From positions 1-64,000 of the forward strand of contig JADHYX010000038.1 in assembly GCA_027604685.1 (NCBI GenBank): a DNA stretch of 64,000 nucleotides. The letters are read 5' to 3'. This document shows positions 1 through 64,000 of the stretch, one piece after another. A program made the position numbers and the translations under genes. The first letter of the stretch is position 1, and each line of letters starts with the position of its first letter. Origin of the DNA: Lobulomyces angularis. Its lineage: Eukaryota; Chytridiomycota; Chytridiomycetes; Lobulomycetales; Lobulomycetaceae. The notes beneath the pieces were generated by a model. That model worked only from the letters and a program-made list of their open reading frames with translations, was not told where the DNA came from and made no database searches.

Positions 1-1278
1 CAAATACAACATGTAATTGTTTAGTATCATGGTTTTATGAGTAGGGATAGTGGACTCTACTTGATCTATTCCACTTGCTTGTTTGAGACGTTCCCGTTTT
101 TTCTTTGTTGTCGACTCCCTGTTTCAACCATTAGTTGATTAGATGTATACCGAAACTTTACCCATTGTGCATCTTGACAATATAAAAGATCTCTTTTGTT
201 AGGATCAATATTACAATGTTTTTCTGCTGCTTTACACACTTCCAAGTTTTTTTCAAAGTACAAGGCTTTCATTTCTACTTGCATTCTCTCTTTTGACTTT
301 TTTTTTTCACTTATTCCATACTTTTTGTGGCTACTGGATGCTTGAGATATACAGAAATTGATGTTCCATCTGTAGTAATAGATCCTTCAAACGACATACT
401 ACTTGTAGATTGAAAAGCTTTGCTGTTCAAGTTAAAAACCTGTGACCACAATTCATATTTCATATCTACTTTCTCTTCAGCTTCTTTGCGTGTTAACTCG
501 AAAATGTGACTGTAAAGTATAACAGTATCAATCCTCACATGACTTTGATTAGATAGAATGACGTAATGGAACAGTGCTAAACTTTTTAAGCCCATGTTGT
601 TCATACAACAAAGACAAGCCACAGTATGTTGGGAAAAAAGAAAGAGGACCAGATTTGGAATGGGAGAGTTGCCTTCAGCATGTGGTACAAGCAATGACCA
701 TATTTCTTCCAATGATTCAGATTCCAACTCATTAAGGCATCTAGACTTTCCGAAATTTCATCCAACCATAAAATAGACTTCACAAATTTCTTTTGTTTTC
801 CTTGATATCCATGCCTAGGTTAATATATCGAAGCAACATCTTCAAAAAATGTTCTTGAACATTGATCTTGATACTGGTAATCATACTTGCTTTTAGATAG
901 TTAATGAATTGTTGTTCCTTTTGCAATACAGGGTGTTGAAATTCAGTGATCTCACAAAACTGTACAACATACGGTAAAAGCAACTCCTTCAATCTTAATT
1001 TTTCCTTCGATTGTAGTCTTTACGCTGTACCTTTGTTGAGTAAATACAACACAGCTTCAACGTGTTCCTCTGTAATAACAGGAAAAGGCGCCATTGAGAG
1101 AATGTAAAATTTAAGAAAATGAGAAGCAATGGTAAGCAAGTTGATGTATAGTCTGGATGTACTTTTGAAGACGTAGGTGGTGAGTGAAGTCACCAAGAAA
1201 AGATTTTTTAAGAGAAGTCTTGTTGCACGAATGTAGTATGTCAGGAGCTAGTTTAAGCTTTTTCTTTTGAGGTGGCAT
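1..1278 (-). pseudogene. Decayed Fanzor (TnpB-like RNA-guided nuclease) gene, relic A, cut by window start
   Basis: The reverse strand carries pieces of a Fanzor protein in order. An N-terminal segment (about 1000-1278) contains SHFLKFYIL. A helical segment lies at 780-992. A segment at 311-600 contains RIDTVIL and SKAFQSTSSMSFEG. A RuvC-I block near 180-210 reads IDPNKRDLLYC and is followed by FRYTSNQ and VETGSR. The pieces align in order with relic B at 57-59 kb (SHFLKFYIL against THFIKWYIL; NKRDLLYC in both). The coding path is broken: a stop near 1020, frame changes near 600-780, a TAA at 311-313 followed by a frame change in a T-run near 300, and a further stop at 66. The zinc ribbon and RuvC-III would lie beyond position 1. 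No terminal repeat was found at the right edge. Family assignment rests on the RuvC-I block and the homology to relic B. It cannot encode a working nuclease as it stands. Confidence 0.8.
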
Positions 1279-1742
1279 GATTTAAAAAGAAACAAAAGTT
1301 GTGGTTTGTTTTTATAATGGTGTTACAGGTAGGGTTTTTTTTGAATTTTAAAAACATTAGGAATAAATACCTCATTTTTCCAGATTATATTTATGTCAGT
1401 AGATCCTTGTTACTAAATAATTCTTCTAAATGCTTCCGGTCTATTAGTATAGTGGGAATAGTGAAATAGTAGTCGTCGCATATTACAAGCAGCCTAAAAA
1501 ATATCGCGATCAAACCAACTCTAAAAAATTGCTTCAAAAATAGTTAAAATTCGCTGGTTAAAAATTATCAAAATTTGCATGCTGCTTTTGCCCTGAATTT
1601 AAAGGGGGTACAAAGTTAAAAAAACTCAAATTTTTGAAATTTTTTTTAATTTTTTTTTTTTATGAAGTTTGCTTCTTTATAAATTAATAATTAAATATAT
1701 AAATATTGAAGATTGAGATAACCTTTCTATACTGCTATTCAA
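1279..1742. other. Intergenic, between Fanzor relic A and F-box gene
   Basis: AT-rich sequence that should hold the right end of relic A and the promoter of the F-box gene. No inverted repeat like that of relics B and C is visible, and I see no gene. Confidence 0.5.
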
Positions 1743-3302
1743 ATGTTTTCAACAGAGATTCAGGAAAAGTTGTATACTTATTTTATTAACTCATTTGAGT
1801 ATATGGTAAATGAAAGAACGTTTCCTTATGGCAAGTATGCCTTATTGGAAAATGGAATGGACCTTTATGTGAAACTTTTAAATTGTGATAATATTACTCT
1901 AACAGCTCTTCCTACTGCTACAATCACTTCCTGCAACCAGCAACCAAGAAGAATTACTCCATTAATTAAATCCATTCCTCAAGAAATTTTAAAACAAATA
2001 TTCAAAAAATTTAAGTCAAAAAAAGAAATCTCAAATTTAAATTTAGTTTCAAAACACTTTTTTAATTGTAGCGTTGATTCTTTATATAGAAATGTAGAAA
2101 TTAAAGGAACTAAAAGCTTATATTTGTTTACAAAATCAATGATAATAAATGAAAAGTATAGAAAAAATATTAATCCAAGATGGCATAATAATTCTGGAAT
2201 CTTAAACAATTTTACACTGAGTTTTTACTCTCAAAACGAAAGTGAATCAGTGTTAGCAATGTATATGATTCCATTTTTGGAAAATGTTCAAATATTAAGC
2301 TTTACCAATATTACAGTTACGTACTCGGATTTGTTCAAAATTTTTAGTGTTTGTAAAAACTTGACTTCTCTATCAACAATAAATTTAACTGGTGAAGTTG
2401 ATTTAAATAATGAAAGTAGTTTCGAAGTAATTAAAGAAGGTTTTTCCAGGTTAAAATTTGCAAAATTTTTAGACAAAAATAATGTAGAGGAGAATTATTA
2501 TTCACTTTTTGATGACGATGACCAAGAAGATGTCAGCAATAAAACACTTTCAACTTTATTAAAGCAATGTAAATTTAATTCCCTTGAAGCATTGACAATA
2601 ACATCTTACAGAAATGAATCTTCAATTTTAGATTCATTACTCGAAAATAAGGTTTCGAAAAATTTTTTAAACTTGAAAGAATTCAGTTTAGAAAGCGATC
2701 TTGAAATTTTTAACAAAAATCAGGCAGTAATTGAACTCTTGAAATGTGCAGTTAATTTGAAAAAATTAAACTTTAAGATCATGAAGAACACCAAAATGAA
2801 AACTTTATCGCATCTGGTGCCAGAATTAATTTGCCTAACTAAACTTAATTCGTTTGAAGTTACTTTTTCAAATATGGAGAATTTTGATAGTTTCAAAACA
2901 TTTTTCTCCAGTAAAGGAAATTATTTGAAATATTTGAAGATTACCATGGATTCACCTATTGATAAAGATATGTTGGAGTTTATCAAGCTAACCTGTAAAA
3001 ATCTTGAAGGGTTTTTTTATTTAACTGATTATCACGGTTATGTGAATGATGAATCCTGGAATCCTGCTAAACATCCAATACAAATAGTTACTGCTTTTGC
3101 AAGTGCATTTGGAAATTTAAAATATATTGGAAATGTGCAAGGTAAAAAAAAATTTAAATAAAATTTATAATATATTGAAAAATCTTTTTTGTGCCTTATT
3201 TTTTTAGGAGACGTTGATGACGCTTATCACAACGAACTTGAAAACATTTTTGTTAAAGATTTAAATTTAATTACAATTAGGTGCAAAGATTGGAAATTTT
3301 AG
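1743..3302 (+). CDS. F-box protein with leucine-rich C-terminal region
   Basis: Two exons joined across a short intron (3142-3207); the second exon adds about 30 residues and ends at 3302, giving about 495 aa. An F-box lies near residues 77-115, with IPQEILKQIF followed by LNLVSKHFF and SLYRNV, the usual Leu/Ile-Pro...Leu...Val-x-Lys pattern. The rest is rich in irregular leucine repeats (for example NLKKLNF, NLEGFFY), like the LRR halves of fungal F-box proteins. By family knowledge it would be the substrate-recognition part of an SCF ubiquitin ligase, binding Skp1 through the F-box. The target is unknown. The start is the first ATG of the open frame. Confidence 0.75.
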
Positions 3303-3471
3303 AATATAGATAGAAAAAATTAAAACAATATATGTGTTCTCAAGTCTAATTTATTTCATCTATAAAGAATAATAATTTAAAAAAATAATCATAGCTATTT
3401 GTAAAAAAATTAACAATTTAAATAAATATTATCAAAAAAAGTTATTAAGTATTTAAAAGAGGGAAAATATT

Positions 3472-6400
3472 TTATGCTTTACACTTTAATTTCAACCCAT
3501 CTATCTTTTTCATCATTTCCGCAGGTTTTGGCCCCAAACTAATTAATTCTGAGTCTTTTAATCCTCTTTTTATACCGGCAAGCTTTGCAAAGTTTGCCTC
3601 TCTTGCAGCCATGGAAACAGCATCACCAAAAGCACCAAATAGTCCTATCAAGCCAAATAAGAATGCAAATGGTGATCCTGAGGTTATCAAATCATAAACT
3701 GCCATACCAACATCAGTCAAAACACCCAGCACTCTTATACTATTAATGATTACAGTCATTATTGCACCTTCTGCTGCGACTGCTGCGGGACCAACAAATG
3801 GAATGAGCATTAAAAAAAAGTTAATAAAGCTCAAAATCATTTCTTTTCTTTGTTCCTCCTCTATTTTTTCTCCCAATTCACTAATTTTTTGCATAGATTC
3901 AACCGATTGACTTGCCATATAAACACCAACAACCGAGGCGTCAATTACATCTCCTAATGCCATCATATCAATTTCTGCTCTATCTAAACCAGTAAGCCCA
4001 TTTGTATAATTCTGCAACATAGGTTCTATGGCCGCTTTTGGATTTGGTACTTCGAATTTGGAATTCAATCCAGGTAAACCTTCCCAAACTACAAAACATT
4101 CTGGTCCAGGCTAAAATAAAAAATTTAATTAAATAAATTTGAATTTGAAAAAAAAAAAAAAATAAGTAAATGAATTTGAAAAAAAAAAAAAGAATTGCAC
4201 TATACCTTAGGAACCATCCAGCAGGAAGGTTGAGCTTTTACAGTTCTACTCGAAAACTGAATCCAGGTGGGTTGTACACCAACTTCTTTCAACATTGCAT
4301 CGTTAAAGCCATTAGCATCTCTAAGTTCATATTTGACAGGGATAATGTTCTCGAAAGCTGCATTTCCAATACCCGGAATGTATTTGGGGCAAGAACTTTT
4401 TGTCCATACTTTTCCTCCAACACAATCATTTCCAGGTGTACACTAAATCAAAGAAAATATGAAATAAGATCTAAGTTAAATTTTTTTTTTTTTACTTACA
4501 CCTCTTGGATCTCCCATCCAGCCTACATTTTTGCAACAAAATATAGTTCGGTGTTCCTGGCAATTAAAATATTTGTCGCCATTCGCCCCTACAAATCGGT
4601 CGATTTCTTTAGGAAGTGATTGCCACAAATAATGTTGGTAAATACCAAAGTTCCTGTCATATTTTCCATTTGCTACAATATCCTTATAACTGCCTAACGC
4701 TTTCTGTAAATCATTCGAAATGACTCCGACTATTAAACTATCCACACAAATTGGATCCATTCCTGTAATTTCATCCAATGAATTCACATTTGTTTTACAG
4801 TTTCTGGATTTCATGTTTGGATCCACAATGTCTAAATCATGATCTAAATCAATTGCCCATTCTACTGTTCCTCCTAAATTGTATCTAATTGCTTCTTGCC
4901 GTCTTTTTTCGTTGATGGTAGAATCAGTGTATGCAACCCAGTGATCGTTACCAAAAGTTAAAACCATAGAATCTGCTTCTTGATCATAATAACTGGATCT
5001 GACAGAACCTCCTTTAATAATGTTTTTTATTTCATTCATACTAAGATATCCACCTTCCTTTGTACATGGACCAGGATCGGCTTTTTGATATTGAAATGTA
5101 CACAATGGCGTACTGCAATTTGGATCTGATTGCTTAAATGACCGTCCATACAAACCAATTCCCAGTAACACTTTTGAACTTGGAACACCTGCTCTGACAA
5201 TCAAAGACAATGCGTCAACAGTTTCCGGCCAATTTACGTGTGACTTAAGAAAAGGGCCAGTCCACTTAATTGAGTAATCCTAAAAATTTTAATAAAGTAA
5301 ATTAGTCTTTAGCAATGAGAGCGATAAATTATTACCCATTGGCCATGAATGTCATAGGTCATATAAACAATGTAATCCAAATATGCAGACATTTCCGCTA
5401 TAGCAAACCCTCTAAGATACCATAACGAAGCAGGTGCCGCAATAGACAAGCTATATCTTGAGTTCATCGCAGCACGTAATTCTTTTACAAGCAACAAATA
5501 ATTTTGAGCGTCTGAATCCTTTCCACCTCTATCTGGTGCAGAAGGATATTCCCAATCTATATCGATACCATCTAAAACGAGAAATCTTTATAATGATGTT
5601 AAAATAAATAAAAAGTTACCTAAATTATAATTGGATAACAAAGTTAATACGGAAGAAATAAAAGTAGATCTATGACTAGTAACCATATCAGTAAATCTCG
5701 TTTGAGTCGGTGGATCATTAAAGGCCCAACCACCAAATGACAAAACTTTCTTTACTCCACTCAAATTGCAGAATTCTGTAAATATGTTCATTACTTTGGG
5801 GTCAATTTCAACCTGGAATAAAGAAGAGACACTTGCAAATGCAAAGTGAATATGAGTATATTTCGAGACAGGAATTTGAGAAACAGTCATAACTTCGCAA
5901 CCTCTACTAACAGTCCAAGATTCATAATACCCAATCCTATACTGGGGATGTGGTGCTGGAGAAGTTTTATCAAAAGGGTAACCCATCCCACAGTTGCTTT
6001 GACATCCTGTAAAGTTTGGTTTTTCGATGCAAAACTCTTCAGTGGTACCACAATACCCCCAAGTAGAACAGCATGCGTTTAAAGCGCACTTTACATTCCG
6101 TTCTCCTGTTAATTTATTTACAGAGGTAAGTCCACATTGAGCATTTGGATCGATTGGGGGCAAAGGCGGAGACCCACTTGATAAACATATATTCATTCCA
6201 GTTTGAATTTTAGCGCATCCAACCCAGTGAAAAGTATTTTTATTAAAAGTTTCAATATCAGCCACTGTCAAGCCATAGATTACTGCTAAACTCCAACATC
6301 CGTCATTTGCTTTAATATTGTAGGCAAAACAATTTCCGTTTGCATCAGGTTCTTTTATAAAATTTGGTAAATATTTAAAAAAAAAATTTTGGTAGATAAT

Positions 6401-7159
6401 TTACTTGGCCTTGGATCTGCCGGAGGATTTCCTGGTGACACACATATCTTTTGATCAAGGGCTAGCTTATCACACCCTTTCCAATTCCAATTATTTCTAT
6501 TATAACCTTCTAATTCTGCTTGACTTACTCCAATTTCATTTGCTATGGACCAACAGCCATCACCAGTTTTAATTTGATACACTATACAATTTCCATTTGC
6601 ATCAGGTTTTGGTTTGGGAAGGGTTCCTTGAGTACCTAAAAATTTATTGTCAATACTAACTTTGTAGTTACTTTAATTACAGCAGAGTTTTTTTCCTATT
6701 TGTAAATTGGAACAGGCACCATTATTAATTTGATTTAACGTGTCACTATCAATTCCATTAGCGCAGCGTTGGGCAACGGACCAGCATCCATCACCGGCAA
6801 CAACTTTTTGAAAGTTACAAGTTCCATCAGAGTTACCTGAAAAAAAAAAGTCGATGTCAAACACATGTTTACATGAGAATACCAGGAGGTATGGTGGGCC
6901 CAGGCAAGGAGCCTTCACTACAGCAGAGCTTCTGCCCGACTTGAAGATTGTTACATTTTCCAGGATTTAACTGCTCAAGCCTTTGCACTGTAATACCACA
7001 CCTCTGTGCTATTGCCCAACAACCTTACCAAGTAAAGGTATTAAAAATATCAACAAAAAAAAAAGTTTTCTTACCTTCTCCTGCTGACACAGTTTGAGTT
7101 GTGCATGCAGAATGTACTATGTATGATAGTGCAAGAGTTATCAAAAATTTCGGAATCAT
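3472..7159 (-). CDS. Secreted chitinase: four LysM, one chitin-binding type 1, GH18 domain
   Basis: A gene of about nine exons and about 1,080 aa, read from ATG 7159. A hydrophobic signal peptide (IPKFLITLALSYIVHSA) comes first. Four LysM-like modules follow, each starting GDGCW or a variant and closed by paired cysteines. Next is a chitin-binding type 1 (hevein-like) module with CCSTWGYCG. The GH18 barrel carries the catalytic DGIDIDWE (5549-5572), so the proton-donor Glu is present, and SFGGW upstream. The C-terminal quarter has a cysteine-rich part and then a strongly hydrophobic stretch (about 3640-3860). This architecture matches the large subgroup C fungal GH18 chitinases that bind and cut chitin in cell walls. 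Several short introns split the LysM region. The hydrophobic tail could anchor it or aid membrane contact; that is inference. Confidence 0.9.
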
Positions 7160-7456
7160 CTATTTAAAAAAATTCTAAAAATGTATCCTAATCTAGTCTT
7201 AATCTAAACTTTTTCTTTCGAAAACTATGTTTTATTTTTTTTGAAATTTGTGCAAAATTTACAAAATAAAAATTCAGTTTTTTTCTCCTTTTTACCAGTG
7301 TAACTGGAACTGTATTTAGTTTAATATACTCAAAAATTAGCATTATATTGATTAGTATTATATTATTAAAGAAAAATATCAAACTGTAATCAATCTATTT
7401 TCTAATTTTTCTAAAATCAAAAAAAAAAAAAAAAAACGACACATTCTATAATGGTC

Positions 7457-8149
7457 CTAAATGTCGGTTTGCAAACTATAGGCATTAAATGGAACCACCT
7501 TTGTATAACTGGTCTCAAAAGAAAAGACATTTGATGTTGGAATCACCTCAGTTGATACACTTGTAGTAGTATAAATAAAGAATTTGGAGGTATACTCACT
7601 TTTTATAGTAGTGGTAATGGGCCACAGAGTAGTTTTAACAGTAGTAGTTGTAAACGTTAAGGTTTTTGTTTCGGTGCCATTAAGTTTTGTCGTAGTTGGA
7701 AATATCGGGATTGTAATGGTAGTAGTAATATTTTTGGTACTTGTGAATTCTCCAACGTACGTAACAACAGTTTCTGAAGATAATGTTTGAAAAACAGTTC
7801 TTGTCATATCATACAACTCACTGGTGATTATGGTCGTTGGCACAATGGTAGGCTCAATACTGGTAAAAGTTTCTCTTGCAGTAAATTCGTTACTTCCCTT
7901 TTCATACAACTTGTTATTTTCTTTTAAATAAGTGTAGTATTTTGGAGTGATTTCTTGAAAGTTATACGATCCCATATATTGATAGTTTGTTAATGCATCA
8001 TTGCAGGTTGCATTAAACTTGATTGGGTCAGCAAAGCTCTCCAGCTGTGGACAAATGTTGTCATCAATTTGGGTAAAATTTCCAAACAGCAGATGAGCTA
8101 CGCAATATGCCTTATAGTACTTGCTATTGATAAGGAATCCACAATACAT
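7457..8149 (-). CDS. Thr-rich protein, probably secreted, function unknown
   Basis: A 230-aa open frame. The first 70 residues have spaced cysteines (CVAHLLFG, CPQLESF, CNDALTNY). The C-terminal two thirds is Thr/Ser-rich with runs such as TTTITIP and TFTTTTVKTT, typical of O-glycosylated cell-wall or secreted proteins. The annotated start does not give a convincing signal peptide. A further 5' exon within 8150-8324 is possible but I could not identify it. It is divergent from the secreted-protein gene at 8325, with a shared promoter region of about 175 bp. I do not recognise the family. Confidence 0.55.
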   Translation of the reverse strand: MYCGFLINSKYYKAYCVAHLLFGNFTQIDDNICPQLESFADPIKFNATCNDALTNYQYMGSYNFQEITPKYYTYLKENNKLYEKGSNEFTARETFTSIEPTIVPTTIITSELYDMTRTVFQTLSSETVVTYVGEFTSTKNITTTITIPIFPTTTKLNGTETKTLTFTTTTVKTTLWPITTTIKSEYTSKFFIYTTTSVSTEVIPTSNVFSFETSYTKVVPFNAYSLQTDI

Positions 8150-8324
8150 TGCTATTTTTTTTTTTTTTTCTTCCCCTTTTTAAAAAATTTCATAAATTTT
8201 ACATTTTCATTAATTTTCTACAAAAAGCTGCAATAAAGGAAACAATTTGAGTAATTAAGAGAGTAATACATAAATACTTTTTTCTTCTTTTCTCGAATCT
8301 AACATTGATTATTTCTTTAGAAGT

Positions 8325-9114
8325 ATGAATTTTAGACTTTTAGCTTTATTGCTTTTTACAAACTTAACTTATGCTTATGACTCTTATGGAATATCAGAAC
8401 GGTAACTTAATTCTAAGTTTGTTTCTAATTTTTTTTTTCAAAGAATTATGTTTTATTATGCACATTATTGTAGTCCAAATATAATTGCTAAAGACTTTAG
8501 GGGAAGTGGCATTTCATTGGCAGATTTTCAAAACTTCAATAACTACATTTCTGATTTGCCGACTCAACCTCCCACAGCTCAACAAGTTGCAAGGTTCAAT
8601 AACGCTGGTGACTTCGCAAATAGACGAATAGCAATTGAAGAATATGCAAACAGCTTAGTTAATGGTGAAACCAGAATTCCAGGAGGTCCAATTGTCGAAG
8701 GAAGAATTTGTACTATAGCTTCTGATGCGGAGAGATCTGTAACAGGTACAGCGAAGTATACTTCGTTACTCGAAAGTGTGGGACACAAGCTATACAGCAC
8801 TGGAGCGTTTTATGAAAAAGCCAATTTAGAATTCGCAGAGGGTATGTTAAAAAAACCAACCGAAATGCCTTAAAAGGTTTAAAGGTTACATGGAAAGTAC
8901 CAAGGCTGCTGGTAGAGGAAGACAGGCAGCCTTTATTGAAAAGAATAGAGCAAAAATTGATGCAGTCAAGGCGGCAAATGCATTTTCAGAGGGCAAAGCG
9001 ATAAAAACTGTATTGAATATGGAAGCTGGTCCACCTATTTACGAATCACACGCAAAAAACATTATGGCGCATAGTCAAAATGTTAATTCTGTCAAAGCAT
9101 GTCTTCTAAAATAG
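8325..9114 (+). CDS. Small secreted protein of unknown function
   Basis: Three exons: 8325-8401, 8444-8841 and 8885-9114, with introns of 42 and 43 nt. Frame continuity across both junctions is clean. The first exon encodes a signal peptide (NFRLLALLLFTNLTYA). The mature part of about 220 aa starts with FYYAHYCSPN, has few cysteines and is rich in Ala, Asn and charged residues. The middle pattern (YYAHYCSPN, GRICTIAS) faintly recalls secreted lipase-like proteins, but no G-x-S-x-G nucleophile elbow is seen, so I do not assign an enzyme. Confidence 0.65.
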
Positions 9115-9393
9115 TAACAAATTATAATTGTTTTCTTTTATTGCGATTTTGTTTGGAGTTTTTAACTTATTTAAAATATATAGATAATTAGAAGTTTGCA
9201 TTATATTCTGTCATTTTAAAAATTTAATGAAAAAAAATAAAATAAAATGAAATAACAAAAAATAAAAAAATTTAATAAAACAAAGAAAAATATTTAAGTG
9301 TTAATAAAGTGATTTGGTATTTGTAACACAAAGTACGAAGTACAAAAACCACAACCTACTTCCTTTTTTCTATATAAAGGAGCTAATTTTTAA

Positions 9394-10154
9394 ATGAAAT
9401 ATCTAGACCATAAACTTTTTGCAGAAAAAGCTGCCATTATCTTATCATACATTTATGATGAATCATTTCAATTGTTGGATCAACTATCCTCAAATTTGTT
9501 AAGGGAAAGATTTAAAATTTTGGGGGAGACATTTGAATCATTTCAACTTTTGCATTGGAATCATACACCAAACTTGGACTCAAAATGTTGCTACGAAATA
9601 ATGAATAGTTTAGAAAGGTGGAATTTTGATAGAAATTTTACAAACTACTTTAATGAGAATTGTAATAAAGAAATCAGATTAAAATACAAAGTTGTAGATT
9701 TTGAGGGAAAGTTTGGATATGTTCCGTTTGACTTATCTGATGCGGGTAAGGTTAGTTTGGTAACATTTTTGATTGTAGAAAGAAGCACAGACTTTGAGAT
9801 ATACTTCCATGACTTACAAATCATTAATTTGTTCGATTATGTAAATGGTTATTTCGATACTTTAGAACTTGCCTTAGAAAACTTTTTGAAGGTAATGTCA
9901 ATGTTTTAGACATTTTTCTTAAGTTGTATCAATATAAGGATTATGAACTGCAAAAAAAAGAAAATATGGAAAAATCAATTGATCCTTATTGGAAATCTTA
10001 CGACCTGGTAAGTAATAAAGTTGAAGGGTCGGCTATTATTAATGTTGAATTGTTAAATGATTAGGAAGAAAATGATGGTATAGAGAAAACTAACATGAGT
10101 AATAAAGTAATTGTAGAGGACGACGGGTCAGATTCGTACTGGGAGCAATATTAA
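9394..10154 (+). CDS. Unknown fungal protein with paired D-x-Y-W motifs near its C-terminus
   Basis: A long first exon from 9394 reaches about 9891. A 32-nt GT...AG intron restores the frame into LYQYKDYELQ. A second intron (about 10012-10063) leads to the last exon ending at 10154; the total is about 230 aa. Two short motifs, DPYWKSYD and DSYWEQY, close the last two exons. D-x-Y-W-x-x-Y tails occur in a conserved but uncharacterised group of fungal proteins. The 32-nt intron is unusually short even here; if it is not spliced, the protein ends at 9909. No enzymatic motif is visible. Confidence 0.6.
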
Positions 10155-10381
10155 AGATTCATTATGAAAGTAACATACTTGATTTAAAAATTATATAGAT
10201 TGCGGTTAGAGTAATTTTGGGCATAGATAGAAGTTTACTTATTTCTTAAAATAGTTTTTAACATGTGTGGCTTGTTGGCTGTGTCTTACAATTAATTAAA
10301 ATTAAATTTTTTTTTGTATTCAAATCCATATTATAATCTATATTTATTAAGGCCGTCTGTTGCTCAATTGCCCATTACAGC

Positions 10382-13300
10382 ATGTCAGATACTTCTGCAA
10401 ATACTCAACTAAAAACAAATACTGACCTCCAAGGTCTCGGAACCGCCTTTGGAATCCAAGTCTTGATTTCTTTTGGAGTAATCCTCGTTTTTTCTTTAAT
10501 TTTAAGACCATATCATAGAGTCATTTACGAACCAAGATCTAAATTCGCTCCTGACAGGTTTTCATTTTTAATGTTTTTTACAAGTTAAACTTCTCCTTCT
10601 TAGTAAAAAACCTCTTCCTTTAACAAAAGAACCTTTATCCTGGATACAAACAACGAGGAAAGTTGATATTTTACTTGCTGTAGATAAAATTGGACTTGAT
10701 GCAGTTATGTACCTAAGATTTATAAAGTTTTGCGTGCACTTTTTTTTATGTGCAACTGTATTTGCTGTTCCATTGTGTTTATGTAAGTATTTACGATAAA
10801 TAATGCTTATGAGTTATTTTCTTTTAACTTTTTGCTTTTAGTTCATTATTTCATTATGCCCGCACCTCCAAAGCCTACTACTAGAAGATCCAAAGCAAAA
10901 GTTAGTTATTCTTTAGAATTATTGACCATTAGCAACATACATTTTAAAGGTTTGTTTATTTTTTCTTAAAATCAACTAAACTGGAGTAGAGGAATTTGGT
11001 GGAGATACCGATCCAAACTTTTATTATTGGTTTTACATGTATAGCAGCTTATTGTGGATGGCCTCCTTATGGTGTTACTGTATGGCAGATATCGAAGTTT
11101 CATATTTTCTAAAATTTTTTTATATAGATAATCTCTATGTTATTTGGAGGCAATTTACTCACCTACGCCGTCATTGGTTTAAAACGGCAGAATTTAATAA
11201 TGGCCATCATAACGTAAAAAAAGTAATTTTAATATGTCTAACTCAAACAATTACAGAAAACACTATTGTTGTCAGGTGTTCCAGATGAACTCAAATCAGA
11301 AGAAAAGTTACAGCGTCATTATGAGAAGTTATTTGAAAAAGAAAATTACGGTAATTTTCAACTAATTGTTGGTAGAGATTCAAAGAAACTAACTACCTTG
11401 GTTACGGAACATTTGAAATGCACCGAAAAAATGGAAAAGACTTTAATTAAATTTCTTAAATCAAGCAAAGGAAAGCGACCAACACATTCCGAAGATGGTC
11501 AAAAAGTGGATTCCATTAATTTTTACTCAAAAAAGTTAAATGAATTGGAAGAACAAATATATGATTTACGGGTGAATGGCGATAAGAAACTTGAGCAAGA
11601 TTCTTCAGCTTTTATTTCTTTTGACACCATACTCTCTTGTCATAAAGTGGCTAAAAAATTAGAGCATCCTTTAAATATCGGCGGAGTCTTAGATCCAAGT
11701 GTTAAGCTGTGTCCAAATTATGACGACGTAATTTGGAAAAATGTAGGGCTTTCGAAATCTGCACTACGTGGACGTAGGTTTCTCACTATAGCCATTTTTA
11801 TTGCTATAGCTTTGGGTTGGACTGGTTTAGTTAGTTTTGTTACAGTCCTTACTCAGTTAGACACAATCAAAACTTTTTCTCCTCAACTTGCTCTTTTGAT
11901 TAACGAAAACAAATTTTTTACTATATTTTTCACCTCAATTCTGGGTCCTTTACTTTTAGGTTTTAATAATAAAGGTTGTAGTTTTAATTTTTTGTATTTT
12001 TTTATTAGCTTCTTTAAATTTGCTTTTACCGATTATTTTAAGATATTTAACAGTATTTCAAGGTGTAAAAACTAATGAAGGTGTTGAAAAAAGTGTTTTA
12101 AGGAAGTATTACTTTTTCCTACTGTACCAATTTTTACTTACAACAGGTATGAATTTAATTAAGGAAATTAAACTAATTTTTTAAGGCGTAACAACGCTGT
12201 TGGTAACCTATTTCTCCTCTTTAAATTTAAACCCACAAACTGGTGAGCAGATTGTTGAAAAAACTAATGCTGATGGTAAGCATAACATTTTATAAGTTTG
12301 TGACTTAAAAATTTGTATTAGGAACAACAACTACAAACGGAGTGTTCAATACATTGCTTACACCAATAGCCAGCGGATTTTTAAAGTTTAGCACGACATT
12401 TATTATTTTAGCATCACAATCGTTAACGGGTTATTCTATTGAAATTGCTCAAGCAGTACCTCTTTTATCGAATATGATAAAGAGAAGATTTTTTAATTTA
12501 ACTCCAAGGCAAGAGTTTGAAGTCAATAAACCTCCAACTTTTCCTTATGCAGGTAATTCATTAAATTTTTTTTAATTTTATCATCTTTTTTCTAGTTACA
12601 TATGGTTTACTACTGTATCTATTTGTTTATTCCGCTTGTTATTCTATCGTCGCTCCATTTATAGTACCATTCGCATTATTAGGTGCGTATATTTTATGCT
12701 GGAAATATATTTATCTGATAAAAATATTGCAGCCTTTTCTTTCACTTACTCTATAATGAAATATCAAATTTTGTATGTGTATGAGACAAGAGTTGAAACT
12801 GGCGGAACTTGGTGGCCTAAGGTTTCCACATTAATTTTAATTGGGCTATTTCTTTGCCAGTTTACAACAGCGGGAGTTTTATCAATGAAAATTTGGATTG
12901 AAAATTCTGGAAGAAGTAGAGGTATACTGTAGCAATTTAATAACAAATTTTTTTTAAAAAATTTTTTTTTTCTTTTCTCAGGTCCTGTCATAATGGCAAC
13001 AATAGCTCCTGCTGCTACATTATGTAAAAATATCCAAAATATTTTTTCTTTAATTTTTTTAAAATTTTCAATAAGTATTTTGGTTTTATATTAATCGAAC
13101 ATTTGCTGTCAATACCAAATTTGTTTCAGAGGATTTATCAAGTTACGCTGCTGCATTTCAAAAGGAGACAGAAAATTTTAATTTAGAAGAAGAAGTGTTT
13201 AATCCAGCATTTGCGAAACCATTGCCTAAGGTAAAATTTTTATTAAAATTGTTTTTGTTAATACAAAATAATATTTTTTAGATTTGGCTTCCAAGTGGTT

Positions 13301-14149
13301 TAGAAAATAAAGTTGAACAGTTTCATAAATTGGAATATTCTAGTTTAGAAGATTATTTAAAGAAAAAAAATCCTTATATGTTTGACAATCAACGAAATAA
13401 TGCAAATGATTCTAGCTCTACTTTAGGTTCAGCATTTGGTAGTTTTCTTATTTTCAGCACCCAACTAATTTAAATTTTAGATGTTGCAAAAGCACATCGA
13501 TTAGCAGCTCAGGCTCAACGTAACGATGATTTTGTAAGGAGAGAGACTATGAAGCGAATGAGTGCGTTAGGTAATGTTTTCAAAGTGTAATTGCCGTTTT
13601 ATTTCATCTTTAGGTAACCCTATCCAACTTGGTGGTGAATTGCGTGGCTATGAAGCAGATTCACTTAAGTATAGGCAGCAATATTCAAGTGATAATTTCG
13701 GTTTTAGTGACTATGAGGGCCGGCCACTAATGGTTGAAGATCGTCCTGAGAGCCCACATTACATGCAGAGCACCGGAAATATGTATCCACAACCGAACAA
13801 TCAAGAAATTGGTTCTCAAAATGTTGGGCATCCACAGGAACTGAGTCAGTCTCAAATGCGGTACGGTCAAACTCAATACACAAATCAACCACAAAACCCA
13901 CAACCCTATTATCAGAATTCTAGACCCTCACCTCAGCAACAATTTCAACCCCACCAATCCAGTCCTCTGCACTATCAACGACAGCCACAACTTGCAGGAT
14001 CAGTTATAAGTACAGCTTCACATCGAAGTGCCAATTCCTCACATAATCCAGCGGGTTATCAACAGAGCAGTCAACATCATCAAAGAAATTTTCCTCAACA
14101 AAGATATCCACAATCAAATCATGTTAAAAATAATTATAATCAAGGTTAA
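10382..14149 (+). CDS. CSC1/OSCA-like (DUF221) membrane channel protein
   Basis: A gene of at least a dozen exons. The N-terminus has a first membrane helix (GIQVLISFGVILVFSLI) and the block FAPDR...PLSWIQTT typical of the N-terminal CSC1 domain. A cytosolic domain starts TLLLSGVPDEL, as in the PHM7 cytosolic module, and ends near PNYDDVIWKNVGLS. A 7-TM pore region follows (GLVSFVTVLTQL; LPIILRYLTVFQG; PPTFPYAVTYGLLLYLFVYS; YETRVETGGTWWPK). The last exon (13616-14149) encodes a Gln/Pro/Ser-rich disordered tail. The family comprises calcium-permeable osmo- and mechanosensitive channels of the plasma membrane or ER. The Q-rich tail is longer than in many relatives and may be a regulatory tail (inference). 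Confidence 0.9.
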
Positions 14150-14468
14150 GATGCGAAAAAATGGACTCTAATATAATCTTTTTTTTTTTCCTCCACTTTT
14201 ATATTTATTTGATAATATTTTTTTAAATACTGCAATAAAAAATTTTTCAAAAAACATGCTTAAAAATATTTATTAAATTTCAACAATAGATTAACCACAT
14301 AAAAATTAGCTCTAAATGATCTAAAAGCAATCGAAAAGCTGAATAATATTGAAGGCAAAAAATGACGACATAGGAGGTGCTTAATTTCCCCTCAATTTTG
14401 TAAACATAAATAAGAAAAAACAAGAATATTTTTAACTTTTTATAATTTTCAGATTCAAACCTTTCTTA
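14150..14468. other. Intergenic, CSC1-like to Fat1-like
   Basis: AT-rich 3' region of the CSC1-like gene and presumed promoter of the next gene. I see nothing else. Confidence 0.5.
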
Positions 14469-16951
14469 ATGAACGAATCTATTAACAACCTCATCAGTTC
14501 CGTTGCCCTACTCTCTAGTGATCATCACATTTTTTCTTTTCCGTTAAACACCTCAAATGTCACTTTTCTGGTAGCTTTATCCATCGGCATCTTATTTCTT
14601 GCAAAATTTATTATTTCAAATTTGATTAGATTGAATGTTTTTAATGAAATAATGTTAATAAAAACCTTTTTGGGTCCAGCTTTAAGAACCATTTATAAAA
14701 GATTTTTTAAAGAATCAGGTAGTGCTGTAGAAGGTTTTTTAGATGCTGTTAAATCGTAAATATTCCATTTTTATAATTAATTAATTTTTTATATTTAATT
14801 TTTTTAACTTTCAAAAATTTTTAATTTTTTAAATCAAGTGTTCCAAATAAAACCGCTTTAATATTTACCCTTACTGGTGAAATTTGGACTTACAAAAAAT
14901 TAAATGAGGGTAGATTCTAAAAATTATTCGTTTAATTTTTTACAAACAATTTTTTCCTTGTTTAGATACAAACAAGTTATCAAATTTTTTAATTGAGAAT
15001 AATTTAGTTGAATCAAAACAAGTAGTATCCATATTTTTACCTAATTCCCCAGAATTCATTAAATCTTGGTTGGGATTATGGAAATTAGGACAAACTTGTT
15101 CCTTTATAAATACAAATTTAAAAGGAAACTCCCTATTACACGCTTTAAAGGTATCAAACTCCAGGTATATAGTTACGGATGAAAACCTTCTTGAAGAAGT
15201 GTTAATAATTAAGGAGAACTTGATGGATCTGAAAGTTGTCGTATTGAGCACTGCTGTAAACGGGGAGGAAAAGTTTGGACTTTTGTCAAAGGATGTCTTA
15301 CTTTTTAATGAAAACATGAGTGATGCTATCATTGAACCTCATAACTTTAGAAAAAATGTTTTATCTACTGATGTTGCTTTACTTATTTTCACTTCAGGAA
15401 CTACTGGTTTACCAAAGCCTGCTACACTTACTCATGAAAAATTTAGAATTTTATCGAATGTTCCAAGGTTTTCTATTTTTTTGATTTGTAGATTTTATAA
15501 GTAAAAAATTAATATAGATTTTTTGGACTTGGCAAAAATGATAGGATCTACACTGCCCTGCCTCTTTATCATACTGCTGGAGCTACTCTTGGTTTTGGAA
15601 ACTCTATTTACAATTGTTCTACCATTATTATTGCGCCAAAATTTTCTGCTTCTAAATTTTTTTATGATTGTAAAAGGTTTGACGCAACAGGTATTTTGTC
15701 AAGAAATAAAAATTTAAAAATTACATTATGTTTTTTAAATTTATTATTTATAATATGTAAACTGATTACTAATTTGTTATTTATAGCGTTTCAATATATT
15801 GGTGAACTGGCAAGATATCTTCTAACAACCCCGGGAAGTACAAATGACAAAAATCATAGTGTAAGAATAGCTTTTGGAAATGGGCTTAGAAAAGATATTT
15901 GGTTAAATTTTAAAAGCCGATTTAACATAAAGGAAATTGGTGAATTTTATGGAAGTACCGAAGGTAACGCTTCAATGCATAATCACCAAGTCGGAAATGA
16001 TGGTATTGGTGCAGTTGGTCGAGCTGGCCCCATAGCTAGTATTGTTTTTTGTTCTGTTTTAATTGGTAAAATTTGTTGACGTTATATCCCTTTTTTTTTT
16101 TCAATACTGTTTTATCAAATAGAATACGATCAAGAAAACGATATTCATCCAAGAAACGCTAAAGGATTTTGTAAACAAGTTCCATATGGTGTGGAAGGAG
16201 AATTAATTGGGAAAATCCAAACTTGGCATCCTACCAGAAATTTTGCAGGTAAGCATAAATATGAAAATTTGCTTTATTGTAACTTGTTGTTTATCTCTCC
16301 AGGCTATCATCAGAATAAAATTGAGACCAATAAAAAAATTTTAAGAGATGTCTTTGTGAAAGGAGACATGTGGTAAGAAACGAAATAAACTTATTAAACA
16401 AAAGAATCTAGGTTTCGAACAGGAGATTTATTAAGAAAAGAAAGAGACCAACGATACTATTTTGTGGATAGGGTTGGAGATACATTTAGATGGAAAGGAG
16501 AAAATGTTTCAACTGGAGAAATTCTTGGGGCAATATCAAAATTTGATATAAAGATTCAAGAGGCAGTGGTTTATGGAGTAGAAGTTCCATACATGGATGG
16601 TAAGGCTGGGGCTGTAGCGTTAAAGGTTGACGAAGACTTTAAATTAAACGAACTATATGGTTTTTTTAAAAGTGAAGGTAAAAAAAAACGACAAAAAGAA
16701 TCATTTATTTATTTATTTTGTTTTAAGGGTTACCCAGTTATGCTATACCAATCTGGATAAGAATATTAAAAAAAGTAGAATTAACTGGAACTTTTAAACC
16801 AATTAAACATCAGTTGCAAGTTGAAGGAATTGATTTAAAAAATTTTGATAAGGATGACAAAATATTTTGGGTTAAACCTGGATCGAACGAATATGTTGAA
16901 TTTACAAAATCTGATTACCAAGATATTATTGAAAAAAAAGTTAGATTATAA
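14469..16951 (+). CDS. FAT1: Very-long-chain acyl-CoA synthetase / fatty acid transporter (Fat1-like)
   Basis: About ten exons. The N-terminus has a membrane helix (VTFLVALSIGILFLAKFI). The AMP-binding P-loop reads FTSGTTGLPKPA (near 15388-15423). FATP/VLACS signatures follow: GNGLRKDIW, EFYGSTEGN and the late block YFVDRVGDTFRWKGENVST, which is specific to the FATP/very-long-chain branch. The C-terminus is KKVRL. The enzyme activates very-long-chain fatty acids with ATP and CoA and assists uptake; relatives sit on plasma membrane, lipid droplets or peroxisomes. The last three residues are not a standard PTS1, so a peroxisomal location is unproven. All exon joins keep frame. Confidence 0.9.
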
Positions 16952-17332
16952 AAAAGTAAAAAAATTTTTTTCCAGATTTTTTTTTTTTTTTTTTTTTTTA
17001 ATTAATTTTTTTTAATTTAATAATATTATTGTTGCTGGTATATATTTTTTTTTTTTTAANNNNNNNNNNAAAAAAAAAAAAAAAAAAAAAAATTTCAGAT
17101 TAAAATTAAATATTTTTATACATATATTAATTATTTACAAACTTTATTTTTTTCCTTTTTTTCTTGTTTATTTTTGATTTTTACCCAAAAAAAAAAAAAA
17201 AAAAAAATAATAATATTTATTTTTTTTTATTTTTGATTTATTTTTATTCATTTATGTCAATTTTTTCGCTGCAACGAAATTTTCTAACTAATGGTTCTAA
17301 ATCAAAAGAAAAAAAAAAAAATTAAAAGTGCT
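16952..17332. other. Low-complexity poly(A)/poly(T) spacer around an assembly gap
   Basis: Long T- and A-runs flank a run of ten N at 17060-17069. The fixed size of ten suggests a placeholder of unknown true length. The assembler probably broke on the homopolymers. No gene is visible. Confidence 0.9.
17060..17069. other. Assembly gap (10 N)
   Basis: Ten undetermined bases between a poly(T) and a poly(A) tract. Sequence on either side may not be truly adjacent. Confidence 0.99.
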
Positions 17333-18253
17333 TTAAAAAAGTTCCATCATACCCATCGCCTCATGTCTTCGGAGTCCGTCTTTTCTAGCAAAGGCTCTGC
17401 CGCATCTTTTACAGCTGTACGGTTTTACACCCATATGAATTCTTTCGTGCCTACGAAGATCTTTGAAAAAATAAAATTTAGGCTTTTGTTCCTATTTGTT
17501 TATATACCATGCTTTCTTAAAAAATTTTGGTTGCAATCTTTGCATGTAAAAGGTTTTTTTATATCGTGAATTCTTAAATGACTATTTTTTTAAGTTAAAC
17601 TTGAAAAAATATTTTTCAAACTACCTTTTTAAATGCACTTGCTTTCTAAATTTTTTTTGACAGTGAGTACAAGTAAAGGGATAGTCAGTATCGGAAGCGA
17701 GTTCGTTTCCTGAATCGTCATGAACAGTTGAAGCGGGACTTAAAGGAGTTAAGTTTGAAAAACAAATATCATCAGCTGCAGATTTATAAGAGTTTAAATT
17801 CGCAAAAGATTGATTAGAGTTAACGCAGTTATTAATATGAGAAGATGGGCTAGAATTGGCAGAAGTTGGTGGTGTTTTGTAGGATGTAGAAGAAGATAAT
17901 TGAGTATTTATGTGCAATTTCTGGTTAGAAAGCCTTTGTTGACGCAGATTGTTAATGATATTAATATTTGAATCATTAGTTGTTAAAGTTGTGAGTTTAA
18001 AAGCGGCTGGATTAGTTTTGCCAAAACGTTGTTGAGAAAGTTTATTCGGAAAAGAATCGCCAAGAGAGAGTAATAGAGGTTCCACGACCTTACCTACGGC
18101 GGTACGACGAGCAATCGGTTGAAGTGTAGTAGGAAAATTGTGTTGGAGAGAAGAATCTATTCGTTGAAATTTCAACTCACTTGAACTTTTGTGAACAGTT
18201 GTTATTTCTTTCTGTTGAAAAAGATTTGAATTTAACAAAGAGCTTATTTGCAT
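17333..18253 (-). CDS. C2H2 zinc-finger transcription factor, three fingers at C-terminus
   Basis: Three exons read from ATG 18253. The first 190 residues are Ser/Asn/Gln-rich and disordered. The C-terminus has three fingers joined over two introns: CTHCQKKF...H-x3-H, CKDCNQNF...RRHERIH, and [18 protein letters not shown]. The third finger lacks the second metal-binding His or Cys before the protein ends at 17333, so it is a partial finger. The linkers and the [12 protein letters not shown] block resemble the Ace2/Swi5/Crz1 type of fungal regulators. Targets are not deducible. Part of the 3' end lies near the assembly gap, but the stop is clear. Confidence 0.8.
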
Positions 18254-18551
18254 TTTTAATTTTATTTTTTTGATTTTTTTTTTATTTTTTAATTTTTTTT
18301 GATCAAAAAAAAGTTTGAAGGAATTTTTTGTGCCTCAAATAACAAAGATTTGAAAGAAAAAATTTTTTTTGATTGAAATCGTGGACAGCCTTGAGCCATT
18401 TTTGCAGCAGCTTGGTAGGTGTTTTAGTTAATTGTTTAATTGCTTTATTCAAAGTCAATAGTTTTTTATTCAAATTCAATAGTTTCATTTATTTAACAAA
18501 TAATAAAATAAAAAAACATAAAATCTATTTTATTTCAAATAAAATTTTATT

Positions 18552-20888
18552 TTAACATTCAACTTTAAAACTTTTTTTGTCAAAAGTTAAATTTTTTTCA
18601 TCCTTTCTTATTTCTAATGATTTAAATTTTACTTCAACTTCCCAATCTCCATTTTTTGATTTAAATTCATTTAGGTTATGAAGATGCAATTCTTCTACAC
18701 CATTATGGAACCTTAATTTTTAAAAATGGAAAAAAATTAATAAAAACGTTGTGCTTTTACCATTTTATAGAAAGTTCTTCTCCATCAATTTGTTCATTTT
18801 CTGGTCGAAGATGTCCTAATGGAACAAACCTGCTTTTAATTACTCCCTCATTGTCTTTGCATTCAACTTTGACTTCATCAATCAAATTCACTCTATTTAA
18901 AAAATTTAACCAAAGTCCCTCTTGACAAATTGGACAAAAAGATGTGCTTTTCATGTTTCTCATTAAGCATGCTTCGTTGGTTGGGCGATAAGTTTTTTGT
19001 TTCCTTGAATTAAAAGTAGGATATGCACCAACAAAAGTGTTGTTCAAGTCTGTAAAACTTGTATTACTTTTTAAAAATTTCAATTTTAATATTACGAAAT
19101 AATGGTTCATCTGCGAATTCATGAATTTCTACATTGCAAAGTTGTCTAATCGGTGATCCCTCAACCGCCGGAAATCCTTGCTTAATAATTAAGGTATGTG
19201 ATCCGCTTGAAAATCCTTCATTTCCCTCCCAGCGGTAAAATTCCCTATCAAAATCTCCTCTAGGAGTCCAAGGTAACTCCTTTCCATCCTTTAAATTTTA
19301 AATAAAAATGAAAAAATCTAAAAAAAGATTTACCAGCGTAACCACAAGGGAACCTTTTGATTCTACTCCAGAGGCAGATATTTGTAACATCCATCTTTTT
19401 AAAACTCCTTCACTCTTAAATTGTAATGCAATTTCACCTTTTGCTAAATCATACCTTTAAGAGATATTTATAAAAATTCTAAAAAAATTTAAATCATTAC
19501 CAAGGGTAAGCTTGTAATAATAAGACTTCTTTTTCTTCTTTAACATTATTTGGCTCACTTAACCAGTGTTTCCATTTCAAATTGTTTAAAGTACTTGTTG
19601 GTGCTGCATTCACACCTTGTTAAAAAAAATATATATATTAGTAACTCATTTCCATTGAAATGTACCAGAATAAACGTCGCCACCGTCATACTAAATAAAA
19701 CGGTTAAATATAAAGTTAAAAAAAAGAAATTTTTTACTTCTTCACCGACTGATATAAAATTATGTCCCAGTTCATGTCGTAAAACGATGGTTCCGCTAAA
19801 ATAGAAAATATAAAATATGGAAAATAGGTTTTTAGTAAGTTATCTATATAACTACCTTAATATACTTTTTGTCGAAATGGTAAATTCACCACCTAAACCT
19901 CCATAATAATCATCGTTAGCTATTAAACTAGGAAAGTCACAAGCATAACTTCCAGTAACCTTACAAGACCGTCTCGCTTGTTGCGGCTTTGAACAGTATA
20001 TACCTCGAAGCTCTGTCCCATCTCGATACAATCCAAACGGTGTATTTTTAGGCTTTCCACTAACACCTATTCCAGATTCAACGGAAGGTTTGAATACTGC
20101 CCAGACATTCATTAAAGGTTTAACACTATTATTTTTTCAGGAATTTTAAATAAAAATAGAGCTAAGAAAATTTCACCTCCTAAAAGTCACCCCCGTCCAC
20201 ATATCTTTTGTTAGTCTTTTTATATCATCAAAAAATTTTGATTTTTCAGCCTGTTTTTTTATTAATGCAATATTCATTTAAATAATTTTTAATTAATATT
20301 TAATTACACTTGTATATCCATCACCCATAAAAACTACATCAACGCGATTTTCACTAGCACCACTATCAATTATTTTTAAAACTTCTTCATCATCCACAAA
20401 CTTTTTTAAATAGATGATTGTAATTTAGTATGAAATTTTTAATTTGCATAATTTTTTTTAAATTTTACATTATTAAAATTTTGAACAAAAAATTCATCAT
20501 CTTCGATATCTAATCCAAACTTACACACAGAATAGAGAGCTTGAAAAAAGCTTTTTTCGTTTAAAGCATTAATTTCAATCACTTCTTTTTCCGTCACACT
20601 TTTGTACTTGTCCTGTTCCAATTTTTTTCTATAAACTTCGTATTGATTATCAAAATTCAATGTTCTCATGTTTTGAACCGGATATTTTTCTAATAGTGTA
20701 CATCGATTATTACTAGGAGTGTATTCAATTTTCGCTCCAACAAATCCATCAAGTTGCAGATCAACTTTTTGGAAGTTAACTGGAATTTGAAGAGCGTAAA
20801 TAAATCTATTTTTTTTTTGTCAATTAAATGCAGTTCTCCAATTAAAGGTTATATACCCAATTAAAAATGTGAATGTTAGCAGGTACAT
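18552..20888 (-). CDS. Secreted M64 (IgA-peptidase-like) zinc metallopeptidase
   Basis: About nine exons from ATG 20888. A short hydrophobic leader (YLLTFTFLIGFIYA) suggests secretion. Family blocks appear in order: VVFMGDGYT, then NVWAVFKPSVESGIG, then the zinc site RHELGHNFISVGEEYDGG (HELGH at 19762-19776), and later RPTNEACLMRNM...STSFCPICQEG. This order is that of peptidase family M64, with HExxH and the downstream Met-containing and Cys-containing motifs intact, so activity is plausible. Fungal M64 proteins are extracellular proteases of unclear substrate; the IgA name comes from bacterial relatives and does not imply a host here. The C-terminal 60 residues form a beta-rich tail without a known motif. 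Confidence 0.88.
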
Positions 20889-21196
20889 TCTTATTTGGCT
20901 GTTAATGAAATTTTAAAAAAAAAATTTTCAACAAATGGAGCATTATGGGGTTTAAGGAAAAACTAAATAAGAGGGAAAATAAACCCACACTTCGTTACAT
21001 CAGATTTTAATTATGCAGGTTAATACAAAAATTATTACTCTGACAATTTTGAGTGTTCGGTTGTGAGGTCTTGTAATTGATTTTTAATTTATATTACATG
21101 AAATTTCAATTCCATGTATTATGGTGACAATTGTTTCTATAAATATACAAAAATATCAAATTAAAATAAATAAACCAAAAATATTTTAGATTAATC
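20889..21196. other. Intergenic, M64 promoter side
   Basis: AT-rich; presumed promoter of the M64 peptidase and 3' region of the Rcf2-like gene. Nothing else seen. Confidence 0.5.
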
Positions 21197-22251
21197 TTAA
21201 TATCTCTTGCTTTCAATGGAAATGTTCTTGGGTGGTGCTACATTCATTGCAGAAACTCCAGCAAAGGCAGCTAAAAAATAAAAGAAATAAAAAATAGACT
21301 CTTTGAAGATCTATACCTAAACCAAGTAGTACGGCACTTTGTGCGGTCATTCTAGAGTTAATAACTTTTTGGCTTGTATTGATATCTAAAAATGTCAAAA
21401 AATTTCTACCTTTTGTTTAACAAACCTTTTCTTCTATAATTGTACAAAAGAGAGCCTCCCATTGATAACGCCCATATTCCTAAGAAACAATGAAAAATTG
21501 AAAAAAATTAAAATTACCTCCTACTAAGGCATATCTATTCCTTAACAAGGATGCTTTAATGCCTTCTTTTGTCCAAGAGAATGGGGTGGATATATCTACA
21601 CCTAACACATTTAAATAAAATTATAAAATTTATCAAAAGGTAACCTTCTTCTAAAGCTTGTTCTGAAGGTTTATGTATGGAATACTGTGCACTAAATTTT
21701 CTATCTTCATTCATTGAAGATATATCGGTTCTATTAATGTGTTAATAGTTCTAAAAAAAAATAAAAAAAAAACCTGGTAAAAAAAGCAGCAGTACCAACT
21801 AAAGTGACCAAAAAAATTTTATAGGCTGGTCTTACATTATTATATAAAGCTGATCGTCTAGACTGATGAAGATACAAGGATATGGCGGCAGCACCAGTAG
21901 TCCAAATTGCAGCAGATTCTAGTCCCTGTCTAACTACCTCGTTGTGTATTTCATCTCCTGCTCTTTTTCTTTCCAGATGCGCAGCTTCAAAAATTATTAA
22001 TTTTGGTTAATTTCTTCCAAAATTATCAAGAAACGGTAAAAAAAGAAAAGTAATAATTAACAATTAAGAATTATGCAAATAACCATGATATAATCAAATA
22101 AATAAAAAAATAAAATAAGAGACAGAGGGCAATTCAAATTACGAAGAAGGACAGATTAATTACCTCTTCTTTCCTTTTGAGAATAAACAGAAAAATCGTC
22201 CAATGGTGTATCTATAGATAATTTATTTTTGTCTTCGTTATTTGCATTCAT
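21197..22251 (-). CDS. Rcf2/HIG1-domain mitochondrial inner membrane protein
   Basis: About seven small exons starting at ATG 22251. The protein of about 200 aa has an N-terminal half with WTTGAAAISLYLHQSRR and one membrane helix (IFLVTLVGTAAFF). A C-terminal HIG1-type segment follows: NRYALVGGIWALSMGGSL, then YNYRRKDINTSQKVINSR and AVLLGLGIAAFAGVSA. The R-x-x-x-x-x-G-x-W-x-L-S-M-G pattern and the Q-K-x-I-x-x-R-M-x-A-Q block match Rcf2, an assembly and regulatory factor of respiratory complex IV and III-IV supercomplexes. Localisation to the mitochondrial inner membrane follows from the family. Confidence 0.82.
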
Positions 22252-22827
22252 ATTGTGGGCAAAATAAAGTTTAAAATTTTATCAAATTTTTTTTTTTTTT
22301 TTTTTTTAACCACGTAAAGAATTGGAACCAATTCGGTTTTTTTGAACATCATTTTGCTCATTGTTAGTGAGCTGTATATTTCATATATGGTTATTGTGGT
22401 ATGGAAGATTGGGATAAACGTTGCCTGCTTAGAAGTTTGCTGCGGGTAAATAGATGATATGAACTTTTTTCGTGGCATTACAAAAGTCTCTATAAAAAGT
22501 AGTTGTATTCACCAGTACATTGACATTAAATTTAAATGTTAAAAGTTGTTTTCATTTCTTCTTCTTTTATTATATGTTGTGTTCATTTTTTCTTTATTTA
22601 TTATATGTCATAGTACATATTTAAATTGCAATTCAGTGATTTGTTTTGGAAGAAATTCACATTATTAAATCACATTAAATTTGTGTCGCTTTTGAATTCC
22701 GTCCTTCTCCTTCTGCAAAAATTATTAATTAACCTTTGCAGAATTTTTTTTTTTTTTTAACTTCCTGAGTTCCATTTTTAGAACCAATTCAGAGTAAACT
22801 TCTAGCAATTGAAAGTAAGCGACTACT
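22252..22827. other. Divergent promoter region, Rcf2-like / cyclin
   Basis: Spacer between two divergently transcribed genes, AT-rich with a poly(T) tract near 22285-22310. It probably contains both promoters. No gene or RNA recognised. Confidence 0.5.
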
Positions 22828-24344
22828 ATGACCAGCGTTATGGAAATGCCCTCTATCGTTCTTCAAAATTCTGACACCAACTCTCTTTCAAATAACTTCA
22901 GCAAGACTGACCAAATTTTTAAGTCGTATATTCATCCCCCTCGTGCTAAGTCTATTTTGAACAGCAGCTCAAATTTTCAGCGTCAAAATCAAAAGCAGAA
23001 TGTTAAGAACACAAAGAGAAAACCTGCTTTAGTGATAAATACGAAAGATGTTAATATACAATCTTCTTTCAAGCAACCGCAACAACCACTTTCCTGTCCC
23101 CTTCCCAATAATATAAACTCTAATCAATACAAATTACCAATGTCCCCATTAAGTGCTACTAGTGCTACTATGAACCCTTTACAAAGATTATCTAATTTAG
23201 CTAGCTTGATGGTTTATGTTATTTGGTTTGATATACCTTTAAATAAACTTTTAGCTGACTGGAATATCCCTGGCAATAGGTTGTTACTTTTCTATTTTAT
23301 TTTTAATTAAAGTAAAAATCGTTAGGTATTTTAAGTTTAGGATGAAATGCGAAAAAGTTTTAAGTAGCACTAGGCTTAGTCCCTCAGTGGTAGTTGTTGG
23401 ATTGAAATATTTACAGAGAGTGAAGATAGAGTCAAAATTGCAAAGTTCTAGCGCTATACAAAACCATGTATTGAAAATAAGTACGTTAACTAATGGAGAT
23501 GGAAGCAATATTAGCAACAATACTGATGACTTTAATTCAACACCCAAAAACGAAGCTTTTCCAAATGAAAATTCCGTGTGGGCTGCTTGCCTTCTTTTAG
23601 CACACAAATATTTAGGTATATAATTGGGAAAAAAAAATTTAATTGTTTTTATACTTTTTAGATGATAAACATTTTTCTAACCCCACCTTTGCACAAGTCA
23701 ATTTAATCACCTCTAAAGAGTTGAATATTTCAGAAATGGAATGCCTTAAATTGCTTAACTTCAGATTATGTATTTTAGAAGAGGAGTATACACTTTGGAG
23801 AAAAAATTTGCAAGATATAGTAACCGACAGCATTAAATCCATCAATCAAAATAAAGTGAATCATTCGCATGGAATTTATAATAAAGAGCAGTTACAGCAG
23901 CTTCCTTCTCTCAGAGGCAAAAGTTTGACGAGTAAAGATTTATTGTTTTCTCCAATGAGAAGTAGAAGTCCTTACCCCATTCCAGTTTCACCTGGAATTT
24001 TGAACACACCTTCAAATCTATGGTCACCTGCTTCTCCCTTAGTAACTGGTGGGCCCCTTAGATTGGGTCACAGACACAGACCAATTATTAAAAATGTGGA
24101 TACCTCTAATCTATTAAATGGACCAAGATCTGCTGGACTCATGACAAATAATCAAAATGTTAATATTTTTTTAAGCAATACCAAAGATGACAGTGCTACA
24201 TATTTTAATTCCTCTGAAAATAACCTTTATAAGTCCTCTGCCATCAATCACCATTCAACGTCACATACCCCAGGCATTTTAAGACTATCTAATTTGAACC
24301 TCGTGGAAGAAAAAATTGTTGAAGAAAGCATGGATTTGAGTTGA
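22828..24344 (+). CDS. Pho85-type (Pcl-like) cyclin
   Basis: Three exons with introns at about 23280-23325 and 23615-23661; about 475 aa. A disordered N-terminus precedes a cyclin box: ASLMVYVIWF, then LSPSVVVVGLKYLQR, NSVWAACLLLAHKYLDD, FAQVNLITSKELN and MECLKLLNFRL. The A-C-L-L-L-A-x-K-Y-L-D-D core is typical of fungal Pcl1/2/9-like and Cln-like cyclins that activate Pho85-type kinases. An insertion rich in Asn/Ser splits the box (about 23450-23575). The C-terminus contains several S/T-P sites (LLFSPMRSRSP). The first intron uses a GTTGTT donor. The exact kinase partner cannot be told. Confidence 0.78.
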
Positions 24345-24670
24345 AAGAAATTGAAATTTATAAATTTAATCTTTTTTTTTCAAATTTTTTTTTTCAATTC
24401 ATGTCAAATTCCAGTAATCATGCAATTTTTTTTTTTATCCCTAGTTATTGCTTAGAGTCATCTAGAAAAATATCAATGAATTTTTTATTTTAATTTTTAT
24501 ATCATCTTGAAAAGAAAAATGAAATAATATTCCAGTTACATTTTCTAATTTTTCCATCAAGGAAAAGGGAAAACGCGACATCGGAGTTTCAACTATAATC
24601 TAAAGTTAAATACTTAAAAAATAGCCAAATATAAAATAAATCATTAAAAATAGATACTTGGAAACAAATA
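24345..24670. other. Intergenic, cyclin to GT61
   Basis: AT-rich with T-runs. Presumed cyclin terminator and GT61 promoter; nothing else seen. Confidence 0.5.
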
Positions 24671-26304
24671 ATGTGGTATCCAAAACTGAGGAAAATTATT
24701 TTACAAGCTGTAATGAGTTTAACAATTGTTGCTCTAATATTCCTCTACTCAAACGATAAGCTGAACAAAATTAAACTCAAAAACGATTTAAAGCAGTTAT
24801 TGATAGATAAAAGAGATCAAAATGTTTTGTTTAAAAGTGATTTCGATGAGTCTGAAAATAAGATTGAAAATAACCTTAAGGAAGCAACTACAAATAATTC
24901 AGACTTTTCTGAAAACACTAAAGACGAAAATATTATAACTACATTTGAAGATAGAAGAAACACTGATACTGATTCTGAAAAATTGGATGCTGCAGATACT
25001 TCCACTGATACTAAACAGCAAAAACTGAATCCGAATTTTAAGTTTATATGGGGAAATCGAGGAGAAAGAGATGCAGTAGTTGAATACCAAGACATTTGTT
25101 TGGACAGAAATGGACTATTTTTTCCTACTGACGACAATAACTCTCAACTTCCTAGAGCAAACATTGCCGGTTCTGCGGATTTTTTAGATCAGTGGTTTAC
25201 TCCTGCCTCTAGAGAATTAAAAGCTGAAGTGGAAATGGAATACAGAGACTACCCTCTGTTCTTATTAGGAGGTGTATGGCCATACCAGTAATTAAAGAAA
25301 AAAATTCTTGAAAATACAAATTACAATTTTTTTTTTTTTTTTTTAGTTTATCACACTTTTTTGTTAATAACTTCACACCACTAGTAAATCTATTTAATAA
25401 CTATTTCGAATCAAAAAATTGGAAAGGGGAAAAAAAAGATTTGTATTTAGTTAAAGATTTCATTTATTTTGACTTGGAGTCGTTAAAGTTAACCAATGTG
25501 TATAAATCAACACCAAACATTGAACACAACAAAGTCGTCTGCTACAGTAAAGTCATCGTTGGATTAAATTCCACTTGTGATTGTTGTGGTTGCTTGAAAG
25601 ATTACGAAGACAAATCTGTTCATGTAAAAAAAAAAAATAAAAAAAATACATTTAAAATGTAAAAATTTTAAAATAAAAATAAAAAAAAAATAGAGACAAA
25701 CGAAAGATCTTGTTTTAGAAAACCATTTAACAGCTGAAGAATTTCAAATAGCTATGGAAAGATCCAATGGTGACCCCAAAGATAGAAAAATGCATTTGGT
25801 GGTAGTGCAACGAGGTTCTAATAGACAAATACTCAACCTTCCTGAGGTTGAAAAGTATCTAACTGATAACTTGATTTCCTATGAAGTTGCAATTTTGGAA
25901 AATTTAAGCTTTACACAACAGTTGAGACTATTTAGTTTAAATGCTACTGCAATACTTGCAGTACATGGAAACGCTCTAGGAAATTCTTTTTGGATGCCAC
26001 CAGAGAGTCAAGTAATTGAACTGCACTCATACAATCAAGGTTCAGCTTGGTTTGAGCATATTCTGAGTGATCAAAACAAAGTTGATGGACATAGATTAAA
26101 GTATTCACTCATTGCCTGTAACAATTTAAATTGCAGTGACCGAGGAATTACCTCATTTAATGCTGGTGTATCGTTGGAAATAGAAAAGTTGGATGTTATA
26201 CTGGTAAGTAAATAAAAAATGATTATAAAAACCTTTAAATTTTTTTTTTTTTTTGGTAGAAAAACTACATTAATTACCACTACAATAGAAATTATAATTT
26301 TTAG
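24671..26304 (+). CDS. Type II membrane glycosyltransferase, family GT61 (DUF563)
   Basis: Four exons: long exon 1, then exons starting near 25347, 25694 and 26260, ending at 26304. The N-terminus is short and basic with a signal anchor (AVMSLTIVALIFLYS), followed by an acidic stem. The catalytic domain has LFLLGGVWPYHLSHFF, HNKVVCYSKVIVG and the family hallmark AVHGNALGNSFWMPPESQ with VIELHSY after it. GT61 enzymes (EOGT, plant xylosyltransferases, fungal capsule xylosyltransferases) transfer xylose, arabinose or GlcNAc in the Golgi or ER lumen. The donor sugar is not predictable here. Confidence 0.85.
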
Positions 26305-26797
26305 AATAGAAAAGTAATTGAGAACTATACCTTCCTTTTTTTTTTTTAATTTAAATTTTTAGAGATATTAATAATAATTTGTAAGAATAATTAAAACTTC
26401 TGATAGACAAATTAACTATAGAATAAAAATTGTGCAATTTTATCATTTTAAGAAATCAGTACCAAACTTAAGGAAAAATAAAATGCACCACCACACATTT
26501 CATACCTTTATTTAATAACATCGAACAACAAAATTACATATAAAAATTTTTACATCATTATTTCTGCATACTTCTTAAAAAGCAGGAAACGCAGCAGATA
26601 GTTATTGCTTAAATGCATTGGGTAATAGAAACCAGTCCCTTTATATATAAAATGCACATCTGGGTATGCATTTAAAGCTGTTAACAGCTCTTATTCTATG
26701 CATCCTAACTACGACTAATTGATGGCTATAATTATTCATTACATAAATTGAAAAAGTAAATAAAAAGTTAAAAATATAGTTCCCAGCATATAGTCAA
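26305..26797. other. Intergenic, GT61 to RhoGAP
   Basis: AT-rich spacer. A short palindromic stretch (GCTGTTAACAGC near 26677-26688) sits between two ATGCAT words, but I cannot assign an RNA gene. It may hold an upstream 5' exon of the RhoGAP gene. Confidence 0.4.
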
Positions 26798-29528
26798 TTG
26801 CATGCTAAAGCATTGATTAAAAAATTGACTGCATTAATTCTTATTACAGAAGTGAACAACTGTGGCACCAAAAATTTTTCAGATCATTTATTAGAGTTAA
26901 TGTTGTATCAGGACTCTGAAATAAGTGAAGTAACAGAATTTCAAAATATCACTAAAAATCGTAATTTTTTTTTCCCTCTGATGAATTTTTTATTGTAATT
27001 TTTTTTTTTTTTGTAGGTGATGCGTTTGATAAAAATTCAGGTAAGCACGAAAACATCACCATAATAAATAAAACAAAATTTTTTGTTATTTCTATATGTA
27101 TTAGAAGTTTTGTCTTCATCGGAAGTTTCTGGTAATCAAACGCAGAATTTTGAAAACAGTGTTGAAAATTTAAATGATTACAACGAAGAGGATATAGAAT
27201 TGTTAAATCAATTGTGTGATTATGAGGTATTTATTTTTGTTTTTTTACAAAAAATTTAATTATCTATAATATTTTAAAAATTTAATTTTATTTTCTTTTA
27301 CAGAACGGCTTTGAACTACTGGTTGAAAGAATTAAGCAATCTTTATATTCCTCTAAGGTAGAAATTTTCTTTATCAAACTACAAAAAAATTTCACTGCTG
27401 TAAAATACCTCTTTTTTTTTAAGGAATCCGTGATGTTTTTAAAGAAAAGGGCAGTAATTGAAGAAGACTATTCCAAACAGATGTCAAAACTAGTGGCTAG
27501 CACTTCCCCAAATAATCAGCTGGGAAGAGACGGGTAAATTTATATTTACTTAAAAAAAAATAATGCATATTTTTCGTTTATTTCCTAAAAAAAATAAAAG
27601 AACTTTCCAAACTCAGTTTGAAAATTTTTTAAAAATTCATGCAAAAATTGCAGAAGTAAGGTTAAAGTTATCGCATACTATTACCGGTATTGCTGAAGAC
27701 CTGAACACCATACAAAAAAATGGTGAAAAATCACGTAAACAGTTAAAAGATGCTGTTTTAAAATATCAGAAATCCGTTACTGAAAGTGAAACAACGTTGG
27801 AAAAAGCAAAATTAAAATACGAACTGAGCTCAGAAGAATGGGAAAAATCTATTTTATTGAAAGAGACCTTTGAAATGAGTGGCGAAAATCCATCCACAGG
27901 AAGTAATTTTAAACTTCCTAAAAGCGTTTCAGGTTTGAATCTCTTTAAGCAAAGTTCAGGAAAAAATAACACCAACATTTTGAAGGTATCTAATATTTAC
28001 AAAAATTTACAAAAGAATTGAAAATAGTAACAAATGTGAAATTTTAAATTTTTTTGTAGCTTCAGAGAAATGAAGAAGAAACAAGAATAAAAGCAGCAAA
28101 TGCAAATGAAAGTTATAAAATGCAAATAGCAAAAGCTAACGCTATTAGAACTGAATTCTTTAAAAAGCAGCTGCCTCAATTTATTTCTGTAATAAATCAT
28201 TCTGCAGCTTTTTACATTTGCTGCATTTATTTTAATTAACTTTTGGCAATAAAGTCTTTGAAAGATACCTGTGATGAAATAGACGTAGGCTTACAGTCGA
28301 CTCTTTTAAAGTATGCCCATGAAATGGAAGCGGCAATGATGAAGGAAGCGTTGGCAATGAGTCCATTAGAAAGAGATGAAGGTAATTTGAAATATTTTGA
28401 ATTTAATAGTTGTAGGAAGTGATAATTTAGCGGAACTTGGATTGATAAAATGCTTAGCAAAGATAAAAAATCGTGAAGATTTTACAAATTTTAATCTAAT
28501 GCAGTTAGAACAAAATAAACTTCATAACAAGCCTCAATATAATAAACAAAATTTTGATTATGTTGAATTTAAATTAAGCAATTCAACTTTGCAGTTACAA
28601 AGACAAAAGATTAAGCAATCACAAGAAAAACTATTGCAAGAGAAACAACAACAAGAAAAAGCGATTTCCCCTATAATGCCAGTTAATACAGAGAAGTCAG
28701 CAAAATCGTCAAACAATTCTAATAAATTTTACTTTGGAATAGACCTAACAGAGCAATTAACTAGAGATAACACAGAAGTACCATATGTTTTAGAAAGTTG
28801 TGTTCGATTTATTGAGAGTGAAAATAATATTAGACTAAAAAGTAATGGACTATACCGATTAAGCGGAAATAATAGAAATATTAAAAAACTGAAAGCTTTA
28901 TTTGAAAGTGGTATTATTATCATAACTTTAATTAACAAAGATTTGAAAACACTATTTTTAGGTGAAAAAATAAATCTGTCTGAGTGCAGCGTTAATGTAA
29001 ATGATATTGCTGGATTGCTTAAGTTGTACTTTAGAGAATTACCGGAGCCTTTATTTACAAAGGACCTATACAATGGATTTATAGAAGCATCTAGTATGCA
29101 AGCAAACTTTTGAACTTTATCAAAATTCAGCTTTTTTATTTAGAACATGATGATATTAGGCATAGTTTGATATCAATCCACGAACTAATTAACCTTTTAC
29201 CTGATGCAAATTACGCGACGCTAAGATATCTAATGAATCATCTTTGGAAGTAATTTTTTATGTATTTTGCTGAAAATGACTAAATCATTATTTTTCGATA
29301 TAGTGTACAAGAGAATCAGGTCGAAAATAAAATGAATATTTCCAATTTATCAATAGGTTTTTAATTTTTTTTTTCATCATTAACCGATAGTTTACTCTTT
29401 CGTTTTCTTTAGTTTTTGGTCCAACATTATTGGATTTTCCATCTTCAGGAGGAGAAGGAGATTTGAACTCAATGTCCAAGGTAGTTGAAATTGTTTTATC
29501 AAATTTCTCAGTTATTTTTGATGTGTAA
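26798..29528 (+). CDS. F-BAR and RhoGAP domain protein (Rgd1-like)
   Basis: About twelve exons. The first usable ATG is 26798, but the true 5' end could be further upstream. An FCH/F-BAR segment begins at NGFELLVERIKQSLYSSKES and VIEEDYSKQMSKL, continues with coiled-coil exons (KTFE, QLKDAVLKYQKSV) and reaches LLKYAHEMEAAM. The RhoGAP domain reads VPYVLESCVRFIES, then GLYRLSG with the arginine finger, LLKLYFRELPEPLF, LMNHLW and NISNLSIVFGPTLL. Such proteins bend or bind membranes through F-BAR and inactivate Rho-type GTPases (Rho3/Rho4 in yeast Rgd1), controlling polarity. Within the GAP domain an intron of 51 nt (28911-28961) has no in-frame stop, so it could be retained and translated. Confidence 0.85.
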
Positions 29529-29929
29529 AAATTAAAAAAAAAAAAAAAAAAAATATAGAATTTTTTTATTTTTAATTTTAATGTTTTTTTTTTTGGCTTT
29601 TTTACTAATTTTTATTAAAAAAAAAAACTTTAATTCTTAAATAAATATATTTAAATGACTTTCTTATATTGTTTAATTTTACAGTTAAAAAATGTTCATT
29701 TTTTCTAAAGTTTTTTAAATAAATATATTTAAATGACTTTCTTATATTGTTTAATTTTACAGTTAAAAAATGTTCATTTTTTCTTCTTATTTATTTACAT
29801 AATCTACAAAAGTAATATTTGCTAAAAAAGTTGAAGATTGAAAAAAAATAAATCTACAATAAAACAAAAAGAAATTTCAATAATTAAATAAATAATTAAA
29901 TTACTTTTTTTTTTTTTTTTTTGATTTAT
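29529..29929. other. Intergenic, with tandem duplication
   Basis: Convergent spacer between the RhoGAP gene and the zinc-finger gene. It holds poly(A)/poly(T) runs and the 70-bp direct repeat annotated separately. Confidence 0.6.
29637..29784. repeat. 70-bp direct repeat, two copies 78 bp apart
   Basis: Copy 1 spans 29637-29706 and copy 2 spans 29715-29784, identical as read, with an 8-bp spacer. The unit contains TTAAATGACTTTCTTATATT and a polypyrimidine-AG word (TTTTACAG). The perfect identity suggests a recent local duplication or an assembly artefact. Confidence 0.9.
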
Positions 29930-30965
29930 TTAAATATTTTGAGTTTCGCATGGAGAAGGTTTTCCATCAGCTCCAGGAGTTTGATGATGTTTTAATGTAG
30001 AAGTTCTACTGAACGTCTTATCACATTTTAAACAAATGTTTAGTGTTTTTGAATCTTTTATATGCAACTTTTCGTGCCTATTTTTATCATGCTTTCTAAC
30101 GAAAGTCATACTACAATCCTCAAAGGAACAAGCGTAAGGTCTTAACGATAAATGATCAGAAATGTAGTGACTTCTTAAATTAAATCTCTCAGTGTATAAC
30201 TTTTCGCATTTTTCTTTCGGACACTTATACAAAATTTTTCTCCTCTCGCCATTTGAGCAAGTGCGTAGATTTGATTTGGAGATAGTTTCAGGACACGTAA
30301 TTTTGATAGCATCGGGTATCTTTTCATTAATAAAACTTTGACTTTCCCTTTTTTTCAAAATGTTTTTTTTAGCAGTTGCTGATTTTGATGAGTAGGTTCT
30401 TGTTTTTAAAGAGTTTTTTTTTTTTTTTGGTAAACTGATACTTTTCGATTCAGTAATTAAATTTAATTTACTTAAATTTTCCAAATTTTCAATGTATTGC
30501 GATTCTTGAAAATTAAAGTATTTTTGATTATTCTTTTTTGCAACAACATCAAAATCCGAAGGCTTGGACACTACAATTTTAGGAATAACAGAAATCTACA
30601 GTGAAGAAGAAAAAAAAAAAATGATTAGAAACTTTAATATAATAAAATAGTAATACCTTGTTAACATAATTAAAATTATTTAGAGAGTTTTCGGTTAATA
30701 ACTTACTGACTTCGTAATGTTGAGAATTGTTGTTGAAGTCACTTAACACATCAACTACATCGTCAGAGGGGTGGTTGATATCGGAAGGAAAGTCATCATG
30801 GAAATATAAAGAGTTAGAAGGATGGTTTGATAGTTGAAAGTGATCCAGCTGATCTGAATAGTAGGAAGAGTCTGAGGGGGAATAAACAGGTTCAGGAGAA
30901 GATGAGGAGGGGAAGGTAAAGGTATCGGGCCACTTGGGACTTGATGGTGCTGGCAGTGAATTCAT
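29930..30965 (-). CDS. C2H2 transcription factor of Ace2/Swi5-like type
   Basis: Two exons from ATG 30965, with an intron at about 30596-30656. The N-terminal 130 residues are Ser/Pro-rich and acidic. The basic middle contains KKKKNSLKTR, a possible nuclear localisation signal. Three fingers follow: CPKEKCEKLYTERFNLRSH, CSFEDCSMTFVRKHDKNRH, and CLKCDKTFSRTSTLKHH, ending with a late Cys (SPCETQNI) as the likely fourth ligand (C2HC). The order of a C-x4-C finger, then FVRKHD-x-x-RH and a third C2HC-like finger is that of the Ace2/Swi5/Crz1 family. It lies in tandem with a paralogous factor at 31831-32864. Confidence 0.8.
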
Positions 30966-31830
30966 GAGTTGTAATTTGCATTTTGGAGGATTGGTGTAGC
31001 TCTTTAAATACTGAAATAGCTGTGTGTGGCGCTATCGGAAACAGTGGAAAAACAGTTCGTCAGTCAAATATTAAAAAAATGTTAGCCAGACCAGTTGACA
31101 ATTGATCCAAATTTTGTAAGCTGTGCAGCGAGACATTTCAAACTGTTGCAACAGATCACAAGATTAAACTCTGCAGTTACTCTTGTAGCAAAACAACTTC
31201 AACCTTCTTCATTCTGCTTCGATGCTCTGGTTAATCAGTCTCAACAAATCTGGACCTGAGTCGACATTGTTCTGACCCACCAAAATTGGAAAATGGAAAA
31301 ATTGTAAAATTACCTAAAATTACCTTTTTCTTTCTCGCCTTGGGGCCTTTGGCTGTTAAATTAAACCAAAAGGAAACCTATTCTACATTTGATAGACATT
31401 GATGCAAAATTTCTGAAAGTCGCCTCTGCCACTTCAATACCTTTGCTTTAAAATTTGGCACTTAATGCCACCTTCGAATTGCCTCATCCTAGATCTCTTC
31501 TACTTAAATATCAGCCAATGCGTTCTTTTTCCTGTATCTATTATTACAGAACTATTTCCTAATATTTTATGATGTATTTTTTTCCATCAATTATTCCAAA
31601 TTTTGTATCTGGTGATCAAGAATATTTAAGCCCAAAAATATATAATGCCCAAAATAAAATCAACACAATATAATATCAAAAATGCTTAATATATTTTATT
31701 GAAGAAAAAAAAATCGTCTTATTCATTTCATTTAACATGTAAATTAACAAAAAAAAAAAAAAAAAAAAAATTATACATTATTTGAGAAGAAAAGCGTAAA
31801 GTTTGTTAAAAAAACAAAAAAAAAATATAT
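30966..31830. other. Intergenic, less AT-rich, possibly decayed coding sequence
   Basis: Between two paralogous zinc-finger genes. The part at about 31010-31600 is visibly less AT-rich than other spacers and has broken open segments on the plus strand (for example one with AARHFKLLQQITRLNSAV). I do not recognise the source; it could be an old transposon or a dead gene. Confidence 0.35.
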
Positions 31831-32864
31831 CTATTGACAAGCTTTACAGGTAGACATTTTATGACCTAGAAAATGAAAATGAATCAAAAAATTGTTAAAA
31901 AATGGAAAATTTAAAATAATAAAATACGTTTTAATGCATCTCCTCTAACAAATTTTTTTTGACAATTGGCACATTCGTAAGGCTTTTGGTTATTATGTAA
32001 TTTTGAATGCTAAAGCAAAGTGAAAAAAAAAAATTAAAAAAAAGAAATGATTGTTTTGAGTGGTTATACCCTCTGGTAATCATTCTTTCGAACAAATGTT
32101 TGTTTACATTTATCACACTTGAATGGTCTTTTGTTGGTATGTTGCGCTATATAGTGTCTAATTTTATTTAAATTAAGCAGTTAGAATGATAAAAAAAAAA
32201 ATTTTTTTTATTACGATTTTAAATTATACGGACGAGTAAACGTTTTATTACATCCATTAAAAGGGCATTGATATACTGTTGATTTTCCCACGGTAATTAA
32301 AATAGGACTTGGTATAATGACAACATCACTGTTCTCTTCTTCTGCATTATTTTGAGAGATATATTTCCTCTCTTCATTATCACTGATTGGAGGAGAGTTT
32401 GGTGTGATCAATGCGGATTCCTTATCACTAGCATCATCTGCTTCCAGTTTAATCATATTTTTTTTTCTACTTCTTTTTTTGGGTAAAGGTTCATCGACTG
32501 CTATTTCGGGAGTTTCATATTTTATCGCATTGATTAAATTAAGGAAGCTTATATTAGGTTGGTTACTGAAATTAAACAACATTGGAGAAACAGGAGAACT
32601 CAAAGGAGAGTTTGAAGAAGATATTGAGGGAATAAAAGTGTTATTTGATAACTGTTGAAAATTTTGAAAACATTGATTTTGGGAGGGTGCGAAGTAGGAT
32701 TCTGGTTCTCGTACTTCACCATAGAGTTTATTTGGAGAATTTAAGAAAGATGGTAATGGGAGTATAGGTTTAGATTCTTTAGTGAGTTGAGTGATATCGA
32801 AACCAAATGACAAACTGTCACGTTTTGCTGTAGTGAAATGAACTGAGTTTTCACTATGCTTCAT
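31831..32864 (-). CDS. C2H2 transcription factor, Ace2/Swi5-like paralogue
   Basis: Four exons from ATG 32864. A long disordered N-terminus (LPLPSFLNSPNKL, SSNSPLSSPVSPM) precedes a basic patch (PLPKKRSRKKN), a likely nuclear localisation signal. Fingers: CPFNGCNKTFTRPYNLKSH..H, CDKCKQTFVRKNDYQRHSKLH, and CANCQKKFVRGDALKRHKMSTC, the last a C2HC finger. Exons meet inside finger 1, after finger 2 starts and at the end of finger 3; all joins keep frame. The stop lies at 31831. The Ace2/Swi5 pattern (PF-x-GC-x-K-x-F-x-R-x-YNL-x-SH) is closer here than in the neighbour at 29930. A cell-cycle role is family-based inference. Confidence 0.8.
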
Positions 32865-33391
32865 CCGAACTTTCTGAGAATTTTTTGAAGTTTGTAGTGT
32901 GGCTCGAAATTTTTGTATTTAAAAAAAAAAAAAACTTCAAAAAATTGATCATTTCAATTGAAGAATAAAAGTTTATCGAAAAAAAAAATAAACAATTCCT
33001 ATTTATTTCTAATTGTTTAAAATCCTGCCTATTTATGTTTCGTATTTCATGAACTACTTAAAAAATTCAGAAATTTAGATGAGATTGAAAGACATTAAAA
33101 AAGGAGAAGGTAAAACAAATTTTTAATTTTGAATGTTTTTATTAGACGAAAGAATGCGATTACTTATTCAACAATATTAAGAATGCATGCTGAAATTTAC
33201 ATTTTTCCCCAGACTTAAATACAGATACTAATAATTAAAATCTTACTTTTTATTTTGTGACTTTTTTATTCAGACTTTTAAGGTTACATATAACATAGAT
33301 ATTATTATTTCACCTTGCTTTTTGTGACTTGCTGAGGCGTACTGTTTTTAAAATTCTTTTTAAACTCCGTTAAACTTTTTAAAATCCTAAC
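32865..33391. other. Divergent promoter region
   Basis: Between the zinc-finger gene (minus) and the TSNAXIP1-like gene (plus). AT-rich; no gene recognised. Confidence 0.5.
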
Positions 33392-36300
33392 ATGTCAGCA
33401 GGAACATCAAAATCAACAAAAACAGCGAAAACGAATAATACTTACATATTTTCAAAAGATGCTTTTAAGGTACCTCCAAAATCTCAAGGTACATACAATT
33501 TTAATTAAAAACAAATAAATAACTTAAAAAAAAAAAAAAGTATTGGTATATGAATTAGAACTAAAAGAAATTTTTGAAAGGTATCAAACAACACCATCAC
33601 GAGAGAGAGCAGCAGAGTGTTTTAGAATTTTTAATGAAATTTTACCTTACATTGGTGCATTTTCTTCGATTTTAACTACCATTAAGGATGAATTATACAG
33701 ATCAGTATATTCTCAAGGTTTTTTAAAAACTTATTTTTTTTTATTTTTAAACAAAAAAAATTCTTCTAGATTTAACATCGAAAAGTGCAGAACCATATTT
33801 GGAGCGAATACCATATTTTAAATCCGTTAAAAGATTAGAAAAATTGCGGTTTGTTTTTTGTTTTCCTCTTAAAAATTTATTTTTTCACTACTTTAGGAAT
33901 GAAGAATGTGCAAAAATGCAGACTTCTGAAAGTGATTTACAACAAAAATTAAAATTTAAGGAACAAGATTTACAGATTTCTTATAAAAAAAGCTTATTTT
34001 TAAAGTAATTGATAGTACAACATCAAGAAAAGCAATTTTAACAATTTTTTTAATAATTTTAAGGGAAGATGTCTATGCAAGAGATGTCAAAATTGCAAAG
34101 TTGACTAAGCAGATTGAAGCTTTAGAAGAGCAACAGCGATTGAATGAAAGTGAAAAAACCGAGTTAAAAATATGTAGTTTTCAGAAGGAAAAAGACCTTG
34201 AAAATAAAGTTGAAAGTTACAAAGTAATTAAAAATAATAATAACAGAACACGAAAAAAAAATATTTTAAAATTATTTTCCAATTTTTATGGAAGAATTAA
34301 AAAAATTTTTTTATCGTATTTAGATATCATTAGCTCAATCCAACCATATTATTGAAAAATTAAGTGTTTTTAAAACTTCCTACGTTGAGAATGCTGATAT
34401 GATTTTTGAAGATGTGAATAAACTTAAAAGGGCCAATTTAGAAATGACTCCTGAAGTAATAAATAAATAAAAGTTTAGCGCAACTTTAATAATTTTAAAA
34501 ATTTTCAATATAATTTATTTAGGCTATGTTAAAATACGATATTATTCAAGGTGAACAGTTAGAGTTACAGTTTTGTGAAATGTAATTTTTAATTAAACAA
34601 GTTTAAAAGTTTTTATTTTCTTGAAGGTTAGATTATCAGTTAGATGATTTTGAAACTTCGATTTCTCAATTACAAAGAAAAAAAGAAGTTTTGAATTTAG
34701 TCAGTTCTTCTTCTTCTGGGTCATCATCAACAACTGAAGATAGGGAAAATTCCCATAGATTGGAAGTAAATATTCTAAAAAAAAAATTAATCTAAAACTG
34801 TGATTTTCAAATAGATGAGAGATATAAACGTAGGATTTAAAAAAAGAGTGTCTGACCTCTTAGAAGAACAAAACTTGTTAAAAATTCATGTGGATATGTT
34901 AAAAAGTAATTTGGAAAAAATTACTTCTGAAGAAGATGTAAAAGTTAGAAGAAATACGGACGAAGGGAAAAAAAAATATGCTATTAAGGTAGTAATCTGT
35001 CGTTATTAATTAATGGACCTTTTTTTTAGTTATTATTGTCAAAAGATCATGGAAAAACATTTATACCATATAAGGAAGCAACATACTGCCTTAAATGTGC
35101 TGGCAAGGTTTTAATGAACTAACATTGAAACTTGTTAAATTTTTATTCTTAAGACATTGTTTTGTCCTCACAGATTATCCGAAGTGGAAATTGCCTTACC
35201 TTCAAATGTTACAAACTTAAAGTTTGTTCATCCAAATTTAAACTTTCAATCAAAAATAGCGCTAAAAGATAGTGAAAACGAGGAAGTAGTTGACTTAGAA
35301 GACAGTGGGGTATTTGGAAATTTCAGCATTCAACTTATAATTCAATTTTATTTAGCTGGATAAAACGTATTTAACAATTTGGACTGATTTTTACGAAAAT
35401 AAAATGGGAAAAAAACCTAGAGTATTTAGGATATTTCCATTGCCAAAATTGTTAGCGTTTATTCAGGATATTTATAACTCCAGATGGTCATTTGAAGATG
35501 GATTAGATGAAAATGCTTGTTGGAGTAAATCAAAGATTTTAAGATTTTCCGTAATTTTTTTTTTTTCCCTTTAATAGTAATATATTTTTTTTAGGATTAC
35601 TTCTATGATTTTATGGAAAAAAGATACCAAATTAAAAATATTTCGTTGAAAACTATTTTTGATATTATATCATCTTTGTATGCAAATGATGAATCAAGTT
35701 TGGTAAAAATTTACAAAAAAAAAATAACAAAAATACAATAAAAGTGTAAAAACACTAAGATAAAAAAAAATTAAACATAAAATAAAAATGTTTGTTTTTA
35801 GCGAGTTCAAATTTTTACCAAAATTTTAAGTGGAGAGCAAGATGCGACATGGAAGTATTTTTATTTAATTGAAAAATTATTACTCAAATATGAGCCTATG
35901 GATTTAAAACAATATCACAGTTTTCTTCAAATACTTTATCCAGGAAGAACCGTATTTTTTATAAAAAATAGACAAAAAAAATAAAATTTTTTTTTTTTTT
36001 TTTTTTTAGAAGGAAATTTATGACCAAATGGAATTGGAGTTTACTGCATTTAGTAAAAATCATTTAACAAAAGAAATGATTGAAGAACATATAATGCATA
36101 TGATAGTCACTGACATTGAGCCTAACTATACCTTTGTATTAATAAATTAAAAATAAAAAAATAAAATCTTAATTTTGTTTTTTAGTACCTAAATTGTATG
36201 AAAAAAATAGATATTCAACGTACGGGAACTTTATGCTACGATGATTTTGATGAAGCAATCGGTCATATATTACCAGTTGCTGGGTCTAATTTAAAAAGAG

Positions 36301-36891
36301 TCAGATACTGCATAACAAAGGCAGATTTTGAGGAAAGCCAGTTACCAACATTGGAAAGGCTTAGCTACTGCGCCTGTTACGTTGGGTTACAAAACTGTTT
36401 TGAAAATAATTGGACCCCGCAAACAATGATTACAGCAGAAAATATTGAAATGATGACCACAGTTAAAGTGGATGATGAGGAGGAAAAAGAAAAAAACACT
36501 GAGAAAGACAATGCAGGAAAAATGAACTTTAAATACAAATTAAATAATGATCTGGTGCAGAAAGAAGGTAAAAAAACTTTAAAAATTTGAATTTTTTTAT
36601 ATCATTATAGTGGAATCTGCATTAGCGGGTGGGTCTATCGCAGGAAAATTTTTGAACCAAGATGATATTGATGAAGAAGCTGCCAAACTTTCTCGAAGAG
36701 TGGTAAATTAAAAAAAAAAAAAACATGAGTACGATTTTAGAATTTAATTTTGAAAAAATTAATAGGATATGATTTCCCAAAAAGAAGCTGGAAAATTTTT
36801 AGGCAACAATAATTATGACGCAGGTGAGAGTTCAGATGAAGAAATATCCACAGAGGCTAAAAGTGAACTAATTGCCAGATTAATGAAATAA
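33392..36891 (+). CDS. TSNAXIP1-like coiled-coil ciliary/flagellar protein
   Basis: A long gene of about 17 short exons from ATG 33392 to 36891. The N-terminal block VYELELKEIFERYQTT with ERAAECFRIFNEILPYIGAF resembles the N-terminal domain of translin-associated factor X-interacting protein 1. Long coiled coils follow (EALEEQQRLNESEKTELK; ISQLQRKKEV). A Cys motif YCLKCAGKTLFCPHRL comes next, then an EF-hand-like C-terminal half (DIQRTGTLCYDDFDEAIGHI) and an acidic tail. Known relatives occur in organisms with motile cilia. In a fungus this suggests a zoospore flagellum. Assignment is by pattern recall and is not certain; a generic axonemal coiled-coil protein is the alternative. Confidence 0.55.
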
Positions 36892-37169
36892 AAATTAAAA
36901 ATATTCATAGAAATTAAAATACAGTATAAATATTAGAAATGATGATGATGTATTAAATAGTTTTTTCACCATAATTAAAAGGCTATAATTAAAAAAAGTT
37001 TTTCAAATGTTAAATTTTAGAATTTGTCTTGAAATAAAGAAAAAAATACGTTCTTGCTTAATGCGGGATCTAAAAAAAAGTAGTCCAAAAACGCGCACAA
37101 TTCTTAAAAAAAAATCAACTAACCACAATTTTTTTCACAATACTTGCAGATATAGAAGATAGAGAGGAA

Positions 37170-39184
37170 ATGCAAAGAAAAGGGTATACTGAATAGTTTT
37201 CTACTCATAAGTAATTAAATTTTTTTTTTTTAGGTTAAGAATTACAAGAATATTTTCAAGAAAAAGAAAGAAAATAATTCTGCTAATTTTTTTATTTATA
37301 TACTTTTATTATTTTTTTAAAGAGGTATTATGTTTTATAAATACTGATGTAAGTTATGATACTCATGATATGAAAAGTGTTGATGGACAACATGGTTTCA
37401 AAACATTACAACCTACAAAAAAAAAAATTAAAATTCATTTGGCAGAAAATAAATTAACTAAATTAAAAAATAATAATTTGAGTGACAGCACAATTAAAAA
37501 TTTTAATGTAACTGATACATTCGGTAACTTAATATTACAGTGTGATTTTTTATTTTTTACTTCAATTTTTAATATAGTAAAAGAATTAGAAAAAAAAAAG
37601 GAGACTTACCCTGAGTATGAACTTTCTACAGAACGATACATATTTTATTCGTCTCATTCTGGTTTCAATAACCAAAGGATTTCTTTGGAAAATGGTGTCA
37701 TGTTAAGCATCATCATGAACGCGGTAAGTTTGCTTTTGTATTTTCATAGTCTTTAAAAAATTTTTTTGTTTCAGACTTTAATTTTACCATTTGCACACAT
37801 ATCTACAGGAAGAGCTTCCCTGATATGGAGAGATTTTCCAATTTTACATTCTACAGTGTTAGAAAGAGAAGAACGATGTCTTTTCACAAAGATTCCGTTG
37901 TGTAAAAAATAACTAAATAAAAAAAAATTTGACAAAAAAAATACATTTTTACGGAAGCCTCTTGTGCAAATTTTCAAGATCTAATCAATATCAGTGAACT
38001 ACTTGAATTATTTCCTGCAGCAAAAATAATAAGTACTGAAGAATTTTTAATTAAATCAAATATCATGAAAAGCAAGGATTCAAGGATACCATTAAATACT
38101 GTATGGAACTTAATGCATGCAAAAATGAACACAGTCTACTTAAAGGATTATAAGCGATATGCATTTCAAATCTACGACTCGACAGCTTTTAAAAAAGAAA
38201 GTATAGTTCCAAAAGGAAGTCCCACTTTTTCAAACTTAATTGATGTAAAAGAAATGAACTTAGCTGCACCATATAGAAGTTATGACTTTTTTAATATAGA
38301 GTCAAATATCAATACTACTGCCAATATACCCATTATATTTAATTTTGGCTCAATATTTCATGAACGAAGACTATTACTAACACCATCGCAGGATAAGATA
38401 TTGGACGGTATTAGAAGCTCGCTTCATTATTCTAATCCAGTTTTGTTGAGTATTGCTAAAAGAATTGTTGCAAGACTAGGCGGCAGCGGAACTTTCCCGG
38501 TACAGCAATTTTTGCGATTTAATTTAATTTAAATTTTTTTTTTTTTTACTCACCAAAGGCCTTGCATCTCAGAGTTACAGAAAAAAAATTTGATAAGAAA
38601 AATAAATTGAGATCGTTAACTAAAAATATAATAAGAATAATATTAACTTGTACAAAGAGACTACCTAAACAACACAGAGGTAAATGTAAAAAGTTTACTA
38701 AAGGAAATTTTGGAATAAACGATACCACAATTGCGATTAACAAGTTAAATCATTGTGAAACAATACGTAGATATGATGGAGAATATAAAAAATTTGTTGT
38801 TTATGTGGTATCAATAAAATAAAATTTTTTTTTTTAATTTTTTCACTTTTAACTTAGGCGACTGATTATCGAGGTGCATTTCAAGATAACCCAATATTTT
38901 CCTTACTGCCTCAAAAATTTCCATGCATTTACAGTATGAATGATTTTGAGGATGAAATTTACATTAGCAAGGAGCTGGAAACACAACCTAACTTAATTAA
39001 CAAAGAGAATCTTAACAGTGTAAATTAATGAAAATTACATTTGAGAATATTTTTAAACAGTTTTTTTTAGTTTAAGCACTTCATAGATCAGATTGTCATT
39101 TCGCAGGGCAATTTTTTGATAGGAACTCCTGATAGCAGTTTTTCTGCTTTTGCAGAAAGGCTACACAAAAATTGGAACATATGA
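37170..39184 (+). CDS. O-fucosyltransferase-like type II membrane glycosyltransferase
   Basis: About seven exons from ATG 37170, whose first exon is tiny. A basic start (RITRIFSRKRKK) and membrane anchor (IILLIFLFIYFYYFF) indicate a type II Golgi/ER protein. The domain blocks are YIFYSSHSGFNNQRISLENG, then LILPFAHISTGRA, the YVGLHLRVTE-type block at about 38560, YVATDYRGAFQDNP, and FLIGTPDSSFSAFAERLH near the end. These match the GDP-fucose protein O-fucosyltransferase-like fold (PF10250), including the H-x-R motif that binds GDP-fucose. Fungal members are poorly characterised; substrate unknown. Confidence 0.72.
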
Positions 39185-39335
39185 AATTTTATTGTTTAAA
39201 AGATTATACAAATTAATGTTAGTTTGTTGTAGATCTATTTTAATCATTCTTTTTTTATATCTTATGTTTTCCACACCATCTTGTTTAAAACCCTCTGTAA
39301 TAATAAAAAATTTTAAAATCTAAAAAATTTCTTCA

Positions 39336-40882
39336 ATGAAGGAATTAACAGTAAAGCAAAGATTGTTTTTACATAAAAAGCGTTGGAAGAAGTTAATCGA
39401 AAAGCAAAAGTGTCATACGAAGATAGAGCACTTTCATTCACAAGTAAGTGCTTTTGAGTACATGAAGTCGTTTTCATTTGATTGCCAGTTAACATTAAAG
39501 GCATTTTCTTATGAGGTTTTTGATATCTTTCAAAAACTTAATTTACATTTAGTTTGATTCAAGCAAACCTGGAAAACGTAAATTTCTGGTGGCCACTATA
39601 GATCAGTTTTGGAACTACTACAAACGATTACTTGAAAATTCCAGGCATTTTTATGAAATAATTTGTGAAGGTATATAATTTTTATTTGATCTGCTTTCAA
39701 AAAGGTTAAAAATAATAAGATGTGAGCAGCAAACTTTATTTTGATGTTGAATATGAAATCAATGATTATAATAAAAATTTGAATTCTACAGAGTTAATTG
39801 GAATCTTTAAAAATGAAGTGTTAAAGGAACTCAATTTTCAATTTAAATTGGAAAATTTAGAACAAGATGAAGTTATTTTGGATTTGGATTCTTCAACTTC
39901 TGAAAAATTTTCTAGACACCTAATATTTAACATTCCTGGTCACATTTTTAAAAATAATTACGTAGTTGGTAACTTAAATTTTTTACTATAAAGTATTTTA
40001 ATTTTTTTTGATAGGTCACTTTGTTTCAAATTTAATACAAAAAATTAAAATTAAAATTATTGAAAAGAAGGACAATTATCTAGAATTACAAAAACTGTTT
40101 ATACATAATTATAAAGATAATATGAATGAAATTTTTATTGATCAAGGTGTGTACACAAAAAATAGACAGTTCAGGTTATTTTTATCTTCAAAGATAAATA
40201 AAAATACATTTCTAAATATCTCCAAAATCGAAAGCTTTCACTCAAAATTAAACAAAAAAACCATTTTTATGAAGAGTTTAATTTCAATTCCTAATATTAA
40301 TTTAACAAAATTTAAGATTTTGGAAACCTTTAACTCCTTCGAAAAAAAAAATAGTGAATACAGTGTAGCTCAATGTCTGAAAACAGGTAAATTAATTTTC
40401 AGCTTTAGATAATTGTTTTTGTAGACTCAGTATTGTTTAGATTCTTTAAAAACTACGAACAATTCAGTCTTTCCAGATTTAGATAAGTATATTTTAGAAA
40501 AGATTAAGGAAAACGTCAACAGTTTCAATATAAGGTTTCGATCAGCCATCTGGTATAATGATTGTACTTCATAATGTAAATGGCTGTAAACTAACCGAAA
40601 TATTTTAATTTTACGAAAGCGAACACAATTGTATATTTTATTGAAGGAAGCAAGTACTGTTACAATATACTAAGAGAACATCAAAGCAACTCGGTTTACT
40701 ACATTGTAGATTTAAAAAAAAACACCTTTTATCAGAAGTAAATTTGATAGTGCATAACTTTAATAAGTTTTTTTTCTAGATGTTTTGATCCAGATTGCAA
40801 AAACTTTCGGTCTCACCAAGAGCTGTTCCCTTCTGAGTTAAATCCTTTTACTGACAATGAAGAAATTCTTATTGAAGCTTAG
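39336..40882 (+). CDS. PRIMPOL: PrimPol: DNA-directed primase/polymerase (archaeo-eukaryotic primase family)
   Basis: About seven exons. Exon 1 (39336-39515) encodes a region like PrimPol's AF-x-x-x-KS segment. Exon 2 has FLVATIDQFWNYYKRL. Exon 3 carries the catalytic D-x-E as KLYFDVEYE, and then LDSSTSEKFSRHLIF with the conserved S-R-H. The block GVYTKNRQFRLFLSSK follows. The C-terminal zinc finger is built from exons at about 40620-40730 and 40781 onward: KYCYNILREHQSN, YYIVDLKKNTFYQKCFDPDC (C-H-C-C ligands). The order and spacing match eukaryotic PrimPol, which reprimes stalled forks and bypasses lesions in nucleus and mitochondria. One intron has a clear CTAAC branch-point word. All catalytic residues I can place are intact. 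Confidence 0.88.
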
Positions 40883-41799
40883 ATAGCCAAAAAAGTCTTA
40901 TAAGACTTCAATGCAAATTATAACTTGTTCTTTTCTATATTCATATATTTCGAAAAATAAATAATTAAACTAACTTAAATGTTTCTTGCGATTTAACTGA
41001 TTTTAACAAATTTTCAAAAATGCCATAGTAATGTTGCTAGAAAATCAGTGGTCGATCATTCTTTTCTACTAACATAGTTCTACAAATCTTTAACGAAGTG
41101 CTAAACTGTAAATCAAAAACAGCTACAAGTAAAAAAGAAAATAATTAAAAGGAATAAAAATTTAAACCTAGTTTAAAACTTACAAACAATATTAGTGTAA
41201 ACCAGTGTGTGTGACAACTGGGCATTTCTCGCATAAACACCATATCCATTCCGAGGTTCTTTGTGGCAGTTTTAATTTCATGTAATAGGTACACCTTGAG
41301 AGTTTTGCTATATAGTATATTGGTTTGAGTTGTCTTTTAGAGCTACAAGTTGTCCTAAACCAAAGTTGAGAAGCATATAACTCCAAAAACGCTTGTTGCA
41401 AACTTCATGGTAAATTTTCTTGATCTACAATTGAATGACATAGAAAATGGATATCTTCACTTTTCTAAACTATCTTACTGTAGTTTCATCCCGCTTAAAT
41501 GTTTAATGAAAAAAAAAAATCAGTTTCCAAATCCTTTATATGTTTTTTGCAAATTCTACTCTTAAGTATTGAGTTTCTTTACTTGGCAAAGGTCTTTTTA
41601 AGAACTTAATTAGAACTATTTTGTGGTAATTGAGAAAATTTCTAAATGATAGCCTTAAAAAAGTACAACTACATTGCGTCAAGAAAAATTAAATTTAAAA
41701 AAAAAAATTTTAAGGGAGAAAAGGGGAAAACCCATAACTTTCAAATCTCCAAAAATTTTTTACAATATATTAAAAACTTAAAGGTTGATGAAAACAGCT
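40883..41799. other. Intergenic, upstream of SRP RNA gene
   Basis: AT-rich spacer without a supported gene; short frames at 41192-41401 and 41646-41885 look spurious, and the latter overlaps the SRP RNA. A TATA-like word (AATATATTAAAAAC near 41764-41777) lies 25-35 bp upstream of the RNA start and could serve polymerase III. Confidence 0.5.
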
Positions 41800-42093
41800 G
41801 GGATGCCCTAAGAAGCATCTGTAACCACACTGGGGCAGGGCTTGACAGAATTTCAGTGCTGCTGGATTCCCAGCTGTATCGTTAACCTGTTGAGGGGATA
41901 CCTGTATTGAACAACTGGTGGCCATTCATCTCTGAGGGAACTTAGAGGTGTAGGGCCTTAAATATCAGTGCACCGGGGGAGGTCGGCAACGAAGCACCCA
42001 AAAATTGAATCCAGTAGTGGCAAAACAGATCGTGTTCCTGAGGGATTAGTGTTACAGTTGCCAATGGCATTGCGAGACTGTCAAGCATCTTTT
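41800..42093 (+). ncRNA. Signal recognition particle RNA (7SL/SRP RNA)
   Basis: The segment is GC-rich against its surroundings. The SRP54-binding helix 8 motif is clear: GGTCGGCAACGAAGCA at 41981-41996, matching the human GGTCGGAAACGGAGCA with a changed tetraloop. It is followed by CAGTAGTGG at 42012-42020, identical to 7SL. The Alu domain shows TGTAAC at 41820-41825 and GCTTGA near 41843, and the 3' strand ends with GCATTGCGAGACTG, like the 7SL 3' end. A T5 run at 42090-42094 is a polymerase III terminator. The length of about 290 nt is normal. The RNA scaffolds the ribonucleoprotein that targets secretory ribosomes to the ER. The 5' end is placed by pairing of GGATGC with GCATC near the 3' end, so it is accurate to a few bases. 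Confidence 0.92.
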
Positions 42094-42094
42094 T
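42090..42094 (+). terminator. Polymerase III T-run terminator of SRP RNA
   Basis: Five T directly after the 3' strand of the Alu-domain helix, in the position expected for a polymerase III transcript. Confidence 0.8.
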
Positions 42095-42294
42095 GATTGC
42101 CAAAATTATTATCATCTTTTTCCCTCCAATAATAGTTTTTACTTCTAGCTAATTTGTTCTTTTAAAAACAATTTGTTATATGTTGTTATTTTATTTAAGT
42201 AAACAATTTTGGAAAATATTAATATTCTAATGTAAAATCATCCACTTTTCCTTATCATATTCTATATATCTATGCTGAATTATTTTTTTATATT

Positions 42295-45200
42295 TTACCC
42301 TTTCCAGATCTTAATTTTTCCATCGTGTCCCTACACCATTTAGTTTGACATAATAATTGAAAACACTTACCCCAGTAATAACTTCTGCGTTAATTGGGTT
42401 AAAATCTACAGCAGAAACAATATCATTGTGGCCACCAGACAATTTACACAGGACACTGGCTTTACGAATATCATATATGTACGCCTGGTTATCCTAACAC
42501 CAAATCATAATTAAAAGGTAAAAACAGCAATACCTCTGAGCCAGTTAGAACAAAACGTCCACAAGGACTAAGAGAAGCACCAACACTACATAATCTGTTA
42601 ATATGGCCATGTAAATGTAAAACTGGCTGAAAATTTCTTAAATCCCACAATTTTATTGAATCGCTAATCGCAGAAGTGGAAAACATATTGTGAAAACCGC
42701 TATTTCCTACTCCTAATCCAATTTTGAAATTGTTGTTCAGTTCGACACTTAAACTTTCTATTTCTTCATCAGAGCCTTCCCTTTCCATTTCTGGATGAAA
42801 GTAGTTTGATATTGAATAGTAATCTGCTAATGCGATATTATTGATTGCTCGTTTCATGGCATTTTCTAAATAAGAAATGTTTTTTCCTGCATTTACATCA
42901 AAGAGTGATAACTTTTTGTCCGAAGTCTGTCAAAAAATATAATCAATAAGAACCTGAAAACGTTAATATATTTACCGCATAAATTACTAAGTGTGAATTA
43001 ACAGTATTCATACAAGCAATCGAAGTTATGGACGGTTTCGACAAAATATTATCCGCCTCGGTGGAGTATTGCCCAACAACTTTACAACTGTTATACAATG
43101 AATTCATGTTAGGTTGAATTGATCCAGGATCTGGCCTATTAAAAAAAAATTAAATTGTTACTTCAAAATTGCACAAATATACTTGTGAATGTTATATGTG
43201 GCAAATTGAAGAATTGGGCCTCTTGCAAAAACAAGTAATTCATCATGATTAAAAAATTTAATTCCTTGTATTCTGTAAAAAGTATTTTCTGTTTTAGGTT
43301 TTGGCTTCACTGGTTTAGGTTTAGCTCCAATCAGAATTAATGGGTCACTTTTTTCAGTTCCCCAAAATCTAACTAAAGAATTTCCTCCTTCTAGAGTTAA
43401 AATTGGATATCCCTAAATTGAATATATACTATATTAAACATATTAATAGATTTTGAAATAAATACAAGGTTTTTAATACACCTCTCTCCAACAGCTACTT
43501 CAGTTACGCCAGAACTGTGACCAATAAAAGTTTTTACAGAACTGTTTTTTCTGGTAAGATATGTCCTCGCAGTCTTATCAACTAGCAACAAAAAAACTTG
43601 TCAGATTAAAAAGTTAGTTGTAAATACCAGAAGAAGAAGCAAAAAAATTTCCAAGGGAGTGGTATTTTAAACAGACAACTGGAGCTGCATGCGGCTGAAC
43701 GTTAATCTCAGAAAGAATTAAACGGGTATCAGTATTAAGTAATTCGTATTTGTGAACCAAATTTGATTCAGAAAAAGAAGCTGGTGAAATGGAGGTTTGA
43801 GAAGCCCTTTTGCTTATCTTAGGTTTGGTAAATAGCTTATTTACAGCTGGTGATGCACTATATCCACTTGATTTAACTTTTGATCGAAATGTTATCGGCT
43901 GATTTAAACTTCCAAGTTGTTTTTTACTGACAAAACCACATTTTGTCATCACAGCTTTTGATGACCTAATATTGGGCTTATTTTTCACATAATGAAGCGG
44001 TGATTCGGTGTTTAGCGGCATATCCAAAGCCGTAATAAAGTCAACTTTAGTTTTCGAAAATTTTGAATCAAAAGTTACGTTTTCACCTCCCAAACAGATG
44101 TTTTCTAAATTTTTCAGCACAAATGATGGTAATCCTTCGATCTTGTTCAAAACATTCAGAAAATCTGAATTATTTCTAATTGCAGTTATGGAATTGATAT
44201 TAAAAGAGTTTAATTTTAATAAGCAATCTTTCAAAATGTTTTCGGCCCAATTTCCTTTGACCTGTGTGGAAATTAGTCGCTCCAAATAATGAGAGAGCGA
44301 TTCTCCTTTACAAGGTATTAGTAATTTTTCATTATAGGATATTGATGGTAAGAAGTTGGATTTATCTCCCAACACAAAGGATTCCGTTAACTTCAAAATA
44401 TTCACTTCCTTACTTAAACAACTCTTTGTGGCAATATATAACACATTCTCATTTTTCTCTGAGAATGAAAAGCCAAATGTGCCAACTAAAGGTAGCATAT
44501 TAAAATTATTTTCAATTATTTCTTCCCTTTTAATTTCAAAATTTAAAGGTTCAGCGGCAAGTGCTACAGTTTTAGTTTGTTCTCCAAATTCGAATCTGAA
44601 CAGAATTTGGTAATTGTCCACATTTAATACTAATAATTTTTTTGAAAATCCAACAATTAATCGACAATTGTTTCTGCTGGGTGTATAATGCAAGGTTAAT
44701 ACGGATGGAGAATGATTCACATTCATACAAACATCCTTATTTTCGTTTAATTTCTTTATTAACTTTTGCTGTTGCTCACTTTGCCTCCATGATGATACTG
44801 AATTAATTATGTTTACTGAAGATTGAATTCTACAAAAAAATTGTTTAACTATTGCTGACTGTAAACTTATTAAGTTACGATGGCTCCTTTGATATTTGCA
44901 CCTCTAAATCCGAAATAACAGTTAAAAGTCTTGGTTCAATACTAGAGTTTATTGAAGTTTTTTGTGAATAGTCATAAAATCGTAAATATCCGTCTTAAAA
45001 AGTAAAGGAAATCTTCAACAAAAAATCTTATTATTAATTATCTACCTTCTGACCCTAAGCAAAACTTATTTCGATCTTGCCTAGGATCTATATCAATGGC
45101 AGTGAATGGATGTGCTGAGATTATGCTAGATTGATAAATGCAAGTTTTTTTCATTATATCCCAAACTAAAAGAAATAAAAATATTTAATTACAAAGTGAT

Positions 45201-45776
45201 ATAAAAACCTTTAAATGTTCTATCCTCTGATATGGTTATAATAGTTACTGAAAATTCGCTTTTCAAAAAAATTATTCCTAATAACAAAGTTAAGATTTTC
45301 TTTTTATAGTTATGATTCAAACCAGTGACATTTCCGCCATGGCCTTCCAATATGGTAGTGAAATTATTTATTAAATCAAAAATGTACACTTTATTCAAAA
45401 CGCTGACTGCTACAAAACAATCATTTTGATCAAGAGCTATAAAAGAAACTTTTCCAATATCAGAAGCAATTAATCTCTCCTCTACCAACTCCAAGTCAAA
45501 GTCAAAAGCTTGTTTGAATTTGTAACTAGTGACACTGTCTTTAGTACAGAGTATGAGAGTAAAAGGATTGAACTTATTTCCAAATTGAATCAGCCTCGAT
45601 TTTTGCGACGCATTAATATCAAATTCAATTGATATATTGTTTGTTAAGTTAAAAAATTGAATGGATTTTTTTTGACTTAATAATAAAATCCAATCTCCTT
45701 TACAAGTAAATGCTTTATTGGCTGAAAATTGAGGACCAATTTCTAATGCAAAAGAGCTGTTATTATTCGATGACAT
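42295..45776 (-). CDS. WD40-repeat protein, WDR27-like
   Basis: About ten exons from ATG 45776; about 1,000 aa. WD-type blocks are spread over the length: LEGHGGNVTGLNHN with TISEDRTFKG, SAHPFTAIDIDP, HAAPVVCLKYH, DKTARTYL with FIGHSSGVTEVAVG, IKLWDLRNF with LHLHGHINRLCSVG, and GHDGKIKIWKG at the very end. A Ser/Lys-rich linker (about 43790-43990) separates N- and C-terminal propellers. The arrangement, with GHGGNVTGL early and an inserted linker, matches WDR27, a double beta-propeller found mainly in ciliated organisms. Function is unclear; a scaffold role is likely. The last exon was placed by a GTAAGT donor and GTGTAG acceptor that restore the WD motif. Confidence 0.65.
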
Positions 45777-46421
45777 TCTTTATATTGAGATTTCAACTGA
45801 AGAAAATATTAAAAAAATAATCAACTCTTCCACCAAAAAATTTTTTTATACCAATTTTAGAAAAAATTTTTCTAAATCTTCATATCGTTCCACTCAGTTA
45901 TCTAAAAATATTTGAGGAATAAACACTTTCTTAAATGTATATGTATATGTTCATTGATATTTAATTTTTGAAATCGAAAGTCTCTAAAATTACTTAAACA
46001 TATTTTGTAATATGGTTAATAGAGGATTTTTTGGAAAACTGTAATACTATTTGCATAGACTAATAAGTGGCTTTTGAAGAAAGTCCAACATTAAAGAATA
46101 TTTGCTTTTTGACATTCATGGTCAGATATTTTTCGAAGTTCTTATTTTTTTAAGATGTATTGTTCAAGTTGCACTTAAAACAAAAGTTTGCCAAAATGAA
46201 ACTACCTTCTCTTCCAGCTTTGGCAAAATTATTTGGTGTGATGACCGTATTGAATTCTTAATAAAAACAAGCCATTTTTAAACTTTGTGTTTGATCTTCT
46301 AGATAATTTATTTAAAACTCTAGTATTACAGATTTACTCTAATTAAAGAAAATCTATTTGTGTAATAATACAATAAAGATGATTATTTTAAAACAATAAA
46401 TAAGATTGCCGAGTGCATTAA
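45777..46421. other. Intergenic
   Basis: AT-rich spacer between two minus-strand genes; only tiny frames. I see nothing in it. Confidence 0.5.
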
Positions 46422-47932
46422 TTAAAAGTTAAACATATAATCAAAGTCTTTTAATAATTCACTCTCCAATTCATTTGCGACATTAGAGAGTTTCATTACT
46501 TCTGGTAACATTTCAAACTTTTTCTCACTCAGTTTAGGATCTGGAATTTCAATATTTGATTTAGAATTTTCATACGCACTAATGCTTTCCACTACCTTAG
46601 CACATTCCACTTCTTCCTTTTTCTGTTCTTTTTGAAACGGGAAAGAAGTAGCAAAGTTTTGATCTTCATTACTGCCTAAAATTGCGACTAGGCTTTCGCC
46701 GTTAGTCTCTGCTGCTTTTAACAACATCTTTCCTAATTCAATTTCCTTTCCATTCAAATTTTTTGAAGCGTTACTATCTGTATTAAAATTAATATTCAAA
46801 TCAAAATTTAAATCCAGTTGAGTATTAAGGTTCACATCTACTTCTTTCTTTTCAATGGAAATTGACTGCGCCATACGTTTCACTTCTTCGTTTGCACTGA
46901 TACTCTGAATAACTTTTACACCTATGTTGAAATCCTCAGCTTTATTACGAATGGACCCATCATATATTAAAATCTCCTTCTCAGCATTATTCTTTTCTTT
47001 ATTATCATCTCCACTGAATTGAAAAGCCTTATCCGAATCGTCTTTTTTTTTTTTTTCAGGATATCCAATAGCTTTTTTTATTGCAAACATTGTTTCTGAG
47101 AGGTTGTCAAAGTTGCTTTTTGATTCCTTTTTCCATGCAGCTAAATAATTTTTTAGTTCCTCTTTTTTCTCTTTCAACAAAGCCATTTCTTAAAAAAAGA
47201 AGTAATTTTTAAAAAGCGACTAATAATTTTTATAATTACCACTCTCAAATTTTAGTTTCTTTTCTTGTTGCTCTTTAAATAGTTTTAATATCATTAATAA
47301 TAGGTTTTAATTTTCGCACCTGCAGTCAAGTTGATACCAAAGGAATCTTTTGAAAGTAAAATGTTCTCACCTTTTAGTAGAGTATTATTTTTTATGGGGT
47401 ATTTTGTAGTATCAACAATATTATGTTTTTCGGTTTTCACCAAAACATTTAAGTTGCTTGTTTTTGAAGTATCGTCAAAATTATTTTTTGCTCTTTCACT
47501 TAACGGATCTGTTTTATTTTCCAAAATCTGGGATACTTTACTTGGACTACAAAGATTAACAGTATTTAATAGGTGTATCATAAAGGGAATTTACATGATA
47601 TTTTTACATTCATTCCAGTTAACTAAACTGGAATTTCTGGACAAAGTTGTCTCCTTATCAATTCCAATGCTTGAATTTTCATAAACTGGTCTACTATGCA
47701 AATAAAAATTACTTAAAAATATTTATAACATACTTTGATGAAGCACCATTCATAGCTGTGGCTAATTGAGATACTGACTGTTGTGAAAGCTGCTTCATTG
47801 AATTTCTAAACTAACGTTAATCACTCTAAAAATTTCGAGAAAAATAGCTTACTTGTCACAAAGGGAAGGGCAAATAGATGAACTTGAAAGTGAAGCCAGT
47901 TGGTAGTTAACTGGTTTTCTTTTGGATATCAT
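46422..47932 (-). CDS. Unknown coiled-coil protein
   Basis: About six exons from ATG 47932. The N-terminus is Ser-rich (NYQLASLSSSSICPSLC; QLSQQSVSQLATAMNGASS). A charged middle has PSKVSQILENKTDPLSERAK, then comes a coiled coil (EQQEKKLKFESEMALLKEKK). The C-terminal exon is Asn/Glu/Lys-rich with LNTQLDLNFDLNINFN and ends in LESELLKDFDYMFNF. No domain is recognised. The style, a short coiled coil amid disorder, fits cytoskeletal or chromosome-segregation proteins, but that is only a guess. Confidence 0.55.
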
Positions 47933-48722
47933 TTTGAAATTTGATGATGAAAATAGTGTCGGAGTTTAAAACAATTTCTATTCAATTTTGAAGTTTGACA
48001 AGAAATTTTTTGTTGCAACTGGACCTTGAATATTTGTATAGGTCTTTTAAATACAATTTTTTGATCAGTAAAAAACCTATTTCTTCTATGTAAATTATTT
48101 TAAAAAAAAGCGTAAATGTTTTAATTGCTTTTTATAACACCAGTACATCTTGAAGAGTCTTACGCTGTAATTTTAAACTTTTATTAAATTCAATTATCTT
48201 AATTTTAACAAAAATCTGTAAACTTCAGCTCCAAAATTAACGCACATCTTAATATGATAAATCAGTTATTATTCTATTTCCTTTTTTATTAATCTACTGC
48301 AATCATAATTCGTGAAGCATTTTACTTAAAATGTATCAAATTATTTCTTATTTATAAGTCAACATTGAAATGCAAATTAAGACGGCAATTCTGATTATAT
48401 TAAGAACAAAATGTAAACAAAAAAAAATTTTTAGATACTGCTATCATCAAAACTGCAAAAATTTTTTCTTGAGAGTCCTTTATTGCCAGTTTTAATTAAT
48501 CACATGCCACAACTTTATTGAGAATAAAAACAGTTTTTACTCTCTTTTCTACTCCATTACCAATACCTTAGATCTGTAGATCAGCAGGATTTTAAGAACA
48601 ATATTTTTTAAGCCACTTTTCTTTTTCTAGAATGTAAATATTTTGACTATCAGCTTGTATAAAAAGTAAAAAAAAAAAACAAATAAGAAAAGAAATATAA
48701 ATTTGATTTACGAGAATCAGAA
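47933..48722. other. Divergent intergenic region
   Basis: AT-rich spacer between the unknown coiled-coil gene (minus) and the acyl-CoA synthetase (plus). No gene or repeat recognised. Confidence 0.5.
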
Positions 48723-51334
48723 ATGATGTTGGCAGCTTTAATAGGTACAATTTAATTAATTAAATTTTTATTAAAATTTTTTTTCTAAGTTACCTTTTTG
48801 GCCATTGCAATTGTTATAGGAATTTTTTATTTAAAAAATGTTCAAAAGTTCATAGTTTCGGACGTACCAAAAAAATCACTGGAGTTGCAAGCAATCCTTT
48901 CTCCTACTAAGAACGATGGTATCACTAAAATTAATTCTTTTAATAATCCTATTATAACATCAGGTGAAAGTCACATTCTCAGAAATTCTAAGACACCTTT
49001 TGGAAAACCATTAGTACAGTCAATTGATGAAAACTCCAGAACCGTTTATGGTGAGAGTTTTTTGGACTAACTAATTAAAAACAAAAAAATAGACATGTTT
49101 CAAGCCGGCTTAAAGAGAAATCCAGAAGCAGATTATTTGGGAAAGAGAATTAACGATGGGCCATTTGTATTCGAATCATACAGAACTGTTGCAAAAAGAG
49201 TTATAAATTTTGGGTCTGGTGCAAAGGCACTATTCAATTTAGATACACAATCTAAATTTGGCATTTTTTTCAAAAATACACCAGGTGAGTTGAATTTTTG
49301 ATTAAGCGAAAAATAAAAAAATTTACAATTCTTTATAGAGTGGGCAATCATAGATCACAGTTGCAGCAGCTACAGTCTAGTGTCCGTTCCAATGTATGAA
49401 ACATACGATGAAGAGAGTTTGAAGTATATAGTCAACAACAGTTCAATTTCTGTAGTTGCTACAGCAGTAAGCGGCATAGATAAAGTGTTTGCCATAAAGA
49501 GTAACACAGAGGTCTTAAAGGTTGCTAAAACATTAGAAAAATATTTAATTTTAAATATATAAAAACAACACTAGTTCGTTGTCATAGTAGATCAAGATGA
49601 AATACCAGAAGCATTAAGTCAACGTGCAGATGAGCTAAATTTAAAGCTTTTTACATTAAAACAGGTTGAAAAATATGGTGAAAAAGATATCCTTCCAGTA
49701 GTACCACCGAAAGACAGTGATGTTTACACCGTAAACTTTAATAAAAGTTGAAAAAATTTTTCACAATTTTTTTGCTTCATAGATATGTTATACTTCAGGA
49801 ACTACTGGAGCTCCAAAAGGGGTAATGCAAACCCATAGATATTTTGCTGCTGCCGTTGCTGCAATTCTTGAGCTTATTCCAGCAGATAAAATTCCTTCTA
49901 GTAAAGACCGTCATATTTCCTATGTATTATTGATTTAATTTACGTTTTAATTTTTACCAATTTTATATCAATTAGCTTCCCTTAGCCCATGTGTTTGAGA
50001 GATCGATATCTTTAATGGCGACTTATTTTGGTTGTAAAATTGGATACTATCGGGGAGATATATTAAAGCTCTTTGATGATATTGAACAGTTAAAACCAAC
50101 TGTAAGAATTTATTGAATAAAATTGGCTTTTAAAATATTAAAAAAATAAAACAAAATAGATTTTTCCAAGTGTTCCTAGGCTATTATCAAGATTGTACGA
50201 TAAAATTGTGCTGAGTGTTTCTAATTCTAGCTTTATCAAAAAGCAAATTTTTAATTTTGCCTTTCAACAAAAATTGAAACTTTTAAGAAATGGCATTGTG
50301 ACCAAAAACTCAGTGTGGGATAAATTGGTGTTTGGAAAAATTCAGAAAAAATTAGGTGGTGAAGTTCGTTTTATGGTAACCATTAATTTACAATTATTAA
50401 AAAAAATCTCTTTATTTCATTTACAGATTACGGGAGCAGCACCTATCGCAGCAGATGTTATGGACTATTTGAGGGTTTTATTTGGTTGTAACATTCTCGA
50501 AGCTTATGGGCAAACGGAAGCGTTGGGATTTTATTCTAGTTGGGGAGATTACCAGTGGCCATATGGTAGTCATGTTGGTACTCCATTCTCCAGCAGTGAA
50601 GCTAAACTGATTGATGTACCATCGATGAATTACTATTCCACTGACAAACCAAATCCAAGGGGTGAAATTTTAATTAGAGGCAATGTTTGCATGAAAGGAT
50701 ATTTTAATGACTCCGAAAAAACCAGGGAAACACTAGACGCTGAAGGATGGGTTCACACGTATAAAATTGTTTTCTTTTTATTTGATAATTATATCCTTCA
50801 TTTTAGAGGGGACGTTGGTGAATTATTACCAAATCTTACTTTGAAGATTGTTGACAGAGTAAAGAACATTTTTAAACTTTCTCAAGGTGAGTACATCATA
50901 CCAGAAAAGATAGAAATGAAAATCAAATCACCTGAAATTTTACAATCTTTTGTGTATGGAAACTCATTGATGTCCCACTTAGTTGCCATCATTATACCAG
51001 ATTCTGAAACTATATTTTCATTGTAATTAGAAACGCATTTCTTTTTTTTATTATATTTCCTTTTTTACAATATAGCGCTAAAAAACATGGTATTGAATGT
51101 AGCAAACTTTCAGAACTTTGTCAAAGTGAACAACTAAAGAAAATAATATTGAATCAAATTAGCGTTGACGGTTTAAAGAACGGATTACATAAATTTGAAA
51201 TACCAAAAGCAATTTATTTACATAGTGAACAATTTTCGGTGGAAAACGGGCTCTTAACTCCGACTTTTAAGTTAAAAAGAAAAGTAGTTCAAGATAAATT
51301 TCAAAAAGAACTTGATATGCTTTACAGCGAGTAA
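48723..51334 (+). CDS. Long-chain fatty acid--CoA ligase (ACSL/Faa-like)
   Basis: About ten exons; exon 1 encodes only MMLAALI, and the second adds VTFLAIAIVIGIFYLK, together a membrane anchor. The AMP-binding P-loop reads CYTSGTTGAPKGVMQTH (near 49787-49838). ACSL blocks follow: YLPLAHVFERS, FPSVPRLLSRLYDK, ITGAAPIAADV, EAYGQTEA, the GWVHTGDVGE hinge and LVDRVKNIFKLSQGEYI-like IVDRVKNIFKLSQGEYI. The enzyme makes acyl-CoA from long-chain fatty acids, ATP and CoA, usually at ER, peroxisome or lipid droplet. It is a second acyl-CoA synthetase in this window beside the Fat1-like gene at 14469, from a different subfamily. A Fanzor-derived remnant begins 150 bp after its stop. Confidence 0.92.
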
Positions 51335-51483
51335 TATTTGCTGCCATTTTTTTTTATTGTTTTAAATTTACAGTTATCTTTATATCAACAAAATAGATTT
51401 TTATGAAATAATTAAGAATTTGTGTACTGTTAAAAAATTTTTGTTCTCTTGTGTTAAATCACTGAATTATTGTTGCAATAATT

Positions 51484-51991
51484 ACTGCTTGGCATTATCT
51501 TTTTAAACATAAAATAAGTAGTAATTAAAATAATAATAATCATTAATAAAAAAAAAATGAAAATTAAAAAATCTAAATATATTATAATTTTTTGTAGTAC
51601 TTCATAAACCAATTGTAAATTTTTACTATATATAAAAAGTATTTTTTATTTATAGTAATTTAAAAAATGGAAAAGCATTCATGCAACAAAACAAATTTAA
51701 TCAAGTTTTATTGGAACTGATTAAAGTTCATGGATCGCTTCGTTGCAAAAACGAAAACTGTAAGCGAATGGTGAATGAGGAATTAGTGGGAAGACTTTGG
51801 AATAGGGATGATGTTGCGTCAAATATGAAAACGTAGTAGAAAGTAATTTATTGAATGGAGTTAGAGCAGTTTATTTATGTAGATAGATGTTGTAAATTTT
51901 TCCTAAGTAGTTTTCCCTTTTTTTTTAATTGATGTTTGTTTTATTATTTTTTTAGATATTTAATGTTTAAAAGATGATGCTCACTCTCTAT
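51484..51991 (+). mobile_element. Internally deleted Fanzor-derived element (relic C)
   Basis: A 0.5-kb remnant. Its left end (51484-51510) contains TGCTTGG, CATTATC and TTTTTAAACAT, like the terminal repeat of relic B. Its right end (51963-51991) is a degenerate inverted copy starting ATGTTTAAAAGATGATGC. Between them a frame (about 51652-51836) encodes the Fanzor C-terminus only: KVHGSLRCKNENC, the second half of the zinc ribbon, then GRLWNRDDVASNMK, the RuvC-III block, and a stop. From stop to outer right end is about 155 bp, against 152 bp in relic B, with matching blocks. Everything N-terminal to the zinc ribbon is deleted, so it is non-autonomous or dead. Confidence 0.78.
51652..51836 (+). 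pseudogene. Fanzor C-terminal fragment (zinc ribbon half and RuvC-III)
   Basis: The frame ends at TAG 51834-51836. It holds C-x4-C (LRCKNENC) after V-H-G, and then W-N-R-D with D-V-A following, the third catalytic block of TnpB/Fanzor nucleases. No start or upstream domain belongs to it. Confidence 0.85.
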
Positions 51992-51999
51992 TACACAAA

Positions 52000-52974
52000 A
52001 TGAAAATTTTTGAAACCAATATTTTAACTTTTTTTTGTGAAATTGCAGTTTTAATGATGTCATTTAAATACCAGTTCGTCCACAGTTTTGATGGTTATGA
52101 TTCCAATCTATTGTTATTGCTACATGGATTGGGGGACGATTATCGAAATTTCTTAAACTTCGGAAAAAAGTTAAAGTTACCTCAAACAGCACTAGCTTCT
52201 CTTTCAGCACCATTGCAAGTTCCCTTTTTTGAAGGTTATGCATGGTACGACTCTTTTGATTTGAATACTGGTGAAAGTAACGCTCATTTTTTCAAAAAAA
52301 AAAAAAAAACTTCTTTTTCAAGTTTTGAAGTTAAGAACAAATGTTTTATTATATATTGTTTAAATTTATACATATTTTAAAGTTAAAATTTAATCTTTTT
52401 TTTTTTTTAAGTGAAAATACCTTCTGAAAACGAAGTAACAACTTTAAGAAAAAAGCTATTATCGTTCATAGAAAAGGAATTCTTAAATAATCCAACTAAA
52501 ACGAAAAATTTTAAACCTGAGATGATTTTTTTGCTTGGATTTGGACAAGGCGGGCAAGTTTTACTGGATTTCGGTTTAGCAATAACAAAAGAGTTAAAAT
52601 TAGGAGGAATAATAAATATTGGGGGATTTCGATGTAACATTCCAAGTTTTAACAGTAGCAACAGTATTTCCACACCAATTTTAACTACCTTAGGACTATT
52701 GGATCAAGAGATGTTGAACGAAAAGGAAAAAACTGTTAATAATTTCAAAAATGTTCAGGCTTTTAACAAGGAGAATTTCTTATTTTCACTAATATCTGAT
52801 AAAGGTTTAGAAATGCCCAAGTCAGAGGTATTTTGTTACATCTTTTTCAATATTAAACATAATTTTTAACTTTGTCAGCAAGAAATGCGAATAATTATGG
52901 AATTTCTTGGAAAACACTTGTTTATCAGAAATCTAAAGTTGGAATCAATGGCTGATTTGATTGAGATTAAGTGA
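52000..52974 (+). CDS. Phospholipase/carboxylesterase-fold protein lacking the catalytic serine
   Basis: Three exons; introns at about 52276-52410 and 52828-52878. The fold is of the acyl-protein thioesterase/lysophospholipase family: LLLLLHGLGDDYRNF, LSAPLQVPFFEGYAWYDSF and a nucleophile elbow. That elbow reads GFGQGG (52538-52555), where the family has GFSQGG, so the nucleophile Ser is Gly. The Asp region reads LGLLDQEML in place of the usual G-x-x-D-x-x-V, and the His region reads DKGLEMPKSEQEM in place of G-H-x-x-P. The triad is therefore probably lost and the protein may be a non-catalytic binder. Other fungi may share this subgroup. The start at 52000 lies 9 bp past the Fanzor remnant; a later ATG pair at 52054 is an equally good start. 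Confidence 0.7.
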
Positions 52975-53226
52975 ATGTTCCTTGTTTCAAGGATTGCCTG
53001 CTACTTTCGATTCCCTGATTGAAGAGGTTGAATGATACCTTAATAGACACTCCATAAGAAATTTGGAATTTGGTTTATAAATTTTTTTTTATTATATTTT
53101 TTTATTTCTATCAATGACACAATTAAATGAAGAATTAATATTATATTTTAACGTAATGAAAATAAATTAATGATGAAAACTTTTTTATTTTGTTAGATAA
53201 AAAATATTAGGAAAATTAGGAAAAAA

Positions 53227-53955
53227 TCATATCAAGTGCACTTTTTTGAAAACTTCCATTAAATTATTGCTTTTAAGTAAAATTATATGCCAGTCGATAA
53301 ATTCTTCTAAAGGTAAATATAATTTGTAATCTAAACAGCTCAAAAGTAGCCTTTCGCCGTTATTGATTTCTTGAATTGGAAGTCCACTAATTTTGGACCA
53401 TGCAGAGTTTTTTGCTGCTGGTTCAAGTATGATTTTTGAAGTAATAATTAAACTTGACAAAAACATTCTTCTACCGCAATGAAATATAAGGTTTGACTTT
53501 AATTCTTTAGAAATTAAATTATTTCGTTCCATAATCTTCATATTTATTAAATACTTTAGTGCTAGTTGTAAGGTAATTGCTTTGCTGTTGCTTTTTCTTA
53601 AAATTTCTTTTATAAAATATTTCAAATTTGTCAACTTTACTTTGGAAGAATTGCAATTATTTTGCTTTGATGAAGAATTTGGATATAGTATTAATATTAT
53701 GTTCACTGCCTGGTCTAAAAAAAAAAAATAAACTTCATTATATAATGTATTTTTGCCTATACCTAAAATCTTTTTTGCAAAAACTGCAGATTGTTCTTTA
53801 GAATAATTAGCAACAGTTGCTGAAGAATAAATAGCAGCTTGCATAGAGCAGTTTTGAAATAGATTGTTATGAAACATGCTATTTGATAGTTGATTATAGG
53901 CTGGTTTAGTTGCTGTCGGATTTTTACACGTCGTAAGCATTTTTTCGCTTAACAA
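53227..53955 (-). CDS. Pho85-type cyclin, paralogue of the gene at 59501
   Basis: Two exons from ATG 53955 joined at an intron 53715-53762 (48 nt), giving AKKILDQAVNIILILYP. The cyclin box contains LKYFIKEILRKSNS, LALKYLINMK, CGRRMFLSSLIITSKIILEP and AWSKISGLPIQEINNGERLLL. C-G-R-R-M-F-L followed by an N-x-A-W-S-K segment is typical of Pcl-like (Pho80-like) cyclins with kinase partner Pho85. The intron length is a multiple of three and stop-free, so an unspliced message would still be translated. About 225 aa when spliced. Confidence 0.85.
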   Translation of the reverse strand: MLSEKMLTTCKNPTATKPAYNQLSNSMFHNNLFQNCSMQAAIYSSATVANYSKEQSAVFAKKILGIGKNTLYNEVYFFFLDQAVNIILILYPNSSSKQNNCNSSKVKLTNLKYFIKEILRKSNSKAITLQLALKYLINMKIMERNNLISKELKSNLIFHCGRRMFLSSLIITSKIILEPAAKNSAWSKISGLPIQEINNGERLLLSCLDYKLYLPLEEFIDWHIILLKSNNLMEVFKKVHLI

Positions 53956-54176
53956 AAGATGAATTGTGGGTGTTATTTATAGGAAACATGAAGTAAAATT
54001 GTACTTCAATGTCTTGTCTAGGTCTTGTACATTTTGATGTGGCACAGCCAAAAACCTCAGTTCGTTTTTCAAAACTTGTATTGTATTTGTTTCAACCTAC
54101 TATCTACTCACTCTTTTTTTTCTACTTTTAATTTTCTACGCTTAATACTTCTTTAAAGTAATATTTTCTTTTCATC

Positions 54177-55364
54177 ATGGCTCCTAACAAGATTAAAGGT
54201 ATGTTTTTATAGTGAAAACTCTTCTAGGCTAAAATTCTTAGTTTCAACTCAGCAGCATTTATATAAAAGAAAAGTCGCCAATAAATCTGCTTTACGAATG
54301 CCACAGGAATATAGGTAAATGAACTTTTTAAATTTTGAATTTTTACTTTTTCTTTTTAAATTTACTTTTTACTGCATTTTTTATCTTTCATTTTTTCCTT
54401 TTGATTTTTTTTATTGGATATATACTTTATTAAAAAATATCAAAGAGTTTAGTTCTTCTTTTTGTTTTTCCCCCTAATGTTCAACTTCAAAATTGCTTCA
54501 TTTATTATTTTGTTTTATTTTTTATATTATTTTAGTGATTCTGACGAAGAAGATACTCAATTAACTCAACCATTAAATGATGACAAGGAACTTTCAAATT
54601 TGATTCAACTTTACGAAAATCACATGAAAAAAAAGATACAAAAAAAAAGAAAGTTGGAGCCTGATTTCAAAATAAAATTTGATAATTTTAATGATGATGT
54701 ATTCAAAAAAGAATTTTATTTTTTTGTCTGATTACCTTTCTTTTGCACTGTTTAGTTAAGCAAAGAAATTTTAAAAACAGAAAAGGAGCTGTAACCCATA
54801 ACATAAACTATCATTTTCCAATTTTTTTTTAAACATGTTTAGATTTTCCAATATTCATCAAATAAGAGAAAGAACCGAAAATTTTTTATTGGCCAAACAA
54901 AATTTAAAAGAAATAAAGAATTTCTATTTGGATAACAAATTAAAAATCCAAGAGAAGTTGTTTAAGGAACTTTTGCTAAAGAAAAAAAAAGAAGTGAAAT
55001 TTAGCTCCTGTGACTATGAAAAAAAATTAGATTTGAAGTGTGAAGAAAATGTCGAAATGTTTGCGAAGTTGGTTAAAAAACTTTTTAAAAATTTTTTAAC
55101 TGTCTTTTCTTTATTTTTTTTTTTTTATTGAAAGGAAATTTTTGGATTTAGGTAGTTAATTTACAAAATCTTTAAACTGTAATGAAAAAATAATAATTTT
55201 AGAAAATAAACTGGATATGGTCAAACTGGATGTACAGTCATACTTTGAGGTAAATATAAAACAAAAATTGTAGATGTAATTCTTTAATTATTATATTTAG
55301 AATGGGCCTATTAAGAAGTCACTTGAAAAATTAACTTTAACTTCAGGTTTGTTTTTTGATGATT
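54177..55364 (+). CDS. Small coiled-coil nuclear-type protein, unknown
   Basis: Multi-exon gene (at least seven exons) from ATG 54177. The short start MAPNKIK precedes KRKVANKSALRMPQEYSDSDEEDTQ, with an acidic S-D-S-D-E-E patch, then KKKIQKKRKLEP, a possible nuclear signal. A coiled coil follows (HQIRERTENFLLAKQNLKEI; KIQEKLFKELLLKKKK), and the tail is LDMVKLDVQSYFENG. Exons near 54765-54795 and 55135-55153 are inferred from frame continuity only. I do not recognise the family; kinetochore or chromatin subunits often look like this. Confidence 0.5.
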
Positions 55365-55561
55365 AAAAAAATCTTCTGTACTTTTCAGTGAAATTTTATT
55401 TTATTTTTTTAAATTTTCTTTCTTTAACATTCCTTTGCAGTTTAAATTTGTTTTTTTATCAAATCTGTTTTAATCTATTTTTAAATTTAGTGCATTTTTT
55501 TGATAAAAATATTTGTTCTTCATTAAATTTATTTAATGCACATTGTTATTAACTTGAACTA

Positions 55562-55592
<31 letters not shown>

Positions 55593-55608
55593 ACTAACGA
55601 TTCATTAT

Positions 55609-56448
55609 TTACCAAAATACATCTTTTGAGTTAATTTTAATTATAGGGACTTTTCTATACTTCAACTTTTCTCTATTTAAATTAAAAGTGTCAGTTTCAC
55701 TTGACAAAGGTTTTTGAAAGCCATTGGTATTTTCAAAGGAAGAGGATGGTAAGTAATTAATAATGGAAAATTTTCTTTTACTTAAGGCGGATTTGTTTAG
55801 ATTTGTTACCAGAAATCTTCCTTTTTTTTCTACCACAGTTTCTAATTGTTGCTGATCATTGGATACAGCTAGAGTTGCATCCGTTTTTCTACTAAACAAC
55901 CTCTGGGTAAAAGACTTGTTTGAGGTAACATCAGTTTGCTCGCTGATTGGTAAAACATCAACTTGTTCAGGTATAGTGGAAATTTCATTTTGATCAAGCA
56001 AGATGGAAGAATTATTAGAAGATGGTATACTATTATTTGGAGGTACAAAAATATCTGCATTTAAAATTGAGCCTAAAGAAGGCCGTCTTCTTCTAGGAGA
56101 TAATTGAGTGTCTGTGTTGGAAAAAGATAAATTGGAGGTTGTGTTGTAAAAATTTGAACTGGTGGAAGTTAATGCATTAGGATCAGAACATTCCGAAGTG
56201 AGGTCATCAACTAAATCTTCATTTTCTTCTTCCAAAACAACAATACCACATGCTTTTGCAAATTCATCACAAGTCATTGAACCAGCTGATCTTTTGAAGA
56301 CAGCATGAGTTGCTATTGGCATTTCACTCTCTTTTGTCATGTTTTCTTTAGCATCATTCATTGTTTCAACGTCACTTAAAATCGAATTTTTTGACTTTTT
56401 TTTTGAAGTATTAAAAAGAGTAAAGCCTTTAAAGTAATTAGATTTCAT
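55609..56448 (-). CDS. Ser/Thr-rich protein of unknown function
   Basis: A single-exon frame of 279 aa. It is rich in Ser, Asn and Thr with S/T-P and R-x-x-S sites (SPRRRRPSLGS). An N-terminal motif SAGSMTCDEFAKACG is followed by an acidic stretch. Near the C-terminus KKGRFLV resembles a short motif found in fungal phospho-regulated signalling proteins. No domain is recognised. Transcribed convergently with the coiled-coil gene at 54177. Confidence 0.6.
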   Translation of the reverse strand: MKSNYFKGFTLFNTSKKKSKNSILSDVETMNDAKENMTKESEMPIATHAVFKRSAGSMTCDEFAKACGIVVLEEENEDLVDDLTSECSDPNALTSTSSNFYNTTSNLSFSNTDTQLSPRRRRPSLGSILNADIFVPPNNSIPSSNNSSILLDQNEISTIPEQVDVLPISEQTDVTSNKSFTQRLFSRKTDATLAVSNDQQQLETVVEKKGRFLVTNLNKSALSKRKFSIINYLPSSSFENTNGFQKPLSSETDTFNLNREKLKYRKVPIIKINSKDVFW

Positions 56449-57077
56449 TTTGTAGTTATTCTTTTTTTTTTCTTTGGTATATTTTTATTATTTGTAAAAA
56501 TATTTTTTTTTTTTTGAAGTTTATTTTTTTACAGGGATTTGTTTTTTCAGAATTTAAACAAGTAATGCTTTAATTTTCTAATAAAACAAATTCTTAATTG
56601 GAAGTAAAATTATTTTTTATTGCAAATATAAGATAGATAAATGCGAGGTTGTGAAAGTGAAACACTGAATTGAAGGAAATGTGTGGACCTATTCTAAAAT
56701 CTTATTTTTAAAACAGTGAATCAGTAATTTAATTTAAAAAACCTTGAAAAGAATGCAGTTTAAAATGAAGTTGCAGGTGTTTGCAATGCTATATGACTTT
56801 TGCATTCATTTTACATAAAGGCTGGTTTATTTCTGACTTGTAATGGTAATGGTGTGTATTGATGAGAATAAATACGCAATATTTTCAAATAAGTAAAATA
56901 ACAACAATCCCAATAAGCAAAAATGCTAGTTTGCAAAGTTGCCAGTACAGTGCTACTATGCAACAATCTCAAAATCTTGTGACTTGACTGGTGACTAATC
57001 ATTAATTGTGACGTAAAGCTGCAATTTTTCACTGAAGCCTAAAAATTTGAACCCCAATTCTTCAGTAATTCCTGCAC
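56449..57077. other. Intergenic, left flank of Fanzor element B
   Basis: AT-rich sequence up to the terminal repeat at 57078. Short frames only; no supported gene. Confidence 0.5.
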
Positions 57078-57110
57078 ATCATAGTGCTTGGGCATTATCT
57101 TTTTGAACAT
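57078..57110 (+). repeat. Left terminal inverted repeat of Fanzor element B
   Basis: 33 bp, pairs in inverted orientation with 58892-58924 with one mismatch. A shorter, degenerate form bounds relic C at 51484 and 51991. Confidence 0.93.
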
Positions 57111-57229
57111 TAATATTCAAAAAAATAACAAACACCAACATATTTTTAAATATAAACATAGTGAAAACTCTGTTGAAAAAACTATCTATATTATAAACAA
57201 AGATATTTTGGTCTACAACCATCTATTAT

Positions 57230-58840
57230 TTAACTTTCCACCACCGATCTTATATTCATGGTTGCAACGTCATCTCTGTTCCATAATCTTTTTTTTCATT
57301 AGGCAGTTGACAAATTTCACTTTTTCAGTGCAACAACCCATGTACTTTTCAATTTTTTTAATCTAGGAGACTCTCTATATTTAAATGTCTCTAATGATCT
57401 TTTTTTACATACTGGGCAAATTGAAGATGTCAAAAATCCAATACATACAAATACATCAAAACCCACTTTCTTAAACATTTCTCGAAATCCCTTACCTTTG
57501 TTGGAACTTGATGCTTCATGCTTGTTTTTGACCAATCCCCAATAATAATTGTTGTGTTTTTTTCATCTCCAAACGTTTTTTTTACATTTTTAATAAATTT
57601 ACTTTCTGATTTTTGAATATTGATAAAGTTCTTTAATTTAAGTTTTTTCTGAAAATTAATTGCTTATAAAATTCTTCACTATGGTAAAACTTGATAAAAA
57701 AATCTTTCAAGTAGTTCTTACCATTACTTCCAAGACAATACAACAGGTCTCTTTTATTACGATCAATATAAACTTTATTAGAATGTAAATCTTCGAGGTT
57801 ATCTTGAAAGTACTCAGATTTTTCTGTTTTTTCTCTTTTTAACTCGTGGTACATTTTCTTTTTGTTTAGGTTTTGGTGAAGATAGTTAAACACTTGAAAC
57901 ACCATCCGTTCTAACCATTCCATTAAAACTCATATTGTTTCTAGATTTAAAAGCTTTCGCATTAGTTTTGAAAACCGTTTCCCATACTATTTCTTTACAC
58001 GATTTAACACTGTTTTCTTTTGTTCTTGATAAATTTAAAATGTTTTCCAATAATACTTTGGTGTCAATAATAATATGCCTAGGAATCGAAGATGTTGATA
58101 AGGGAATAAAATTAAATAATTTCAAAATCATATTTTTGGTATAATTCACATATTTTGAAATAAGACCAAGTATTTTTCTGTTCGTGCAACTATATCGTAA
58201 GCCAATCCATTAATATAAATGTCTGTGGGCAACAAATCCTTTTTTCATTTGCAATTTGCAAATGAAACACGTGTGTTATTTCAACATTTTCTTTACCAAA
58301 ATGTAATCTTGTACTTTAATACGTTTTTGTAAAATTTTAATAAATTCTTTAGATATTCCTTTAAATTTCAATTTTTTTATTATCATTGTAGAAGTAAATT
58401 TTTTAACTTTTTGAATAAAAAGCTCTTGACATTAACTAGGTGATTTGTATAAAACATTTTTGAAGCATATATAGTTATTTGTTGAACATTTTTTATTTCT
58501 TGATTATCGTATGATGCTATTTTTTTATATTTGAGAATATAAGGTAAAAATCGATGTATAACAGACATTCTTTCTTCTTTATTTCTATTACTGATGGTGT
58601 GGTTGTTTAGTAAAGAAAAAATTACTTGAAAATCTTTTTCAGCTGTAATATGTTTGTTGGTATGATTGGAATTGAGTATATACCACTTAATAAAATGAGT
58701 AGTATGTACAGTTAATCTATTAACATTAAAAATCAATGTTTCAATATTTTTCAAATGCGTTTCATCTCCTTTGAAAACTTAACTAAAATTAGTTTTATTT
58801 GTTGAATGTTTTTGTTGCATCATTTTAAATTTTGAATTTT
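57230..58840 (-). pseudogene. Fanzor nuclease gene, frameshifted (relic B)
   Basis: Fragments in order on the minus strand: THFIKWYIL (58383-58754), YVNYTKNMILKLFN then IIIDTKVLLENIL and NAKAFKSRNNMSFNG (57886-58180), RuvC-I DRNKRDLLYC (near 57740-57770), IIIGDWSK (about 57531-57556), GKGFREMFKK and LTSSICPVCKK, the zinc-ribbon start (57380-57510), HGLL, and WNRDDVATMNI, the RuvC-III block (57251-57283), with a stop at 57230-57232. Frame changes lie near 57510, near 57280-57350 and near 58180-58380, with stops in between. Two of the RuvC aspartates are present; the D-E usually seen before the T-S-x-x-C is I-G here. It is inactive as it stands. Confidence 0.87.
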
Positions 58841-58891
58841 TTTTGAATATTACTCTTTATAAAATATTTATTTTTGGACAGAATTAAAATT

Positions 58892-58924
58892 ATGTTCAAA
58901 AAAATAATGCCCAAGCACTATGAT
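58892..58924 (-). repeat. Right terminal inverted repeat of Fanzor element B
   Basis: 33 bp, contains AATGCCCAAGCACTATGAT; the reverse complement matches the left end at 32 of 33 positions. Confidence 0.93.
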
Positions 58925-59500
58925 ATAGTGAGTTTCCAATGGCTACTGTTACATTAAACGTTACTGGATTGTATAAGATTGACAAGTAAATTATAATAAA
59001 TAAAAAAACATTAAGCATTTATTATAAATAGTGATTCTGGTATGAGCGTTCATGCAATGAAAATAATACTTAACTTCATAAATTATAATGGTGGTTAAAA
59101 CTATAGATAAACAAATGGTGTTTTTGATTAATGATAACTCCTTAATTGGATTGTTTCTACATCCACTTTTGATGCTTAACTTAAGATTATCACAATAAAT
59201 ATTTTTTTGCGAATCTCCTTATCAAACTTGGCACCGGCTTTGTTCAAGCAACTGTGTACTGTTAAAATTTGAGTTTACTTTGCACGGCTTGTGCTTCTAT
59301 TGATGACAGTCAAGCCTCCAGTGACACAAGCCAATTATTTTTCTTATATAAATCAGTGTATCACCCAGTTTTATTTTCTCCTCCCTCCCGAAAATTAAGA
59401 AAAATCAAATTTCACGAGATATAAACAACAATCGAAAGTACTGCATTGTTTAACCTATCTGTGTATTAAATTTAGTTTTTTTAATCAAAATCCCTCAACT
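58925..59500. other. Promoter side of cyclin gene
   Basis: Spacer between the Fanzor element and the cyclin. Somewhat less AT-rich at 59220-59400. No gene recognised. Confidence 0.5.
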
Positions 59501-60256
59501 ATGTTAGCATCAACCACTTCCTTAACTCAGGTTTCCCCCATTGACAAGGAATTTAACCTGTGGTCTCCCCCTACCCCCACTCCTTTGCATTGTTCATCTC
59601 ATCTTATATCAAAACCGAAGAGGCATTCCCAAAGAGCTCAGTATGCTGAAAAAATTTTAGGTATTCTTAAATTTAAATTTTTTTTTTTTTTTAATTTTAT
59701 TTATTTTTTAGACCAAGCTACAAATATTTTATCGGTTCTATACCCCACTTCAACGAAAACTTTTGCAAACAAACCATTAGCTAGTTTAAAAACGTTTATA
59801 AGAGATTTTCTTAAAAAAAGTAAAACCACGTTTTCTACACTACAACTAGCTTTATTGTATTTGGTCAATTTAAAAAAGGCTCAAGAAAAGTTGGATTTTT
59901 TGCAAAACGATAAATTGAGATCGAACCCAATTTTTAAGTGTGGAAGAAGAATGTTTTTGGCGAGTTTAGTTATAGCGTCAAAAGTAGTGCTAGAACCTGC
60001 ACCAAAAAATATTGCTTGGTCCAAGTTAAGTGGTTTGCCAATCAGTGAAATAAACAATGGCGAAAGGTTACTATTGACAGCGTTAAATTATAGAGTTGTT
60101 GTCCCTTTTGATGAATTTGTTGAATGGAATATGCTGCTACATTGCCCCACAGTTGAGTTATTTCATAAAATCAATCTAGTTGAAACTTCAAGCTTGGATT
60201 TTGTACAACAAACCGTTCATCATAACGCTCAATCAAAAAGTTTATTAATTTTTTGA
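59501..60256 (+). CDS. Pho85-type cyclin, paralogue of the gene at 53227
   Basis: Two exons joined over the intron 59661-59711 (51 nt, stop-free, multiple of three), giving AEKILDQATNILSVLYP. The box contains SLKTFIRDFLKKSK, LALLYLVNLKKAQ, CGRRMFLASLVIASKVVLEP and AWSKLSGLPISEINNGERLLL. It is strongly similar to the cyclin at 53227 over the whole box, with the intron at the same codon and phase, so the two are duplicates. The N-terminus (LWSPPTPTPLH) has S/T-P sites. By family it would activate a Pho85/CDK5-like kinase. Confidence 0.87.
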   Translation: MLASTTSLTQVSPIDKEFNLWSPPTPTPLHCSSHLISKPKRHSQRAQYAEKILGILKFKFFFFFNFIYFLDQATNILSVLYPTSTKTFANKPLASLKTFIRDFLKKSKTTFSTLQLALLYLVNLKKAQEKLDFLQNDKLRSNPIFKCGRRMFLASLVIASKVVLEPAPKNIAWSKLSGLPISEINNGERLLLTALNYRVVVPFDEFVEWNMLLHCPTVELFHKINLVETSSLDFVQQTVHHNAQSKSLLIF

Positions 60257-60445
60257 TGTTGCTGTTAAAAAGAATTTTTATTTTTATTAATGATAATTGA
60301 AACAAAAACACAGAAGAGTAAGATCAATTTTTTTTTAAGAATTTAGAAGTAAAAAAAAAAGAGTAGATATATAGTGTATATTACTTTTCATTTATTTTTT
60401 GTAGTTAAATTTAATCATTAATAAATTAAAAAAAAAATATTATTC

Positions 60446-61249
60446 ATGAACAAAATATTGCTTTTTAAAAGCAGGAACGGTAAAAGTGCAGTAATTAAAA
60501 AATCAACAATAGAACCTTTATTAAAACTTCGTTATTTGGAATTAAGTGAAAAACCTTTTTTACATTGAATAACTAAAACTAGCACTTTTATTTTTTTAGT
60601 GAAATTTATGAAAAAAAAAGGAAAAGATGGATTTATTGAAACGAAGAAATTACAGCAAAGTAAATTTAAAAAAACGAGTATTCAAGACCTAAAGCCAAGA
60701 AAATCTACACAGAATATAATAGTAACAAAAAATAAAAAACTGGGTAAGTTTTTTAAACCAACAAATGTTGAAGAAATAAACGCAAAAACTTTTTCAAACT
60801 ATGAAGATCTGTTTCCAATTGAAGGTAAAAAAGAGTTCCTTTTTTAATTATGTTTTTATTTTACAACCACTTTATTAAAATTTTACTAATGCTGCTTTAC
60901 ACTTTTTTTTTGTAGAAAAAGAGGAAGAAAATTTAACGGCGGTGAAGACTGAAATTGAAGACATAAAAGAAAATTTAAATTTTGAAATTTCTATAGAAAT
61001 AGGAAAGACTGAAACTGATGTTAAAAAAAAATGGGAAGAGGCTGATAATGTACAAGAAATTAAAGATAAGGATGTTGCACTAGTATTGAACCAAATACCG
61101 TTTGCAGAACTATCGAATATTCTTCGCCAAATAGACTTTCACAGATTAATTGTAACATAACCAAGTTTGAAGACTTTTCTAATGAATTGTGTGATACTCA
61201 ATATTTATTATCACATCTACCGAATAAAATTTCACAATTAAATGAATAA
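60446..61249 (+). CDS. Lys-rich protein of unknown function
   Basis: Four exons as I read them, from ATG 60446. Exon 1 ends before a GTGAAA donor at about 60545; exon 2 encodes KFMKKKGKDGFIETKKLQQ, KPRKSTQNII and KLGKFFKP; exon 3 encodes an acidic helix (EKEEENLTAVKTEIEDIKEN) with KKKWEEADNVQEIKDKD. The last exon, reached over an intron at about 61083-61140, encodes TKFEDFSNELCDTQYLLSHL. If that intron is not used the protein ends at 61160. No domain recognised. Confidence 0.5.
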
Positions 61250-62230
61250 AATTTGTTAATATTTAATTTTTTTTTAAAAATTACATACTTTTTTTTTTGA
61301 AGTTACTTCAGCAAAAACTTTTATCTTATTTTCTTTTTAAATAATTTTATCAATTAATAATTAAGAGTTTTATTGATTGAAACTTTTAAAAATATTATGT
61401 ACTGAACTTGAAAATAAAAATAGATGATTTGCTTTGTGAATAATCAGATCGTAGCTCTCCTTAAATTTGTCAAGCAATTTGTATAATTGCATTCTACAAC
61501 ACAAGAAATAGCAAGAAATACTTAGTTATTGCAATTCAACTGTTTTTATTAAAAAATTAGTTCTTAGTACCTTTTAACTGGGTTTTAGAATTCATCAAAT
61601 ATCAATATACATAAATAAATTGTTTCATAAAATATAGCATGTTTCTACACTATTTAATAATTTACCAATTATACTGTTTTGTAATTTTACTCTGTCTACA
61701 CTATTTCAAATTGTAGCTAAAATGCCATTTAAGATTTTTAACAAATTTTGGTTTATGACATTAATGCAGCCCAAAACAACACCTTCGCGCCATTCAAAAA
61801 GAAAGAAAAAGAAAGGATATTAATTTATAAGAATATTAAATTTGTAAAAAAGTTTGAATGCAAAGAAAACAATAATTTTAATTTAAATTAAGTAACTTAA
61901 TGTTAGAAGTATTTTTCAAACTCCGACACTTGAAAGTAGATTGCCAATTGGCAAAAAAATTACTCCTTAAAGGGGTTCTTTGCAGCAGGTTCAAGGCTGC
62001 AGTGAGAGAGCCAGAAGAGGGCGAGTTTCCCAACTCTTAGATGGGGAATTGTTAATTTGCTCACTTTGCCCATCACAGAGCGGCCATTTTCTTTGTTAAA
62101 ATCGTAACTCAGTCCCGTCTCAGTCCATTAGTCAATTTGGAGTGTGACACCAAGCGCCTCCGAAAAGTCTATTTTTAATTCACATAAACTTCTTGAATCA
62201 AAATTTCAAAATTTTAAAATCAATTTTGAA
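61250..62230. other. Intergenic, upstream of Cys/His-module gene
   Basis: AT-rich until about 61920, then a less AT-rich stretch (61930-62140) just before the next gene, likely its promoter and 5' UTR. A GGTTCAA word at 61989 is not part of a tRNA cloverleaf. Confidence 0.45.
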
Positions 62231-64000
62231 ATGGATCAATACGAGTTTCTTGCGGACATCGTCAATTCCTACGAACCTTCAATCTCAACGATAGACAAGG
62301 AAAACGTTCCTACATTTCCTGATTCTTTAAACATCTCTGCTTCCCCTGCTGGCAAAAGGTATAGGCCACCACTGTCAAAGCAGTTTTATGCTCAAAAGAC
62401 TCAATGTGCCTACATCAACAATGCAGGTTTACGTTGCTCAACTCTTACTTTAAATCAAAATGGTATATATTTTCTTTGATCTTCAAAAAACCAAACCTTC
62501 CTAATTCCTTTGTTCTTTTTTTGCACATAAACCCACACCTATTTTTTGCCTTTAACTCACTTTTTTTTTTTTTTTTTTATATAATTTTAACAAAAAAGGT
62601 CGATGCAATATTGATCTACATCAACAAATTATAGAAATCACAAACAAAGTTGAATTAATTTTAACAGACTCCAAATTTTCTTCCAGCTCTGACAGTTCTG
62701 TAAAATCTCCTACAAATGAAGTCAAGTATAGAATGAAATCAAACGAAGGAAAAGTTCAATGCGGTGCTGTTAGTCTTTCTGGTGAAAAATGTACTACGTT
62801 TACTAAAAATCCTTCAGGTTTGTAAAAATACTTCTTCAGTTTAGTTTTTTATTGCTTTTAATTTAGGGCGCTGTAATATTGATTCACATCAAATTTATAA
62901 TGACAGAGCTGATTCTAAATTTTCCTCTGGTTCACCAAAATCGGGTTCTTCACTTGGATCTTCTTTGTCTAGTAACTTTGAAGGAAAAGTACAATGCGAA
63001 GCAATTGTAGCAGCTACTGGTTTAAGATGTAAAACATTCACCAGAAACGAAAGTGGTATTAACAACTAAAAATTTTTTATTTTTTATTGGTTTAATTTAT
63101 GTATGTATTAATTTTAATTTAGGTCGATGCAATATTGAATCACATCAAAAAAAAAGGGACCGAACTTCGAAAGTATTAAATTTCGAAACCTCTGGTAGCG
63201 ATGAAGAAAACTATTCTGAAACCGTACAATGCGCTGCAGTTACCATTTACGGTGAACGATGTAGCTTTACTACAACTAATGAAAATGGCTATTGGTATGA
63301 TCTAAAAAGTTAAAGAAGGTTTTTAACCTTTTTTTTTTTTTTTTTTCCCAGTAATATAGACTCTCATCAGCGTAAAGCTAATTCGATATCCATTAACACA
63401 AAGCCCAAATTGTCTTCTATAAAAGCTCAATGTGGGGCAATGACTGCTCATGGAGAGAGATGTGCTAACGTTACTTATAACTCAAACGGTTTCTGGTATA
63501 AAACATAAAAATGGTTTTGTACTTATTTTTATATGTAGTAACATAGAATCGCATCAAAAACAAGGATTTTCTTCTAAACGTAAGAAAACCACTAATGTTA
63601 AACGCATTTACGGAATTTGCGTTGAGGATAGCAGTGATGACGACAGTGATGTTATTGAAGAAATAAGTAATGTGATGGAAAAAGAAAATGTTTTGGATGA
63701 TGAATCTGATTTTGAGGAAGAAGAAGATTACGAAAGAGTAAGAGATAATGATGGAAGAATTTATGCTGAATTTTGCGATTTATATGATTTTCATATCACA
63801 GATAAAAAGGAATCTGCTGTGGATATAATCAAGAACGGTGGACTATGTAGTAAAACGAAAGATAAGATTTTGAAAAATTGTAGCCAATATGCAGGAGTTT
63901 ATGTTATACAAGTTAAACCTAGAGTAATTTATATATATTATTTTTTTTAAAGCTTACAAAAAAAATTAAAATTTTTAGCTTGGTAAAAATTGGGTTTCAG
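62231..64000 (+). CDS. Protein with five tandem Cys3-His modules, 3' end beyond window
   Basis: Multi-exon gene from ATG 62231 running past 64000, where a last acceptor near 63979 is followed by LGKNWVS. After a disordered start (STIDKENVP), five modules follow at 62399-62625, 62753-62892, 62989-63147, 63224-63370 and 63424-63556. Consensus: Q-C-x5/6-G-x-R/K-C-x6-N-x2-G-R/Y/F-C-N-I-D/E-S/L-H-Q. Each module is split by an intron just before the C-N-I triplet (phase 1 in modules 1-3, phase 2 in 4-5). Three Cys and one His suggest zinc binding, like small C-x-A-x-T-x-x-G-x-x-C domains of DUF5763 type. An acidic linker (DDDSDVIEEIS) leads to a segment with AGVYVIQVKP that could start a GIY-YIG-like domain; this last idea is weak. 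Confidence 0.7.

Follow-up and report, generated by a model that had tools for sequence, protein, structure and literature searches.

Copies of a Fanzor1 transposon family in the genome of the chytrid Lobulomyces angularis carry the motif CATA on one flank only, and the account that we consider probable is that of a non-autonomous element, moved in trans by a mariner-type transposase, provided with a guide RNA, and helped to persist by cutting at CATA. The family belongs to Fanzor1, has its ends in common with a transposase-bearing element and TA at both sides, and its right end folds upon itself; transcription of that end, movement in trans, cutting and repair-based retention would be the steps that connect these observations. 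One copy lies in the window, by which we mean the whole 64,000-nucleotide stretch of DNA analysed, and judged by its sequence it is a dead copy (57084-58918) of a Fanzor1 transposon family related to SpuFz1.

The window copy and its relatives

The initial annotation of the window had read the gene as a Fanzor from the motifs DRNKRDLLYC, GDW, TSSICPVC and WNRDDVATMNI, all of which can be found on the minus strand, spread over different frames with stops between them, and had bounded the element by 33-bp arms (57078-57110 and 58892-58924). The arms do match at 32 of 33 positions, and each retrieves the other in a whole-genome search (97%, E 4.3e-7), but they do not constitute one 33-bp inverted repeat: the conserved unit is an inverted repeat of 27 bases, alike at 26 of 27 between the window arms and followed by TA, and the outermost four bases of the arms are host flank that is alike by chance in the window copy (Table 1). 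The ends are present on other copies of the gene, the repeat recurring with Fanzor copies across the genome, and a genome search for the ends' 17-base core, allowing at most two mismatches, gave at least 169 occurrences against 0 for a reversed control pattern.

Table 1. Features of the window copy, in window positions; "minus" is the gene strand.
Feature	Position	Strand	Basis or remark
Fanzor1 element, window copy	57084..58918	minus	1835 bp between TA duplications
Right-end inverted repeat (3' of gene), 27 bases	57084..57110	minus	arm and copy comparison
Left-end inverted repeat (5' of gene), 27 bases	58892..58918	minus	one mismatch to right end
TA target-site duplication, right end	57082..57083	none	copy comparison
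TA target-site duplication, left end	58919..58920	none	copy comparison
CATA on gene strand at left end (host-flank CA plus TA)	58919..58922	minus	predicted target-adjacent motif (TAM)
N-terminal (WED/REC) gene fragment	58386..58778	minus	SpuFz1 match, E 1.1e-7
Middle gene fragment, with residue aligned to SpuFz1 R291	57967..58203	minus	alignment
RuvC-I fragment, IDRNKRDLLYC	57645..57839	minus	translation
IIIGDW fragment, in another frame	57433..57663	minus	translation
Zinc-ribbon and RuvC-III region (TSSICPVC ... WNRDDVATMNI), with stop codons	57197..57541	minus	translation
Predicted small hairpin CAGAGT-TTTC-ACTATG	57157..57172	minus	1 of 6 pairs broken in window copy
Predicted guide-RNA scaffold hairpin, subterminal sequence pairing with inverted repeat and TA	57082..57138	minus	window z -6.8
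Predicted guide of window copy, 15 host bases after TA	57067..57081	minus	inferred; length after the available text of PMC10432273

The Fanzor reading itself holds: by sequence search the family falls within Fanzor1. In the sister copy L030, a fragment of 332 residues matches SpuFz1 (E 5.8e-53) and, more weakly, the Fanzor1 proteins of Parasitella (2.3e-36) and Guillardia (1.6e-6), while SpuFz1 is the sole match of the window copy's N-terminal fragment (E 1.1e-7). Homology to the solved Fanzor1 proteins covers the RuvC, zinc-ribbon and N-terminal regions, and L030 retains the SpuFz1 active-site positions D383/N385, E541 and D606, in DPNKRD, CNEYLTSS and WNRDDV respectively. The search against TnpB/Fanzor profiles that had been proposed as a check gave weaker evidence: a fragment of the second family described below, family B, matches Pfam PF07282 at E 2.6e-4, under the curated cut-off, and the window copy's own short fragments returned no relevant Pfam family and none above cut-off. 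A protein database search yielded at least 85 relatives, among them some from the chytrids Lobulomyces, Clydaea, Phlyctochytrium, Thoreauomyces and Kappamyces and the alga Coccomyxa, and many others from unnamed or metagenome sources. Five further matches to PF07282 in the genome, on contigs C78, C123, C247, C189 and C107, exceed the Pfam cut-off and may represent other TnpB/Fanzor families.

A Fanzor protein match was found in 86 of the 109 genome stretches examined, or 85 if L046 and L093, which are the same place, are counted once, and pieces at contig ends among them may belong to one copy. Two Fanzor families share the end, family A, which includes the window copy, and family B, with matches in 85 distinct stretches between them. 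The suggestion that active copies may exist elsewhere in this genome was not borne out within these 86 stretches: none holds an intact Fanzor gene, and the longest match-holding frame is 332 residues (SPu-1-1p has 633, according to the available text of PMC3627910), a result limited by contigs that break inside the repeat ends. The counts cover part of the genome's repeat ends, and those from searches are lower bounds. On eight contigs (C132, C159, C184, C228, C242, C291, C312 and C509) the 17-base core starts 57-67 bases from the contig start, as if assembly had broken inside nearly identical young copies, and intact copies may hence be absent from the assembly.

As the initial annotation had it, the window element holds no transposase and its gene is decayed. 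The decay takes the form of stops, frameshifts, changed RuvC positions and a deletion inside the element. At about 57715-57725 it is without 106-155 bases that are present in all 16 of the other family A copies spanning that point. Its RuvC-I motif has DRN; of the 12 other family A copies compared, 10 have DPNK (the exceptions being HPNK in L022 and DPKK in L024). IGF stands at the position of SpuFz1 E541, against NEY in L030. The D and N of the first RuvC motif and the last D are kept, with P changed to R and E541 replaced. Given the deletion, the frame damage with its stops and these two replacements, we conclude that the window copy is inactive in its present form. Beside the element lies a 251-residue open frame (window 59501-60256), which we take to resemble a fungal cyclin of the PHO80/PCL type.

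A transposase element with nearly the same ends, and a fold at the right end

The inverted repeat of families A and B is nearly identical to that of L049 (G000:C280:11000-13950), a 2.5-kb element with the repeat and TA at both sides, whose repeat is one base off the window's right-end repeat. Its transposase gene has broken frames; pieces of it score above the Pfam cut-off for HTH_23 and reach 28.5 and 23.2 bits for DDE_3, whose cut-off is 28.6. TA stands at both sides in 8 of the 12 family A copies with two recognised ends, and a TA duplication together with ends in common with a transposase element is the configuration of non-autonomous Tc1/mariner elements. Because the L049 transposase element has nearly the same repeat, we infer movement in trans, and the Tc1/mariner-type transposase of L049-like elements is the likely mover of both Fanzor families.

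Other frames occur in or near elements with this repeat. A second open frame of L049 (508-981) runs on the opposite strand, and the 147 residues of it that were tested gave a weak coiled-coil match below cut-off. L051 (G000:C115:54700-55903) has an open frame at 280-1127 inside a 0.85-kb element bounded by the repeat, and L066 (G000:C91:1-1300) a 220-residue frame at 233-892, with no Pfam match, which sits between two ends facing away from it and hence outside both elements. The L051 and L066 frames carry what we assume to be an aspartic-protease-like motif (DSG/DTG).

At the right end of the Fanzor elements, most copies show an end-to-end fold of the last 68 bases and the TA, the TA and inverted repeat pairing with a subterminal stretch. 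With 100 shuffles for each end, z was below -2 in all 26 right ends filed as family A (mean -5.3), one of which, L079, belongs to family B by later assignment, and in 21 of 29 family B right ends. Left ends reached this value in 2 of 19 cases in family A and 0 of 15 in family B, the latter group including the L048 end at 245, which is really a right end; the fold set excludes ends with more than six mismatches, L093 and L062. The hairpin was found in 0 of 14 non-Fanzor ends (60 mononucleotide shuffles). L063, the sole hairpin former among the 24 ends first taken as non-Fanzor, was recognised as a family B right end and removed from that set.

A hairpin that includes repeat and TA is as expected of a guide-RNA scaffold, and we regard it as a putative one. 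Its position and size resemble those of the 75-nt scaffold of Spu-1, which has a guide of 14-15 nt in the available text of PMC10432273, and the pairing of the TA would fit the view, stated in the portion of PMC10711439 at hand, that repeat and duplication are parts of the Fanzor1 scaffold. It is very doubtful that the hairpin is instead a by-product of a partial duplication of the inverted repeat for transposase binding. By eye the upstream arm does resemble a degenerate copy of the repeat, and the evidence from covariation is mixed: the percentage paired, the covariation score and the number of cells changed on both sides lie above all 500 shuffles, while the pairs changed on both sides (three) and the pair types do not, in a count whose structure was derived from one of the sequences counted; moreover, RNAalifold, run on 53 right ends aligned together, gave no pairs. 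For the outer pair of the small upstream hairpin, 14 of the 25 family A rows have C-G, 6 have U-G and 5 have a gap or no pairing, and all 28 family B rows have A-U, so that the main covarying pair is one fixed difference between the families and not many events. A by-product of transposase binding would nevertheless have to be reconciled with a hairpin that occurs at the end after the gene, in elements bearing a Fanzor, that is rare at left ends and absent from the 14 non-Fanzor ends, and that has the likeness to the Spu-1 scaffold just described.

CATA on the left flank of family A

CATA stands at the left flank of 15 of 26 family A copies, and of 15 of the 19 that keep the TA; the other 7 of the 26 left ends are without TA and not cleanly readable, and 4 of the 19 are not CATA. 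The 26 comprise 24 ends, 13 of them with CATA, plus C262 and C488, both with CATA, which were put in family A by internal sequence after their flanks had been listed; family A internal matches with no recognised left end were left uncounted. The window copy and 14 others thus have CA upstream of the left end and CATA, as in Spu-1. At family A right ends the motif occurs once in 26, in the window copy itself (p 4e-5 against the A left ends), at family B left ends once in 22 (p 1e-4), at non-Fanzor ends in 0 of 14 (p 3e-4) and at family B right ends in 3 of 34, against a background, counted over both strands of the window, of 474 in 11,484 TA sites. Since CATA is rare at A right, B and non-Fanzor ends, CA is no feature of such ends in general; it is a mark of one side, in family A alone. 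The family A copies look like separate insertions, as pairwise comparison of 24 left flanks (up to 800 bases; 263 for L067) gave no match at E 1e-5.

These counts use ends with at most eight mismatches. An initial control set of 23 ends was found, by protein search and inspection, to hold unrecognised Fanzor ends and was revised, and the flanks were recounted, with L040 and L067 moved from the controls to family A (L067 by DNA likeness to L040, not by protein match) and several ends to family B. L093, the same place as L046, was dropped, and the L048 end at 245 was taken out of the left ends; L079 is counted in family B, L063 among its right ends, and L066, L114 and L115 among its left ends. 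The 14 control ends are six from transposase elements (two each of L049 and L110, one each of L111 and L113), six from two-sided elements with no Fanzor match (two each of L050, L051 and L116) and two single ends with no inner Fanzor match (L066 at 943, and L117).

The main rival explanation, which we think unlikely, is that the CA belongs to the left end of the element and not to host DNA. C at -4 (14 of 17) and A at -3 (16 of 17) are conserved in TA-keeping family A left ends almost as well as the repeat, all three departures from C at -4 are T, as decay of C to T would give, and the available text of PMC10432273 describes the CA of Spizellomyces punctatus as another two conserved bases, upstream of the 5' inverted repeat. 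The TA at both sides of 8 of the 12 two-ended copies, however, places the CA outside the target duplication. L009 and L012 carry TATA despite a nearly perfect repeat, and near-identical repeats in family B and non-Fanzor elements mostly keep the TA with almost no CATA (1 of 22 and 0 of 14).

Tc1/mariner target capture has two-fold symmetry. A second preference, for T at the fourth base outside the TA, is seen on both sides, in 64 of 100 TA-keeping ends, or 57 of 83 with the family A left ends set aside; in the latter it is near background (7 of 17). This two-sided preference, which was noticed in the data and not predicted, is the mark that a symmetric transposase would leave. It indicates that a transposase may read flanking bases beside repeats of this type, and it lends something to the explanation that the transposase complex with family A ends prefers CATA targets in one orientation, with no effect of the nuclease. 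We consider that explanation decidedly unlikely, as the T preference is two-sided whereas the CA is one-sided and found in family A alone, in spite of the two repeats of the window copy differing by one base only.

In the available text of PMC10432273 the target-adjacent motif of SpuFz1 was measured as CATA, which is needed for cutting; Q129 and R291 recognise A(-3) and the G paired with C(-4), and R96 also contacts the C. In the numbering used here (chain 8gkh_P minus 394), Q129 is kept in 4 of 4 family A fragments and 0 of 3 of family B, and R291 in 5 of 6 and 0 of 4, with Q130 kept in both families. Family B left flanks have ATTA in 8 of 22 cases, against 6 of 74 right ends and controls, in a post hoc comparison, and ATTA is possibly a separate target motif of that family.

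Proposed retention by cutting of empty sites

The sequence of events that we favour would run as follows. Other elements, with nearly the same repeat, would have supplied a Tc1/mariner-like transposase that moved the Fanzor element in trans and duplicated TA. Transcription of the right end would yield a guide RNA in which the hairpin scaffold, inverted repeat and TA included, precedes a guide of about 15 host bases. Excision by the transposase would leave an empty site of the form CA-TA-guide, that is, CATA followed by sequence matching the guide, which the nuclease would cut, and repair from the sister or homologous chromosome would copy the element back. Copies beside CATA would be kept, and the surviving family A would hence show CATA on one side only. 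Retention predicts enrichment of the motif at the left flank only, in the nuclease's own family and not beside transposase-only relatives, and all three hold for family A; the one-sided CATA and its controls suggest that cutting aided retention of the element.

Several observations weigh against retention by cutting. R96 and N133 of SpuFz1 are poorly kept in family A, R96 being replaced by N in 4 of 4 fragments aligned and N133 by I in 3 of 4. The left ends that have lost the TA and those that keep it with another motif than CATA also count against it, as does the drop of the T preference to near background in family A left ends. No match in the genome spans a junction of the empty sites sought for 10 family A copies (the flanks of L014 fall in repeats), and the failure of RNAalifold to pair the right ends, the mixed pair counts, the want of an intact Fanzor in the stretches examined and the broken L049 transposase point the same way.

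We lean, by a little, toward reading the CATA mark as a fossil record of RNA-guided cutting of empty sites having decided which copies of a eukaryotic transposon survived, as has been proposed for bacterial TnpB. If so, families A and B, with a nearly identical transposase-type end and different motif-reading residues, amount to a natural experiment, with a flank motif that goes with the nuclease rather than with the transposase. The available text of PMC10432273 gives the biological role of Fanzor nucleases as unknown, and old flanks would offer a test of it that needs no living system, by a flank count that can be repeated in any genome rich in Fanzor copies. The CA itself is not new, having been described upstream of Spu-1 left ends by Saito et al. 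(PMC10432273, in the text available). In the open-licence PMC literature we found no earlier report of a second chytrid genome with the mark, of the CA placed outside the TA duplication, or of controls with nearly the same repeat and no CA, and no paper that pairs Lobulomyces with Fanzor.

The closest known system is Spu-1/SpuFz1 of S. punctatus, which in the available texts of PMC3627910 and PMC10432273 is likewise an element of about 2 kb in a chytrid host, its single gene a Fanzor1 and no transposase within it, with inverted repeats some 30 bases long, a TA duplication, CA before the left end, the motif CATA, and a scaffold spanning the right-end repeat, as is predicted here. In the window element, too, the repeats measure about 30 bp, a TA is duplicated and the Fanzor gene stands alone. 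S. punctatus has 19 full-length Fanzor genes on record, in contrast to the lack of any intact copy found in L. angularis, and L. angularis differs also by a second Fanzor family, B, whose nearly identical repeat goes without the CATA flank. In the available text Saito et al. (PMC10432273) report no transposase element flanked by Spu-1 repeats, a gap that the matching-end element found here fills. PUl-4 and other Fanzor1 elements on Mariner ends are also Fanzor-only, with an inverted repeat and TA duplication that fit a mariner family, in a different host; the available part of PMC3627910, which describes them, contains no analysis of target motifs. The TnpB proteins of IS200/IS605 elements offer the parallel of a proposed cut-and-copy retention after excision (PMC10432273, in the available text), with a guide from the right flank and a motif on the left flank, as in our proposal. 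IS200/IS605 elements insert downstream of a short motif, according to the portion of PMC10711439 at hand; here, in contrast, TA alone is duplicated, and the extra CA therefore needs another cause.
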